A stretch of 64,000 bases of DNA, from contig SJCO01000002.1 of the NCBI GenBank assembly GCA_005217565.1, forward strand, positions 124,001 through 188,000, given 5' to 3'. Below the pieces are notes generated by a model. It saw only the letters and a program-made list of their open reading frames with translations. It ran no database searches and was not told where the DNA came from. Origin of the DNA: Puteibacter caeruleilacunae (GTDB lineage: Bacteria; Bacteroidota; Bacteroidia; Bacteroidales; Prolixibacteraceae). This document shows positions 1-64,000 of this stretch, one piece after another (within the stretch, counting starts at the first letter, position 1; each line of letters starts with the position of its first letter). The translations under genes were made by a program, and so were the position numbers.

Positions 1-864
1 CGACTTGAAGAATTAGAGACCAGTCTGAAAGTTACTCAGATTAACCACCAAATCTCTAAAATTAACTTTGAACTTGCAGAGTATGAGGCGGAAGTAACAA
101 AAAAGGAGATCGAATTAAAACTGCAGAAAGCAGAGATTTCACTCAGCAAGGCGCGTGATGAAATAGAAAACACAAAGAAGATTCAGCACGAAGAATTGCA
201 ACAAACACTGCTTCGAATTGATCAGCTGAAAACAAAACTTCAAGAAGGAAAAGATGCATTGAATAGTCTAACTGTTATCAGCCCTGAGCCTGGTATTGCG
301 ATAATCACTCGTAATTACCGTACCAATAACAAATGGCAGGTAGGAGATCAAACCTGGCCTGCGAATCCAATGATCACACTTCCTGATATGAATGAGATTA
401 TGGCAAGCGTACAAATCAACGAGATCGATATTTCAAAGATTTTACCAAATCAAGCTGTAGAGGTACGTTTGGATGCTTATACCGATACCATATTCAATGC
501 AAAGATTTCTAAGATTGCCAATCTTGCTGAGAATAAAAATAACAATACCAAAATCAAAGTATTCCCTGTTGAAGCATTAATTGACGGTACATCATCGAAA
601 CTACTACCAGGTATGACTGTTAGTTGTAAAATCCTTATTGATGAGATCCAGGATAAGATCGTCATTCCTGCCGAGGCATTATTCTCTGAAGGTATTAAGC
701 ATTGGGTATTTAAGAAAAGTGGAGGTTCATTCGACAAAGTAGAAGTTAAGATTGGACCATCAAACAACGACTTTGTCATCATCGAAGAAGGACTTGAGGA
801 GAAAGACGAAATATCGATGGTTGATCCAACTATTGCAGAAGAACAAAAAGAATCGGAATCCTAA
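1..864 (+). CDS. HlyD/MFP-family efflux adaptor, 5' end missing
   Basis: Periplasmic adaptor (membrane fusion protein) of a tripartite ABC efflux pump. The frame is open from the first base of the window, so the N-terminal signal and the first barrel and lipoyl segments lie upstream. The visible part starts with a Glu/Lys-rich coiled-coil hairpin (about residues 1-85), then a lipoyl/beta-barrel return (SPEPGIAII) and a beta-barrel domain with the family-typical 'ILPNQAVEVRLDAY' and 'LLPGMTVSCKILIDE' segments. A TTG at 196 lies inside the coiled coil and is not the true start. It is 11 bp upstream of a second adaptor of the same family, so it is in the same operon. The transported substrate cannot be told from sequence. 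Confidence 0.88.
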   Translation, partial: RLEELETSLKVTQINHQISKINFELAEYEAEVTKKEIELKLQKAEISLSKARDEIENTKKIQHEELQQTLLRIDQLKTKLQEGKDALNSLTVISPEPGIAIITRNYRTNNKWQVGDQTWPANPMITLPDMNEIMASVQINEIDISKILPNQAVEVRLDAYTDTIFNAKISKIANLAENKNNNTKIKVFPVEALIDGTSSKLLPGMTVSCKILIDEIQDKIVIPAEALFSEGIKHWVFKKSGGSFDKVEVKIGPSNNDFVIIEEGLEEKDEISMVDPTIAEEQKESES

Positions 865-875
865 AGACAACACCT

Positions 876-2078
876 ATGTACAGAAAATTACTCATAATAA
901 CAATTGTGTTATTTGCACTGGGTGCATGTAATTCAAGCAGCGAGAAAGATAAATTTAGTGTTCAGCATGGTGAATTCCAGGCATCGATAACTGAATCGGG
1001 AGAGCTGCTGGCCGTAAATTCCAAATCTATCATTTTGCCAAGAATTGGTTTTCAATATGGATGGAGGTTTAAAATTATCGACCTACTAGAAAATGGACAT
1101 CATGTTAAAGCAGGAGAAACCATTGCTCGCATCGATCAAACTTCAGTAAAGAAGGTTATTATAGACCTAAAATCAAGGTTGGAAGTTGAACAGGCTACAT
1201 TGAATAAGATTATTGTTTCGCACGATATAGAATTCCAGAAGTTGGAGACTTCAATGCAAGAGCAACTTGCCGACTTTGACCTGAAGAAACTTGAAATGGA
1301 GAAATTTAAGTTTGAATCACCTCAGAAAAAGAAGATCAAAGAACTTCAGTTTGAACAGGTAAAAATAAACTTGAATAAAGCGAAAGAGAAAATCGAGCTT
1401 CAGAAGGTAATCAAACGTAATGAGCTTAAGATTCAACGTATCAAGGTAGCTCAGATTAAACTGAGTATCGAAAATGCCTATACTGCTTTAAATAAGCTTG
1501 AAATTAAGAGTCCAATTGATGGTATCGTACAAATTCTAGACAATTATCGCACGAGGTTAAAGTATAAGGTTGGTGATGAGCTACACTTAGGACAAGTATT
1601 CGCTGTTGTTCCAGACCTTAGGGAAATGAAGGTAAAAACTTCAATCAATGAACTTGATTTTAAAAAGATTAAACCAGGACAACAAGTAAAAGTAAGATTA
1701 GATGCCCTTCCAGAAGTAGCATTTAATGGCACTGTTTCTTATCTGGGAAAACTAAGTAAGCCGAAAGAACAAAACAGTCGCGTAAAAGTGTTTGACTGCG
1801 AAATCGTTCTTCAGGATAGTGATCCTAGGTTAAAGCCTGGAATGACTGTTAGTTCTGAAATCTTCTATGCCGATTTCGACGATACACAATATGTATACAA
1901 CGACTGTCTGCTTAATGAGAATGGAAAAAGCTACATTTTTGTTAAAGATGATGGAGAGGTTGTTCGTAAAGAAGTTAAACCTCATGCGTCAAATAACGAA
2001 TATACAGCAATACAGACAGATTTAGAGTCAGGACAAAAATTGGTACCCGTTGCTGCAGCAACAACCAAAGATAGTTAA
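876..2078 (+). CDS. HlyD/MFP-family efflux adaptor lipoprotein
   Basis: Second membrane fusion protein of the efflux operon, 400 aa. The N terminus is a lipoprotein signal (hydrophobic run, then LGAC with Cys18), so it is predicted to be lipid-anchored in the periplasm. Residues about 100-205 form a long Lys/Glu-rich coiled-coil hairpin, flanked by lipoyl halves (ENGHHVKAGETIARID and KSPIDGIVQILD). A beta-barrel follows, with 'KIKPGQQVKVRLDALP' and 'RLKPGMTVSSEI'. It follows the first adaptor by 11 bp and precedes the permease by 29 bp. Having two different adaptors in a row suggests they assemble as a mixed pair in the pump; that is inference. Confidence 0.88.
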   Translation: MYRKLLIITIVLFALGACNSSSEKDKFSVQHGEFQASITESGELLAVNSKSIILPRIGFQYGWRFKIIDLLENGHHVKAGETIARIDQTSVKKVIIDLKSRLEVEQATLNKIIVSHDIEFQKLETSMQEQLADFDLKKLEMEKFKFESPQKKKIKELQFEQVKINLNKAKEKIELQKVIKRNELKIQRIKVAQIKLSIENAYTALNKLEIKSPIDGIVQILDNYRTRLKYKVGDELHLGQVFAVVPDLREMKVKTSINELDFKKIKPGQQVKVRLDALPEVAFNGTVSYLGKLSKPKEQNSRVKVFDCEIVLQDSDPRLKPGMTVSSEIFYADFDDTQYVYNDCLLNENGKSYIFVKDDGEVVRKEVKPHASNNEYTAIQTDLESGQKLVPVAAATTKDS

Positions 2079-2107
2079 CCATCTAATAACCCTTTGAAAA
2101 CGAATCC

Positions 2108-3346
2108 ATGCAAATTGAAGAAAATATAAGAGTAGCCTTTAATGGACTAATTGAGCATAAGGTGAGATCATTTCTTACCATGCTGGGAATTATCTTTGGT
2201 GTGGCCTCAGTTATCGCCATGCTGTCTATTGGAGAAGGTGCCAAAAGAGAGGCCATCAAAAAATACCAACAACTTGGAGTAAATAACATCATCATTCGTG
2301 ATATGGACCTATCGGATAAGGAACTGGAGGAAGCGAGAGCCAAATTCTCCCCGGGTCTTTCGATGAAAGATGTTGAAGCAATTCGTCAAGTTGTTCCTCA
2401 AGTTGTTGATGTAGCTCCACAAGCAGAAAGAGAAGTTGAAACCAAATACAGTGACAAGTCCCTAAAAGCAACCCTGGTAGGTGTTACACCATGTTATTCT
2501 GAGCTACTAAACTACACTGCTGATTTAGGTAGTTTTATTCAGGAAGACCATTGTGTGCGGCAATTAAAAGTGTGTGTTATTGGGGCCGATGTTGCGGCAA
2601 AATTCTTTAACGTTAGTGATCCAATCGGTCAAAGTATCAAAGTTGAAGACCAATGGTTGGAAGTGGTTGGAGTTTTACAAAACAAGTCGTTATTTACAGA
2701 AACAGTCGGTGAATTGGCATCACGAGACTTAAACTCTGATATATACATACCTTTATCAACTTTTAACGCCCGATTTGAACCTACAAAACAGTTATCGAGT
2801 GAGTTAAAGCAGATTACAGTAAAAGTAGAAGATACCGGTAATATATCACATATTGCTGGCATCGTTGAAAACCTTGTTAGTCGCCATCACTTTAAAAACA
2901 AAGATTTCAGCATAGTTATTCCTGTGGAACTATTGAAACAGGAAGAAAAAGAGCGAAGAATTTATAACATTCTTTTAGGATCGATTGCTGCTATTTCCTT
3001 GTTGGTAGGTGGAATTGGGATTATGAATATCATGCTAGCCACAGTTATGGAACGAACTCGTGAAATTGGAGTCAGAAGGGCAATTGGAGCTAAACGTGAT
3101 GATATTCTTTCACAGTTTATTACTGAATCATTGGTAATCAGTATTACCGGAGGAATAATCGGAGTGTTGATTGGCTTGAGTCTGTCGTTAACCATATCGT
3201 TATCAACAGAAATTACAACCAATGTTACACTCTATTCTGTTGTCATTGCCTTCTTATTCTCTGTATTGGTGGGAGTCACCTTTGGTTATTTGCCTGCTAA
3301 GAAAGCAGCCAATTTGAAACCTATTGAATCAATTAGATATGAATAA
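2108..3346 (+). CDS. MacB/FtsX-type ABC transporter permease
   Basis: Inner-membrane permease of an ABC-type efflux system, 412 aa. There is one N-terminal membrane segment (about residues 20-42, FLTMLGIIFGVASVIAML), a large periplasmic MacB-core domain (about 45-280), then the FtsX domain with three membrane segments. The FtsX domain starts at 'LLGSIAAISLLVGGIGIMNI' and carries the conserved 'MERTREIGVRRAIGAKRDDI' loop. MacB itself fuses an ATPase to this fold; here the ATPase is the separate next gene, as is usual in Bacteroidota. This is a mechanotransmission-type pump that would act with the adaptors and TolC. The substrate (antibiotic, peptide, lipid or toxin) is unknown. Confidence 0.9.
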   Translation: MQIEENIRVAFNGLIEHKVRSFLTMLGIIFGVASVIAMLSIGEGAKREAIKKYQQLGVNNIIIRDMDLSDKELEEARAKFSPGLSMKDVEAIRQVVPQVVDVAPQAEREVETKYSDKSLKATLVGVTPCYSELLNYTADLGSFIQEDHCVRQLKVCVIGADVAAKFFNVSDPIGQSIKVEDQWLEVVGVLQNKSLFTETVGELASRDLNSDIYIPLSTFNARFEPTKQLSSELKQITVKVEDTGNISHIAGIVENLVSRHHFKNKDFSIVIPVELLKQEEKERRIYNILLGSIAAISLLVGGIGIMNIMLATVMERTREIGVRRAIGAKRDDILSQFITESLVISITGGIIGVLIGLSLSLTISLSTEITTNVTLYSVVIAFLFSVLVGVTFGYLPAKKAANLKPIESIRYE

Positions 3347-3362
3347 TCTAACCCCTTGAGAT

Positions 3363-4073
3363 ATGCGCATTCAAATTAAAAATTTAACAAAAAAATATGT
3401 GATGGGTGAGGTTGAAGTGAACGCACTTCGTGGAGTAAACCTTAACATCAAAGCTAACGAGTTTGTTTCTATTATGGGGCCCTCTGGTTCAGGAAAATCA
3501 ACTCTAATGAATATTCTTGGCTGTTTAGATACCCCTACAACCGGGCAATATCTATTTGACTCTATAGATGTTTCTACTCTTGACGATGATAAACTTTCAG
3601 AAATTCGAAATAGAAAGATTGGATTCATTTTCCAAACATTTAATCTTCTTCCAAAACTCGACGCCGTAAGTAATGTTGAGCTTCCTCTTGTTTATGCAGG
3701 TGTGGATAAAGCAGAACGAAGAGAAATGGCAATTAATGCATTAAAGAGAATGGGATTGGCAAACCGTGGAGGACATAAACCTAACGAACTATCGGGAGGT
3801 CAGCGTCAACGTGTTGCTATTGCCCGTGCATTGGTAACAAATCCGGGAATCCTACTTGCTGATGAACCTACAGGTAACCTTGATTCAAAAACAGGAGATG
3901 AGATTATGGCTGTGTTCCGTGAATTGCATGATGAAGGGAATACTATCATCTTGATTACTCACGAACCTGAAATTGCAGAATATGCTGACAGAGGCATCGT
4001 TATACGAGATGGTCTTATTACCAGTGATGAGATTCATGCTGAAGCCCGTAAGTTTCATCATGCTCAGCTTTAA
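3363..4073 (+). CDS. ABC transporter ATP-binding protein (MacB/LolD type)
   Basis: Cytoplasmic ATPase energising the neighbouring permease, 236 aa, the usual length for stand-alone LolD/MacB-type ATPases. Visible motifs are Walker [10 protein letters not shown] (about residues 40-48), Q-loop FQTFNLLP, signature [15 protein letters not shown], Walker [14 protein letters not shown], and the switch histidine in LITHEPEIA. The 'TGNLDS' D-loop is typical of this subfamily. The gene starts 16 bp after the permease stop and 48 bp before the TolC-like gene, so the five genes read as one operon. Confidence 0.93.
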
Positions 4074-4121
4074 AATCAGCCTTAAATAAACGAATAACGG
4101 TTTCAATAAAAACAGATAACA

Positions 4122-5615
4122 ATGAAAATTTTTTCCATAATAATTAGCCTATTTATACTATCATCATTCCAATCGTTTGCCCAGGAAGATAAAGTTATCA
4201 AACTTGATCTGGAGACTAGTATTGCAATTGCTAAAGAACAGAGTTTTACAATGCAACGCTTACGCGAAAGTCTTAAAGGTGCTGGCTATCAACTAAATGC
4301 TGCAACCAGCTCTTTCAAAACTAAAATAACGCTTGATTTGGTTGCTCCAGAATACGATGAACGAATTACTTCGTATCAGGATGCCAGTGGTCTGACATAC
4401 TTTTCTGATAAGCAGTTATCGTACTCAGCAAACCTGACAATTAATCAGCCTCTACCTACTGATGGTCGATTATTTATTAGCTCTGGAGTGTTCAATACCG
4501 ATGACTACGATCAAGATGAGCAACTTACAAGAACCACGACTCGTATTGGCTTATCACAACCAATACAGTCGCTATACATGTACAACGACATTAAGACTCA
4601 ATTCAAAAAAGCAAAAATGAATTATGACTTAACCAGCAAAAGGTTAAAGAGAAATGAGCTGAATGTTATTTACAATGTTAGTAGCGCTTTCTATACCTTA
4701 AATCAATCAAAGGAACGCATGAGCATTGCTGAAAAGTCATTGAAGCGATTACAGGAAGCATATGATATTGCTCAGAATAAATACAACGCAGGACTTATCC
4801 GTGAGGTTGAGGCTTTACAAGTAGAGGTCGATCTTGGTGATGCGAAAAACAAGTATGACTTGTCACAAGTTGAGTACGAGAAAAATCTTAACTTTTTTAA
4901 GCAAACATTAGGATTATCCTTAGATCAGAAAGTTGAACTAATTAGCGATTTCAACTATGTACCTGTTAATGTAAATCTTCGCAAAGCTATTGATCAGGGC
5001 TTGAAAAACAGATTGGAACTGAAAGAGAAGCAGATTCAAATTGAAATGGCCAATCTCGACATAAAACGAACGAAAGCACAAGGAGTTATTTCTGGAAACA
5101 TTAATGCCTATTATGATTTTGTTGGTGTAACGCAAACCGACATAGATATTCACCTTGAGGATGCGATTAAAGATTCATGGAAAAACCTTAAAGATCGCCC
5201 TGCTAACTTTGGTGTTGGTTTAAAACTAAAGATCCCTATTCTTGATTGGGGACAAAACAGATCCAGAGTAAGAGCTGCGCAGACTTCGATAAATGAAACA
5301 ATGATCAGTCTTGAGGAAGAAACCATGACCATTGAACGTGAAATCATAAGTATTGTAAACGACCTAAATAGTAGTCTTCGTCGCTTGCAATTACTTGACA
5401 AAAACGTTGACGTGGCAGAAAAGAGTTTTGCAATATCACAAAGTCGATTCTCAAACGGCGATATCGATTCTCAGGCACTAGCTTTAGACCGTGAGCGTTT
5501 AGATAATGCACATATATCACACTTGCAGGCTTATATTAGCTATAAGCTTAATTTGGCCAACTTGATGCGAAAAACATTCTACGACTTTGAGAAAGATAAA
5601 GAGATTATCTATTAA
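4122..5615 (+). CDS. TolC-family outer-membrane efflux protein
   Basis: Outer-membrane channel that would complete the tripartite pump, 497 aa. A Sec signal peptide is evident (hydrophobic 3-18, cleavage after SFAQ). Two repeats follow, each with long alpha-helical stretches and beta strands, as expected for two OEP domains per protomer (about 28-250 and 285-490). Family-like features include 'LDLETSIAIAKEQSFTMQ' at the start and 'GVGLKLKIPILDWGQNRSRV' in the second half. It is the last gene of the operon and is followed directly by a strong terminator. Confidence 0.9.
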   Translation: MKIFSIIISLFILSSFQSFAQEDKVIKLDLETSIAIAKEQSFTMQRLRESLKGAGYQLNAATSSFKTKITLDLVAPEYDERITSYQDASGLTYFSDKQLSYSANLTINQPLPTDGRLFISSGVFNTDDYDQDEQLTRTTTRIGLSQPIQSLYMYNDIKTQFKKAKMNYDLTSKRLKRNELNVIYNVSSAFYTLNQSKERMSIAEKSLKRLQEAYDIAQNKYNAGLIREVEALQVEVDLGDAKNKYDLSQVEYEKNLNFFKQTLGLSLDQKVELISDFNYVPVNVNLRKAIDQGLKNRLELKEKQIQIEMANLDIKRTKAQGVISGNINAYYDFVGVTQTDIDIHLEDAIKDSWKNLKDRPANFGVGLKLKIPILDWGQNRSRVRAAQTSINETMISLEEETMTIEREIISIVNDLNSSLRRLQLLDKNVDVAEKSFAISQSRFSNGDIDSQALALDRERLDNAHISHLQAYISYKLNLANLMRKTFYDFEKDKEIIY

Positions 5616-5627
5616 TAAAACCACTTT

Positions 5628-5660
5628 AAGGACGAGTCTTCTGATTCGTCCTTTTTTATT
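5628..5660 (+). terminator. Rho-independent terminator of efflux operon
   Basis: An inverted repeat AAGGACGAGTC / GATTCGTCCTT with a 4-nt loop (one G-T pair) is followed by a T-rich run, 13 bp after the TolC-type gene's stop. Confidence 0.88.
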
Positions 5661-5785
5661 CTCTCTCCTTCCTCCTCCCCAATAACAATATTAGTCTTTC
5701 CACTTTACCCGTTTCTTCAATTTTTTTTTGACGGAATAATCCTATCTTTACTCGTACAAATGTTTAACCACATACATTATCTGAC

Positions 5786-7654
5786 ATGAGATTCGATAAA
5801 GCTAAATTGCAGGCCATCAGCCAGCAACTAAACCTAATTCTTGCCAAGCTTGAGGAGATGGAGACTCAGTATGCCAGTGTTATTGAAAAAATTCATCCTG
5901 TATACCAGAGAAGTGCAGGCAACTTGATTCATTATCTTGCATTCAGAAGCTTTGATATTGATCTTCTACAGGATCGATTACGAGATCAAGGTTTACCTAG
6001 TCTGTCAAATATCGAAGGTCATGTAAAGGATAGTATATTAACCATTAAAACAATTGTTAGCCACCTGCTACATGAGAATGTATCTGGCACCTATCAGCGT
6101 ACAATTTCTGTGACTGAAAGTAAAAAGTTACTTAACAGGAATACCAAATTATTATTTGGCTTTAAGTCACGCAAGCGCAGAACAAGGATTATGGTAACAT
6201 TACCATCGACAGCAGCAGAAGATAAGCAATTCGCTTATAAGCTTCTAAAAGCAGGTATGAACAGTGCCAGAATTAATTGCGCACACGACAATCCTGAAGC
6301 ATGGTCTGAGATGATCAAGAACCTTAATCTTGCTCAGAAATCAATCAAAAAGAAATGTAAGGTAATGATGGATCTTGGCGGACCTAAATTGAGAACAGGC
6401 GCCATGAAACCAGGACCAAAAGTTATAAGAATACGACCTCAAAAGAACGCCTTAGGAATTGTAGTAAAACCAGCCAATGTATGGATCGCTCCTCAAGGTG
6501 TGAATCCTCCACATGATGAAGCTGATGCTATTATTCCTGTTGATGAATTATGGTTTAAGAAAATCAAAAGAGGAAATATTATCACATTCATCGATAGTCG
6601 AGGCAAGAAATGCAAGATTCAAATTGAGCGTAAACAAGGTGAAGGAAGATGGGGCGTATGCAGCGACTCGGCCTATGTGAATACCGGGGCCGACTTAAAT
6701 CTTCAAAAAACTAAAGAATCTGGAGAGGAGATTGTACAAGTAGGAGAACTTCTTCCTGTTGAAGAAGTATTGCTGCTTCATCCTGAGGATACACTTATCC
6801 TGCATAAAGAACCTATCCCTGGAGAACCGGCCAAGTATGACGAAAATGGAAATCTCGCAGAACCTGCTCATGTCTCTTGCACGCTTCCGGAAATATTTAA
6901 TGATGTTAGAGTTGGTGAACCGATCTTCTTTGATGATGGAAAGATAGAAGGTGTTATCGAAGAAAAACATGAGGATCATCTAAAAGTCAAGATAACATAT
7001 GCTCGTGATACTGGAACAAAGCTAAAAGCAGATAAAGGGATAAACCTACCTGAAAGTGATCTTCAAATCAGTGGTCTTACTGAAAAGGACATTCAGGACA
7101 TGCAGTTCGTCGCCAAAAATGCCGATGCTGTTAATTTCTCATTCGTAAATACAGAGGAAGATGTTCAAGAGCTTTTAGACGTTATTAAGGAGCTTGAATC
7201 TGAAATTGGCATCATCCTTAAGATAGAGACACGTAAAGGCTTCAAAAACCTTCCAGGCATACTGCTGACGGCAATGCAAACCTATCCTATTGGAGTAATG
7301 ATCGCCAGAGGTGATCTTGCCATAGAGACAGGGTGGAAAAACTTTGCAAGCATACAAGAGGAGATCCTTCGTATTTGTGAAGCTGCACATATCCCAGATG
7401 TTTGGGCGACACAAGTATTGGAAAACCTGGCCAAGAAGGGCGTACCTACAAGATCAGAAATAACTGATGCAGCGATGTCACAACGAGCGGAATGTGTTAT
7501 GCTGAATAAAGGAGTATATATTGAAAAAGCGGTAAAAATGCTTGATCGTATTCTGAGAAGAATGCAAAGATTTCAAAAGAAAAAAGAAACCATGCTTCCC
7601 AAGCTAGACGATGCAGATCAACTGCATCTTTCACATGAAAAATATGATATCTAA
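5786..7654 (+). CDS. Pyruvate-kinase-like protein with N-terminal extension and enlarged B domain
   Basis: A 622-aa protein whose residues about 130-590 align by motif with the pyruvate kinase A and B domains (PEP + ADP to pyruvate + ATP). Matches are GMNSARINCAHD (157-168), MDLGGPKLRTG (195-205), FFDDGKIEG (381-389), LPESDLQISGLTEKD (421-435), LKIETRKG with the catalytic-type Lys (478-485), VMIARGDLAIE (504-514) and VWATQVLENLAKKGVPTRSEI (539 on). It differs from standard enzymes (about 470 aa) in three ways: a helical N-terminal extension of about 130 aa, about 170 aa between the two A-domain halves where a B domain is usually near 100, and no C-terminal effector-binding domain. It stands alone between two terminator-bounded units. 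Activity is likely but not certain. Confidence 0.75.
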   Translation: MRFDKAKLQAISQQLNLILAKLEEMETQYASVIEKIHPVYQRSAGNLIHYLAFRSFDIDLLQDRLRDQGLPSLSNIEGHVKDSILTIKTIVSHLLHENVSGTYQRTISVTESKKLLNRNTKLLFGFKSRKRRTRIMVTLPSTAAEDKQFAYKLLKAGMNSARINCAHDNPEAWSEMIKNLNLAQKSIKKKCKVMMDLGGPKLRTGAMKPGPKVIRIRPQKNALGIVVKPANVWIAPQGVNPPHDEADAIIPVDELWFKKIKRGNIITFIDSRGKKCKIQIERKQGEGRWGVCSDSAYVNTGADLNLQKTKESGEEIVQVGELLPVEEVLLLHPEDTLILHKEPIPGEPAKYDENGNLAEPAHVSCTLPEIFNDVRVGEPIFFDDGKIEGVIEEKHEDHLKVKITYARDTGTKLKADKGINLPESDLQISGLTEKDIQDMQFVAKNADAVNFSFVNTEEDVQELLDVIKELESEIGIILKIETRKGFKNLPGILLTAMQTYPIGVMIARGDLAIETGWKNFASIQEEILRICEAAHIPDVWATQVLENLAKKGVPTRSEITDAAMSQRAECVMLNKGVYIEKAVKMLDRILRRMQRFQKKKETMLPKLDDADQLHLSHEKYDI

Positions 7655-7670
7655 ATAAAGAATTAATACC

Positions 7671-8252
7671 CTATTGAAGCTTTTCCAAGTCTTCTGGGGT
7701 ATCAATATTCTGAAATAACGCAGGATTTAGAATCTCCTCTTTAGAGAAATCTACTTCGGCATACTTAAGCTGTCGTATAATATGTCTGATATTATACTCT
7801 TTCAGCATAATGTAGTCCTCCAACTTTGAGGCAACGCTAGAATGAAATACTGTTACCAATGGTTCGAATTGTCCATTATGAACAGCCACTACACATTCTA
7901 CATCACTACCGATATGCTGAAGCAATCGTTCTACAACATTTGTATCAATGAAAGGAACATCACAGCTTAAAACTACATTCCAACAATCCTTTGTTGAATC
8001 CAACGCTGCATGTAATCCTCCTATAGGACCAATATCCTTATAAATATCTTCAATTAAAGGAAGGTTGAATTGTTGGTATTGGGTGTCGTTTGCACTGATA
8101 ATACAAGTCTCACAAACCGACAAAAGCGTACTTAGTGGGTATTCCAACAGATATTTGCCTTTCCATTGTATAAGACCTTTGTCCTGCCCCATTCTGGTGC
8201 TTTTCCCTCCTGCTAGAATAATTCCGTTTACCTTCATCTGTTTAAAAGACAT
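7671..8252 (-). CDS. mobA: Molybdenum cofactor guanylyltransferase MobA
   Basis: Transfers GMP from GTP to molybdopterin to make the guanine dinucleotide cofactor, in the cytoplasm. The N terminus has the nucleotide-binding signature ILAGGKSTRMGQDKGL, followed by IEDIYKDIGPIGGL and VVLSCDVPFID, all standard for MobA; the length (193 aa) is typical. An ATG at 8273 would lie in the loop of the hairpin at 8261-8287, so the internal Met at 8252 (or the one at 8237, MKVNG) is preferred. There are no other molybdopterin genes nearby. It converges on the pyruvate-kinase-like gene with only 16 bp between stops. Confidence 0.88.
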   Translation of the reverse strand: MSFKQMKVNGIILAGGKSTRMGQDKGLIQWKGKYLLEYPLSTLLSVCETCIISANDTQYQQFNLPLIEDIYKDIGPIGGLHAALDSTKDCWNVVLSCDVPFIDTNVVERLLQHIGSDVECVVAVHNGQFEPLVTVFHSSVASKLEDYIMLKEYNIRHIIRQLKYAEVDFSKEEILNPALFQNIDTPEDLEKLQ

Positions 8253-8260
8253 ATTAAAAG

Positions 8261-8287
8261 AAAGACGGTTCATAATAGAACCGTCTT
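8261..8287 (-). terminator. Terminator of the methylmalonyl-CoA decarboxylase operon
   Basis: The perfect 11-bp inverted repeat AAAGACGGTTC / GAACCGTCTTT has a 6-nt loop and is flanked by T-rich sequence. It lies just downstream of the membrane subunit gene and upstream of mobA, so mobA needs its own promoter or readthrough. Confidence 0.8.
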
Positions 8288-8302
8288 TTTATATTTCACT
8301 GA

Positions 8303-9952
8303 TTACATCAAGAAACTTAACAAGATACCTGCAGCAACGGCTGAACCAATTACTCCAGATACGTTAGGTGCCATAGCGTGCATCAACAAGTGGTTTGAAG
8401 GATCTTCCTGCAATCCCATGTGCTGAACTACACGAGCACTATCTGGTACTGCCGATACACCAGCAGCTCCAATCATTGGGTTAATCTTATTCTCTTTCTT
8501 CAAGAATACGTTCATCAACTTAGCTCCCATTACTCCACCTGCAGTTGCAATCACAAAGGATGCAGCTCCAAGAATAAAGATCTGAATTGACGAAGGAGTT
8601 AAGAATACGTCTGCCTGAGTAGATGCACCAACAGTAATACCAAGCAACATGGTAATCACATCAATCAATGCATTACTTGCAGTGTTAGCCAAACGCTTGG
8701 TTACTCCTGATTCTTTAAGCAAGTTACCGAAGAATAACATTCCTAATAGAGGCAATGCTGAAGGTGCAATGTATGCAGTCAACAACAGACCAACAATTGG
8801 GAATAAGATTTTCTCCAATTTTGAAACCGCGCGAGGTGGCTTCATTCTTCTTTGACGCTCTTTCTTCGAAGTTAACAACTTGATTACCGGAGGCTGAATA
8901 ACTGGTACCAATGCCATATAAGAGTATGCTGCAATAGCGATAGGTCCAATAAGGTTCTTCACGACCTCCCCATTTGGCATCACGTTCAATCCGTTGGCCA
9001 GTTTAGAAGAAATAAAGATCGCAGTAGGACCATCAGCACCACCAATAATTGCAATCGCACCTGCTTCAGGTGGCAAGAAACCGAAGAACAATGCTCCTAG
9101 GAACGTAAGGAAGATACCTACCTGAGCAGCAGCCCCCAACAACATCAACTTTGGATTCGAAATCAAAGACGAGAAGTCGGTCATTGCACCAATACCCAAG
9201 AAAATCAATGGAGGATACCATCCCTGAACAACCCCTTGATAAAGGATATTCAATACTGATCCTGGTTCATAGATACCCAACTTCAGGTTGAAATCAACTG
9301 CCTGGAACATCGGAATATTACCAATCAGGATACCAAATCCGATAGGAATCAGCAACAGAGGCTCGAAATCATAGCGAATCGCCAGGAAGATAAAAATCAA
9401 TCCCACCAATACCATGATCAAGTGTCTCCAGGTTACATTGGCAAATCCTGAAAACTCATAAAAGTTTAATAGTCCGGATACAGCACCCGAAACATTATCA
9501 TATTCATCACCACTATTACAAGATAGTTTTCCATCCTTAACCGTTCCAACTCTGGTTCCAAGGTCAATTAATTCATCAACCGTTTCATAAGCCGGATCCA
9601 TTGAATTAGGATCTGAATTCTTTCTTAAGTGAGTTATAGTCTTAGGTTTAAACTTCAAGATAACCTTACCGTTCATCACTTTCCATGTACCAGAATAGCG
9701 CTGCTTCACAGAATCCATAATAAACGAGTGGTCACTTTCAAAACCAATGGTCTTGTAACGTTCAACCAATCTCAAATCATCCCAGTTCGATATAGTATCC
9801 GCATCGATAGTAGGATTCGGAATATATCCACCGGCTTTATTTACCCATTTTCCCGAGATCAACTGATCAGCAATTGCTGTGTCATTACCAGCAGCCACTG
9901 AAACCTGAGCAAATAGCAGAAAAAGGGAAAATATTGCTAAAAGTTTCTTCAT
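8303..9952 (-). CDS. Na+-translocating decarboxylase beta subunit (OadB/MmdB) with exported N-terminal domain
   Basis: Integral-membrane subunit that couples decarboxylation of carboxybiotin to Na+ export, 549 aa. The OadB core starts near residue 165 and shows many membrane segments, the conserved GGADGPTAIFISSKLA motif and GITVGASTQADVFL, GAAGVSAVPDSARVVQ near the C terminus. In front of the core is a cleavable-looking signal peptide (residues 1-20, ending VAA) and a beta-rich region of about 130 aa with 'SGKWVNKAGG', 'YSGTWKVMNGKVILKFKP', resembling lipocalin-like lipoprotein domains. Typical OadB proteins are about 380-430 aa and lack this part. It is the last gene of the operon. Confidence 0.88.
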   Translation of the reverse strand: MKKLLAIFSLFLLFAQVSVAAGNDTAIADQLISGKWVNKAGGYIPNPTIDADTISNWDDLRLVERYKTIGFESDHSFIMDSVKQRYSGTWKVMNGKVILKFKPKTITHLRKNSDPNSMDPAYETVDELIDLGTRVGTVKDGKLSCNSGDEYDNVSGAVSGLLNFYEFSGFANVTWRHLIMVLVGLIFIFLAIRYDFEPLLLIPIGFGILIGNIPMFQAVDFNLKLGIYEPGSVLNILYQGVVQGWYPPLIFLGIGAMTDFSSLISNPKLMLLGAAAQVGIFLTFLGALFFGFLPPEAGAIAIIGGADGPTAIFISSKLANGLNVMPNGEVVKNLIGPIAIAAYSYMALVPVIQPPVIKLLTSKKERQRRMKPPRAVSKLEKILFPIVGLLLTAYIAPSALPLLGMLFFGNLLKESGVTKRLANTASNALIDVITMLLGITVGASTQADVFLTPSSIQIFILGAASFVIATAGGVMGAKLMNVFLKKENKINPMIGAAGVSAVPDSARVVQHMGLQEDPSNHLLMHAMAPNVSGVIGSAVAAGILLSFLM

Positions 9953-9972
9953 AATTATTTATCCCTTTCTGA

Positions 9973-10398
9973 TTAACCTATCTCAATCAATACGTCATCT
10001 TGAAGAACGGCATCTCCTTCACGTACTTTAATTGCCTTTATTGTTCCATCAGTTTCAGCAAGTACGTTATTCTCCATTTTCATCGCTTCCATTACCAACA
10101 ATGGTTGACCTTTAGAGATAGTGTCTCCAACACCCACATTGATTTTAACGATAGTACCAGGAAGTGGTGCTTTGATCGCCTCGCCAGCAACAGAAGCCGA
10201 CTTTTTGATCTGTCCTTCACCTGGTTTCTTAGCAACAGGACGACGTACAAGTTTTGGAGTCTTAGTAGTCTTTACTTCCTGCTCAATCTCTACTTTATAT
10301 TTGGTCCCGTTTACTTCAATTTCAGCAACGTTATCCTCAATATCCTGAAGATGTACATCGTACTCGTGACCGCTTATTGTAAATTTAAACTTTTTCAT
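9973..10398 (-). CDS. Biotin carboxyl carrier subunit of methylmalonyl-CoA decarboxylase
   Basis: Carries CO2 on biotin between the carboxyltransferase and the membrane subunit, 141 aa. The C-terminal biotinyl domain (about residues 72-141) holds the biotinylation motif EAMKMEN, with the preceding APLPGTIVKINVGVGD. The N-terminal ~50 aa form a small beta domain, followed by an Ala/Pro/Lys linker, the common layout of decarboxylase gamma/BCCP chains. It lies between the OadG-type and OadB-type genes. Confidence 0.92.
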   Translation of the reverse strand: MKKFKFTISGHEYDVHLQDIEDNVAEIEVNGTKYKVEIEQEVKTTKTPKLVRRPVAKKPGEGQIKKSASVAGEAIKAPLPGTIVKINVGVGDTISKGQPLLVMEAMKMENNVLAETDGTIKAIKVREGDAVLQDDVLIEIG

Positions 10399-10431
10399 TT
10401 TCCTTATAATTATACTTTTCCAGCCAGTAAT

Positions 10432-10797
10432 TTATTTTTGCGGCCAGTTGGAAACTCCATAAATTTTTGAACTCCAAGGAGAGTATGCCTTCCTGGTTTT
10501 CTTGATAGTGATGATGTTACTTTCTTCATCATGAAGCTCGTTGAAATACAGATACAATGCCATACCAATTGCAGCATTAACATTACCTTCCATTTCTGAA
10601 ATTTCTTCTGTCTTTTCAACCTCTTTGCCTTCTTTCTTCAGCTTACTTCTGATCTTCAAGTTGATGATCTTTGGCACCTGAGAAAAAACAACCACAAGTG
10701 CGGCAAGAGACACAGCAACGATAGAGAATCCAACGATAGTAACTGTAAATCCAGCACTTCCTACACTTGCTAATAGTATACTACAAATTTGTTCCAT
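10432..10797 (-). CDS. OadG-family small membrane subunit
   Basis: Probable delta/gamma (OadG-like) subunit that links the carboxyltransferase to the membrane subunit, 121 aa. It has one N-terminal membrane segment (about residues 15-40, VTIVGFSIVAVSLAALVVVF), then a charged Lys/Glu-rich stretch and a soluble C-terminal tail with 'INAAIGMALYLYFNELHDEE'-like sequence. The Bacteroidota version of this tail is usual for the family. It sits 13 bp downstream of the carboxyltransferase gene. Assignment rests on topology and position as much as on motif. Confidence 0.8.
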   Translation of the reverse strand: MEQICSILLASVGSAGFTVTIVGFSIVAVSLAALVVVFSQVPKIINLKIRSKLKKEGKEVEKTEEISEMEGNVNAAIGMALYLYFNELHDEESNIITIKKTRKAYSPWSSKIYGVSNWPQK

Positions 10798-10810
10798 AAT
10801 AGATCAATTA

Positions 10811-12370
10811 TTACAATGGAATGTTTGAGTGTTTTTTAGGTGGATTAACCACTTTCTTAGTAGCAAGCGACTGAAGACCACGAATAATTCTGAAACGAGT
10901 ATTTCTAGGCTCAATCACATCATCAATATATCCGTATGAAGCAGCCATATAAGGATTAGCAAATTTCTCTTTGTACTCCTCTTCTTGCTCCTGTACAAAT
11001 TTAGCGCGCTCTTCATCACTTTCGATTGATCTAAGCTTACGACCATGCAATACCTCAACAGCACCTGCTGCACCCATCACTGCAATCTCAGCCGTTGGCC
11101 AAGCATAGTTAAGGTCACCACGCAATTGCTTACTTGACATCACATCATGAGCACCACCATAAGACTTACGTAAGGTAATTGTAATCTTTGGTACTGTTGC
11201 CTCACCATAAGCAAACAACAATTTAGCACCGTGGATAATAATACCACCACGCTCCTGCTGACTACCAGGCATAAATCCAGGAACATCAACCAAAGTGATG
11301 ATTGGAATGTTGAAACTATCAAGGAAACGTACGAAACGAGCAGCTTTCTTTGATGATTCAATATCCAATACTCCTGCTAGATAGTTAGGCTGGTTAGCTA
11401 CGATACCCACTGACTGGCCATCGAATTTAGCAAAACCTACTACCATGTTCTTAGCATAGTTACGATGTACCTCAAGGAATTCACCATCATCAACGATTGA
11501 ATGAATAACATCCTTTACATCATAAGGCATATTTGGATTATCTGGAATGATTTCGTTCAATGAATCTTCCAAACGATCGATAGGATCATTAGTCTCTGTG
11601 ATAGGAGCCTCTTCTAGATTATTCTGAGGAAGGTAGCTAATTAGTTTTCTAATCAACATTAATCCTTCTTCTTCATTCTCTAACAAGAAATGTGATACTC
11701 CTGATTGAGTTGCGTGTACTTTACCTCCACCAAGATCATCAGTAGAGATATCTTCACCTGTTACAGTCTTAACAACTTTTGGTCCGGTTACGAACATGTA
11801 TGAGTTCTCCTCGGTCATCATAATGAAGTCGGTTAGTGCAGGAGAATATACAGCACCACCAGCACAAGGACCAAAGATTGCAGAAATCTGAGGAATAACT
11901 CCTGAAGCCATAATGTTACGCTGGAAAATCTCAGCATATCCTGCCAAACTAGTTACACCTTCCTGGATACGAGCACCTCCTGAGTCGTTTAATCCAATAA
12001 CTGGAGCACCAACTTTCATTGCCATATCCATTACCTTACAAATCTTCTGTGCGAAAGTCTCAGAAAGAGATCCACCGAAAACTGTAAAGTCTTGTGCAAA
12101 TACATATACAACGCGACCATCAATAGTTCCGTGTCCGGTTATAACACCATCACCAAGGAATTTAGTTTTTTCCAAACCAAAGTTGGTACAACGGTGCGTT
12201 ACAAACATATCGAATTCTTCGAAACTACCTTCATCAAGCAACATTTCGATACGCTCACGGGCTGTCATTTTGCCCTTGTTATGTTGAGCGTCAATTCTTT
12301 TTTGTCCTCCACCCAATTTTGCTTCGGCGCGAAGGTCAATTAATTTTTTTACTTTATCCTGATTGCTCAT
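10811..12370 (-). CDS. mmdA: Methylmalonyl-CoA decarboxylase / propionyl-CoA carboxylase carboxyltransferase subunit
   Basis: Transfers the carboxyl group between methylmalonyl-CoA and biotin, releasing propionyl-CoA, 519 aa as usual for MmdA/PccB. Both crotonase-like halves are clear: oxyanion-hole glycines in SGGARIQEG and [18 protein letters not shown], then [18 protein letters not shown] and [17 protein letters not shown], which are typical for biotin-dependent carboxyltransferases acting on acyl-CoA. With the membrane subunits next to it, the decarboxylating, Na+-pumping direction is more likely than ATP-driven carboxylation, because no biotin carboxylase gene is in the operon. Confidence 0.93.
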
Positions 12371-12392
12371 TACTACTTATAAAAATATCCGG

Positions 12393-12797
12393 TTACTCTT
12401 CTCCACATAGTTCGGTTAATACACCAAAAGTTGATTTTGGATGTAAGAATCCAATATTCAATCCTTCTGCCCCCTTGCGATGCTTCTTATCAATTAATTT
12501 AACACCATTCTCTTCAGCATCAGCTAATGCTTGATCAACATTATCAACAGCAAATGCAAGGTGGTGCATACCAGGACCTTTTTTCTCAATGAATTTTCCA
12601 ATTGGTCCTTCTGGATCAGTAGATTCTAATAGCTCGATCTTAGTATCGCCTAATTTGAAGAAAGCAGTCTTTACTTTTTGCTCTTCTACTTCTTCAATAG
12701 CATAACATTTTAGACCTAAAACTTTTTCATAATAAGGGATAGCCTCGTCAAGACTTTTAACTGCAATCCCAATGTGCTCAATATGAGTCGCTTTCAT
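12393..12797 (-). CDS. mce: Methylmalonyl-CoA epimerase
   Basis: Interconverts (R)- and (S)-methylmalonyl-CoA so that the product of the B12-dependent mutase can be used by the decarboxylase; 134 aa. It is a VOC-fold protein with metal ligands in IEHIGIAVKSLDEAI (His), GMHHLAFAVDNV (His) and the C-terminal LTELCGEE (Glu). It is the first gene of the five-gene operon, 22 bp ahead of the carboxyltransferase gene. The mutase itself is not in this window. Confidence 0.93.
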   Translation of the reverse strand: MKATHIEHIGIAVKSLDEAIPYYEKVLGLKCYAIEEVEEQKVKTAFFKLGDTKIELLESTDPEGPIGKFIEKKGPGMHHLAFAVDNVDQALADAEENGVKLIDKKHRKGAEGLNIGFLHPKSTFGVLTELCGEE

Positions 12798-12849
12798 TAT
12801 ATATAATAATTTAAAACAGGTGAAACAATATGTCTTAAAATTGAATGTG

Positions 12850-12857
12850 CAAAAGTA
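12850..12857 (-). promoter_or_regulatory. Putative -7 element of the mce operon promoter
   Basis: TACTTTTG on the minus strand fits the Bacteroidota -7 consensus TAnnTTTG, 52 bp before the epimerase start. No good TTG was found at the expected distance, so confidence is limited. The rest of 12798-13032 is AT-rich with no gene seen. Confidence 0.45.
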
Positions 12858-13032
12858 TTAAAATGTTACAATTTTCTAACATTCGATGTAAATATTCGAA
12901 CTTTGGAAAATATGTTCTTCAGCATAAATATTTACGATCCTTAATACACTTACAAAGTTGTCTGAAAAATTCAAACAATTTCCATGATAAATCTCAAAAA
13001 ATGATAATTTAAAACTCTTTTAACTTGCATTA

Positions 13033-13062
13033 AAAAAGGGCTGATTGAAATCAGCCCTTTTT
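13033..13062 (-). terminator. Terminator of CoA-transferase gene
   Basis: The inverted repeat AAAAAGGGCTGAT / ATCAGCCCTTTTT has a 4-nt loop and gives a T run on the minus strand, 20 bp past the stop codon of the CoA-transferase gene. Confidence 0.9.
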
Positions 13063-13081
13063 GTTATCTCGAGTTTGCAAT

Positions 13082-14407
13082 TTACTCTGTTACTTGAGCT
13101 TTGTGTTCTGGAACAAAGTGAAAGTGTGGTCCGAATCTTTCGAAAGCAGCACGATCCAATTCTTCCTGATGATCTGGGTGAGCAATACTAATAATTGCCT
13201 TAGCTCTATTTTGAAGAGTCTTACCATACAAATCAACAGCTCCGAATTCAGTCACCAACCAATGGATGTTACTACGAGTAGTTACAACACCTGCACCTAG
13301 ATTCAATACTGGAGCAATTTTTGAAACACCCTTAGCAGTTACAGATGGCATAGCGATAATTGGCTTACCACCTACTGAACCAGCAGCACCGCGAATAAAG
13401 TCAATCTGACCACCAACACCTGAGTGGAAGCGAGTACCGATTGAGTCAGCACAAACCTGACCAGTTAAATCAACCTGTATTGCAGAGTTGATTGCAGTTA
13501 CTTTAGGGTTACGCTGAATATTTTCAGGAGTGTTGGTGTATTTAACATCCATCATTAATACTCCTGGGTTATCGTCGATAAAGTCGTACAATTCTTTTGA
13601 TCCCATCAAGAAAGTAGATACCATTTTTCCAGTATCGATTTTCTTTTGGCGACCATTAACAACACCTTTTTCAACCAATGGTAATACTCCATCAGCGAAC
13701 ATCTCAGTGTGAATACCAAGGTCCTTGTGGTTTCCTAGCATTGAAAGTACTGCATTAGGGATAGCACCGATACCCATTTGAAGAGTAGCTCCATCTTCGA
13801 TCAATTCAGCACAGTATCCACCGATCAATTTATCAGTCTCCGAAATAGGAGCTGGTTTTGCTTCAATAAGTGGAGTATCATCCTCTAGGAAGATATCGAT
13901 TGAATCCAATGGAATAATTGCATCACCAAACGCACGAGGCATGTTAGGATTAATTACACCGATTACAGTCTCAGCATCTTCAATTGCTGCTAAAGTAGCA
14001 TCTACTGAAGTTCCTAGCGATACATATCCATGCTTATCTGGAGGAGAAACCTGAATTAAAACTACATTTACAGGCAATACACCGTCACGAATCAATTTCT
14101 GAGTTTCACTCAAGAATACAGGAATATAATCAGCATATCCCGCTTGAGTTTGTTTTCTCACGTTGTGTCCAACGAAGAAAGACTCCAAAACAAAGATTCC
14201 TTCAAACTCAGGATCAGCATATGGAGCTGGTCCCTCAGTATGTAGATGTTGAATTCTTACGTTGTGAAATTCTTTATTTCTTCCCCTTTCACACATTGCT
14301 TGGATCAATTGTTGTGGAGCACAAGCAACACTGTGAATATGAATTCTGTCATGTGACTTAATCACCTTGACAGCTTCTTCAGCTGTTGTAAAATTAATAG
14401 ATTTCAT
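13082..14407 (-). CDS. Acetyl-CoA hydrolase/transferase-family CoA-transferase
   Basis: Moves CoA between an acyl-CoA and a carboxylic acid, 441 aa, the normal length for the 4-hydroxybutyrate/butyryl/acetyl CoA-transferase group. Landmarks are VSPPDKHGYVSLGTSVD, the glutamate-bearing GIHTEMFADGVLPLVEKG (the catalytic Glu of the family), GVGGQIDFIRGAAGSVGG and IAPVLNLGAGVVTTRSNIHW. Next to the methylmalonyl-CoA decarboxylase operon a role in converting propionyl-CoA to propionate (with acetate or succinate as acceptor) is plausible, but the substrate cannot be read from motifs. It is monocistronic. Confidence 0.85.
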   Translation of the reverse strand: MKSINFTTAEEAVKVIKSHDRIHIHSVACAPQQLIQAMCERGRNKEFHNVRIQHLHTEGPAPYADPEFEGIFVLESFFVGHNVRKQTQAGYADYIPVFLSETQKLIRDGVLPVNVVLIQVSPPDKHGYVSLGTSVDATLAAIEDAETVIGVINPNMPRAFGDAIIPLDSIDIFLEDDTPLIEAKPAPISETDKLIGGYCAELIEDGATLQMGIGAIPNAVLSMLGNHKDLGIHTEMFADGVLPLVEKGVVNGRQKKIDTGKMVSTFLMGSKELYDFIDDNPGVLMMDVKYTNTPENIQRNPKVTAINSAIQVDLTGQVCADSIGTRFHSGVGGQIDFIRGAAGSVGGKPIIAMPSVTAKGVSKIAPVLNLGAGVVTTRSNIHWLVTEFGAVDLYGKTLQNRAKAIISIAHPDHQEELDRAAFERFGPHFHFVPEHKAQVTE

Positions 14408-14456
14408 AGTATTATGATATTCAAATTTTTCCGGTCAAAAAAAAATGTAATAGGCG

Positions 14457-14464
14457 CAAATATA
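14457..14464 (-). promoter_or_regulatory. Putative -7 element of the CoA-transferase promoter
   Basis: TATATTTG on the minus strand matches TAnnTTTG, 50 bp upstream of the start codon. A TTTCG about 18 bp further upstream could be a weak -33 element. Confidence 0.5.
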
Positions 14465-14606
14465 AAAATTAATTCTTTTCACGAAATGTTCGAAAGTTAT
14501 TTAAATCCCTTTTAAACGAAGAGTTCATGCATCTTTCCAACAACAAGCCTCTATTACTCTCTGTTTCAAATCACTTAAGAATTAATTAACGTTGGAATTC
14601 GTTGTC

Positions 14607-14786
14607 TTACAAATTAGAATCAAAAAGAGCACCGATTCTGTTTGCATTTGAGTACTCAATACACAAAGTCAGTAACCAAATAAATCCCCAATAGTCAGGA
14701 ATCTCCTTTAAATTTCTCATATCAAGCAAATAAAGCTCTATACTTAGTACCTCAGCATTCTCAAGGTAGTCTTTAATGTAAGTCAT
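14607..14786 (-). CDS. Small ORF, 59 aa, unknown
   Basis: An unrecognised short reading frame in the long intergenic region before the first xylose regulator. It starts ATG TYIKDYLENAEVL and ends IGALFDSNL. The predicted protein is acidic and mostly helical, with a hydrophobic patch DYWGFIWLLTLCIEY. A purine-rich stretch (AAAGAAAAGG) directly precedes the ATG, and a 37-bp inverted repeat lies just upstream. The amino-acid composition looks protein-like. It could be a real small protein or the remnant of a larger gene. Confidence 0.4.
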   Translation of the reverse strand: MTYIKDYLENAEVLSIELYLLDMRNLKEIPDYWGFIWLLTLCIEYSNANRIGALFDSNL

Positions 14787-14793
14787 CCTTTTC

Positions 14794-14830
14794 TTTAACC
14801 AAATTCTATTCAGGATAGAATTTAGTTAAA
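14794..14830. repeat. 37-bp imperfect palindrome
   Basis: TTTAAC-C-AAATTCTAT, then a 5-nt centre TCAGG, then ATAGAATTT-A-GTTAAA. Fifteen of sixteen positions pair, with one mismatch. No T run follows on either strand, so it is not a normal terminator. It lies 8 bp upstream of the 59-aa ORF start. Confidence 0.85.
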
Positions 14831-14858
14831 GTTTACCTAGAGAATACCTAAAGTTTAC
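14827..14858. repeat. Direct repeat pair TAAAGTTTAC with 12-bp spacer
   Basis: Two identical 10-mers TAAAGTTTAC (14827-14836 and 14849-14858) are 22 bp apart from start to start, i.e. two helical turns. This is the geometry of a paired binding site. The first copy overlaps the right arm of the 37-bp palindrome. Between these repeats and the promoter at 15039 nothing else is recognised. Confidence 0.75.
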
Positions 14859-15038
14859 GTAAAGAGTAGTGAAACACTGAATAGGATACTTTATTACTGC
14901 CTTATGACACCGACTTAAACAGGATAATCTTATCAATGCCCGAGTTTCTAATTTGCATTTATGAGGTCCTACCAAATTCGCGAAGTGTTTTAATTATTCT
15001 GACCAACGCTCATTTAAGTTTGAATTTTTTCCCCATTT

Positions 15039-15068
15039 TTGGCATTCTAAAAAAAATACCTACCTTTG
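15039..15068 (+). promoter_or_regulatory. Promoter of the first xylose regulator
   Basis: TTG (15039-15041), 19 bp, then TACCTTTG (15061-15068): a full match to the Bacteroidota TTG-N19-TAnnTTTG pattern. It lies 26 bp ahead of the ATG at 15095 and so rules out the upstream in-frame ATG at 14936. Confidence 0.8.
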
Positions 15069-15080
15069 ACCAGACCGGAC
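15068..15080 (+). promoter_or_regulatory. Candidate operator GACCAGACCGGAC
   Basis: A CCGG-containing imperfect inverted repeat immediately downstream of the -7 box, covering the expected transcription start. It matches 9 of 13 positions of the reverse complement of the element before the second, paralogous regulator (24342-24354). Position and similarity suggest an autoregulatory operator. The similarity is by eye only. Confidence 0.45.
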
Positions 15081-15094
15081 CAGAACACTTTAGG

Positions 15095-16096
15095 ATGAAA
15101 AAAAATAATATAACACTCAATATTAACGCAGCAAGCGATATACCTAAGTTCAGACAGATTATCGATTCGATCAATCATGCGATCGCTGAGAAGAAGCTGA
15201 ACCATGGTGACGTATTGCCTTCAGTTAATTTTATTTGCAAAGAATACAAGTTATCTCGCGATACTGTATTTAAGGCCTATGCTTTACTTAAAGAGCAAGG
15301 TGTTATTGAATCGGTTCCCAATAAAGGTTACTTTGTATCGAAAGAAACCAGACGAGTATTCTTGTTTCTTGATACCTTTAAGGCATACAAAGAAGTCTTA
15401 TACGGACAGTTCAATAAGAACCTGGCACAAAATACAATAGCAGATGTTCACTTTCACCATTACAATATCGATGTTTTCAGGAAATTAGTCCAGGAGAGTG
15501 TTGGCAAGTATTCGAAATACATCATCATGCCATTCGATCATCCAGAGGTAATAGAAATCTTATCGGAATTACCTAAAGAGAATTTATTATTGATCGACTG
15601 GAATATAGGGGCAGCAAACGATAACAATGTTCTATTTCAAGACTTTGGACAATCGGTATACGATGCATTAGAAGGAGCAACTCATCTTATTTCAAAATAT
15701 AAAGAGTTTATTCTTCTATATCCAGAATTTACAGACCACCCTATCGATACTTTAGAGTTTTTCGAGCAATATTGTCGTGATAATAAAATCAACTATTCAA
15801 TCCAACGTAATCCTGATGAATTGAATGTTAGTGGAGAAAAAGCATTCTTTACTGTCAGCGATCGCATGCTTGGAAAGATACTGGAACAATGCAAAAGTAA
15901 AAAGCTTGAACCAGGACAGGATGTTGGTATACTATCATACAATGAAACTCCGATGAAAAAATTCATTCACAGAGGTATTTCAGTAATATCAACCGATTTT
16001 CATCAGCTAGGTTCTAAAGCTGCAGAGTTTGCGTCTAGTGATATGAAACTAAAACTCTGTGTACCAACCTCTCTTATCATCAGAGAATCACTTTAA
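15095..16096 (+). CDS. GntR-type regulator with periplasmic-binding-like sensor domain (xylose regulator 1)
   Basis: Sugar-responsive transcription factor, 333 aa. The N-terminal winged helix (about residues 12-78) shows HGDVLPSVNFICKEYKLSRD and KEQGVIESVPNKGYFVSKE, typical of GntR. Residues 85-333 read as a LacI/periplasmic-binding-like effector domain ending with a 'STDFHQLGSKAAEFA' segment. The start was chosen because it follows the promoter by 26 bp and matches the start of its paralogue at 24417. It is 67 bp upstream of xylulokinase on the same strand, so it probably senses xylose or a xylo-oligosaccharide and controls this locus; the effector is inference. Confidence 0.85.
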   Translation: MKKNNITLNINAASDIPKFRQIIDSINHAIAEKKLNHGDVLPSVNFICKEYKLSRDTVFKAYALLKEQGVIESVPNKGYFVSKETRRVFLFLDTFKAYKEVLYGQFNKNLAQNTIADVHFHHYNIDVFRKLVQESVGKYSKYIIMPFDHPEVIEILSELPKENLLLIDWNIGAANDNNVLFQDFGQSVYDALEGATHLISKYKEFILLYPEFTDHPIDTLEFFEQYCRDNKINYSIQRNPDELNVSGEKAFFTVSDRMLGKILEQCKSKKLEPGQDVGILSYNETPMKKFIHRGISVISTDFHQLGSKAAEFASSDMKLKLCVPTSLIIRESL

Positions 16097-16163
16097 GAAA
16101 ACCAATTAGAGTTAGTATATTTTTTAAAATCATCACCATACCAGAACAGAATAGAAAGTCATT

Positions 16164-17633
16164 ATGTATACACTAGGAATTGATATAGGAAGTTCATCAG
16201 TAAAAGTTAGTCTACTTGATGTAGCAAAAGGGAAAAGCATTGCATCAGATTTTTTCCCAAAGAAGGAAATGGAAATCACTGCAATACAAGCAGGATGGGC
16301 TGAACAGCATCCCGACATGTGGTGGAAAAATATGTCACTAGCATTAGAAAGCACTTTGGAACAAGCCCAAATCAATCGTAATGAAATCAAAGCAATAGGG
16401 ATATCATACCAGATGCATGGCTTAGTTTGTATCGACAAGGAAGGGAATGTATTACGACCTTCCATTATCTGGTGCGATAGTCGTGCTGTAGAAATTGGTA
16501 AAGAGGTAAACGAAAAGTTAGGAGCTGAATTTTGTCTTGAAAACTTCTTAAACTCTCCAGGGAATTTCACCGCATCTAAGCTAAAGTGGGTAAAAGATAA
16601 TGAACCTGAATTGTATGAAAAGATCGATAAAATCATGCTACCAGGCGATTATATGGCCTATAAACTAACTGGCGTATGCGGGACAACCATTTCGGGATTA
16701 TCTGAGGGTATTCTTTGGAACTTCAAGCAAAACGAAATAGCATTGGATCTATTAAAAGAAATGGGAATTGGAGATGAATTGTTGCCTGAAATACTTGAAA
16801 ACTTTACTCCTCAAGGAGAATTGCTTCCTGCTATAGCTGAAGAACTTGGCTTACCTGCAGGGATACCTGTAAGTTATCGTGCAGGAGATCAACCAAACAA
16901 TGCCTTTTCGTTAAATGTACTTAATCCTGGTGAAGTAGCAGCTACAGCCGGTACATCAGGAGTAGTTTATGGAGTAAGTGACCTACAAAAATATGACGAT
17001 CAATCGAGAGTCAACACCTTTGCTCATGTAAATCATACTGTAGACAATTCACGATTGGGAATTCTACTATGTATCAATGGTACCGGTATTTTAAATTCAT
17101 GGTTAAGAAAGAATATTTGTCCAGAATTAAGTTATGAAGCCATGAATGATGAGGCTTCAAAAGTGGCACCAGGATCAGATGGTTTAAATCTATATCCATT
17201 TGGAAATGGAGCCGAGAGAGTTTTAGGAAATCAGAATCCTGGAGCATCCTTCAAGGATCTTAATTTCAACATCCATTCACGCGGACACATCTTAAGAGCT
17301 GCACAAGAAGGCATCGCCTTTAGCTTCAAATATGGTATGGACATCATGAAAGACTTAGGCATCAACATGACCGTCATTAAAGCAGGGAAAGCCAATATGT
17401 TCTTAAGTCCTATTTTCCGTGAAACACTTGCCAATGTTACCGTAGCAAAAATTGAACTTTACGATACCGATGGAGCAGAAGGAGCAGCTCGTGGAGCTGC
17501 ACTAGGAGCAGGTATTTACAATAATCTGCAAGAGACTTTTGCATCGCTTAACAAGTTAGAGGAAATCTATCCTGAAGAAGCAAAAAGAGAAGAATATCAA
17601 CAAATTTACACGAACTGGAAAACCAAAGTATAA
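16164..17633 (+). CDS. xylB: Xylulokinase (FGGY family)
   Basis: Phosphorylates D-xylulose to xylulose 5-phosphate for the pentose phosphate pathway, 489 aa. FGGY landmarks are the N-terminal phosphate loop LGIDIGSSSVKVSLLDV, the XylB-typical ISYQMHGLVCIDKEG, SIIWCDSRA, LPGDYMAYKLTG, and ADP-site glycines in ATAGTSGVVYGV and DGAEGAARGAALGAG. It lies downstream of the GntR regulator and upstream of the GH3 and xylose isomerase genes on the same strand, which supports xylulose over other ketose substrates. Confidence 0.93.
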   Translation: MYTLGIDIGSSSVKVSLLDVAKGKSIASDFFPKKEMEITAIQAGWAEQHPDMWWKNMSLALESTLEQAQINRNEIKAIGISYQMHGLVCIDKEGNVLRPSIIWCDSRAVEIGKEVNEKLGAEFCLENFLNSPGNFTASKLKWVKDNEPELYEKIDKIMLPGDYMAYKLTGVCGTTISGLSEGILWNFKQNEIALDLLKEMGIGDELLPEILENFTPQGELLPAIAEELGLPAGIPVSYRAGDQPNNAFSLNVLNPGEVAATAGTSGVVYGVSDLQKYDDQSRVNTFAHVNHTVDNSRLGILLCINGTGILNSWLRKNICPELSYEAMNDEASKVAPGSDGLNLYPFGNGAERVLGNQNPGASFKDLNFNIHSRGHILRAAQEGIAFSFKYGMDIMKDLGINMTVIKAGKANMFLSPIFRETLANVTVAKIELYDTDGAEGAARGAALGAGIYNNLQETFASLNKLEEIYPEEAKREEYQQIYTNWKTKV

Positions 17634-17675
17634 CTCAATATATCATTAAAATCACAATTAAAAACCACAATCAAA

Positions 17676-20258
17676 ATGAAACAATTACCGTTGTTATTAA
17701 TCGTTTATTTACTGGGAGGACTGGTGAATGCACAGGAGTACAAGTATCCCTTTCAGGATCCTTGTCGGTCGGCAGAGGAGAGGGCCGATGACCTGTTATC
17801 TAGGATGACACCTGAAGAAAAAATCACACAGATGGTCGACAGGTCTGCAGCCATTGATCGATTGGGAATTGAAGAGTATAACTGGTGGAATGAATGCCTA
17901 CATGGAGTTGCCCGTTCAGGAGCCGCCACATCTTTTCCTCAAGCCGTAGGAATGGCTGCTACATGGAATGACCAATTAATCAACCAGGTTGCGGATGCAA
18001 TAAGTACTGAAGCTCGTGCCAAATTCAACGAAAACATTCGCCAGGGAAAAAGAGGTCGCTATGAAGGATTAACCATGTGGACACCAAACATCAACATTTT
18101 CAGAGACCCAAGATGGGGACGTGGACAGGAAACTTATGGAGAAGATCCTTATCTGACCTCACGTTTAGGTGTAGCCTTCGTGAAAGGTCTTCAAGGGGAT
18201 AATCCTGATTACTACAAAGTAGTAGCAACACCGAAGCACTATGCAGTGCACAGTGGTCCAGAGCCTAACCGCCATTCTTTTGATGCATATACTGATATGC
18301 GTGATTTATGGGAAACTTATCTTCCTGCCTTTGAAGCTACCGTGAAAGAAGGACAGGCATTCTCGGTGATGTCAGCTTATAACCGTTACCTTGGAGAATC
18401 ATGCACTGCAAGTGACTTTCTTCTGAATAAGATCTTAAGGGATCAGTGGGGATTTAAAGGTTATGTGGTATCAGACTGTGGAGCAGTTTATGATATTTAC
18501 AAATTTCACAATATTGTTCCAACTGCAGAAGAAGCAGCTGCACTATCTGTTAAGTCGGGTTGTGACCTTAATTGCGGATCAACCTTTAAAGCGCTGGACA
18601 AAGCGTTGAAAAAAGGATTGATAACAGAGAAAGAAATTGACGTTGCATTAAAGCGTCTTATCATAGCTAAGATTAAACTAGGTCTGTTAGATCCTCCTGA
18701 AAAAGTTCCTTTCGCTACCATTCCTTACGAGAAAAATGAGTGTAAAGAGCACCAGGATTTAGCACTTGAAACAACCAAGCAATCCATTGTTCTTTTAAAG
18801 AATGAGAACAATACGCTTCCATTAAGAACTGATATAAGATCGATTACAGTTGTGGGTCCGAATGCCAACGATAAGAATTTCCTTTTAGGTAATTACTTTG
18901 GAATTCCAACACACTATTCAACTGTCTTAGATGGAATTAAACAAGCAGTTTCATCAAAGACTAAAGTTCATTACTTTAAAGGATGTAACTTGGCTGATAC
19001 CAATCCACCGATTGATGTAGTGCATACTTCATTCTTCCAAAAGGAAACGCTTAAAGCTGAATACTACACTAATGCACAAATGGAAGGAAAGCCAGTTTTT
19101 TCAGGTACTGTAAAACTAATTGACTTTGATTGGGGAGGTGCCGCACCTATTCCTCAACTAAAGCCAGAAGAATATTCTATTCGATATACAGGCAAACTAA
19201 TTCCAAAAGAGACAGGCGAATTTGACTTGTCGGTTGCATCGAAAGGTGGATTCTATAGAGTATTTGTAAACGATGAGATTCTTCTTAACAATTGGGAGAA
19301 ACAAGACAGTGCTTCGCATAGAAAAACCATCAGTTTAGAAAAAGGTAAAAAATATGACATCCGACTAGAATACTGGTGTAAAAATCCTTGGTTATCGAAA
19401 ATTCAGTTAAACTGGTTAACTCCATCGGCAAGGAACAATGACATTCTTATTCAACAAGCAGGACAATCAGATGCTATCGTGTTTGTAGGTGGTATCTCTG
19501 CGGCATTGGAAGGAGAAGAAATGCCTGTAAAGGTAGATGGTTTCAAAGGTGGAGATCGCACCCACTTGAAGCTACCGAAAGTACAGGAAGATTTATTGGA
19601 GAAACTTCATGCGACAGGTAAACCAGTGATCTTCTTGCTAACAACAGGAAGTGCCATGGCCATAAATTGGGAGCAAGAGCATCTTCCTGCAATCATGAAT
19701 ATCTGGTATCCAGGTCAGGCTGGTGGTAAAGCTGTTGCTGATATTCTGTTTGGAAAATCATCACCATCAGGAAAACTACCGGTTACATTTTACAAGTCGG
19801 TAAATGACCTTCCTCCATTTGAAGATTATCACATGGCAGGTAGAACTTACAAGTACTTTGAAGGAACACCGCTTTATCCATTTGGTTTCGGATTAAGCTA
19901 CTCATCTTTCATGATTTCAAAACCTGAGTTATCGAAGAAGACAATCACCTCGAATGAATCAGTAACAGTTAATGTTCTTGTTACCAATAGTGGTGATTAT
20001 AACGCCCACGAAACAGTACAGGTATACGTCAAGGATTTACAATCAAGTGTACCAAAACCAATTAAATCGTTGAGAAAATTCAAGAAGATATTCCTTAAAA
20101 AAGGAGAATCACAAACACTTGAATTTACCCTTGATCCTGCTGACTTCTCAGTAAGAGATGCTCAAGGAAAACCTTTTGTGGAAGCAGGAGTATTCGAGAT
20201 TTTAATAGGAGACAATTCAGAAACAACAAATAAATCAACATTAAGAATAACAAAATAA
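17676..20258 (+). CDS. Exported GH3 beta-xylosidase/beta-glucosidase with PA14 insert
   Basis: Glycoside hydrolase family 3 enzyme, 860 aa, that would release xylose from xylo-oligosaccharides in the periplasm. There is a signal peptide (residues 1-19, cleavage after VNA). The GH3 N-terminal barrel runs about 30-355 with the nucleophile Asp in [15 protein letters not shown] (about 267). The second domain is split by a PA14-type module (about 455-600, [20 protein letters not shown]), and a C-terminal fibronectin-like domain (about 770-855) follows. Substrate is inferred from the xylose genes on both sides; GH3 alone does not separate xylosidase from glucosidase or arabinosidase. The stop is 7 bp before xylose isomerase. 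Confidence 0.88.
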
Positions 20259-20265
20259 ACGTATT

Positions 20266-21591
20266 ATGAGCTTAACAATTGGCAATAAAGAATATTTCCC
20301 AACAATTGGGAAAATTGCTTACGAAGGTCCAGATTCAAAAAATCCATTGGCCTTTAAATGGTATGATGAAAACCGTGTAGTTGCTGGTAAAACGATGAAA
20401 GAGCATCTTCGTTTTGCTGTAGCCTACTGGCATACCTTCTGTGGCGACGGTGGAGATCCATTCGGACCAGGAACACAAATTTTCCCTTGGGGTACTGAAG
20501 CAGATCCTATTGCTGCGGCAAAATCAAAAATGGATGCAGCGTTTGAGTTTATCACTAAACTAGGCGTACCTTTTTACTGTTTCCACGATACCGACGTTGT
20601 TGGTGATGGTAGCGTATTCGAAATTGAGAAGCGTTTAGCAACCATGGTGGAATATGCAAAGCAGAAGCAGGCTGACTCGGGAGTAAAATTACTTTGGGGT
20701 ACTGCTAATGTATTCTCTAATCCTCGTTACATGAATGGAGCATCAACCAATCCTGATTTCAACGTATTGGCCAATGCTGCTACTCAGGTTAAAAATGCCA
20801 TTGATGCAACTATTGCTCTTGGAGGTAAAGGATATGTATTCTGGGGTGGTAGAGAAGGTTATATGTCGCTTCACAACACCGACATGAAGCGTGAATTAGA
20901 TCACTTGGGCATGTTCCTACGCATGGCTCGTGACTATGGTCGCCAGAATGGATTCGACGGAACTTTCTTCATTGAACCTAAGCCAATGGAGCCAACTAAG
21001 CATCAGTATGATTTTGACACAGCAACCGTACTTGGATTCTTGAACAAATATGGGTTAGCTGACGACTTTAAGATCAATATTGAAGTAAATCATGCAACAC
21101 TTGCAGGTCATACATTTGCACATGAACTACAGACAGCTGTTGACAACAACATGCTAGGAAGTATTGATGCAAACAAAGGAGACTATCAAAATGGATGGGA
21201 TACTGATGAATTCCCAACAAGCATTTATGAGGTTACTGAAGCTATGTTACCTATCCTTCAAAACGGAGGATTTGAGCACGGAGGTATCAACTTTGATGCA
21301 AAAACCAGACGTAACTCTACAGACCTTGAGGATATCTTCATCGCACACGTTGGAGGAATGGATGTATTTGCAAGAGCATTAATTATTGCTGATAAAATCC
21401 GTACTGAGTCACCTTACTTACAAATGAAGAAAGATCGTTACGCATCGTACGACACTGCTAATGGTAGTCGTTTTGAAAACGGTGAATTGACTCTTTCAGA
21501 CTTGAGAAACATCGCAAAAGAGGCTGGAGAACCAGCACAAATTAGCGGAAAACAAGAACTACTTGAGCAATTGATAAACTGGTATATTTAA
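20266..21591 (+). CDS. xylA: Xylose isomerase
   Basis: Converts D-xylose to D-xylulose, 441 aa, class II length. The motifs are strong: [13 protein letters not shown] (catalytic His region), [17 protein letters not shown] (metal and substrate binding), [18 protein letters not shown] (metal-binding Glu and Lys), [14 protein letters not shown], and [20 protein letters not shown]. It starts 7 bp after the GH3 gene, so translation is probably coupled. It is followed by an intra-operon terminator-like hairpin before the transporter gene. Confidence 0.97.
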
Positions 21592-21605
21592 TACCAAATA
21601 TAGAT

Positions 21606-21636
21606 GGTTAGGAGATCTACTCTCCTAACCTTTTTT
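21606..21636 (+). terminator. Terminator-like hairpin between xylA and the transporter gene
   Basis: The 10-bp stem GGTTAGGAGA / TCTCCTAACC has a 5-nt loop and is followed by six T. It lies 15 bp after the xylA stop and 17 bp before the transporter ATG. It should reduce readthrough, so the transporter may be expressed at a lower level than xylA. Confidence 0.85.
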
Positions 21637-21652
21637 CCAAAAAAGACTAACT

Positions 21653-23068
21653 ATGGAAGATAATTATAACAAGCGTTTTATAACATCAATTACACTGGTG
21701 GCAACCCTTGGAGGTCTATTGTTTGGTTACGACACAGCCGTAATTTCCGGGACAGTAGGTTCACTCAAAAGCTTCTTTATTGATCCACGCGGGCTGGAAG
21801 AGATTGCAGCTAATTCCTTACTAGGTATAACAGTATCCAGTGCTCTCCTTGGATGTATTATAGGAGGATTAAGTGGAGGTATTTTGGCTCTAAAACTGGG
21901 AAGAAGAACAAGTTTGATGGTAGCTGCACTTTTATTTACGCTCTCTGCCATCGGTTCAGCAATGCCAGAAATAGGTATTCAAGAGATCGGTTCAGGCAAT
22001 CACATGTTACTCACTCCATTCATTATTTATAGAATTATTGGAGGTATTGGAGTAGGATTAGCATCGATGCTATCACCAATGTATATTGCAGAGATGGCAC
22101 CCGCAAATAAACGAGGTAGTCTGGTTTCGTGGAACCAGTTTGCCATCATTTTTGGAATGTTGGTGGTTTACTTTGTCAACTACTACATCGCACTTCAGGG
22201 AGATGATGACTGGTTAAATACGATAGGATGGAGATGGATGTTTGCTTCAGAGACAATTCCTGCCATGCTATTTTTCGTTCTGTTGTTCTTTGTTCCAGAA
22301 AGTCCCCGTTGGCTAGTAATTAAGCAGCAAGAGTCGAAAGCCAGCTCTGTACTTGAGAAAATTAGTGGGAAAGTACAAGCTGCAAAAGAGTTAGCAGAGA
22401 TTAAGCTAAGTCTTACTGGCAACCAATCAGGCAAACTATTTTCATATGGTGCATTAATAATTGTAATCGGTATATTACTTTCAGTATTCCAACAGTTTGT
22501 CGGAATTAATGTGGTATTATACTATGCTCCTGAAATCTTCAAGAATATGGGATCAGGAACCGATACTGCATTATTACAAACCATCATTGTTGGTTTCATC
22601 AACCTTACTTTTACTGTTATTGCCATATTCACTGTTGATCGCTTTGGACGTAAACCTCTTCAGATCATCGGTGCATTAGGAATGGCAATAAGTATGATCG
22701 CACTAGGATTCACATTCTTCCTTCAACAAATGGGCATTGGTGCATTGGTATTCATGCTAACTTATGTTGCTTCATTTGCAATGTCGTGGGGACCTGTAAC
22801 CTGGGTACTATTATCGGAAATATTCCCTAATCGTATCAGAGGAAGAGCTATGGCCGTTGCGGTTGCAGCACAATGGATTTCAAATTACCTTGTATCATGG
22901 ACATTCCCAATGATGGATAAATCATCGTTATTGAATAATCTTTTCCATCACGGTTTTGCATATTGGATATATGGAATCATGGGACTTCTTGCGGCGTTAT
23001 TCGTTTGGAAGATGGTTCCGGAAACCAAAGGAAAATCATTGGAAGAAATGGAAAAACTTTGGAAATAA
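21653..23068 (+). CDS. MFS sugar porter, probable xylose/H+ symporter
   Basis: Inner-membrane major-facilitator transporter of the sugar porter family, 471 aa, with twelve predicted membrane segments. Family signatures are GYDTAVISGTVGSL in helix 1, GGLSGGILALKLGRRTSLM, PESPRWLV after helix 6, FQQFVGINVVLYYAPEIF in helix 7 (sugar-binding Gln residues), DRFGRKPL and VPETKGKSLEEMEKLW at the C terminus. The sequence and context are closest to XylE-type proteins. An internal terminator-like hairpin precedes it, and epimerase is encoded convergently downstream. Confidence 0.9.
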   Translation: MEDNYNKRFITSITLVATLGGLLFGYDTAVISGTVGSLKSFFIDPRGLEEIAANSLLGITVSSALLGCIIGGLSGGILALKLGRRTSLMVAALLFTLSAIGSAMPEIGIQEIGSGNHMLLTPFIIYRIIGGIGVGLASMLSPMYIAEMAPANKRGSLVSWNQFAIIFGMLVVYFVNYYIALQGDDDWLNTIGWRWMFASETIPAMLFFVLLFFVPESPRWLVIKQQESKASSVLEKISGKVQAAKELAEIKLSLTGNQSGKLFSYGALIIVIGILLSVFQQFVGINVVLYYAPEIFKNMGSGTDTALLQTIIVGFINLTFTVIAIFTVDRFGRKPLQIIGALGMAISMIALGFTFFLQQMGIGALVFMLTYVASFAMSWGPVTWVLLSEIFPNRIRGRAMAVAVAAQWISNYLVSWTFPMMDKSSLLNNLFHHGFAYWIYGIMGLLAALFVWKMVPETKGKSLEEMEKLWK

Positions 23069-23087
23069 AAATATGGTTACATGATTA

Positions 23088-23141
23088 AAAGGTAATAAGG
23101 TAAAACGGTTCTGCGTGTTACCTTTCGACCTTATTACCTTT
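23088..23141. repeat. Long inverted repeat with alternative pairing
   Basis: Arms AAAGGTAATAAGGT (23088-23101) and ACCTTATTACCTTT (23128-23141) are perfect 14-bp complements around 26 nt. Inside, AAGGTAA (23097-23103) can instead pair with TTACCTT (23118-23124), so two mutually exclusive stems are possible. It lies 20 bp after the sugar porter stop. Confidence 0.8.
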
Positions 23142-23161
23142 CAACCGACTACCATTTAATG

Positions 23162-23186
23162 AAAAAAGGGGCTTGACTAGAGCCCC
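23162..23186 (-). terminator. Terminator of aldose epimerase gene
   Basis: A GGGGCT / AGCCCC stem overlaps the stop codon of the epimerase gene, with a T run on the minus strand (23162-23167). Confidence 0.85.
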
Positions 23187-24229
23187 TCCGATAACTTAAC
23201 ACCAAATTTATAGACAGTTGTCTGTAAATAAGTCTCTCCAGGCCTGAGAACAGTCTCAGGGAATTCAGGTTTGTTCGGAGAATCAGGATAATGTTGTGTC
23301 TCTAAAGCCACTCCTGAATAGCTACCAAATTTTCCGTTTAATTCAGGAATCCAGTAGCCCGTATAAAGTTGCATCCCTGGTTGAGTTGTATAAACTTCAA
23401 TCTCACGACCAGAATTCTGCTCACTTAAGCAAGCAACTTTTCTCATTTCTCCTTTTTCGCCTCTTAGAACATAGTTTAAATCGTAACCTGTCTCCAACTC
23501 ATCCATTTGTTCTCCAATGGTACGATTTGTTCTAAAATCGAATGGTGTTCCTGCAACACCTGAGTATACGCCAATCGGGATCATATTGTTATCCACAGGC
23601 GTTATCTCATCTGATTCGATGCAAAGATAATGACCTGTAACGATTTCTTTGCATCCTGTTAGGTTAAAATAACTGTGATTTGTAAGATTAATTGGTGTAG
23701 CCTTGTCAGTTTCCGCATTATATCTGATCTTCAGCTCATTCTTTTCATTTAAAGAATATCTTACTTTTAACAGAACGTTACCAGGATAAGCCTCATCACC
23801 ATCTTTTGACAAATGCGATAATTCAACACCAACTTCTTCATCCTCGCGAATCACTTCTGCTTTCCAAAGAACACGATCATACCCCACTAGCCCACCATGA
23901 AGGTGATTAGGTCCATTATTCACCGCCAATTGGAAATCTTCACCATCTAAAGTAAATTTTCCTTCACGAATTCTGTTTGCGAAACGACCACAAATAGCTC
24001 CAAAATAAGGATAAGAATTTAGGTATTCATCTGAGATATAGTCTTCCAGCTTGTCAAAACCCAAAACAACGTTATCAACGTTCCCATCTTTATCGGACAT
24101 TTCAACAGCAGTAATAACACCGCCATAGTTTGTTATTTTGACTACCAATCCGTTGTCATTACTAAGCGTAAATAACTGAGCTTGTTCATTAGAAGGCATT
24201 AAGCCAAAATCACTTACTTGAACCTGCAT
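23177..24229 (-). CDS. galM: Aldose 1-epimerase (mutarotase)
   Basis: Interconverts alpha and beta anomers of aldoses, here probably xylose for the isomerase, 350 aa. Motifs are NNGPNHLHGGLVGYD with the first catalytic-type His, INLTNHSYFNLTG with the second His, and the C-terminal base in VALETQHYPDSPNKPEFP. No signal peptide is seen, so it is cytoplasmic. It is divergent from the second GntR regulator and shares a 187-bp intergenic region with a putative operator. Confidence 0.93.
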   Translation of the reverse strand: MQVQVSDFGLMPSNEQAQLFTLSNDNGLVVKITNYGGVITAVEMSDKDGNVDNVVLGFDKLEDYISDEYLNSYPYFGAICGRFANRIREGKFTLDGEDFQLAVNNGPNHLHGGLVGYDRVLWKAEVIREDEEVGVELSHLSKDGDEAYPGNVLLKVRYSLNEKNELKIRYNAETDKATPINLTNHSYFNLTGCKEIVTGHYLCIESDEITPVDNNMIPIGVYSGVAGTPFDFRTNRTIGEQMDELETGYDLNYVLRGEKGEMRKVACLSEQNSGREIEVYTTQPGMQLYTGYWIPELNGKFGSYSGVALETQHYPDSPNKPEFPETVLRPGETYLQTTVYKFGVKLSEGL

Positions 24230-24317
24230 ATTAGATATTGTTTTACTAGTTTTTACTGTTTGGTTAGATTATTGAATCACCATCAATTTTTGACAGTTTT
24301 TCAGACAATCAACTCAA

Positions 24318-24325
24318 CAAAGATA
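24318..24325 (-). promoter_or_regulatory. Putative -7 element of the epimerase promoter
   Basis: TATCTTTG on the minus strand matches TAnnTTTG exactly, giving a leader of roughly 80 nt. The -33 position has no TTG; it is covered by the candidate operator at 24342. Confidence 0.55.
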
Positions 24326-24341
24326 TAATTTTTAACAACTG

Positions 24342-24354
24342 TACCGGACTGGTA
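24342..24354. promoter_or_regulatory. Candidate operator TACCGGACTGGTA
   Basis: A 13-bp palindrome with 5 of 6 complementary pairs around a central A, placed over the -33 region of the epimerase promoter and upstream of regulator 2. It resembles the element at 15068-15080. Confidence 0.5.
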
Positions 24355-24416
24355 GGTTATATTACTTTCAATATTTAACTTAAATCACTACATTTATCGC
24401 CTGAAATTCTAGACTC

Positions 24417-25421
24417 ATGTTAAAAACTATTTTCAGCATAGATGAAAACTCGTCGATTCCAAAGTATCGACAGCTTATCAATTCAATTATTGAAGCCATT
24501 GAATCAAAAACTTTAAGAAAGGGTGATAAGATTCCTTCCTTAAATCAGGTATGCAAAGAATTCGGTCTTTCAAGAGATACCGTAATGGTTGCGTTCAATG
24601 AGTTAAAATCAAAGGGTATTCTTAGCTCAATGCCAGGAAAAGGCTATTATATTGAAAACGAAAATATTGAAGTACAACAAAAGATACTTGTTCTGTTCGA
24701 CGAATTAAATGTTTTTAAAGAAGATCTTTACAATTCATTTCTTCAAAACCTCGAAAAAGGAACCACTGTAGATATCTTTTTTCATCACTTTAATTACCAA
24801 GTTTTTAGAGATCTTATTCATAACAACATCGGTAAGTATACCGACTATGTTATAATGCCTGCTACTTTTGAAGATGCTGGATCATTGATTAGCAAATTAC
24901 CTCAGGACAGAGTCTATATTCTTGATAGATTGAAGAAAGACCTATCAAACTACCCTATAGTATATCAGGATTTTGAAAATGACACCTATGATGCAATGGT
25001 GCAAGGGAAAAATCTATTGACAAAATACGAAGAATTGGTGATGATTTTCCCTGGAGGAAAGGAACCAAGAGGAAGGGTAAAAGGTTTTGAGAGATTCTGT
25101 AAAGAAAATAAAATTAAGAGCTCAATTATCAAGTCATTGAATGACCATGAGATTAAGGCTCAACAAGCCTATTTTGTGCCAACAGACCGTAATTTAGTAA
25201 GATTGGTGAAAGCGGCAAAATCACAAGGTTTTGAGTTGGGTAAAGATTTTGGAATTGTTTCTTTTAACGACACAGCACTAAAAGAGGTAGTTGAAGGAGG
25301 TATCACTACAATATCGACCGACTTTGTGCTAATGGGAAGAAATCTGGCGCACCTAATTTCAGAAAAACATCATGATCAGGTTAAAAATCCATCTTACTTG
25401 ATAAAAAGAGCATCACTCTAG
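24417..25421 (+). CDS. GntR-type regulator with periplasmic-binding-like sensor domain (xylose regulator 2)
   Basis: Paralogue of the regulator at 15095, 334 aa, colinear over the whole length. The winged helix (about residues 10-76) shows KGDKIPSLNQVCKEFGLSRD and SKGILSSMPGKGYYIENE. The effector domain (85-334) ends with 'STDFVLMGRNLAHLISEK'. Shared blocks with the first regulator include the FFHHFNYQVFRDL / FHHYNIDVFRKL and YDAM / YDAL segments. It is divergent from aldose epimerase. Two related regulators around one catabolic locus suggest different effectors (for example xylose versus xylobiose or another pentose), but this is inference. Confidence 0.85.
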   Translation: MLKTIFSIDENSSIPKYRQLINSIIEAIESKTLRKGDKIPSLNQVCKEFGLSRDTVMVAFNELKSKGILSSMPGKGYYIENENIEVQQKILVLFDELNVFKEDLYNSFLQNLEKGTTVDIFFHHFNYQVFRDLIHNNIGKYTDYVIMPATFEDAGSLISKLPQDRVYILDRLKKDLSNYPIVYQDFENDTYDAMVQGKNLLTKYEELVMIFPGGKEPRGRVKGFERFCKENKIKSSIIKSLNDHEIKAQQAYFVPTDRNLVRLVKAAKSQGFELGKDFGIVSFNDTALKEVVEGGITTISTDFVLMGRNLAHLISEKHHDQVKNPSYLIKRASL

Positions 25422-25492
25422 ACAGATTTATCAATGTTTGAATCATAAAGTCAATGGATTAGCAAACTAACATCCTACATTACATATTTTAC

Positions 25493-25527
25493 AAACGCTG
25501 GTACTCCTTCCTCGGGTACCAGCGTTT
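25493..25527. terminator. Bidirectional terminator
   Basis: A perfect 12-bp stem AAACGCTGGTAC / GTACCAGCGTTT with an 11-nt loop sits between the convergent regulator 2 and GH2 genes, followed by a T-rich run on the plus strand. Confidence 0.9.
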
Positions 25528-25533
25528 ATTTTA

Positions 25534-29310
<3,777 letters not shown>

Positions 29311-29333
29311 TCATTAAGGTTTTTTAATCTGAA

Positions 29334-29369
29334 AACATGACCTGCAATGCGGTATTAGCAGGCCATGTT
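29334..29369 (-). terminator. Hairpin between the NPCBM glycosidase and GH2 genes
   Basis: AACATG-A-CCTGC pairs with GCAGG-C-CATGTT (11 pairs, one mismatch), followed by TTTTC on the minus strand. It may partly terminate transcripts coming from the upstream glycosidase gene. Confidence 0.6.
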
Positions 29370-29409
29370 CAACAAATTGCTCTATATTTAACTACAATAA
29401 ATCTTCATT

Positions 29410-32208
29410 TTATTCAATGACCAACCAAGTATAAGAGTTGGCTGGAATTGTCACTGTTACTTTTACCGTGTAATCGCGCGCCAAATCATAAGACTTAGCT
29501 TTCCCTTCCTTCACACGAATCTTTGCCGATTTTGTTAAACCAGTATAATAAAGTGGAAGATCCACAGTTCGGGTAATCTCTTCATCGGTTGGATTGAACA
29601 ACATTGCCAAACCTTTCTCTTTCAACTGAGGATTAACATGAATAAATCCATCCCAATCTTTTCCAGAAGGACGACGTAGATGTATAATATCACTATTCAA
29701 AATATCACGATACTGCTTATACCAGTTGATTACCTTTACAACAAGTGCCTTTGTTTCGTCAGTATCAAATAATCTTGGTCCGCGATAACATGCCTGTACT
29801 CCAGAACCATAATTCTGCATCATTTGGTTCTCATAATCATCCAGATGATCTTTCAACGGCTCTAAGGTAGCTGCTGCTCCACCACCATGATACTGAGTCA
29901 ATGGTACAAATGTCCAACACATTGATGGAATACGATCCCACAATCCGTCATAGATATTTGTGCGACCAAGCACCAACTGGCGATCACGAGGCAGTGACCA
30001 GTTCACTTCACGATAACCAATACCTGTTTTATTTGTTCCTGAATTAATATAGAAATCAGGAACATTCATGTAGATTCCTTCCGATCGCATCCACTTATAT
30101 AATCCTTGAATCTGAGCATATTGCTTCCACTGAGAATCTCCCAAACCATGGTGATGAGCATGTTTTGTTGATGCACATACATTACCTGGATATGAACCAT
30201 CATTCTCAAAAACATTCATACCTGTCTTGGTAAAGAACTTTTTGATTTTTCGGAAGTAATCATACCCCCATTCACTACACAAACAAGGAGAAGAACCAAA
30301 GATCATCCCCCCTCTCTTACCTGTCTTAGGGTTAATCACATCCACTTCATCACTAATCCAACGACTAGATAACAAGGAATATCCTCCTAGCTCAATACCT
30401 TTACCGTGAGCATAATCGACTAAGTCCTTAAATTTCTGATAATACTCTTCTGACTCTTTTTCCATATTTAAGCCGCTACCAAAACTTAAGATGATCATCT
30501 CATATCCAACAGCAGCACATTGATCAACAGCACGCTTAACAACCTTTGGATCTGTAGAAGTTAGGTGTAAGAATATTGGGTTCTCTGTTGACCATGGAGA
30601 AATAGTACGATACATTTTACGAATGAACATACCTCTTCGCTCCTCCTCACGGGTATCCATTGGTGTCTCCCACACCCTGAAAGTAGATAGTTTTCCTCCT
30701 TTGGCAATAGCCGTTTCTGGCCCTAATGGAGGTCTAACCTCTAACATACAAGGCAACTGAAGAGGGTAATTTGTCTGTGAAGTATAACGAGGATCTGTCT
30801 CCCAATAAGTGGTTACATCAGAGTTCTTTTGCTGCATCCCGCCGAATGCATAATCAGTCTCGATATGAATATTAGGCTTTATCCAATGATCAGGAGTACC
30901 AACAAGATTCTCTCCCTCGACCATTGCCAATTGTTCTAATTTGAAAGCGTTTAGCAACACCATCATATCATTGGTATTAACCACCTCGATCCACTTGCTT
31001 AAGGTTGGAACACCATCATATAACGCAAAATGAACTTTTACAACAACACCGTCCTTCTCTAATGTAAAAATCAATTCTTTTCCTTTAGGCATTTGGTCAT
31101 TAGCGGCCCAACGAACACGTTTCCATTCCAGACGTTCTTCCAACTCTTTAACCTCAAAATCCTGAATCATGAAAGAGTTAGCTGTAGCTGTTAAATTATC
31201 AACCCATTTTCTCAAGGTGTAAGCATATTCAGGCTGTTTACTTAATCCTCCAATATTATAGCTTTTCCCATCTATTGTCAATACTCCTTCATTTGACACA
31301 CCTCTGAGGATGCTCTCTCCTGTCATTTGATTTATATAGTCAACAGTAGCCAGATTAGGAGATACTCGGAATACACGTGCAATCAATCCATTTGACAATA
31401 CTATTTCTCGATTATCATTGGTTCGGTAAACCTCTGCTTTTGCTTTAGAGTTATCAATTAACCAGTCATAATCAGGTTGAGCCAATGGCATTTCAATAGT
31501 CGATAACTTCTCTATTTTTTTATCAAGTCTATCTTTAATCTCACCTGACTGCTCTACTTTTTTTCCAACAAAATCGACCGATGCTGCAAGTGGAGCAATC
31601 TCAAAATATTCGATTTTAGGCTCAATCCACACAGCATGGTCGCCACTAGCTCCATCACCTCCATCTTCAACAACTAATTCAAGTACTCCGCGATTAGCCT
31701 TAACATTAATATTTCGGGCCTGTTCTCCTTGCTTAATAAGTCCTGAGTTATATATTTCTTTCCCATTGTGAATCAATCGGAATACTACACTCCCCTGATT
31801 AACTCTACCTTCTTCTCCTTCAACACCGATAAACTGTTTATGATCGTCAGTTACATTATAAAACATGCGTTTTCCATCAGTCAAAGGGATCGATTTAACG
31901 GTCTTAGCCTGATAGTCAATGTCCGAGTCGTTAACACCAATCTTAGCTGTAAAGCGACTTCCATCATTCATCTTTATTTTGAGGATTGATTTGGCATGCA
32001 CGCCTATACCTAAACTAAAACGATGTCCTCCAACCTTTATATCTTCACCTGCTACTGATTTATTTTTTACAGGTGCACTGTAAGTTTGCTGAGCTAAATT
32101 AATCTGTAAATCCTGAACGTTTACCCAATTCTGAGCATAGCCTCCAAGATTCATTCCTGCAATCATCAAACATCCCAGGGCAAACTTCTTTATACTATTA
32201 CGCTTCAT
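29410..32208 (-). CDS. NPCBM-domain glycoside hydrolase, putative clan GH-D-like (alpha-galactosidase-like)
   Basis: Exported hydrolase of about 932 aa. After a signal peptide (KKFALGCLMIAGMNLGGYAQ) comes an NPCBM-type carbohydrate-binding domain (about residues 25-200, with 'GGHRFSLGIGVHAKS' and 'HAVWIEPKIEYFEI'). The catalytic part resembles alpha-galactosidase-like barrels, with candidate nucleophile Asp in VFENDGSYPGN and candidate acid/base Asp in MNVPDFYINSG. A C-terminal beta domain follows (about 850-930). I do not recognise the exact family. A second in-frame ATG 48 bp upstream (32256) lies in a duplicated ACGCTTCATT context; the inner start gives a normal signal peptide and is preferred. 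Confidence 0.65.
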   Translation of the reverse strand: MKRNSIKKFALGCLMIAGMNLGGYAQNWVNVQDLQINLAQQTYSAPVKNKSVAGEDIKVGGHRFSLGIGVHAKSILKIKMNDGSRFTAKIGVNDSDIDYQAKTVKSIPLTDGKRMFYNVTDDHKQFIGVEGEEGRVNQGSVVFRLIHNGKEIYNSGLIKQGEQARNINVKANRGVLELVVEDGGDGASGDHAVWIEPKIEYFEIAPLAASVDFVGKKVEQSGEIKDRLDKKIEKLSTIEMPLAQPDYDWLIDNSKAKAEVYRTNDNREIVLSNGLIARVFRVSPNLATVDYINQMTGESILRGVSNEGVLTIDGKSYNIGGLSKQPEYAYTLRKWVDNLTATANSFMIQDFEVKELEERLEWKRVRWAANDQMPKGKELIFTLEKDGVVVKVHFALYDGVPTLSKWIEVVNTNDMMVLLNAFKLEQLAMVEGENLVGTPDHWIKPNIHIETDYAFGGMQQKNSDVTTYWETDPRYTSQTNYPLQLPCMLEVRPPLGPETAIAKGGKLSTFRVWETPMDTREEERRGMFIRKMYRTISPWSTENPIFLHLTSTDPKVVKRAVDQCAAVGYEMIILSFGSGLNMEKESEEYYQKFKDLVDYAHGKGIELGGYSLLSSRWISDEVDVINPKTGKRGGMIFGSSPCLCSEWGYDYFRKIKKFFTKTGMNVFENDGSYPGNVCASTKHAHHHGLGDSQWKQYAQIQGLYKWMRSEGIYMNVPDFYINSGTNKTGIGYREVNWSLPRDRQLVLGRTNIYDGLWDRIPSMCWTFVPLTQYHGGGAAATLEPLKDHLDDYENQMMQNYGSGVQACYRGPRLFDTDETKALVVKVINWYKQYRDILNSDIIHLRRPSGKDWDGFIHVNPQLKEKGLAMLFNPTDEEITRTVDLPLYYTGLTKSAKIRVKEGKAKSYDLARDYTVKVTVTIPANSYTWLVIE

Positions 32209-32340
32209 TCTTTCTAGTTTATTATGTTTTTCTTCCCACAATTCACTACGCTTCATTATGGGTACGAGTTTTTTTATCGGTCGTTATAACCAAGGTTAAA
32301 ATCCTGGCTTAGTAACTTCCCTACCTATCAGCATCATTAG

Positions 32341-32403
32341 ACCAGACAATGTGTTCACTACATCAAATCAACACGCTGACAGGACCGTTGGACGCTGTCT
32401 GGT
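32341..32403. repeat. Spaced inverted repeat in the leader of the NPCBM glycosidase gene
   Basis: ACCAGACA (32341-32348) and TGTCTGGT (32396-32403) are perfect complements 47 nt apart. A smaller GACAG / CTGTC stem lies inside. The position upstream of a glycosidase start suggests a regulatory or processing element. From 32410 to 32460 a degenerate run of ACC-containing repeats leads into the end of the fucosidase gene. Confidence 0.55.
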
Positions 32404-32458
32404 GTTAAGGTCTTAGCGTTCGTCCGTTCAACCTTTGATCCTTCCAACCGTTCTACCG

Positions 32459-33811
32459 TTAGTTGATATTATAAACCGACATATCCCTTATGATAGGTGT
32501 TGCTGCTGATTTATTTACAACCAACTTCACTGCCGTCAGTTTCTTTGTATCAAATTGATGAATATACTTGTGTCCAATACAAGATCCTTTAAACAACGAT
32601 ACCCATTGTCCATTTTCTTTACCAAGCAATTCAAAGTCACGCACTCTTTCTCCTTTGCTGATATCCTCCATCAACACTACGTGGTTAATCTCTTGTTCCT
32701 TTTTCAGGTCTATAATAAGCTCATTCCCCTTACCTTTTTCATTCCCGATAGGTTTAGAAAAACGCTTCTTAATTTCATCACCAAATTCTTTCATTCTAGC
32801 AACATCAACATCTGGCACCAAACCACGAGGATCAACAACAACACCAATCAACATGTTGGTATTACGACCTGCTGTTGTATAATATTTTTCGATAAGCGTT
32901 TCTAGCGACATTAAATGTTTTGTGTTTTCAGGATGGTAAAACCAACCTCCTTGCCATCCACCATGACGAATAGGAAAGTCTGCTTCTCCAGGACACCATA
33001 ATGGTCCTTCGCAATCACCATGCAAACGATCAATCTCTTTGTCTCCACCACTTGAGGTTGTAGTATGCGTAGTACTCCAGCATGGGTATGGTGCAACACC
33101 TCTCTCATTACCTACCCAGCGAATCAATGAATTCGTTCCTTCCGGTCCTTGAAATACAACAGCTTGTGGTTGATGTTTATGCAGCAATGTAACAATATCA
33201 GGCCCCCCTTTCTCTGGAGGAAGACATCCACCATCAAACCAGATTTCGAAAAACTTACCATATCCAGAATAAATCTCGGTTAGCTGCTGCTCCACCATAT
33301 CATTATATTCCTTTTGTGCTTTAGGATCATTTCCTCTAACCAAACCAGGATTATCTACTTTTTTATAACCATTTGCTGCTGCACTATAATAAACTCCTGG
33401 ACGCACACCATACTTCTTACATGACTTTACAAATTCAGCAAGAATATCACCTTTTCCATTCTTCCATGGAGAGCTTTTGATACCATAATCATGAGCCTCA
33501 CTTGGCCACAAGCAGAAGCCAGTACAATGTTTTACCACCAACACTGCATACTCACCCCCCATATCTTTAACAGACTTAACCCATTGATCGGTATTCAATT
33601 CTGTTGGATTAAAAATTTTAGGATCAGGATCATAATCCCATTGTCCGCGCCATTGATATTCTGGCTCGTAAACATTTATATCAAAATGAATTATTGCACC
33701 AATCTCACAATCGGCCCATTCAACCTGTTCTTTTGTTGGCTTTGCTATCTCCTGTGCCACAATTGAGGTGACAAATAGAAGCATTAGGAGGGTTTGACTA
33801 ATTTTCTTCAT
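32459..33811 (-). CDS. GH29 alpha-L-fucosidase with C-terminal F5/8C-like domain
   Basis: Exported retaining alpha-fucosidase, 450 aa. The signal peptide ends at IVAQ (about 19). The GH29 barrel shows IGAIIHFDINVYEPE near the start, VLVVKHCTGFCLWPS, VYYSAAANGY, and EIWFDGGCLPPE with the probable nucleophile Asp (about 190). Residues about 355-450 form a discoidin-like beta sandwich (DLKKEQEINHVVLMEDISKG). This short form with a galactose-binding-like tail is like the GH29 subgroup acting on linked fucose, but linkage is not readable. It lies between the GH31 and NPCBM glycosidase genes on the same strand. Confidence 0.88.
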   Translation of the reverse strand: MKKISQTLLMLLFVTSIVAQEIAKPTKEQVEWADCEIGAIIHFDINVYEPEYQWRGQWDYDPDPKIFNPTELNTDQWVKSVKDMGGEYAVLVVKHCTGFCLWPSEAHDYGIKSSPWKNGKGDILAEFVKSCKKYGVRPGVYYSAAANGYKKVDNPGLVRGNDPKAQKEYNDMVEQQLTEIYSGYGKFFEIWFDGGCLPPEKGGPDIVTLLHKHQPQAVVFQGPEGTNSLIRWVGNERGVAPYPCWSTTHTTTSSGGDKEIDRLHGDCEGPLWCPGEADFPIRHGGWQGGWFYHPENTKHLMSLETLIEKYYTTAGRNTNMLIGVVVDPRGLVPDVDVARMKEFGDEIKKRFSKPIGNEKGKGNELIIDLKKEQEINHVVLMEDISKGERVRDFELLGKENGQWVSLFKGSCIGHKYIHQFDTKKLTAVKLVVNKSAATPIIRDMSVYNIN

Positions 33812-33858
33812 CTGTTTAATTGATTTTTAGATTTATGGATTATTAATATCATATACGC

Positions 33859-33891
33859 AAAAATCCCGGGGATCGCGATGCTCTCCCCAGG
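33859..33891 (-). terminator. Terminator of the GH31 gene
   Basis: On the minus strand CCTGGGGA, an 11-nt loop, TCCCCGGG and then ATTTTT. It lies 35 bp past the GH31 stop. A perfect 14-bp palindrome ACCTTATATAAGGT (33902-33915) lies between this hairpin and the stop codon. Confidence 0.65.
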
Positions 33892-33925
33892 TAACCAAAT
33901 CACCTTATATAAGGTTGTATCTGCT

Positions 33926-36082
33926 CTATTTGGTCATAAATTTCCATGAAACTTTACCGAAATTCCAAGGTCCTCCAGTATGCTCATCTTTGATTGATCC
34001 TTTGCCATTAGAAACCGACAAAGACTTCATAGTATATTTACCCTTTTCAAAGTCAAAGGTTTTACCATCATCATCATACAGTTTAAATGTGCCATCAGCT
34101 TTACCATACACACGGATTTCAAGCGGTGTATTATTGTTCCATTCTGCTGTTTGGCGAATAGATGGAATCATAGGTAAGATACCTCCGTCCTTCACAAACA
34201 ATGGAATTTTATCCAATCCTGGCTTAACCTTAATCACTTCTCCATCACCAACATACTTACCAGTATAGAAATCGTACCATTTACCTCTAGGAAGAACCAC
34301 TTTTCTCTCCTTTTCACCAGCAAACATTGGAGCTACTAAAACATAGTCTCCCATCATATACTGGTCCTTAACCTCTTTCTTTACAGCTTCCTCATAAGGA
34401 TTATTGGTATCATCCAATTTTCCTTGAGTCTCTTCTGCTTTTGCATAATATCCTTCAGTTAATTCCATTGCACGGAATGGAGGTGTACCTTCGAAGTGAT
34501 ATTGAGCAAATGTAGAATAGATGTAAGGAAGCATTTGCATTCTCAAAAAGGCTACATCCTGACAAGCCTTATATACGTCAGGGAAAGACCAAGGTTTTGT
34601 TCCTGAAGCCCATGCATTCAACATTGCCATTGGAGAAAAACAAACCGATTGCATTCGTCTTACCCACTCCTCAGAAGACTTACTCTGGCGAACTTCAGGT
34701 GTCCACAATACTCCGTTGAAACTTGAGTTAATCAAAGCAGTAATAAAATCACGATGACTATAGTAATCGTTATAAATCACATATGGATAAGATACTGATC
34801 CAGCATTAGCTGCACGAATTAATCCATAAGTTCTTTCATTTTTACGTCTGTAAATCTCATCTGTTAGTGTCATCATCTGCGTACCATAAGTCTGGCGCAT
34901 CTGCTCTCCATCTTTACCTGAAGGAAAAGTTGCAACATCAGGCCACAACCAGTGGTCGAAACCATCTACTTCGTCAATTTTATAACCACTCACACCAATA
35001 TCTAGTTGATGTTTATTAAAGTGATCTTGCATTATTTTTCGAGCTTCTGGAATAGTATAATCTGGCACAGTTCCACACCATACAGTATGACTACCTGTAT
35101 AGTTCTTCATTTTCTTATCCAAATTACTATCAGGCCACAAATAAGGATTACACCAAAGATTTAGGTAAACTCCCTTTTCTGACATTTCCTTTGTAAAACC
35201 AGCAGGATCAGGGTAGCGTCCTTCATCCCACTCAAACGTACATGGATATGCTTTACTATGCCATCCTGGCTCAAGTCCTAATACATCCAATGGGAAGTTA
35301 TTCTTTTCAAAACCAGCTACTTCTTTACGCTGATCATTATCAGAGTAACGGGTTGGAGTACGTTGCCAGAATCCTAATCCCCATTTTGGAGGCAATGTAC
35401 CACCACCACAGTAAAGGTTAAAGCGGCGAACAACATCCATCATATTTTCTCCTGTGAACATTATCAATTCAACACCTTCCTCAGGAACTACAAATTCAAT
35501 GTTATCAGAATATGGTCTTGAAGACCAACCTTTTCCAACATTTCTATCTACCACCTTAGCAGGGTGCTTACTATCCTTTGTTACACCTGATCCTACATAA
35601 ATATCAATGTAGCGGGCTGCATTAATAAATACTCCATATCCTTTTGATGAAATAAAGAAAGGAACAGGAGCATGAGACCTACCGTCATCTTTACCTGTAT
35701 AGTGGTCCATATGAAGACGAAGAATTTTTCCTCGCTGATGAACTGTCTTGAAGTTCAATCCTAATCCAAAGATCTGTTCTTCTTTTTCCAATGGAAAACG
35801 AACATAGGTCTTCCCATTACGGGTAAATGCTTCTACTTCTTTTTGATCAATAGGAATAGGTGCATTCTTCATTTTCTTAATTGCATCCTGGCGAGGTTCT
35901 TTACCACTAACCGATAATAGATTAAAATCGGCTGGTTCATTAATTTCAGACTTCCACACACCTGGAAGCTCTTCCTGCCATTGTGGAGTTAGTTTAGCTC
36001 CACTTATTTGCTTCGAGTCGTTCTTCACTGTACAACTAAATGCAAGCATGAACAACGCAAATAACATAGTAAGATTCTTCAT
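33926..36082 (-). CDS. GH31 family alpha-glycosidase lipoprotein
   Basis: Glycoside hydrolase family 31 enzyme, 718 aa. The N terminus is a lipoprotein signal (FMLAFSC, Cys about 17), so it is membrane-anchored. The GH31 fold is supported by EEQIFGLGLNFKTVHQRG, GVFINAARYIDIYVGSG, PPKWGLGFWQRTPTRYSD, a nucleophile-type Asp in VSGYKIDEVDGFD (about 365), and FRAMELTEGYYAKAEE, VAPMFAGEKERKVVLPRGKW near the end. The KIDEVDG motif differs from the classic alpha-xylosidase KTDFGE type, so specificity (glucoside, xyloside, galactoside or other) is open. Closest regulator is the membrane AraC protein upstream. Confidence 0.88.
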   Translation of the reverse strand: MKNLTMLFALFMLAFSCTVKNDSKQISGAKLTPQWQEELPGVWKSEINEPADFNLLSVSGKEPRQDAIKKMKNAPIPIDQKEVEAFTRNGKTYVRFPLEKEEQIFGLGLNFKTVHQRGKILRLHMDHYTGKDDGRSHAPVPFFISSKGYGVFINAARYIDIYVGSGVTKDSKHPAKVVDRNVGKGWSSRPYSDNIEFVVPEEGVELIMFTGENMMDVVRRFNLYCGGGTLPPKWGLGFWQRTPTRYSDNDQRKEVAGFEKNNFPLDVLGLEPGWHSKAYPCTFEWDEGRYPDPAGFTKEMSEKGVYLNLWCNPYLWPDSNLDKKMKNYTGSHTVWCGTVPDYTIPEARKIMQDHFNKHQLDIGVSGYKIDEVDGFDHWLWPDVATFPSGKDGEQMRQTYGTQMMTLTDEIYRRKNERTYGLIRAANAGSVSYPYVIYNDYYSHRDFITALINSSFNGVLWTPEVRQSKSSEEWVRRMQSVCFSPMAMLNAWASGTKPWSFPDVYKACQDVAFLRMQMLPYIYSTFAQYHFEGTPPFRAMELTEGYYAKAEETQGKLDDTNNPYEEAVKKEVKDQYMMGDYVLVAPMFAGEKERKVVLPRGKWYDFYTGKYVGDGEVIKVKPGLDKIPLFVKDGGILPMIPSIRQTAEWNNNTPLEIRVYGKADGTFKLYDDDGKTFDFEKGKYTMKSLSVSNGKGSIKDEHTGGPWNFGKVSWKFMTK

Positions 36083-36379
36083 CTGTTTTAAATTTGAAAT
36101 ATTTAGTCGATAATTTCTTATGCAATGTTAGTGATGAAGGAAAAAAGAATCGACCTACTGTGAAGAATCAGACAAATTTGAAGTACTCATGCTCACACGC
36201 ACTCATATATCACTATATTTCAGTAACTTATATTTTAGCAATATTTATAAAAAGTTGCAGTAAAATGTGATAATATGAGAGTAACAATTATCACAACACA
36301 TAAGTCTCTCCAATGCAAATTGTTACTTAAGACTCATGTTGCAATAATTAAAACATCATTACAATACTAAGATAAGAAA
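36083..36379 (-). promoter_or_regulatory. Probable activator-dependent promoter region of the glycosidase cluster
   Basis: This 297-bp AT-rich region separates the GH31 gene from the membrane AraC regulator gene. No TAnnTTTG element was found on the minus strand, in keeping with a promoter that needs an activator. No specific site can be named. Confidence 0.3.
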
Positions 36380-39262
36380 CTATTCTTCAGCATTCATCTT
36401 TCGCTGAAAAGCAGAAGGAGTCATTCCTGTATTATTCTTGAAAATTCTATTAAATGCCGATTTTGAATTAAAACCACAATCCCATGCAATAGATAAGATC
36501 GTTTGACTTTGATATTTGGGATCCTTTAATTTTCTCTTGACTTCTTCAATGCGATATTCATTGATCAGATCATAAAAGTTTCGTCCCATATGATCATTCA
36601 GCATTGCTGAAAGTTGATTAGGAGTCATACCCAATCTATCAGCTAAGTCAGACAGTCCCAGATTCGAATCAAGGTAAAGTTTCTCATCAGTCATTAGCTC
36701 TTGTAATTCATCGACTTTATCTTTCAATTCATCTGGGATACTTATGTTGCTTTTACGATCATCTATTGAAGATTTGACTTCTTGTGATTGGATTTGTTCT
36801 GCCTTCTTTCTTTTTTGCCACCTCATTCCCAACACTAATATCACTCCAACTCCTATTACAGCCAACCAAACCATTGCAAACGATTTTTCAGCTTCAACAA
36901 CCACCTGCATTTCTTCGATATCATTCGACCAAACACCATCATTATTAGCAGCTCTCAGCTGGAAAGTATATAAGCCCTTAGGTAAATTGGTGTAATTAAC
37001 CATAGGATTACGGCCTTGATAAGTAATCCAATCATCATCGTATCCTGCCAAACGATAGGAATAAATATTACGGTTAGGGCTGGTATATAACATTGCCGAG
37101 AACTCTACTTTAAAACGGTTATTTTCATATGGTAACTGAATTTTCAATCCCAATGGTCCTTTCGCCATGATAACGTTACCATTCAATGAATCTCCAACTA
37201 GAATAACTTGCTCGTCGATCAATACATTTGTTATTCCAGGATGAGGGACAGAAATATTCTCCGACATGCGTATGGGATTAAAATAGGTTACCCCACCTGC
37301 TCCTCCAAAGTACATGGTACCATCCTCATCACGCCAGGCTGAATTCTTTCGGAACTTACCCTTAACCACGCCATCGTAGGTAGTATAATTGACAAACACT
37401 TCGGTACGAGGATTAAATTTTGATAATCCTTTATTGGTCCCAATCCAAAGATTACCAGTCTCGTCTTCTAAAATTGCATTGACCTCATTATCCGACAGAC
37501 CATCCTTTTCGGTATATGCTTTAAACGTAAAGACGCTTTCTCCATTCTCCTGATCTTCGATTACTTTATTCAAACCAGCAGGAGATGTACCAATCCATAA
37601 CTGTTGTTTACTATCCTCAAATATTACAAACACTTCATCGCTACTAATACTAGTTGAGTCATTTGCATTAGTTCTAAAATGTTCAAAGTGAATATTGCCA
37701 TCAGTATCCTCATGCATTAAATTCAGACCTCCATGATTGGTTGCCACCCAAATTCTTCCTTTTGAATCCTCGAAAACCTTAAAGATATGGTTAATACTAA
37801 GACTCTCTGAATTATATCGATCTTGAGCAAAAGTCTTCAATTTAAAATCACCATCATCATCTTCCTCAACCAGGACTAATCCTCCTTGTGTTCCCAACCA
37901 GATGCGTTCTTTCTTATCCTGAATTACCGATTGTACCGAATTAGACGGTAATCCCCCACTAATATCTGCACGACTCGTTAAGTGCTTAAAAGTTCCATTC
38001 TTACGATCATATATATTCACACCGTGATCCCAAGTCGTAATCCAAAGTCGTCCTTTTGAATCCTCCAGGAAAGAACTCACATAATTTCCCCACAGACCAT
38101 CTGGTTCACTATGCTGTGGAGGAAAATGCTCAAACATAAATCCGGCTTCGGTTTCAACAACCTTATCCATTCCTTTATCCCGCGTTCCAAGCCACAGAAT
38201 ACCTTGCTTATCACGAAATATTGCCTGTATAAAATTGTTACTTAACGAATGCTCATTGTTAGGTATATGACGCCAGCTTTTAAATCGGTTTCTTGTCCAA
38301 TCATAGATATCCAGACCTTCCTGTGTTCCTAACCAAACAACACCAGATCTATCGCTATAAATATCATAAATATCATCACTACTTGTTGATCCTGGATCCA
38401 ATGGATTGGCCTCAAACCACTCAAAGTTATCCTCATCACGATTATAAACCAACAGACCACTACCATAACCACCAAAATACAATTGACCGTAACGATCTTC
38501 CCCTATTTTATCATAGTCATCTTTAAATTCCCTTGGAACTTGTAGCTGTTGAAAACTCCTTTTTGAACTACTATAGTAAAAGATACCTGCACCACCTGTA
38601 CCCCAAAGAATACCATACCTATCGCTATACAATTCATTGATTTTTATATCAAAAGTATTTTCAACTTTCTTTTCATCCTTATTGTAACGGATAATTCCTT
38701 CCGTGGTGCACACCCACAAAACATTATTGGAATCCTCAAAAACAGACTCAATTTTATAATCGGGTAGAATATAATCCAATTGATTAGACGATTCATCAAA
38801 GACTGTTATACCATTCCAACTATCTCTTATCCACAAATGATCATCAGAATCGACAAATAGGTAATGAATAAATTTAGATTCCAACTCCTTTCTACGATCA
38901 CAAATTGCACTCCATCTTTCAACCTGTCCTTCACTATTTATCCTACACAGGCCAGTAGTAGTTCCAATCCACACTCCTCCATTTTTTGAGGTAGTCATGG
39001 AATATATCTTATCACCACATATCGTTGCACGATTGTCTTGATCACATTTATAGATTTGAAATCGATATCCATCGAATGACGTTAAACCATTCTGTGTTCC
39101 AAACCACATTAATCCCTTACTATCCTGACGAATCAAACGAACTTCATTATGAGATAATCCGTTTTCCGTAGTATAATGATCAAAATGAGGATTATTCAGC
39201 GCCCAAAGTTTCACTGAGATCAAAAGACAAAAGCTACATATGAATGGTATGGTACGTCTCAT
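36380..39262 (-). CDS. Membrane-spanning propeller/AraC one-component regulator (Reg_prop, Y_Y_Y, HTH_18)
   Basis: A 960-aa regulator that probably senses a glycan fragment in the periplasm and activates the glycosidase cluster downstream. There is a signal/anchor at residues 1-22. Residues about 30-700 hold many ~45-aa propeller repeats with the 'DSKGxLWIGTxxGL' pattern, forming two seven-bladed-type propellers. A Y_Y_Y domain (about 715-785, YSYRLAGYDDDWITYQGRNP) and one membrane helix (about 796-814, WLAVIGVGVILVLGM) follow. Then about 45 linker residues lead directly to an AraC-type HTH (about 860-957, LADRLGMTPNQLSAMLNDH and SIAWDCGFNSKSAFNRIFKNNTG). No histidine kinase, ATPase or receiver domain is present, unlike hybrid two-component systems. 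Confidence 0.9.
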   Translation of the reverse strand: MRRTIPFICSFCLLISVKLWALNNPHFDHYTTENGLSHNEVRLIRQDSKGLMWFGTQNGLTSFDGYRFQIYKCDQDNRATICGDKIYSMTTSKNGGVWIGTTTGLCRINSEGQVERWSAICDRRKELESKFIHYLFVDSDDHLWIRDSWNGITVFDESSNQLDYILPDYKIESVFEDSNNVLWVCTTEGIIRYNKDEKKVENTFDIKINELYSDRYGILWGTGGAGIFYYSSSKRSFQQLQVPREFKDDYDKIGEDRYGQLYFGGYGSGLLVYNRDEDNFEWFEANPLDPGSTSSDDIYDIYSDRSGVVWLGTQEGLDIYDWTRNRFKSWRHIPNNEHSLSNNFIQAIFRDKQGILWLGTRDKGMDKVVETEAGFMFEHFPPQHSEPDGLWGNYVSSFLEDSKGRLWITTWDHGVNIYDRKNGTFKHLTSRADISGGLPSNSVQSVIQDKKERIWLGTQGGLVLVEEDDDGDFKLKTFAQDRYNSESLSINHIFKVFEDSKGRIWVATNHGGLNLMHEDTDGNIHFEHFRTNANDSTSISSDEVFVIFEDSKQQLWIGTSPAGLNKVIEDQENGESVFTFKAYTEKDGLSDNEVNAILEDETGNLWIGTNKGLSKFNPRTEVFVNYTTYDGVVKGKFRKNSAWRDEDGTMYFGGAGGVTYFNPIRMSENISVPHPGITNVLIDEQVILVGDSLNGNVIMAKGPLGLKIQLPYENNRFKVEFSAMLYTSPNRNIYSYRLAGYDDDWITYQGRNPMVNYTNLPKGLYTFQLRAANNDGVWSNDIEEMQVVVEAEKSFAMVWLAVIGVGVILVLGMRWQKRKKAEQIQSQEVKSSIDDRKSNISIPDELKDKVDELQELMTDEKLYLDSNLGLSDLADRLGMTPNQLSAMLNDHMGRNFYDLINEYRIEEVKRKLKDPKYQSQTILSIAWDCGFNSKSAFNRIFKNNTGMTPSAFQRKMNAEE

Positions 39263-39282
39263 GCTTCAAATTATCAATCAAA

Positions 39283-39290
39283 CAAAAATA
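39283..39290 (-). promoter_or_regulatory. Putative -7 element of the propeller/AraC regulator gene
   Basis: TATTTTTG on the minus strand matches TAnnTTTG, 20 bp before the ATG. No clear -33 element was found. Confidence 0.4.
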
Positions 39291-39483
39291 GTTCTCATTA
39301 ACCTAATAAAAAAACGTTTATTACACTCAGAATAAATTTTCTGTTCATAGATCCCCATACTTACATGTTAAGCCCATGAAAAACAAAGCATCATAACAAA
39401 TAACGATTGTCCACTCATGCTCTCTTTTTCCCAGCATGAGATAGCATTCGCTTAATATTTGAGCTATATTTACTGCAATAGGT

Positions 39484-39512
39484 TTGTTATCCGCAAATTT
39501 AGTCTATCTTTG
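39484..39512 (+). promoter_or_regulatory. Promoter of the DEAD-box helicase gene
   Basis: TTG (39484-39486), 18 bp, then TATCTTTG (39505-39512): Bacteroidota consensus. It predicts a leader of about 145 nt. Confidence 0.75.
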
Positions 39513-39662
39513 CGCCCAATTTATCGAGATAGGCTAAGAAGCAGTTGATTTTCCGGTGAGTACCGTTTTAAACCAGTGACTGCGTCTGAGTCAGGGTTTA
39601 ATATTTATCACATTAGTTTCGCAAGTACGAAAATCGCTTTATCGAAACAGAAGGAAAATTGT
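39513..39662 (+). promoter_or_regulatory. Structured 5' leader of the DEAD-box helicase mRNA
   Basis: The leader contains several possible hairpins, the best being TAAACC-AG-TGACT pairing with AGTCA-GGGTTTA, plus TTTCG / CGAAA. A purine-rich AGAAGGAAA precedes the ATG. Long leaders are common on cold-shock helicase genes; a regulatory role here is inference. Confidence 0.45.
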
Positions 39663-41363
39663 ATGCAAAAATTTCAAGAAACCGGTCTTAAGCCGGAGAT
39701 TCTAAAATCAATCGAAGCATTAGGTTTCGAAGAACCAACTCCTATTCAGGAAAAAACCATTCCAGCAATCATTAGTTCAAGTAACGACATTATTGCATTG
39801 GCGCAAACTGGAACAGGAAAAACTGCAGCATTCGGATTGCCTATTATTCACAAATCGGATGTAGAATCAAAGAAAGTTCAAACGTTGGTACTTTGTCCAA
39901 CGCGTGAGCTTTGTATTCAAATTACTAAAGATCTTCAGAACTACTCTAAGTATGTTCCAGGTTTTAGAGTAATTTCGGTGTATGGAGGAGCTAACATTGA
40001 ACCACAAATTCGCGCACTAAAAAGCGGAGGTCAGATTGTTGTTGGTACACCAGGACGAGTTGTCGACCTTATCAACCGTAGAGCATTAAAAATTTCAAAC
40101 ATTCAATGGCTTGTATTCGATGAGGCTGATGAAATGCTTAATATGGGCTTCAAAGATGATCTTGATACCATCCTAGCTGAGACTCCTGAAGAGAAACAAA
40201 CTTTACTTTTCTCTGCAACCATGCCAAAAGGTATTATCGACATTTCCCAAAAATACATGGAGAATGCTACGGAAATATCTGTAGGAAAAAGAAATCAAGG
40301 AGCTGAGAATGTAACCCATGAATATTATATGGTTAGAGCTCGTGATCGTTACAATGCATTGAAACGTATCGCCGACCTCAATCCAAATATCTATGGTATT
40401 ATTTTCTGTCGCACACGTATGGAAACCAAAGAGGTTGCCGACAAATTAATTGGTGACGGATATAATGCTGACGCTCTTCATGGAGATTTATCACAAGCAC
40501 AACGTGATTCTGTGATGAATAAATTCAGACAGAAACACTTGCAGTTGTTGGTTGCTACCGATGTTGCTGCTCGTGGTCTTGATGTTAATGATCTGACTCA
40601 TGTAATCAACTACAACCTACCTGATGATACAGAAGTATACGTACACCGAAGTGGACGTACTGGTAGAGCAGGAAAGAGTGGTATCTCAATGGCAATTGTA
40701 CACTCTAGAGAAACAAGAAAAGTAAGAGATATTGAGAAGATCATTCGCAAGAAATTTGTGAAGAAACCTGTTCCTGGCGGAAAAGAGATTTGCGAGAAAC
40801 AGTTATTTCACCTAATCGACAAAGTTGAGAAGATTGAAGTTGAAACAGCTCAGATTGAGCCATTCATGCAAGACATCTACGAGAAACTTAGCTTCCTGAG
40901 CAGAGAAGAGCTGATTCAGCATTTTGTATCATTGGAGTTTAATCGCTTCCTTGATTATTACAAAAATGCTCCTGATCTAAATATCTCTGAAAATAGCCCT
41001 GCAACTGCACAAAGAAATGCCAAAGCAGGATATTCAAGATTCTTTATCAATGTAGGATCAAAAGGAAACCTTAACGCATCAACATTAATTAAACTGATTA
41101 TTGATCAGCCTACTTTGAAAAATGTAGAGATAGGTAAGATTGATATCATGAAGAAGTTCTCATTCTTTGAGATTGAGACACAAGCTGAGCGAAAGGTTAT
41201 GGAAGCATTCAAGAGAGTACGCTTCAATGATAAACCTGTAGCTGTAGAATTATCTAAACCATCAGGTAAAGCTAATCCTCGCTCAAACGGCCAACAACGC
41301 CGTTCGAACAATGGCGGACAACGAAGAGACTTCAGAAAGCCAAGACAACAAAGAAGACGATAA
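39663..41363 (+). CDS. DEAD-box RNA helicase with DbpA-like RNA-binding domain
   Basis: ATP-dependent RNA helicase, 566 aa, likely in ribosome assembly or cold adaptation. Motifs in order: Q motif FEEPTPIQEKTIPA, Walker A AQTGTGKTAAFG, PTRELCIQ, GTPGRVVDL, DEAD in FDEADEMLNMGF, SAT, then ATDVAARGLDVNDLTHVINY and HRSGRTGRAGKSG. Residues about 450-530 resemble the DbpA RNA-binding domain, which in DbpA proteins targets 23S rRNA. The tail is Arg/Gly/Gln-rich. The start was moved to the ATG preceding QKFQETGLKP: the upstream frame has no helicase homology, and a purine-rich site precedes this ATG. Confidence 0.92.
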   Translation: MQKFQETGLKPEILKSIEALGFEEPTPIQEKTIPAIISSSNDIIALAQTGTGKTAAFGLPIIHKSDVESKKVQTLVLCPTRELCIQITKDLQNYSKYVPGFRVISVYGGANIEPQIRALKSGGQIVVGTPGRVVDLINRRALKISNIQWLVFDEADEMLNMGFKDDLDTILAETPEEKQTLLFSATMPKGIIDISQKYMENATEISVGKRNQGAENVTHEYYMVRARDRYNALKRIADLNPNIYGIIFCRTRMETKEVADKLIGDGYNADALHGDLSQAQRDSVMNKFRQKHLQLLVATDVAARGLDVNDLTHVINYNLPDDTEVYVHRSGRTGRAGKSGISMAIVHSRETRKVRDIEKIIRKKFVKKPVPGGKEICEKQLFHLIDKVEKIEVETAQIEPFMQDIYEKLSFLSREELIQHFVSLEFNRFLDYYKNAPDLNISENSPATAQRNAKAGYSRFFINVGSKGNLNASTLIKLIIDQPTLKNVEIGKIDIMKKFSFFEIETQAERKVMEAFKRVRFNDKPVAVELSKPSGKANPRSNGQQRRSNNGGQRRDFRKPRQQRRR

Positions 41364-41369
41364 TCGATC

Positions 41370-41398
41370 AAAAAGCTGTTCTGTCGAACAGCTTTTTT
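41370..41398 (+). terminator. Terminator of the DEAD-box helicase gene
   Basis: AAAAAGCTGTTC / GAACAGCTTTTT with a 4-nt loop and a T run, 7 bp past the stop. Confidence 0.92.
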
Positions 41399-41599
41399 TA
41401 TCTCCCTCCACCTCAAATTATGTAAACCAAACACAACAACACAAGTTATTCATCAACACATTTCCCTTCTTCATCACCAAATACATAGCATTCGTCTAAC
41501 AACATTACACTCAATATTAATAACATTTTTTATTTCCGTAATTTTGAAGGTACTTTTTAAAGTAAAATAGTAAATATTTACCCCTTTGAGTTACAGTTT

Positions 41600-41890
41600 A
41601 TGAAAATCAAACAGCCAATTAACGAGCGACTTGCAGCAGTATTAGACCTCAACAGATCATATAAGGAGAAAGTAAAAGAAGATCATTTGGAAACAACCAG
41701 AAGTATTCAGGCAAAAATTGATGAAGCTAGACAACAATCACAATTAAATAACACAGATATAGCAACAGCTACAAAGCCACGAAAAGAAGAAGGTAATCAA
41801 TCAATATTCAAAGCCACAAAAGAAGAACGTATGGCATCAAAACTACGTCATGTTGGCTTAAAGATTAAACCACGAAATCCTAAAAAATAA
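41600..41890 (+). CDS. Small basic protein, unknown
   Basis: An unrecognised 96-aa protein. It is highly charged and Lys/Arg-rich, with no signal peptide or membrane segment; the N-terminal half (residues 8-48) looks like an amphipathic helix or short coiled coil, the middle is Thr/Gln/Asn-rich and probably disordered, and the C-terminal 25 residues (ASKLRHVGLKIKPRNPKK) are strongly basic, as in nucleic-acid-binding tails. TAATTTTG at 41539-41546 may be its -7 element. It converges on the dipeptidyl peptidase gene with 5 bp between stops. Confidence 0.65.
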   Translation: MKIKQPINERLAAVLDLNRSYKEKVKEDHLETTRSIQAKIDEARQQSQLNNTDIATATKPRKEEGNQSIFKATKEERMASKLRHVGLKIKPRNPKK

Positions 41891-41912
41891 GTACGCTATA
41901 GATAAGCGTACT
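41890..41912. terminator. Shared hairpin between convergent genes
   Basis: AGTACGC / GCGTACT with a 9-nt loop overlaps the stop codons of both the small basic protein gene and the dipeptidyl peptidase gene. A T-rich run follows on the minus strand. Confidence 0.7.
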
Positions 41913-43839
41913 CATTTGAATATTTTATCATCTGATCGGCAAAATCATTAGGATACGTAATTTCAACATCAACAATACTTTCCCCATCTCTTACCAAATT
42001 ATACTCAGGATTAATAAAACCAGCATACGGCGCTAATCCTAATAGCTTGTATCTTTCAAGAATCTCTTCGTGCAATTCTGTATCTATTTTTACACCATAT
42101 GCTTCAACAAGCCTCATTGCTGCCTCATAATCGCCTTCAGATTTTATTCGTTGAACTTCCTTTAAAAGTTGTCCAAACAACTCTTTCAGGCGCTTATAAT
42201 CCTTAATCGAGAAGTAAGTCTTCCCACCAACAACACACTTTTCAATGGTCTTATTTTCCTTCCCTTTTTCAAATGTCCAGGCAGCAATCAATTGTCGATT
42301 ACGCATATGTGATTCTTCAATATCCTTACCAGATTCAACGCGTACCAATTGAGTTACCAAACCATTTCGAATATAAGCATCATATTCAGCGTATGCAGCT
42401 TCTTTGTTTGGCAAAAGTCCCAACTCAATTGTCTTATCATCTAACATGAAATACAATGCAAACAGATCCGCTCTAGTCTCTTCTATCGTTGAAGCATAAC
42501 TTTTTAAGTCTTCTGACACAACTCCTGGCATCATTTTCCCTGATCCGTGCCCCAGACATTCATGAAGGTCAGTATGAAGGTTACCTGACACATAACCATA
42601 CTCTTTAGCTCGCTTCACCTCCTCTTGTGATCCACTGAATTCCTCCAACATCCCACTTTTAAGAGAAGACATATGATAAGCATGAGTAATATTTTCAATA
42701 GTCACCGACTTAGATCCATACTCTTCACGAATCCAGTCGGCATTAGGAAGATTGATTCCAATTGGTGTGGCAGGATGGCAATCCCCTCCCAACATTGCAA
42801 CTGTTATAACCTTTGCAGAAACACCTTTAACAGTTTCTTTCTTGTGCTGAGGATCTACTGGTGAATGATCCTCAAACCACTGCGCATTCTCTCCTATTAT
42901 TTGAGTCCGTTTTGTTGCCTCTTCGTCCTTGAAGTTAACAATCGACTCCCAACTACCCTTTATCCCTAAAGAGTCGCCATACACCTCTATAAATCCGTTT
43001 ACAAAGTCGATGCGACTATCCAAATCTTTAACCCAAGCAATACTGTAATCATCAAACATCTGCAAATCACCTGTGCGATAAAAGGCTATCAATTTCTCAA
43101 TCACGAACCTTTGCTTATCATTTTCAGCATAATCCAATGCCTTCTCCAACCATTTCACAATCTCAATAATTGCCTCTGCATATTTCCCTTCAACAGACCA
43201 AATATCCTCTTTAATCTTACCATCACGTTTAACCAAAGTTGAATTCAATCCAAATGAGATACGATTGTCTCCTGCCTCTTCTGACTTCTGCTTATAGAAA
43301 GCTTCTGCCTCCGGTTGCGTTACACCCTGATAATAATTATTTGCTGATCCTTCCAACAAATCATTTTCGGCATCAAGACTAACACGTTTTGACAATACAG
43401 AAGAGTCAAACAACACCTCTTTAATCGCTGTAATTTGATCATTTAAATTATCGCAATTCCATTCACTCCAGTCGCTTAATTTAATCAATTCATCGAAATA
43501 CACCTTGCTGAATCGCGGAATGAACTTATCCATCGAATAGTGATGATGAATACCATTTGAAAACCAGATACGCTTTAGATAAATCTCAAAATCCCGAAAA
43601 TTCGCATTGTCTCTTTCGCCCTTAAATGATAAATATATATTCTCAAGGCATTTTCTAACAAGTAGATTACATTCGCAATTTTGATCCCACAAGATATCAC
43701 GTCCGCAATGTGCAGCTTCACTCAAGAAATATATCAGTAACTTCTGATTTAAGGTCAAACCTTCAAAACCAGGCACCTGGTATCGTAAGATTCGTATATC
43801 TGCAAACTGTTCGGTTTGATATTCAAAATTATTATTCAT
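41896..43839 (-). CDS. Dipeptidyl peptidase III (M49 family)
   Basis: Zinc exopeptidase removing dipeptides from the N terminus of oligopeptides, 647 aa. The family motif is present as HECLGHGSGKM (about residues 425-435; normal HExxGH), with the third zinc ligand in the EETRADLFALY motif about 25 residues on. No signal peptide is seen with this start, so it is likely cytoplasmic. The upstream in-frame ATG (43896) would add a non-conserved MLNRFYFFAY stretch, so the ATG of MNNNFEYQTEQF is preferred. The upstream 300 bp hold no other gene that I can see. Confidence 0.9.
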   Translation of the reverse strand: MNNNFEYQTEQFADIRILRYQVPGFEGLTLNQKLLIYFLSEAAHCGRDILWDQNCECNLLVRKCLENIYLSFKGERDNANFRDFEIYLKRIWFSNGIHHHYSMDKFIPRFSKVYFDELIKLSDWSEWNCDNLNDQITAIKEVLFDSSVLSKRVSLDAENDLLEGSANNYYQGVTQPEAEAFYKQKSEEAGDNRISFGLNSTLVKRDGKIKEDIWSVEGKYAEAIIEIVKWLEKALDYAENDKQRFVIEKLIAFYRTGDLQMFDDYSIAWVKDLDSRIDFVNGFIEVYGDSLGIKGSWESIVNFKDEEATKRTQIIGENAQWFEDHSPVDPQHKKETVKGVSAKVITVAMLGGDCHPATPIGINLPNADWIREEYGSKSVTIENITHAYHMSSLKSGMLEEFSGSQEEVKRAKEYGYVSGNLHTDLHECLGHGSGKMMPGVVSEDLKSYASTIEETRADLFALYFMLDDKTIELGLLPNKEAAYAEYDAYIRNGLVTQLVRVESGKDIEESHMRNRQLIAAWTFEKGKENKTIEKCVVGGKTYFSIKDYKRLKELFGQLLKEVQRIKSEGDYEAAMRLVEAYGVKIDTELHEEILERYKLLGLAPYAGFINPEYNLVRDGESIVDVEITYPNDFADQMIKYSNEYAYL

Positions 43840-44138
43840 CTGTTTAATTTTTTTTTTGATTTCTGAATATGCAAAAAAATAGAATCTATTCAGCAACTCT
43901 CATAAATTTCAATCATCCGCATGTGTGCATTTGGGATAGTGAGAATTTATACTCGTTTCATCTTCTATTAACGATTACAAGGACAAGCTTTTAGGAGATC
44001 TTAACCTGGTAGTAACATCATTTAAATTACTGCAATATGTTTAAGCTTGTACACTTGCATGCACACAAAAGCATTAGATGGGATATTCCATTTCCATGAA
44101 TATCCCAAAAACAAGAGATTAAACCAGTTTTAATTGAT

Positions 44139-44855
44139 TTATTTACTCAACACATTAATACCATCAAGTAATTTATCTCTAAACGATTTACCTAGAGGAA
44201 GTGATACTTTTCCATCCTCATACTCCACCTCAACACTAGTGGTTGAAATCATATTAATGCATGAAGCATTGGCAACATAAGATCGGTGTATTCGGAAGAA
44301 TTTACCGACTGGTAGTTTATCTACAATTGCCTTCAACGTATGATGCACTGTAAATTTCTCACTATATGTATTGATTACGATGTAGTTTTCCAATGCCTCA
44401 ATCCAAATAATATCATCGTATTTAACACGTACAAGATTATTATTCTTCTTAATAAAAAACTCATCATTATTACCATTCGTCTCAATCTTTGCTAATTGCT
44501 TTTTATGAGCCGCTTTTTCTACTGCTTTATAAAATCGAGCAAAGGTCACAGGTTTTAACAGGTAATCGGTAACATCGAACTCAAAAGCATCAATAGCATA
44601 CTTCTCTTTCGACGACACAACAATAATTTGAGGATGGTCCTCCTTGAGCATTCTCATAAATTCTACTCCTGTCATCTCTGGCATCTCTATGTCTAAAAAG
44701 ATTAAATCAACCTTTTCAGTCATATCATCCATTTCCTGTATCGCTTCTAAAGCACTGGAGTACGACTTTACCTTCTTAATGAATGACGTTTTCTCAATAA
44801 ACTTCTTCAGCAGTAATCGACTCAGTTTATCATCATCTATAATCAAACAATTCAT
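44139..44855 (-). CDS. LytTR-type response regulator (orphan)
   Basis: Two-component response regulator, 238 aa. The receiver domain (about residues 1-120) has the acidic pocket IIDDDK and phosphoacceptor Asp55 in IFLDIEMPEMTG, with VVSSKEKYAIDAFEFDVTDYLLKPV as the switch region. The C-terminal LytTR DNA-binding domain (about 135-235) shows FFIKKNNNLVRVKYDDIIWIE, FRIHRSYVANASCI and LPLGKSFRDKL. No sensor kinase lies next to it in the window, so its partner is encoded elsewhere. LytTR proteins bind pairs of short direct repeats. Confidence 0.9.
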   Translation of the reverse strand: MNCLIIDDDKLSRLLLKKFIEKTSFIKKVKSYSSALEAIQEMDDMTEKVDLIFLDIEMPEMTGVEFMRMLKEDHPQIIVVSSKEKYAIDAFEFDVTDYLLKPVTFARFYKAVEKAAHKKQLAKIETNGNNDEFFIKKNNNLVRVKYDDIIWIEALENYIVINTYSEKFTVHHTLKAIVDKLPVGKFFRIHRSYVANASCINMISTTSVEVEYEDGKVSLPLGKSFRDKLLDGINVLSK

Positions 44856-44931
44856 AGTTGTGTCGCTTTTGATTCTATAATATTATTCCACCAAATTTGA
44901 TTTATAATCATCTCTGGTCAATTTCATTAAT

Positions 44932-45627
44932 CTACTTATTCCTCTTTTCGTGGAATTTTTCCTCAATAAGCTTATAGCTTTTCACAGTTTTCCTAATCCA
45001 ACCAAGCATTAACTCCTCTTTCTCCCCCTCTTTAAGTCCCCAATCGAGCTCTGTACTTCTTAATTTCAACGATAAATGATGAAGAATAATTGCAACAGAG
45101 ACCGAGATATTGAAACTCTCGGTAAAACCATACATTGGAATTTTCAGAAATTCATCTGCATTATCACGCACCACATCACTGATTCCTGTCAACTCTGTTC
45201 CAAAAATCAATGCTGTCTTTCCTGTTGAAAGGTCGAAATCCTGCAGATTTGTATCATTATCATGTGGTGTGGTTGCAACAATACGATATCCCTGAGCTTT
45301 AAGATTTGTTATAGCATCAAGGGTATTATTTTCCAACTCACTATATTTATTTAGAGTCAGCCATTTTGATGAGCCTAAAGAAACTTGAGAATTAACATTA
45401 AACTCGTTATTATTTTCGATTACGTGCACATCCTGAATACCAAAGCAGTCGCATGAACGCAAAACTGCACTGGCATTTTGCGATTGATAGATATCCTCTA
45501 AGACAACTGTCAAATAACGGGTACGCTCATTCAGTACACGATGGAATAATTCTTTTCTCCCTTCTGTAATAAATTCCGACAAGTAATCAACCAGCTCTCT
45601 TCTCATCAATTCTTCATTTATTTGCAT
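44932..45627 (-). CDS. trmH: tRNA/rRNA 2'-O-methyltransferase, TrmH type
   Basis: SpoU-class (SPOUT knot) methyltransferase, 231 aa, as long as tRNA (Gm18) methyltransferase TrmH. The three SPOUT motifs are visible: NASAVLRSCDCFGIQDVHVIE, ALIFGTELTGIS and YGFTESFNISVSVAIILHH. It most likely 2'-O-methylates G18 in the D loop of tRNAs, though related enzymes modify other positions. TATTTTTG (minus, 45678-45685) may be its promoter, next to the HU terminator. Confidence 0.85.
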   Translation of the reverse strand: MQINEELMRRELVDYLSEFITEGRKELFHRVLNERTRYLTVVLEDIYQSQNASAVLRSCDCFGIQDVHVIENNNEFNVNSQVSLGSSKWLTLNKYSELENNTLDAITNLKAQGYRIVATTPHDNDTNLQDFDLSTGKTALIFGTELTGISDVVRDNADEFLKIPMYGFTESFNISVSVAIILHHLSLKLRSTELDWGLKEGEKEELMLGWIRKTVKSYKLIEEKFHEKRNK

Positions 45628-45695
45628 ATCCTCAACACTCTATTTAGACTTTCTTTAGGCAAACATCCTCTTAGCTACAAAAATAAGCATAAAAA

Positions 45696-45727
45696 AAGGG
45701 AGATTACAAAATATTGCAACCTCCCTT
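45696..45727 (-). terminator. Terminator of the HU gene
   Basis: AAGGGAG-A-TT pairs with AA-C-CTCCCTT around a loop, followed by a T run on the minus strand, 19 bp past the HU stop. Confidence 0.8.
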
Positions 45728-45745
45728 AAAATTTTTTTTCAAGAA

Positions 45746-46018
45746 TTATTGAACCTGATCGGTCAATTCGCTACCTGCTTTAAACTTAACAACTCGTTTT
45801 GCAGGAATAGTAATTTCTTTACCTGTTTGTGGATTACGACCAGTTCTTTCACTTCTAGTAGAGATTGCAAATGAACCAAATCCAATCAAAGCAACACGAT
45901 CACCGTTTTTCAACGCATCAGAAGTAGTTTTTACGAAAGCGTCTAAAGCTTTTTTTGCATCTGCTTTTGTTAATCCAGCTTCAGCTGCTACGGCATCAAT
46001 TAATTGAGCTTTATTCAT
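45746..46018 (-). CDS. HU-family DNA-binding protein
   Basis: Nucleoid-associated histone-like protein, 90 aa, the standard HU length. It starts MNKAQLIDAVAAEAGLTKADAKKALD and has VALIGFGSFAIS and the DNA-binding arm with GRNPQTGKEITIPA, where the Pro at the arm tip intercalates into DNA in the family. It stands alone with a strong promoter and terminator, consistent with high expression. Confidence 0.95.
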   Translation of the reverse strand: MNKAQLIDAVAAEAGLTKADAKKALDAFVKTTSDALKNGDRVALIGFGSFAISTRSERTGRNPQTGKEITIPAKRVVKFKAGSELTDQVQ

Positions 46019-46070
46019 AATTAAAATTTTTAAGGGTTAAAGAATGATTTTTAAAAACCTGAATCGTACA

Positions 46071-46101
46071 CAAATATATAGCTTTTGCTGTGTTTTCCAA
46101 A
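46071..46101 (-). promoter_or_regulatory. Promoter of the HU gene
   Basis: On the minus strand TTTG (46101-46098), 19 bp, TATATTTG (46078-46071): exact Bacteroidota consensus. The leader is about 45 nt. Confidence 0.82.
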
Positions 46102-46259
46102 TGTTTACTTTAAATAATTAATTAAATATCGATGAAAATCATAAAGAATTATGCGTAATTGCAACAATATGTTCAAAAATGGCTCTTTTGTAGGTATAGC
46201 AAAGGATACAGAAGATTTGACCCTATTTTCAATAAAATTACATTTTTTTCACTCAAATT

Positions 46260-46289
46260 TTGTTTCGTAAAAAATTAATTTTACTTTTG
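46260..46289 (+). promoter_or_regulatory. Promoter of the tRNA-Ser/tRNA-Trp unit
   Basis: TTG (46260-46262), 19 bp, TACTTTTG (46282-46289), placed about 11 bp before the first tRNA. It matches the Bacteroidota consensus. Confidence 0.82.
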
Positions 46290-46299
46290 CATCGCTCTT

Positions 46300-46384
46300 G
46301 GAGAGATGGCAGAGTGGTCGAATGCGGTGGTCTTGAAAACCATTGTACCGCGAGGTACCGGGGGTTCGAATCCCTCTCTCTCCG
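46300..46384 (+). tRNA. tRNA-Ser(TGA)
   Basis: Type II tRNA of 85 nt. The acceptor stem is GGAGAGA / TCTCTCC, the anticodon loop CTTGAAA gives anticodon TGA at 46334-46336, there is a long variable arm, and the T arm GGGGG-TTCGAAT-CCCTC. CCA is not encoded. Confidence 0.95.
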
Positions 46385-46418
46385 CAGACTGATTTTGAGT
46401 GTTGCAAAACACTCATAC

Positions 46419-46491
46419 ACGGGTGTAGCTCAGTTGGTAGAGCACTGGTCTCCAAAACCAGGTGTCGGGCGTTCGAGTCGCTCCTCCCGTG
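46419..46491 (+). tRNA. tRNA-Trp(CCA)
   Basis: A 73-nt tRNA with D arm GCTC...GAGC, anticodon stem CTGGT / ACCAG and loop CTCCAAA, giving anticodon CCA at 46452-46454. The T arm is GGGCG-TTCGAGT-CGCTC. The acceptor stem ACGGGTG / CTCCCGT has one mismatch at the sixth pair. It lies 34 bp after tRNA-Ser, so the two are one transcript. Confidence 0.93.
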
Positions 46492-46493
46492 CA

Positions 46494-46526
46494 AAAGAGT
46501 TGTCAATTTTGGCAACTCTTTTTTTA
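46494..46526 (+). terminator. Terminator of the tRNA unit
   Basis: AAAGAGTTG-T-C / G-G-CAACTCTTT with a short loop and a T run directly after tRNA-Trp. The 200 bp from here to the RNase P RNA gene hold nothing recognisable. Confidence 0.85.
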
Positions 46527-46730
46527 TGCTCGACCTTAATCTCTTTACAAAAGTATCAGTGTATATTCATATATCTAAACAACAAGCCACACAACCTAGA
46601 AATGAAGTATTTCACAAAAAACTACTTAGAAACTCAGATGGCTTCACAGATCCATTTTAACGGATAAAAAAAAACAGCGTACTGCTACTTCTAGCGATAC
46701 ACTGTTTCAATCAGTATTTTAATAAAAAAA

Positions 46731-47082
46731 GCAGGCCTATAAGCCGGGTCCTGTACCTTATCAAAGACAAGGCCTCTATCATTTATCTAGAACTATTGTC
46801 ACCAATAGTCTCAAGCAACCTACCCCCCAACATTGGACGGGTCATCCTTAATTGTTGGTATATTTGGTCTTGCAACCCATGAGACGTACGGCTAGCTATG
46901 TTGCCACAACTACCGGTGGGCTCTTACCCCACCTTTTCACCCTTACCCGATCAAATCGGGCGGTTATTCTCTGTTACGCTACTATCCCCTTTCGAAGATC
47001 TTCCCGTTAGGAAGCATGATACCCTATGTTGCCCGGACTTTCCTCTCATTTGTCGAAACAAACAAGCGATAGAGCGGCCTGC
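46731..47082 (-). ncRNA. rnpB: RNase P RNA (class A)
   Basis: Catalytic RNA that cuts tRNA 5' leaders. On the minus strand it starts GCAGGCCGCTC and ends TAGGCCTGC, so the first and last bases pair as P1. The 3' part reads ACAGGACCCGGCTTATAGGCC, the conserved RNase P end that binds the tRNA CCA end. The minus-strand 3' end runs into a T run (46724-46730), serving as terminator. Ends are placed from the P1 helix and may be off by a few bases. Confidence 0.92.
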
Positions 47083-47105
47083 AATTTTTTTAAACTCTAT
47101 TAACA

Positions 47106-48179
47106 TTAGTTTCGTCTCAACACAACCATTGTTGCTCCAAAACCATATTCTTTAAATGAAGCATCCTGAAAACCATACTTTTTATATTTTCCGGAAGCTA
47201 ACTTCTGTCTTACTTCTTGTTTTAGGCGTCCATTTCCAACACCATGTATAAATACAATCCGTTTCACGCCACCTTTGATAGCATCTTCCATCTCTCGTTG
47301 AAAGTGCTCCATTTGAATATCCAATATCTCGCGATTACTTAATCCCGATTCATCGTCAATCAACTCATGAATATGCAAATCAATTTCAACAATATCTTTG
47401 GTACGCTGACGTTTTTCCTTTTTCTCCTTCTTTTTACTCCCCTCCTGTTTCTCTCTAACAAGATTTTTAAAATCCTTATCCGTCATTTTACCTAAATCTT
47501 CCAACATTGGATTTTCAAGTAAAGAATACACAATAGCAGGATTATGGAAATAATCGTTTTCCTTGAAACTTTTTTGCTTGTAAAAACGCACTGGATTAAT
47601 AGCAATCTCTTTCTGAATTGGCGCATGTAATGCTCTGTCATTACCCTGGAAGTAGATTAGCTGAAAGTAGATTGTTGGAAAATCCGCCAAATCAATCTGA
47701 GCAAAACTATCTACAAGTAACTTCACATTAGGCTCTAAAGTCCCTGACTCAATTGTTTCATAGTTACCATTTTTCAAATAGCTCATATGGAATAACACCG
47801 TAAAGTTGCTGTCATTCACTAAATATGCCTTCAAAGCCCCTTCAACAGGATGCTGTTTATTATCAGGAACAATTGTATAGAAGAATTTAGGTTCATCATT
47901 ACCTTTAATTATAACAGTCTCCACAACTTCTGGTTCCTCTTTCTCAGGTTCCGGTTCTGGCTGAGCTTGAGAACTCATGTCAACCTCATTACGGCGATCA
48001 TGCTTATCTTCTGAAGAATAAAATTCCTCGCTCTCAATCTTCACCACATTACTGACCAAGACAGGAATTTCAAAACCATCTTCATTTTCTACATTAATCA
48101 TGGTTTTGCTGATAATGCTTGTGACATATCCACCACCAACATCATCAAGGAATCGTACTTTATCTCCTACTTTTATCAT
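47106..48179 (-). CDS. DUF2027/Smr-domain protein
   Basis: A 357-aa protein of a family common in Bacteroidota. The N-terminal ~50 residues look like a small SH3-like domain (VGDKVRFLDDVGGGYVTSII), then an acidic Pro/Glu linker, a beta-rich middle domain (about 95-225), a Lys-rich linker and a C-terminal Smr domain (about 270-357) with the DLHIHEL and FIHGVGNGRLKQEV motifs. Smr domains are nucleases or RNA-binding modules related to the MutS2 C terminus. Cytoplasmic. It lies 23 bp upstream of rnpB on the same strand, so rnpB may partly depend on readthrough. Confidence 0.8.
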   Translation of the reverse strand: MIKVGDKVRFLDDVGGGYVTSIISKTMINVENEDGFEIPVLVSNVVKIESEEFYSSEDKHDRRNEVDMSSQAQPEPEPEKEEPEVVETVIIKGNDEPKFFYTIVPDNKQHPVEGALKAYLVNDSNFTVLFHMSYLKNGNYETIESGTLEPNVKLLVDSFAQIDLADFPTIYFQLIYFQGNDRALHAPIQKEIAINPVRFYKQKSFKENDYFHNPAIVYSLLENPMLEDLGKMTDKDFKNLVREKQEGSKKKEKKEKRQRTKDIVEIDLHIHELIDDESGLSNREILDIQMEHFQREMEDAIKGGVKRIVFIHGVGNGRLKQEVRQKLASGKYKKYGFQDASFKEYGFGATMVVLRRN

Positions 48180-48804
48180 TGTTCTCTAAAATTTGACGAC
48201 AAAGTTACTTTAATTAGCCCAATTCCGCACATACTTTAGACTATTTAACGGTTTCGATTAAAAACGTCACTCTAAATCATATTACATTCACCCTCAAAAT
48301 CAATCTATTTTACCAATATTAAAATAATTCACAATTACTATTATAGGTATCGTTTCATCGCAATCCAGATATGCCTCACAAGCTTAAATTAACTACTCTA
48401 TTAATACCTATATGAATGTTTTAACTACCTTAACAGTTAGGGTAAGCAGCTTAGGTTCTTTTATTGAGATGTATCATCCCATAGTGCAACACTAGATGAT
48501 GCATTTTAAGCTTAATTCCAAAGAATATGAAAGAGGAGTAGAAGAGAAAAGTAGGCTTTGATAAGGTTCGAATAGATAGTTGATAAGACTCATTCAAGAC
48601 TTCAACCACTATCCATATTTAGTAATTTTCCTGTATAACTTTAGCAAACAAACTGATAAAGAGTTGACCAACTCCCATATAACTCTGCATGCCTTTTATT
48701 AGATGGGATTGTTGAGATCACTTTGCATTATCAGCAATACACATCAGAATAATTATGCGATTGATAAAGTTTAGCGCAATTTCAAACTGTTTTTTATATA
48801 GCAC
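48180..48804. other. Intergenic region, no intact gene
   Basis: About 640 bp between the divergent Smr-protein gene and queA. TAACTTTG (minus, 48200-48207) is a probable -7 element for the Smr gene. No intact gene is seen. A forward frame at about 48571-48702 (LIRLIQDFNHYPYLVIFLYN at its start) stays open for roughly 43 codons without a plausible start, then continues past one stop, so it could be a gene remnant or chance. Confidence 0.4.
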
Positions 48805-48835
48805 TTTGCAAATTTACTGTGACTTTCTACCTTTG
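48805..48835 (+). promoter_or_regulatory. Promoter of queA
   Basis: TTTG (48805-48808), 19 bp, TACCTTTG (48828-48835): exact consensus. It overlaps the in-frame ATG at 48819, which therefore cannot be the start; the ATG at 48858 follows by 22 bp. Confidence 0.85.
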
Positions 48836-48857
48836 CACTTCATTAAAAATTAAAGAA

Positions 48858-50084
48858 ATGCAACTGGCTGAAGAGATTAGAAACATTGGTATAGAGGAGT
48901 TTGATTATCATCTACCAGAAGAAAGAATTGCAAAGTATCCCCTTGCACAGCGTGATCAATCAAAACTATTGATCTCAAAAGATGGACAAATAGTTGATGC
49001 TAAATTTACAGATATTAGCAAATATCTTCCATCAGACAGTTTGCTGGTATTCAACAATACCAAAGTAATCCGTGCTCGTTTGCATTTCAAAAAGACAACT
49101 GGAGCAAAGATTGAGATATTTTGTCTTGATCCTGTAGAGCCAATAGATTATGCACTGGCATTTGCTTCAACAAAGTCGTGCTCATGGAAATGCATCGTCG
49201 GAAATCTAAAAAAATGGAAAGATGGTCCCCTAATTAAAGAAGTAACCTTAAACAACGAATCCATACTAGTTCAGGCTCATTTAGTTGAACGAGAAGGAAA
49301 ATCGGTTACTGTTCGTTTCACATGGGATGGAGACCATAGCTTCTCAGAGGTTATGGAAACAGGGGGAATTATTCCAATCCCTCCATACTTGAATCGTGAG
49401 TCAGAGCAATCAGATACAGAAAGATACCAAACTGTATATTCAAAAATTAAAGGATCAGTAGCTGCACCAACCGCGGGATTGCATTTTACAGATAAAGTTT
49501 TTGAAACTTTTAAGTCCAAAAATATTGAGAGAGCAGAACTCACGTTACATGTTGGAGCGGGCACTTTTCAACCTGTGAAATCAGAGACTATTGAAGGACA
49601 TGAGATGCATACTGAACATATTTTGGTTGATCAGGCATTCATAGAAACGTTAATCTCCAAAATCGATCAGGTAATCGCCGTAGGCACTACCTCAATTCGC
49701 ACATTAGAGAGCTTATACTGGATGGGGATTAAAATTCTTCAATCACCTGAGATCTCAATGAGTGAATTATTAGTAAATCAATGGGATCCATACCTTGCTG
49801 AAATTACAATTCCAGCAAAAGAATCATTGAGTGCCCTGCTTAATTACATGAAAGAGAACGGTCTCCCACATATTAGTTCTGCAACACAGATAATCATCTT
49901 ACCAGGATACCAGTTCAGAATAATTTCAGGGATGATTACTAATTTCCATCAGCCACAAAGCACATTGTTATTACTAATATCAGCTTTCCTAGGTGATCAC
50001 TGGAAAACGATTTACAAACATGCACTTGAGCAAGATTACAGATTCTTGAGTTACGGAGACAGTAATCTGTACTTAAAAGAATAA
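48858..50084 (+). CDS. queA: S-adenosylmethionine:tRNA ribosyltransferase-isomerase
   Basis: Makes epoxyqueuosine in tRNA by adding the ribosyl part of SAM, 408 aa. QueA motifs are FDYHLPEERIAKYPLAQRD at the N terminus, FNNTKVIRARL, GSVAAPTAGLHFT, ELTLHVGAGTFQPV, GTTSIRTLESLYW and TNFHQPQSTLLLLISAFLG, YRFLSYGDSNLYL at the C terminus. It is somewhat longer than the E. coli protein (about 356 aa), with extra residues around 115-150 and 270-300, as is common in Bacteroidota. It is monocistronic. Confidence 0.94.
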   Translation: MQLAEEIRNIGIEEFDYHLPEERIAKYPLAQRDQSKLLISKDGQIVDAKFTDISKYLPSDSLLVFNNTKVIRARLHFKKTTGAKIEIFCLDPVEPIDYALAFASTKSCSWKCIVGNLKKWKDGPLIKEVTLNNESILVQAHLVEREGKSVTVRFTWDGDHSFSEVMETGGIIPIPPYLNRESEQSDTERYQTVYSKIKGSVAAPTAGLHFTDKVFETFKSKNIERAELTLHVGAGTFQPVKSETIEGHEMHTEHILVDQAFIETLISKIDQVIAVGTTSIRTLESLYWMGIKILQSPEISMSELLVNQWDPYLAEITIPAKESLSALLNYMKENGLPHISSATQIIILPGYQFRIISGMITNFHQPQSTLLLLISAFLGDHWKTIYKHALEQDYRFLSYGDSNLYLKE

Positions 50085-50113
50085 AAACTGTTGTGAATAA
50101 ATAAACACGAATT

Positions 50114-50153
50114 TTATTTCAGACTCGCGATTTATACCAAGAGCCTGAAATAA
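50114..50153. repeat. Inverted repeat downstream of queA
   Basis: TTATTTCAG-A-CTC pairs with GAG-C-CTGAAATAA (12 pairs, one mismatch) around 14 nt. There is no T run on the plus strand, so termination there would be weak. Confidence 0.6.
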
Positions 50154-50229
50154 GATTTGAATTTTCCCCAACATTAGTAAGCCTTTCTTAACCTTTAATC
50201 AATCACCACAACTAGCAGCAGGAGAAATT

Positions 50230-50913
50230 CTATTTATGCGTCCCAAAATCCTGGGTCCAATGATCCTCATAGCGCCCCACTCCCATTTCGGTATAATTCT
50301 TATTCATAATATTGCGACAATGGCCTGGGCTATCAAGCCAAGCTTCAACAACTGCTTTTTCCGTAGGAAATCCGTAGGCGACATTTTCACCAACATATCG
50401 ATAATCATAATTGGCATCCTTAACCCTCTGTGCCATGCTGGTGCCATCAGATGATGTATGGCTAAAGAAATCATTGTCTACCATATCTTTACTATGCTGT
50501 AGCGCAACTGTTTCCAATGTTTTATTCCAGGTAACCTTGCCAACGGGAGGATAATAAGTTCCATTGCGAGTGACACCTTTAGTTCTGGCATCATTAATTA
50601 GTCGCATAATTTCTTGGATATCGACCCCATTCCCTTTTATAGGCTTTAAATCATTGCTATCATCGGTCGATTCTTCATCCGTAGTTTCTTCATCCGTAGT
50701 TTCTTCATCGGTAGTTTCCTCATCGGTAGTTTCCTCATCCGCATTTTCATCATTGGAGGTGTCATCATTTGAGTTATCTTCTCCAATCTCATCTTGTGGT
50801 TTATCCTGAACCACTTCTTGTCCTTCCTCTAATTCAATAATTTCATCACTCTCACATGAATACAATCCAATCCCAACTAGTAGTATCAAATACCACAACC
50901 AACTTCTGTTCAT
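50230..50913 (-). CDS. CAP-domain (SCP/PR-1-like) lipoprotein with acidic Thr/Glu repeats
   Basis: A 227-aa secreted lipoprotein of unknown exact role. The signal ends in a lipobox LYSC (Cys20). Residues about 25-95 are very acidic and low-complexity, with a DEETT unit repeated about five times, probably a flexible stalk. The CAP domain (about 98-227) shows ALQHSKDMVDNDFFSHTSSD, YVGENVAYG, VEAWLDSPGHCRNIMN and GVGRYEDHWTQDFGTH, with conserved His/Glu residues of the bacterial CAP pocket. Bacterial CAP proteins are poorly understood. Confidence 0.88.
   Translation of the reverse strand: MNRSWLWYLILLVGIGLYSCESDEIIELEEGQEVVQDKPQDEIGEDNSNDDTSNDENADEETTDEETTDEETTDEETTDEESTDDSNDLKPIKGNGVDIQEIMRLINDARTKGVTRNGTYYPPVGKVTWNKTLETVALQHSKDMVDNDFFSHTSSDGTSMAQRVKDANYDYRYVGENVAYGFPTEKAVVEAWLDSPGHCRNIMNKNYTEMGVGRYEDHWTQDFGTHK
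50671..50745 (-). repeat. 15-bp tandem repeat coding for acidic stalk
   Basis: Five in-frame copies of the 15-mer TTCTTCATCCGTAGT (plus strand), the first two identical, the next two with 1-2 changes, the last more diverged. Each encodes five residues of the DEETT stalk, so copy change alters stalk length without a frameshift. Confidence 0.9.
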
Positions 50914-50952
50914 TCTCTAAAAATTTATTGCATCTATTAAACTGAAACACAA

Positions 50953-50981
50953 CAAAAATATAAAATCAGAGGAACTAACAA
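50953..50981 (-). promoter_or_regulatory. Promoter of the CAP lipoprotein gene
   Basis: On the minus strand TTG (50981-50979), 18 bp, TATTTTTG (50960-50953), about 40 bp before the start codon. Confidence 0.7.
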
Positions 50982-51020
50982 GGACAGTCAACTCATTTAG
51001 ATTCAATACAAAAACAGCAT

Positions 51021-51054
51021 AAAAAAAGTCCTGTCAAAATAGTATGACAGGACT
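51021..51054 (-). terminator. Strong minus-strand terminator without an upstream gene
   Basis: The perfect 10-bp stem AGTCCTGTCA / TGACAGGACT with an 8-nt loop has a T run on the minus strand only. No minus-strand gene lies between here and 51491, so a short untranslated RNA may end here. Otherwise 51055-51449 is AT-rich with nothing recognised. Confidence 0.7.
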
Positions 51055-51449
51055 GCATCAAAATTTATGATCCAACTAAACAAGAACAATATTTTTTACA
51101 TTTTTTCTTTTTCCAAATTAATCTATAAAAGGACTAAAAAGTCGAGTATAGCGCCTCAATATTGGTATTACAATTCCTATGCCACAGTAGTCTATTTAAT
51201 AAAACATCTTTCATTTTTATCATTTGATATCAGTTAAATCAAATGGTTTAATGTAGATGTAAAAAATTTTATTCCATTTTAATAACTTGAAGCACATCAA
51301 AATATTCGAAAAAGATAAGGTTACAAATCGTTACAGTAACTCTGGCTGCTCACTCTTTACTCTTCCAAATCGTTAACAAAAGGTGAATAATTTATTCACA
51401 TTGCCATTTATCACGATTTTATATTGAAATATTTACTATTTTGCCACCA

Positions 51450-51457
51450 TATCTTTG
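51450..51457 (+). promoter_or_regulatory. Putative -7 element of the aminotransferase gene
   Basis: TATCTTTG matches TAnnTTTG, 35 bp upstream of the ATG. The nearest TTG is 23 bp upstream, longer than ideal. Confidence 0.55.
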
Positions 51458-51491
51458 ACATTTTAGATTTTAACAAGAAAAACTTGACGGA

Positions 51492-52781
51492 ATGAATCCA
51501 CAAGCGGAAGCATTGAACAACATTATTCAAGAGAAAAACGAAGCAGTATTTAACCTACTCTCTAACAGAGGTAAGAATATTTTCTTTCCTAAGAAAGGAA
51601 TTTTAGGACAATCTGCTGATGCCAAAGGAACAAAAATCAACGCTACTATTGGAGCTGCAATTGAGGATGACGGAACACCTATGCGTTTAGAAGTAATCGC
51701 TTCAAAGGTAGGTCTTGATCCTTCTGTAGTATTTCCATATGCCCCTAGTTTTGGTAGACCTGATATTCGTGCAAAATGGAAAACAATGATGGTAGAGAAG
51801 AATCCTTCGTTGAAAGATAAGGAACTTAGTCTTCCAATCGTTACCAATGCACTAACACATGGAATCAGCATGGCTGGATACATGTTTTTAAATGAAGGTG
51901 ATGAAGTAATCGTACCTAACTTGTTCTGGGGTAATTACAATCTAACCTTAGTTAACGCTTATGGAGCCAAACTTACACAGTTTAATCTGTTTAAAGATGG
52001 AGGTTTTGATTTGGATGCGTTCAAAGCAAAACTTGAAGAAGGAGGAATTGGAAAAAAGGTTGTAATCCTTAACTTCCCAAATAATCCATCAGGATATACT
52101 CCTACCGTTGAAGAACAAGATGCAATTGTAGAAATTATTCGCGAGTCGGCTGAAAAAGGAAATAACATTGTTACCATTACTGATGATGCCTACTTCGGAT
52201 TGGTATTTGAAGAAGGTATTGCACGTGAAAGTATTTTCAGTGCACTTTGTAATCTTCATCCAAACGTGTTAGCAGTTAAAGTTGATGGTCCAACAAAAGA
52301 AGATTATGTTTGGGGATTCCGTGTAGGATTCATGACTTACGGAGTAAAAGGAGGAGATGCAGAACTATACGCTGCACTAGAATCCAAAACTGCTGGAGCT
52401 GTTCGTGGTAACATCTCTAATTCTGCAAATATTTCACAGTCGTTATTGTTGAATGCTTTCAACAGCGAGACATACAACCAAGAGAAAGATGAGAAGCAAG
52501 AAATCATGCAAACTCGCTACAATGCTGTGAAAGAAGCATTGAAAGACGCTAAGTATGCTGATGTATTTACACCACTTCCATTTAACTCAGGTTATTTCAT
52601 GTGTGTTCAACTTGCTGAAGGATTAGATGGAGAACAAGTAAGACAAGTATTGATTGAAAAATACAGCATTGGTTTGATTAATCTTAACAATGTACTTCGT
52701 ATTGCATTCTCAGCTGTTGCAGCAGAAGATGTTAAAGAAATGTTTGAAGGTATTTATAATGCTTGTTTAGATTGCAAATAA
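51492..52781 (+). CDS. Class I/II PLP-dependent aminotransferase
   Basis: Fold-type I aminotransferase, 429 aa, cytoplasmic. Visible features are the substrate/cofactor loop ILNFPNNPSGYTPT (Asn of the NPxG motif), ITDDAYFGLVF with the PLP-ring Asp and Tyr, the Schiff-base Lys in VDGPTKEDYVWGFRVGFM, and the Arg (FRVG) that holds the PLP phosphate; a C-terminal substrate Arg is in NVLRIAFSAV. The donor is not readable from motifs; such Bacteroidota enzymes are usually annotated as aspartate/aromatic-type. It is monocistronic with its own terminator. Confidence 0.85.
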   Translation: MNPQAEALNNIIQEKNEAVFNLLSNRGKNIFFPKKGILGQSADAKGTKINATIGAAIEDDGTPMRLEVIASKVGLDPSVVFPYAPSFGRPDIRAKWKTMMVEKNPSLKDKELSLPIVTNALTHGISMAGYMFLNEGDEVIVPNLFWGNYNLTLVNAYGAKLTQFNLFKDGGFDLDAFKAKLEEGGIGKKVVILNFPNNPSGYTPTVEEQDAIVEIIRESAEKGNNIVTITDDAYFGLVFEEGIARESIFSALCNLHPNVLAVKVDGPTKEDYVWGFRVGFMTYGVKGGDAELYAALESKTAGAVRGNISNSANISQSLLLNAFNSETYNQEKDEKQEIMQTRYNAVKEALKDAKYADVFTPLPFNSGYFMCVQLAEGLDGEQVRQVLIEKYSIGLINLNNVLRIAFSAVAAEDVKEMFEGIYNACLDCK

Positions 52782-52800
52782 TACAACAATCGTATATTTC

Positions 52801-52833
52801 AAAAGCCGACAACTTTTCGTTGTTGGCTTTTTT
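52801..52833 (+). terminator. Terminator of the aminotransferase gene
   Basis: AAAAGCCGACAAC / GTTGTTGGCTTTT with a 5-nt loop (one G-T pair) and a T run, 20 bp after the stop. Confidence 0.92.
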
Positions 52834-52943
52834 TTGCTCCTTACTCTATTTTTTGATAATAAACATAAAATTCATAGACTTCACGACTGGGAAAAATGGG
52901 AACAATTACTAATTTTACCTAGTTGAATCGAAATGAGTTGTAT

Positions 52944-55040
52944 ATGCGTTACGATAATAAACCCATCAATATATATTACGGACTATTCTTAGGACTACTT
53001 TTTGTTGCTGCCATAGTGATAACATTTCTATTCGTCCCTCGCCAAGGGAAATTTAGATATGAATTTCAAAAAGGGAAGCCCTGGATGCATGAAACTTTGT
53101 ATGCTCCGTTTAGTTTTGCAATTAATAAACCTGAAGCAGAAATAAAAGCTGAAACAGACAGTTTATTGGCAACCCAGAATCCATATTTTCAAATTGACAA
53201 TACAATTGGGAAAGAAAAAACCAGGGAGTTTGCAATCTATTTCAATAAGACTTGGGCACAATTTCATCGCAATGCTGATCCAATCCCTCCTGCTGATGAT
53301 GTAAGAAAGAATTACATTCAATTGATAGAGCGTATATACAAACAAGGCATACTTGAACAGTCAATAGAGTTTTATCCTGAACTCAAAAACAAAAGTGCTT
53401 TAACCAAAATATCAGGAAACTTTGCACAAGAAATATCTATTCAAGATATCTATTCATTAAAGAGTGCATATGAGAAAATTTTAAGCACATGTTCTCTGCG
53501 AGATGGAGAGATGCTATATGGGCCCTCTGCATTTTGTAAGTCGCTAAAACTAAATCAATTTATCACTGCAAATCTGTTTTTCGATAAAAACAGAACAGAT
53601 TTAGCCACTCAAGAAACAATGTCTTCATTATCACTGACTCAAGGCATGATACAAGCGGGAGAAAGAGTAATTTCAAAAGGAGATCTTGTTATGCAAGACA
53701 GCTTTGAGGTACTTGAATCGCTTAGGACCGCGTATGAGAAAGGTCGCGGTGAAAACACGAACCTGCACCTTATTGCTGCAGGACAAATTTCCTTTGTAAC
53801 TATAGTCTTCTTTATTCTATTCCTTTACCTATATCACTTTAGAAAAGACTATCTAGTAAAGAAGCGACGCATTTTATGTCTGCTATTATCTGTTGTCGGA
53901 TGGATAGTGATATGTAGCTTTATCATTCAAACTAACATTATAAGTTTATACACAGTACCTATCGTAATTCTGGCAATCATCATTAGAACATTTTTCGATT
54001 CAAGAACAGCCATCTTTACAATGATAGCAACATTACTGTTGATTGGATTCTTTGCTCCTAATGGTTTTGAATTTATTCTGGTACAAATGATAGCATCGTT
54101 CGTTGCTATTGTCAGTCTGCAGAAACTCCATCGTAGAGCACATCTTATATATACAGCGTTATTTATCACATTATCCTATGGATTAATATACTTCTCATTG
54201 TCATTAATGCATGAAGGAAATCTGCAAACAATCGACTATTCAAACTTTAAATGGTTTGCTATAAATGGGATATTAATATTGATAGCCTATCCGTTAATAT
54301 ATGTTTTCGAGAAAGTATTTGGTTTTGTATCTGATGTTACTCTATTAGAACTTTCTGATACCAACCATCCCTTGCTTAGGAAACTTGCTGAGAATGCACC
54401 CGGAACATTCCAACATTCAATTCAGGTTGCCAACCTTGCAGAAGAGGCAATCTTACAATTAGGAGGTAATCCAATGCTAGTACGTGCAGGAGCTTTATAC
54501 CATGATATAGGAAAATCGGAGAATGCCCAATTCTTTACTGAAAATCAATTATCAGGTGAAAATCCACACAATGAACTCTCAGAAAAAGAAAGCGCCCAAG
54601 TTATTATTGATCATGTAACTGCAGGTGAAAACATTGCACGCAAAAATAATCTTCCTGAGTCAATCATTGATTTTATTGTGAGTCATCATGGTACAAGCAA
54701 GACTGGTTATTTCTATACTCAGTACGTAAATAAACATCCAGATGAGGATGTTGATCCTACCGATTTCACTTATCCTGGTCCTGTACCAACAAGCAAGGAG
54801 GTTGCAGTTGTTATGCTTGCCGATAGTCTGGAAGCAGCATCACGAAGCTTAAGTGAGAAAAATGAGGAAAGTCTGCGCTCTCTAATTGATAATATTTTTA
54901 AGATTAAAATGAATGAGGGACAATTAGCGAATTCTGAATTGACGTTTCATGATATTTCAGCATTAAAAGAGATCTATTTTCAGAAACTGAAGAATATCTA
55001 CCACGTTCGCATCAAATACCCTAAACTAAAACAAAAATAG
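52944..55040 (+). CDS. 7TM-HD phosphodiesterase, PgpH-like
   Basis: Membrane phosphohydrolase of the 7TM receptor-HD family, 698 aa; members of this family in Firmicutes hydrolyse cyclic di-AMP. It has one N-terminal membrane helix (YYGLFLGLLFVAAIVITFLF), an extracytoplasmic domain (about 35-285) that includes GMIQAGERVISKGDLVMQD, seven membrane segments (about 285-470), and a cytoplasmic HD domain with HSIQVANLAEEAIL, YHDIGKSENAQFF and SHHGTSKTGYFYTQY. The ATG at 52944 is preferred over a TTG 21 bp upstream. No diadenylate cyclase is in the window. Confidence 0.88.
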   Translation: MRYDNKPINIYYGLFLGLLFVAAIVITFLFVPRQGKFRYEFQKGKPWMHETLYAPFSFAINKPEAEIKAETDSLLATQNPYFQIDNTIGKEKTREFAIYFNKTWAQFHRNADPIPPADDVRKNYIQLIERIYKQGILEQSIEFYPELKNKSALTKISGNFAQEISIQDIYSLKSAYEKILSTCSLRDGEMLYGPSAFCKSLKLNQFITANLFFDKNRTDLATQETMSSLSLTQGMIQAGERVISKGDLVMQDSFEVLESLRTAYEKGRGENTNLHLIAAGQISFVTIVFFILFLYLYHFRKDYLVKKRRILCLLLSVVGWIVICSFIIQTNIISLYTVPIVILAIIIRTFFDSRTAIFTMIATLLLIGFFAPNGFEFILVQMIASFVAIVSLQKLHRRAHLIYTALFITLSYGLIYFSLSLMHEGNLQTIDYSNFKWFAINGILILIAYPLIYVFEKVFGFVSDVTLLELSDTNHPLLRKLAENAPGTFQHSIQVANLAEEAILQLGGNPMLVRAGALYHDIGKSENAQFFTENQLSGENPHNELSEKESAQVIIDHVTAGENIARKNNLPESIIDFIVSHHGTSKTGYFYTQYVNKHPDEDVDPTDFTYPGPVPTSKEVAVVMLADSLEAASRSLSEKNEESLRSLIDNIFKIKMNEGQLANSELTFHDISALKEIYFQKLKNIYHVRIKYPKLKQK

Positions 55041-55064
55041 ATGGCATAAAATTTGCTTGTTAGT

Positions 55065-55080
55065 AAGGTGTTTACACCTT
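55065..55080 (+). terminator. Weak hairpin after the 7TM-HD gene
   Basis: AAGGTG-TTTA-CACCTT followed by TCAAAA. The stem is short and the T run poor, so readthrough to the S41 peptidase gene 65 bp on is likely. A second small palindrome (GATTCAT / ATGAATC, 55092-55109) follows. Confidence 0.4.
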
Positions 55081-55145
55081 TCAAAATATTAGATTCATTA
55101 TTATGAATCCCCCTAAATGTTTAACTTTTAAATCTAATTTCTGAA

Positions 55146-56555
55146 ATGAGTTTACTAAAAAACAACAAATGGAGTATTATCATTTTACTCTTCTCTTTCT
55201 TTATTGTTAGTTGTTCCGATGATGATGATCCTATAGTTGAGCCTCAGCCAAATCCTGAACTCAACAATGTATCTGAAGATATACAGAAGGTGAATAACTT
55301 TATTTGGGACAAAATGGACACATATTACTTGTGGCGTGATAAGATGCCTACCGATATCAACCGCAAGAAAGAGGAGAATTCAATTGAGTACTTCGACAAG
55401 CTATTGTACACGGAGAAAGATAAGTGGTCGTTTATTACCGATGACCTTGAAGGATTGCAAAATAGCTTCAAGGGTGTAGAGACAGGATTTGGATACTCTA
55501 TTGCATTTGGTAAATTCTCAAATAAGGAAAATGCATATTTCGCAATCGTTGAATACGTATATCCAGGAACCCCTGCTGCTGAAGCAAATCTTAAGCGTGG
55601 TGATTTAATTGTAGCTCTTGATGGAGGTGATATCAACGATGACAACTACAAAAAGTTATTCGATGGATCAACAATTATAATCACCAAAGGAAAACTCGAA
55701 AACAATTCAATAGCCAATAATGGTGATGTTGAATTGACTTCAAAAGTGTTAAATCTTGATCCAGTTTTAATCGACACAGTATTTACAGTTGATGACCATA
55801 AAATTGGATACCTATCGTATATGCAGTACATTAATGACTATAACTCGTCGATTGATGAGGCGATGGCTAAATTTGAATCAGAGAACATTACTGATTTAAT
55901 CGTTGATGTTCGTTACAATCCTGGAGGTAGTGTTAATGCTGCTAACCATTTATGTAGTTCAATTGCTCCAAAAGAAGAGGTAGACAAAGAAAGTCTTTTT
56001 GTTACCTTCCAATGGAATGATCAGATTATGGCTGAAATTAAAGGTGCAGGTCAAATGGATGATGTTGAAACACCATTCAACAAAGATGTACCTACTAAAT
56101 TAGATATGGATAAAGTATACATTCTTGCAACCGGTAGTTCTGCTTCGGCATCAGAGTTAACCATCAACAACCTGCGCCCATATATGGATGTAGTTCTGAT
56201 TGGAGAGACTACTCATGGTAAATATACTGCTTCAATTACTCTGACCGATGAAAGCAAAGATCCGGTACTGAAAAACTGGGCTCTTCAACCTATTGTGGCT
56301 AAATATGCCAATGCAGCAGGAGTGTCAGACTTTGCTGATGGATTTACTCCAGACTTTGAGGTAAAAGACGAATTATTACCAGCAATGCCATTAGGAGATC
56401 TAACCGATCCTTTAATTGCAAAAGCAGTTGAACAAATAACAGGCAACAGTGATCTTACTGCTTTAAAAGCAGCTAAAGTTCATTATAATTTTGAAGTAAA
56501 AGATCGCCTGTATTCCAAGTTCCAGAAATTCAAAGAAACTTTGATAATTAAATAG
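55146..56555 (+). CDS. S41 family C-terminal-processing-like peptidase lipoprotein
   Basis: Periplasm-facing or surface serine protease, 469 aa. The lipoprotein signal ends FFIVSC (Cys23) followed by acidic SDDDD, a pattern linked to surface export in Bacteroidota. An N-terminal helical segment (about 40-110), a PDZ-like domain (about 110-190, YVYPGTPAAEANLKRGDLIVAL) and the tail-specific protease domain follow. Catalytic Ser is in ATGSSASASELTINNLRP (about 337) and the Lys in LIGETTHGKYTAS (about 362), a Ser-Lys dyad. It probably cleaves C-terminal ends of periplasmic proteins; target unknown. Confidence 0.9.
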   Translation: MSLLKNNKWSIIILLFSFFIVSCSDDDDPIVEPQPNPELNNVSEDIQKVNNFIWDKMDTYYLWRDKMPTDINRKKEENSIEYFDKLLYTEKDKWSFITDDLEGLQNSFKGVETGFGYSIAFGKFSNKENAYFAIVEYVYPGTPAAEANLKRGDLIVALDGGDINDDNYKKLFDGSTIIITKGKLENNSIANNGDVELTSKVLNLDPVLIDTVFTVDDHKIGYLSYMQYINDYNSSIDEAMAKFESENITDLIVDVRYNPGGSVNAANHLCSSIAPKEEVDKESLFVTFQWNDQIMAEIKGAGQMDDVETPFNKDVPTKLDMDKVYILATGSSASASELTINNLRPYMDVVLIGETTHGKYTASITLTDESKDPVLKNWALQPIVAKYANAAGVSDFADGFTPDFEVKDELLPAMPLGDLTDPLIAKAVEQITGNSDLTALKAAKVHYNFEVKDRLYSKFQKFKETLIIK

Positions 56556-56565
56556 GCAACCTATA

Positions 56566-56603
56566 AATATTCCCATATCGATAATATTTGATATGGGAAT
56601 ATT
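56566..56603 (+). terminator. Terminator of the S41 peptidase gene
   Basis: A perfect 14-bp stem AATATTCCCATATC / GATATGGGAATATT with a 10-nt loop and ATTTTT after it. From here to 56830 (about 230 bp) nothing else was recognised. Confidence 0.92.
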
Positions 56604-56830
56604 ATTTTTCTATCATACAGCACATCCATATAACTCCACGCATCAATTAATCGCCACTCCTCCATCCGCTTCTATTTATTTTAGAGCACTACTAGACGAA
56701 TAACAATCACTTCTTTTCTAATTCTACCACATTCTCTACAAATTACAACTACCCCTAAACATAATCTTAAAATAATGTAATTTAGGTGATAAAATTATAC
56801 TAATGTATAGTTAGATAAAACCTTATAGAA

Positions 56831-59755
56831 ATGAGAATGATTAGAACGACACTATTCTCCCTATTGACACTTTTATGTGTCACTACAGTTTTTGGAGAGA
56901 AAAAGGTACAGAAGTATCAGTTAGACAATGGGCTAACTGTTATTCTTTATGAAAACCATGCGCAACCAAAAGTATTTGGAACAGTTGCAGTGAGAGCTGG
57001 ATCAAAAGATGATCCTGCCGATGCCACTGGATTAGCACACTACATGGAGCATGTAATGTTTAAGGGAACTCAGGAAATGGGGACATATGACTGGGAGTCA
57101 GAAAAACCACATTACGATAAGATCATTGAGTTGTACGAAGAAATGAGAACAGCAGAGGATCAAGCAAAAAAGAAAGAGATCAATAAACAAATCAATGAAG
57201 AGTCAATTAAAGCGGGGAAGTACGCCATCCCGAATGAATTCTCTAATTTAGTACAAGCCTTAGGTGGTACAGGACTAAATGCAGGTACTGGTTATGATTT
57301 AACCTACTATCATAACTCATTTCCTCCTTTCCAGATGAAGAAGTGGCTAGACTTATATGCTCATAGATTCATCAATCCTGTTTTTAGAGGATTCCAAACC
57401 GAATTGGAAACTGTATACGAAGAGAAAAATATGTACTCTGATAATCCTTTCCAAGCAGTACAGCACGACTTTATTAGCAAAGCTTTTGAACCTGAAAATC
57501 CATATGGAAGATTAATTATTGGAAAAACAGAACACTTAAAAAGTCCTTCAATTAAGAAAATTTACGATTTCTATAATGCATTCTATGTACCTTCAAACAT
57601 GGTATTAGTACTTGCTGGTGACATTACTCCAGAAGAAGTAAAACCAATGATTGAAGAAACTTTCGGAAAATGGGAAGCAAGAGAAGCCAAGGGAGTACCT
57701 ATTATTCCTAAAAATGTGAATATTACATCACCTGTTAAAATAAAATCAAAGCTTACTCCTTATCCAATGCTTATGCTAGGCTTTCAGGGCGTAGATGTTT
57801 CAAATAAAGATTCATATGCATTTGATTTCTGCACCCGTCTACTATCCAATAGCAATCATACTGGGTTATTAGATAAATTAGTTCTTGACGGAGACTTACT
57901 TGATGTAGGTGCATATCACCAACAGTTTAAACATGCAGGTATTGTTACTATTCAAGCCATTCCTTCATTCGATATTGGTCAGATGAAGTTTATGTCATTG
58001 AGCACTGTTGAAAAGATGATCAATAAGGAAATTGAAAAGCTTCAGAAAGGAGAGTTCGACAATTGGATGATTCAAGCATTTAAAGATGAACTTATCAGAC
58101 AGCATAAAATGAATTTAGAAACACCATCAAGTGTTGGAGTAGAGTTGATGAGTCTTTTTGTGTATGAACTTCCTTTAGAAGAGTTTACCAAATATGAAGA
58201 AAAGATTAACTCCATTACAAAAGATGATGTTATAAGAATTGCAAAAACTTATTTTGGTAAAAATCACATCACTTATCTTTCCGATATAGGTGAACCAAAG
58301 AAAGATGCACTAAAAAAGCCAGCCCTCAAGCCAATAGAGCCAGAGCCCGGCCATCAATCCGCTTACTCAAAGTTGTTTAAGCAAATACCATTGACTGCCA
58401 GCAGGGAAAATTTTGTTGACTTCAACAAAGACGTGATAAAATCACAGTTAGCACCAGGTGTAAAACTGTTTTATACTCCTAACAAACAAAATGATGTCTT
58501 CTCACTGATCATTCGATATGGTGTAGGCACGGCAAAAATACCAACACTTGGCCTTACAGCGCAGTTGATGAATTATGCTGGAATTATGGCTCAGTATAAG
58601 CCCCAGGAGCTTAAAAAAGAATACAGTAAGCTTGGTTGTTCTGTCAATTTTATCGCAGGAGAAAGCTACATGTATATTGCACTAAGTGGTAATGAAAAAA
58701 ACCTGAACAAAGCTTGTCAATTGCTTTCAAGGACATACATTCTGCCTCAACTAGATGAAAAGCAAATGAAGAATGTTACGGGTAGAGCTATTGGTATGCG
58801 TCGTAGAGAAAAGGATGATAAAGATATGCAAGCAGAGGCATTATTGGATTATATGCTCTATAAAGATAATTCACCAGAGATTAAGCGATTATCTGCTGCT
58901 GAAATTATGGCATTATCAATCTCAGATCTCACAGGTGATTTCATCAAGGCAACTCAGTACGAAACTAGTGTTCATTACTCAGGAAAGATGAACTCTGAAC
59001 AATTGACAGAAACATTAAAAAACAATCTGGCATTCCCATCAAATCTAAGTAAATCAGAGTCACCGTACATCAGACCATTAGTTGAAAATAGGGAGGAATC
59101 TATATTATTCCTAAATAATCCTGATGCACGACAGAGTGAAATCTATCTTTTCATTAATGGTTCAACTTACACAACTGATCAACAGCCACTAATTGATGCA
59201 TTCAATCAATACTTTAGTGGAGGTTTCAATGGATTGGTCGTCCAAGAATTACGCGAGAAGAGATCATTTGCGTATACTGCTATGGCCAATTATTACACTC
59301 CAGATATACAAGGTTTTGAAGGAGGCCAAATTGGATATATAGGAACACAAGCTGACAAAACTGCTGATGCAGTGCAAGAATTTGTTAAACTTTTAAAAGA
59401 GATGCCACAAAAGCCCGAGCGTATTGAGAACATCAAAAACTTTCTGGTTCAATCTTCAAAAGCAAACAGACCTAATTTCAGAAGTCTAAGTATGACCATT
59501 GAGGAATGGGCTCAATTAGGATATAAAACAGATCCAAATCAATTAAATATACCAGCTTATGAGAAGTTAATGTTTGATGATATCGTTAACTTTTATAACA
59601 AAGAGATTGCAGGCAAGCCAATCAAAATTGCAATTGTGGGAAATAAAAAAGAGATTGACATGGAGAAACTTGAAAAAGTTGCCAAAATAAAGAAAATATC
59701 GGTCAACAAAATCTTTAAAGACGAAAATTCAATTACTTTACCTCGTTTTCAGTAG
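56831..59755 (+). CDS. M16 family zinc peptidase (insulinase/pitrilysin-like), double-domain
   Basis: Exported zinc metallopeptidase, 974 aa, with a signal peptide (residues 1-22, ending VFG). The inverted zinc motif HxxEH is seen as AHYMEHVMFKGT (about residues 72-83), and the downstream Glu ligand in ELETVYEEKNMY (about 190). A second, inactive M16 half (about 520-974) lacks the motif, as is usual for the one-chain members; it retains the LREKRSFAYT-type segment (about 812-821). Likely degrades peptides in the periplasm. Confidence 0.9.
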   Translation: MRMIRTTLFSLLTLLCVTTVFGEKKVQKYQLDNGLTVILYENHAQPKVFGTVAVRAGSKDDPADATGLAHYMEHVMFKGTQEMGTYDWESEKPHYDKIIELYEEMRTAEDQAKKKEINKQINEESIKAGKYAIPNEFSNLVQALGGTGLNAGTGYDLTYYHNSFPPFQMKKWLDLYAHRFINPVFRGFQTELETVYEEKNMYSDNPFQAVQHDFISKAFEPENPYGRLIIGKTEHLKSPSIKKIYDFYNAFYVPSNMVLVLAGDITPEEVKPMIEETFGKWEAREAKGVPIIPKNVNITSPVKIKSKLTPYPMLMLGFQGVDVSNKDSYAFDFCTRLLSNSNHTGLLDKLVLDGDLLDVGAYHQQFKHAGIVTIQAIPSFDIGQMKFMSLSTVEKMINKEIEKLQKGEFDNWMIQAFKDELIRQHKMNLETPSSVGVELMSLFVYELPLEEFTKYEEKINSITKDDVIRIAKTYFGKNHITYLSDIGEPKKDALKKPALKPIEPEPGHQSAYSKLFKQIPLTASRENFVDFNKDVIKSQLAPGVKLFYTPNKQNDVFSLIIRYGVGTAKIPTLGLTAQLMNYAGIMAQYKPQELKKEYSKLGCSVNFIAGESYMYIALSGNEKNLNKACQLLSRTYILPQLDEKQMKNVTGRAIGMRRREKDDKDMQAEALLDYMLYKDNSPEIKRLSAAEIMALSISDLTGDFIKATQYETSVHYSGKMNSEQLTETLKNNLAFPSNLSKSESPYIRPLVENREESILFLNNPDARQSEIYLFINGSTYTTDQQPLIDAFNQYFSGGFNGLVVQELREKRSFAYTAMANYYTPDIQGFEGGQIGYIGTQADKTADAVQEFVKLLKEMPQKPERIENIKNFLVQSSKANRPNFRSLSMTIEEWAQLGYKTDPNQLNIPAYEKLMFDDIVNFYNKEIAGKPIKIAIVGNKKEIDMEKLEKVAKIKKISVNKIFKDENSITLPRFQ

Positions 59756-59804
59756 AAATTATCTCGTAACAAAAAAGATACATATAGCATAAACTAAGAA
59801 CTCT

Positions 59805-59838
59805 AATCCCTGCAGAATGACTATCTGTTGGGATTTTT
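59805..59838 (+). terminator. Terminator of the M16 peptidase gene
   Basis: AATCCC...GGGATT outer stem with an inner CAGA / TCTG stem, followed by six T. The following 230 bp to the SusD terminator hold no gene. Confidence 0.75.
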
Positions 59839-60070
59839 TATACAGTATCGGTAGTACCAACAAATAGATCCCCCCCTTCTAATCCATAACGTTAGGAATC
59901 AGAGTTAACTTTTATAAACATGAACTAATAGCAAAGTATTTCTCTGGTATTCAATTTAATAAATCAATTGAAAATTGCTAACACAGGCATCTACCCCTCA
60001 GCGATTAAGCCTACCGCAATAGACCTTTCATCCTCGACATTAACACATTAGGAATTTATGTAATAAAAAA

Positions 60071-60093
60071 GGGCTGTTCAAATTGAACAGCCC
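60071..60093 (-). terminator. Terminator of the SusC/SusD operon
   Basis: GGGCTGTTCAA / TTGAACAGCCC with a minimal loop and a T run on the minus strand, 28 bp past the SusD stop. Confidence 0.9.
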
Positions 60094-60120
60094 ACTTTTA
60101 ATTTTATCTTGATATTCCAA

Positions 60121-61629
60121 TTACAAATTAATATTCGGGTTATCCTGAATCTCTGCACGAGGGATATCGAAAGTTAACCTGTCATCGTTATAATCAATTG
60201 AGACGTTAAAGTCAATATGACCTTCACGGGTAATAGTGGCTTTGTTACGTTTCATCGCTAAATAACTTTTACCTTCACCCCACATTTCAATTCTCCACTG
60301 ATGATAGATTTCATCTTTAAGGTCCTGACCAGATAGAGCATCAATAAAGGTAACGTCTGAATTTCTCTGAGAAACTAAAGTTTTCAAAGTTGTTTTCGCA
60401 TTATCTTCTTTACCTGCGAATGCTTCAGCTTCAGCTTTGATTAATACCATCTCTTCAACCCTCATGTACACATAATCAGTTGTTACCTCGCGCTGAGTAA
60501 ATACACTCCTTTGTTCATGATAAAACTTATTACCTGGACAATTAGGAATACCATACCAAGGATGGGTAACAACCCACTTCTTCCTTTCATCAGTATCAGG
60601 AATACTATTAAATAAACCTGTATCTATTGTTTTAGCGTCACCTACACCTGCGTAGCTATAAGTGAAGATATCAACTTGTCCCCACCATGAAATAAGGTCT
60701 AAACCTTGATCAAGAGTTAAGTCCATACCCCAAATCCAGTCAGCTCCATCTCCATCAATATAACTAAAAGCATTTCTTGGAATTGCTGAGCTTCCTGCTA
60801 CTTTATCCTTAGGTACAATCTGATATCCGGCATCAATAACTTTTTGTGCTGTAGCAGCTGCTTTATCATATTCCCCCATTGTAAGGTACGTATAAGCTAA
60901 AAGTCCATTAGCAACGTCCTGATTCACACCATGCAGACCTTCGCGAGATGCTCCTTCTAATAAATCAACACTTGCTTCAAGATCAGATTTTATTGTTGCC
61001 CAAATCTCTGAAGATTTACTCAGTGGCATATCCCTATCTGTTGCTGATTGATAAAGCGGAAGAATCTCTTCATTTGGATCATACTCTTCAGTAAAGAAAT
61101 AAGCCAAGTAGAAATACGAATATGCTCTCATTGTTTTTGCCTGTCCCATCTGTGACTTTTGAGTAGGATCTGTTAACTCTGCATCATTACCACCAAGACC
61201 ATCAATAATAACATTAGCTGCACGAATTATACGATAATAATAACGCCAGGTTTTATAATTGGCTAAATCGGTATAATCAGTTGTGGCAGTCATTTGAGCA
61301 ATGTTTTTGTAATGACCATAGTTGTAACCAGCTAAAATCATATCACCACATAACATATCACTAAAAATATCATATCCTTTCTGACCCAAATCATCATCTT
61401 TAGGAGTCACACCGTCATTGCGCTTTGTACCTCCCGATCCTGGAGTATACATATATGCGTACAAGCCCCTAATTGTACCATTAAAAATCTCAGGATTCTG
61501 GTCTTTCAATTCACTCATTTGGTCTGTTGAGATTAATTCTGTAGGTTCTGATTCCAGAAAATCATCAGAACATGCTCCCAAAGCCAACACCATAATGAGC
61601 ATGAAATATTTTGATATATTATTTTTCAT
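60121..61629 (-). CDS. SusD/RagB-family outer-membrane lipoprotein
   Basis: Surface glycan- or peptide-binding lipoprotein that caps its SusC transporter, 502 aa. The signal ends ALGAC (Cys20), followed by SDDFLESEPTELISTDQ, the usual SusD start. TPR-like helices (about 85-300) include ANVIIDGLGGNDAEL and AYSYFYLAYFFTEEY; the C-terminal part carries RVEEMVLIKAEAEAFAGKED and QWRIEMWGEGKSYLAMKRNK, both typical of RagB/SusD. The substrate cannot be told from sequence. It follows SusC by 19 bp. Confidence 0.94.
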   Translation of the reverse strand: MKNNISKYFMLIMVLALGACSDDFLESEPTELISTDQMSELKDQNPEIFNGTIRGLYAYMYTPGSGGTKRNDGVTPKDDDLGQKGYDIFSDMLCGDMILAGYNYGHYKNIAQMTATTDYTDLANYKTWRYYYRIIRAANVIIDGLGGNDAELTDPTQKSQMGQAKTMRAYSYFYLAYFFTEEYDPNEEILPLYQSATDRDMPLSKSSEIWATIKSDLEASVDLLEGASREGLHGVNQDVANGLLAYTYLTMGEYDKAAATAQKVIDAGYQIVPKDKVAGSSAIPRNAFSYIDGDGADWIWGMDLTLDQGLDLISWWGQVDIFTYSYAGVGDAKTIDTGLFNSIPDTDERKKWVVTHPWYGIPNCPGNKFYHEQRSVFTQREVTTDYVYMRVEEMVLIKAEAEAFAGKEDNAKTTLKTLVSQRNSDVTFIDALSGQDLKDEIYHQWRIEMWGEGKSYLAMKRNKATITREGHIDFNVSIDYNDDRLTFDIPRAEIQDNPNINL

Positions 61630-61648
61630 AATTATTCCTTTTTAAAGA

Positions 61649-64000
61649 TTAAAATTTAATATTAACTCCTGCTGTCACATTAGTTAGTGGCACATATTGG
61701 TATCTATCAGATTCACCTACTTCAGAAGTGTTAGGATAGAATCCAGTACGCTTTGTTGTTACCCATAAATTGTCAGCAGAAACAAATAATTTTAGTCCCT
61801 TTAAGCTAATTCTGTTAAGTACAGTTTTAGTAAATGAATAAGACAACGAAATATTACTTAATGCCAAGTAATCTGTTTTTGTAATAAAACGATCTGAACG
61901 ACGGTTTGATGAATTATAATTAGTTTCCTTAGTACCCAAAGAAACTGCACCTGTTATTGCAGGTACATCGGTAATATCTCCAGGTTGCTTCCAGGCATTT
62001 TGAATATCCTTATGCCAGTTATTTCCTCCGATCTCAGAATCTTCCATCAGTGTTGCATAGTTATAGTCATAACCGTAACCACCCAAACTATAATTAAATA
62101 ATGCGGTTAATCCAAAGCCTTTGTAATCAACATTTAATCCGAAAGAACCACGTACAGTAGGAATTGGCGACTTATCAATATAAACATTTGTAGCATCAGC
62201 ATAATATGTTGTTTTTTCTTTACCAATAGTCCCAATTTTATCTGCATTCTGCGAAAGATACAAAGGCATATCCTTTATATATTCCTTAGTACCATTCACA
62301 TCATTATAATACTTATTCCACTGAGCTAAACCTGTTTGCGAATCAACTCCAACATACTCAGGCATATAATAATCAAACAATGAATGACCTACTGAACGAC
62401 CAAATGCTCCATCAACATCAAGCACTTTCTGCTTTCCTGTTCCATCAATTGGCATGGCAGTTATCTCGTTATCCTCAAATGCTCCGTTAATTCTGAAATT
62501 AACCGTTAAATCATTTGTGTTAATAATATCAGCATCTAACTCTATTTCAAGTCCTGAGTTTCTCATTTTTCCATCATTTACCTGTATGATTGCGAAACCA
62601 TTACTAGGTGCTACCCTTTTTTCAAAAAGTAGATTATCGGTATTCTTTCTATAGTAATCTACAGATCCGTTAACTTTTCTAAACAAATTAAACTCCACAC
62701 CAGCCTGGAACATTTTTGCTTCTTCCCATGTAAGATCTGGATTTCCAATATGCTCTTCTGTCAGTGCAATCTTATCATTCTGATTACTTACCTCATACAT
62801 TGTATATGAGTCATACACACCAATTCCTCCTTGCTCTCCAATAATACCGTAACTTGTTTTCAGTTTAAGGTCGTTAATAAAATCGATACCATTCATGAAC
62901 GATTCTTTTGACATCACCCAAGCTAATCCAACTGAACCAAATGTTCCCCATTTGTCATTAATAAATTTTGAAGATCCATCTCTACGGATAACTCCATTGA
63001 AGAAATACTTCTCATCATAGTCGTAGCTAACTTGACCAAAGTAACTTGACAACATTAACTCTTCTCTATATGATGAAGAAGGTGAAGAAACAACTGCATT
63101 ATCTAATTCAAGCCCCCAAGGATCAACTAAACCAGATTTAAACGCAGACATGCGCTGATAATCAATTTTTGAAGCTTCCTGCGCAATAAATGCATTTACA
63201 GTGTGGTCTCCAAATTCCTTAAGATACCTCAACATGTTTGTCATGTTGTATACAAACCACTCTCTTTTACGTTTGTAGATGCTACCGCCTTGTTTTTCAG
63301 AACCACCATAAAACGCATTTCCAAGGTTATCACGAGCCGAGTTCAAATATTGCACACCGAAAGTTGAACTTAAAGTAAAATCTTTTAAAAATGTTGCCTC
63401 TAATTTAGAAACACCACTAAATGCATTACGGGTAGTCTTATTCACGTCATAAGTACTGGTACCTACAGCATTCGTTAACGAAGCGAAACGACGATTACCA
63501 AAAGTACCATCACCATAATCAAAAACATAACCACCTAATACAGAATCTTTAACTTTATTGCCATCAGCATCTCTACCATACACAGGATAAATAGGAGGCA
63601 TATTAGCCACCAACCAGAAACCGTTATTTGAATCTTCATCTTGTCCCCCACCAAAATTGGAAACAGAACGCATATATCCCATATTTACAGATCCTTTTAA
63701 CCACTTTCTTATTTTATGGTCAACATTTAATCTACCAGTGTAACGCTCAAAATCCGAATTAAGATAATATCCTTCATCATTCAAATAGTTGATTGAAGAA
63801 TAGAAAGTTGTCATTTCATTTCCTCCACTCATTCTTAAACCAACTTCCATTCTTTTCGCACCCTGAAATAACGCGTCCTCATATTTTTCTGGTGTATACT
63901 TACGACTTACTCCAGAATTAAATTTACCTGTTTCAGGATTAATAAGCTCATTTCCCGCTTTGTTCCACATATTATATGGTGCATGAAACCCAGGGTCATC
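61649..64000 (-). CDS. SusC/RagA-family TonB-dependent transporter, N-terminal part outside the window
   Basis: C-terminal ~783 aa of an outer-membrane TonB-dependent importer. The frame stays open to the window edge on the minus strand (codons upstream of the Met at 63970 are sense), so the carboxypeptidase-like domain, TonB box and plug lie outside. The visible part is beta-barrel, with SusC-like segments SSTFGVQYLNSARDN, SYDYDEKYFFNGVIRRDGSS, LKTSYGIIGEQGG, FRKVNGSVDYYRKNTDNLLF and the barrel end LFVSADNLWVTTKRTGFYPN, terminating in NIKF with C-terminal aromatic Phe. It pairs with the SusD gene after it. Confidence 0.93.
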   Translation of the reverse strand, partial: DDPGFHAPYNMWNKAGNELINPETGKFNSGVSRKYTPEKYEDALFQGAKRMEVGLRMSGGNEMTTFYSSINYLNDEGYYLNSDFERYTGRLNVDHKIRKWLKGSVNMGYMRSVSNFGGGQDEDSNNGFWLVANMPPIYPVYGRDADGNKVKDSVLGGYVFDYGDGTFGNRRFASLTNAVGTSTYDVNKTTRNAFSGVSKLEATFLKDFTLSSTFGVQYLNSARDNLGNAFYGGSEKQGGSIYKRKREWFVYNMTNMLRYLKEFGDHTVNAFIAQEASKIDYQRMSAFKSGLVDPWGLELDNAVVSSPSSSYREELMLSSYFGQVSYDYDEKYFFNGVIRRDGSSKFINDKWGTFGSVGLAWVMSKESFMNGIDFINDLKLKTSYGIIGEQGGIGVYDSYTMYEVSNQNDKIALTEEHIGNPDLTWEEAKMFQAGVEFNLFRKVNGSVDYYRKNTDNLLFEKRVAPSNGFAIIQVNDGKMRNSGLEIELDADIINTNDLTVNFRINGAFEDNEITAMPIDGTGKQKVLDVDGAFGRSVGHSLFDYYMPEYVGVDSQTGLAQWNKYYNDVNGTKEYIKDMPLYLSQNADKIGTIGKEKTTYYADATNVYIDKSPIPTVRGSFGLNVDYKGFGLTALFNYSLGGYGYDYNYATLMEDSEIGGNNWHKDIQNAWKQPGDITDVPAITGAVSLGTKETNYNSSNRRSDRFITKTDYLALSNISLSYSFTKTVLNRISLKGLKLFVSADNLWVTTKRTGFYPNTSEVGESDRYQYVPLTNVTAGVNIKF

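Follow-up and report, generated by a model that had tools for sequence, protein, structure and literature searches.

A predicted one-component membrane regulator joining a propeller-type sensor to a kinase-less AraC output beside glycosidase genes

The window, i.e., the whole 64,000-nucleotide stretch of Puteibacter caeruleilacunae DNA that was analysed, carries on its minus strand an uninterrupted frame of 960 aa (positions 36380-39262, ATG to TAG) that encodes a putative transcription regulator. Glycosidase genes lie downstream of it on the same strand, starting 297 bases away. The parts of the regulator and the neighboring genes are:

39197..39262, minus strand: N-terminal signal helix, residues 1-22 (hydropathy; helix 4-21 in the model)
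37238..39187, minus strand: beta-propellers with Reg_prop repeats, residues about 26-675 (Pfam Reg_prop, 4.9e-56; strands in the model; PDB match)
36896..37087, minus strand: Y_Y_Y domain, residues 726-789 (Pfam, 1.1e-18)
36824..36880, minus strand: single transmembrane (TM) helix, residues 795-813 (hydropathy 2.61; helix 795-824 in the model)
36656..36823, minus strand: cytoplasmic linker, residues 814-869 (low-confidence at 818-840, then a helix at 844-858; no Pfam match)
36401..36646, minus strand: AraC-type HTH_18, residues 873-954, of a membrane-AraC subfamily (Pfam, 3.7e-21; profiles, tree split, and docking residues)
33926..36082, minus strand: GH31 gene (best NCBIfam match an alpha-xylosidase, under the cut-off; genes 76% and 73% identical beside the orthologs)
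32459..33811, minus strand: alpha-L-fucosidase-like gene (Pfam Alpha_L_fucos; an 81% identical gene near both orthologs)
29410..32256, minus strand: NPCBM-containing protein, a probable glycosidase (75% identical over 805 aa in the first ortholog's locus, where the sequence stops before the gene does)
25534..29310, minus strand: GH2 beta-galactosidase with an F5/8 type C domain (NF052611, over the cut-off)

An earlier note on this DNA, which named no strand, had read the protein as a propeller, a Y_Y_Y domain, one TM helix, and an AraC HTH with no kinase, ATPase, or receiver, and both Pfam and hydropathy agree with that layout. Hydropathy predicts one TM segment, at residues 795-813, besides the N-terminal signal helix, and a second Pfam family, HTH_AraC, also matches the C terminus (1.3e-8). 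We modeled the regulator as a monomer in AlphaFold2, with an alignment of 30 proteins as input (21 of the short layout and nine hybrid two-component systems, HTCSs). The model has a mean pLDDT of 87.4 and a pTM of 0.72, with most propeller strands at a pLDDT of about 90, and it places in order the propeller strands, Y_Y_Y, helix 795-824, a low-confidence stretch at 818-840, helix 844-858, and the AraC helices. Helix 844-858 of the linker is part of a shared module that precedes the HTH.

To pass through a phosphorelay, a signal would need domains that we do not find here. Pfam gave no match at E up to 1 to kinase, ATPase, Hpt, or receiver families in the regulator, nor to any phosphorelay domain in the linker between the TM helix and the HTH; the earlier note had called for exactly these whole-protein and linker searches, and the model likewise leaves no room for such a domain. 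The end of the TM helix is 51 residues from the HTH core in the query and 36-68 residues from it in 20 of 22 proteins (the other two lack an anchor and were omitted), a distance too short to hold a phosphorelay. HisKA, HATPase_c, and Response_reg, which are among the defining domains of HTCSs, are thus missing from the regulator. Its input and its HTH output instead lie in one chain without phosphotransfer domains, with at least one TM segment predicted between them, as in membrane-bound one-component AraC regulators. With no phosphorelay domain present, the signal within the protein must pass without phosphorylation, and this part of the earlier note is supported as far as sequence can support it.

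The same contrast holds for related proteins. Among the 30 aligned proteins (21 with the short layout, of which 15 lack their N terminus because the locus ends there, and nine HTCSs of the same genome; L056, a near-copy of L054, was omitted), Reg_prop, HTH_18, and HTH_AraC matched all 30 and Y_Y_Y matched 29, whereas HisKA, HATPase_c, and Response_reg each matched nine members. By number, these nine are the HTCSs. Scanned by name, P0001 has none of these three phosphorelay domains, and neither do P0002 to P0007 and L044 (six proteins of the own genome and one ortholog); P0004 and P0005 have no Y_Y_Y match at 0.001. All 11 remaining HTCS comparison proteins carry HisKA, HATPase_c, and Response_reg.

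An internal deletion, a frameshift, or an assembly error might produce such a layout, and the earlier note had named a frameshift or assembly deletion as what would overturn its reading. The frame is intact, and an artifact is ruled out by two orthologous loci with the same layout and gene order. A first scan of named genomes for orthologs found none; a second found nine loci, two of them full-length with the same layout. Both orthologs (45-47% identity) are followed by GH31 and fucosidase-like genes, as in the window. The first (L046; 45% identity, 961 aa, same domains) comes from a different genus within the family; the genes behind it match the GH31, fucosidase-like, and NPCBM genes of the window, in that order, with identities of 76%, 81%, and 75%. 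The second (L138; 950 aa, same domains), from a Carboxylicivirga MAG, is followed by a GH31 gene (73%), a second GH31-type gene, and a fucosidase-like gene (81%); the NPCBM gene was not found in 9.6 kb of this locus. A GH2 gene was found in neither locus, both of which stop short of the position where one would be expected. Between the window and these two loci, the glycosidases are 73-81% identical and the regulators 45-47%. To judge from these identities, the sensor-regulator is evolving much faster than its neighboring glycosidases.

The regulator had been said to head a four-gene glycosidase cluster. The genes are indeed adjacent, co-directional, and downstream, at a distance of 297 bases, and may or may not form one operon. 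This gap would suit the idea that the protein has its main targets elsewhere, or represses, and that the neighboring glycosidases fall outside its regulon. So would the promoters, in which a search for a common operator gave no significant match: the score of the best of seven comparisons (GH31 versus regulator promoter) was reached by 7 of 200 shuffles. Against it, both orthologous loci have GH31 and fucosidase-like genes after the regulator, and we consider it quite unlikely.

The side chains of fucosylated xyloglucan are the targets of alpha-xylosidase, beta-galactosidase, and fucosidase. About 2.5 kb beyond the glycosidase cluster lies a xylose operon (window positions 14936-23068) with genes for a GntR regulator that has a periplasmic-binding-like domain, an FGGY kinase (nearest to xylulokinase), a GH3, a xylose isomerase, and an XylE-type transporter. 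Because genes resembling all three occur together in the cluster (the alpha-xylosidase-like GH31, the GH2 beta-galactosidase, and the fucosidase-like gene), with this xylose operon nearby, the likeliest ligand may be a xyloglucan-type oligosaccharide; the gene content hints at this weakly, and we give the assignment clearly less than even credence. Neither an endo-xyloglucanase nor a SusCD pair was found among the cluster genes scanned.

The sensor is of the HTCS kind. By sequence, its nearest solved structures are 4a2l and 3v9f, the periplasmic domains of BT4663 and BT3049, and Foldseek ranked periplasmic chains of BT4663 at the top (4a2m_B, E 1.6e-54, TM 0.77 by target). The regulator thus has the periplasmic Reg_prop/Y_Y_Y sensor that characterizes HTCSs. 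The earlier note's proposal that it is a glycan sensor fits with this BT4663-type fold and with the glycosidase synteny in two other genomes, and we regard a glycan-sensing role as probable on those grounds. In the same Foldseek list, BT4673 is titled a "putative one component system" in one entry (3ott) and a "hybrid two component system" in another (3va6); the depositors had therefore considered the one-component idea. A tree of the sensors (27 rows, with one of the 20 HTCSs, L085, a frame without a TM segment, omitted) does not resolve where the query sensor came from.

The output domain is of another type. We built two HTH profiles, the first from the HTHs of 20 HTCSs and the second from those of 20 multi-TM AraC proteins; in leave-one-out comparisons, each assigned its own members correctly (20/20 and 20/20). 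The query HTH scores 150.6 bits against the multi-TM profile and 50.0 bits against the HTCS profile. The multi-TM profile wins in all seven proteins of the query type from the own genome and the orthologs, in L108, L109, and L112, and in 16/16 propeller proteins from the order (themselves selected with a profile of similar kind), while the HTCS profile wins for L034, L044, six other HTCS-like proteins, and four soluble AraC proteins. The 16 propeller and 13 multi-TM proteins from the order were found with a query-type profile, so that their HTH type and their lack of docking residues are not independent observations; other means led to the seven own-genome and ortholog proteins and to seven multi-TM proteins of the own genome. 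A tree of 78 HTH domains agrees with the profiles, with a main split (100/99 support) of 32 versus 46 rows, on a short alignment that leaves 30 inner forks open. Left out of this tree are L046 and L047, which duplicate L039 and L032, as well as matches weaker than 1e-20 (L041 and L043).

Residues proposed to hold an HTCS output in check tell the same two types apart. For Bacteroides HTCSs, it has been proposed that the receiver docks through its S/CHIP loop onto two residues of the DNA-binding domain (DBD): a D in helix 6 and, 39 residues further on, a K that sits in a recognition helix. Altering the loop relieves inhibition (PMC11253607, in excerpt). We located the docking columns by the 39-residue spacing. 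In all 20 HTCSs of the own genome, K is present and the other position is D (17) or E (3), whereas both D/E and K are absent from 7/7 query-type proteins of the own genome and orthologs, and no member of the 23 propeller-TM proteins with the query HTH type has them (16 of these being profile-selected). The S/CHIP motif occurs in 16/20 HTCSs and 0/8 short proteins. Elsewhere, the multi-TM rows have K in 0/20 and E in 2/20, the six HTCS-like others have D in four and K in three, and the soluble AraC proteins have D in 1/4 and K in 0/4. The regulator therefore lacks the HTCS-type HTH with D/K docking residues, and with those residues absent its output is not built for a receiver. By these measures, it belongs to an AraC subfamily different from the HTCS output, a point that the earlier note had overlooked.

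These data bear on whether the protein is a degenerate HTCS, in which an internal deletion removed kinase, ATPase, and receiver and left the sensor, TM helix, and original HTH. Its HTCS-type sensor would fit, and L034 and L044 indicate that such a route exists: these short propeller regulators (G000:C194:313000-319500 and G000:C204:165500-171500) carry HTCS-type HTHs (136 versus 48 bits and 119 versus 57 bits) and retain the docking K in 2/2 and the D in 1/2, as expected of HTCS derivatives. Topology tests also do not reject a placement of the query and ortholog on the HTCS side (30 versus 48 rows, p-AU 0.17; 34 versus 44 rows with the four soluble rows added, p-AU 0.45), a question that concerns only the other side of the main branch, e.g., its base, and not nesting among HTCSs. 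Grouping the query and ortholog with the 22 HTCS-type rows gave a p-AU of 0.0006, which should not be leaned on because this group omits six HTCS-like rows that fall among the HTCS-type rows; the 22 rows alone gave 0.28. Set against this are the 100-bit deficit of the query HTH on the HTCS profile relative to the multi-TM one, its position across the 100/99 split, the lack of docking residues, and the recurrence of the layout in two other genomes. The exact branching of the query and ortholog HTH is left open by the topology tests, an HTCS origin of this HTH is disfavored by the profile scores and the tree split and is unlikely, and we consider the deletion account as a whole very improbable. 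Most likely, the protein arose by the joining of a propeller sensor to a kinase-less membrane AraC output. L034 and L044 are apparent kinase-loss forms, i.e., a second route to the same layout.

The layout recurs. The own genome has 57 Y_Y_Y matches, 50 of them in frames of 1210-1478 aa (HTCS-sized) and seven in short frames; one Y_Y_Y frame, L045, is 252 aa long. Searches with Y_Y_Y, Reg_prop, and HTH yielded eight short propeller-AraC proteins in this genome, and six have the query-type HTH (the window gene, L031, L032, L033, L037, and L036). L036 (G000:C194:112500-118500), a propeller-Y_Y_Y-TM-AraC regulator, contains one in-frame stop, which may reflect a pseudogene, a sequencing error, or recoding. 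With frames judged by eye, L032 lies beside a fucosidase-like start, L033 beside a sulfatase-like start, and L037 beside genes resembling a sigma/anti-sigma pair. A Y_Y_Y-TM-HTH profile found the full layout in at least 17 genomes besides the own one among 295 searched in the order, a lower bound with eight candidates scored per genome; of 18 full-layout places listed outside the own genome, 16 were retrieved and 15 domain-scanned. In a phylum sample, likewise a lower bound with six candidates scored per genome, at least 4 of 395 genomes have it (the own genome, G200, G292, and G670). The linker-HTH part alone is far wider, matching at 1e-30 in 149/395 genomes, and the matches listed are mostly frames of about 370-420 aa; seven such proteins retrieved from the own genome show four to six hydrophobic peaks. 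L108 (G000:C48:97600-99800) and L109 (G000:C2:373900-376100) have a lectin-like Laminin_G_3 domain, a TM segment, and a query-type HTH_18. Judged by their domains, they pair a different kind of sensor with this kinase-less AraC output.

Taken together, we propose that the regulator is probably a one-component inner-membrane transcription regulator of the neighboring glycosidase genes. The sensors of HTCSs are reported as dimers that change upon ligand binding, and two AraC DBDs side by side are said to activate transcription (PMC11253607, in excerpt); a scissor-like movement has been reported for BT4663 (PMC8534201, in excerpt). By analogy, an oligosaccharide would bind the periplasmic propeller and Y_Y_Y region, as the fold suggests, and binding would rearrange a sensor dimer. 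Passed on through the one TM helix and a flexible 36-68-residue tether, this change could then alter how far apart two cytoplasmic AraC-type DBDs lie or how they pair, and these DBDs might act on promoters held at the membrane, with no phosphorylation step as far as domains can show. That the tether varies in length and is partly unstructured in the model argues for a loose, proximity-changing connection over a stiff helix that transmits rotation, and we infer that it would change DBD proximity and not impose a rigid rotation. A variable and poorly structured linker after the TM helix would also suit signal-dependent proteolysis, in which cleavage near the membrane frees a soluble AraC fragment as the active form; no protease gene was found among the cluster genes scanned, and we think this route unlikely. 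The membrane-held regulator remains our preferred reading. More broadly, and at a little under even confidence, we suggest a recurrent family of swapped receptors, in which an HTCS propeller sensor sits on a phosphorylation-free AraC output without docking residues and a bound glycan would by itself, via the geometry of the dimer and a loose tether, switch DNA binding at the membrane.

It has been argued that HTCSs cannot do without a receiver-DBD lock, given that their DBDs are already tethered in a dimer (PMC11253607, in excerpt). Proteins of the query type keep the sensor, lack the lock, and have another output, and hence a comparison of both kinds in one genome tests transmission by the sensor alone. 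If the swapped-receptor reading is true, the HTCS sensor works as an autonomous switch for which the kinase is dispensable. Such proteins would also offer simpler parts for glycan-responsive gene control.

Membrane AraC regulators have precedents, among them RhgR/YesS of Bacillus. Compared with Bacteroides HTCSs of the BT4663 and BT3049 type, whose architecture is described in PMC3243724 (in excerpt), the regulator shares Reg_prop propellers, Y_Y_Y, one TM helix, a C-terminal AraC-type HTH, and a sensor fold matching 4a2m/4a2l, but it has no HisKA, HATPase, or receiver, its HTH is of another subfamily, and it lacks the S/CHIP-DK receiver lock. The multi-TM proteins of its own HTH type (about 370-420 aa) have the HTH module in common with it, but not the propeller sensor or the single TM helix, and L108 and L109 of its own genome likewise place a TM segment before a same-type HTH but sense through a lectin-like domain, not propellers. 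SusR-like regulators of Bacteroides are membrane-anchored and distinct from HTCSs, and dimeric DNA binding has been proposed for them (PMC3878776, in excerpt). Compared by description, they resemble the query as membrane-anchored Bacteroidota glycan regulators apart from HTCSs, but the excerpted text reports no significant similarity of the SusR DBD to known ones. In Saccharophagus degradans, 16 of 31 AraC regulators are membrane-bound, and membrane-bound one-component AraC regulators with 2 or 6-7 TM segments lie beside polysaccharide genes (PMC2386152, in excerpt). Again by description, these share with the query the membrane anchor, the AraC HTH, the lack of a phosphorelay, and polysaccharide-gene neighbors, but the query has a large propeller sensor and one TM helix. 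The novelty implied by the earlier note therefore holds in part: among the literature matches listed, we found no description of a propeller-AraC protein without a kinase, but membrane-bound one-component AraC regulators near glycan genes were already published. What is known, from the excerpted part of PMC2386152, is the membrane-bound one-component AraC regulator near glycosidase genes; what appears new is the propeller sensor on a kinase-less output.
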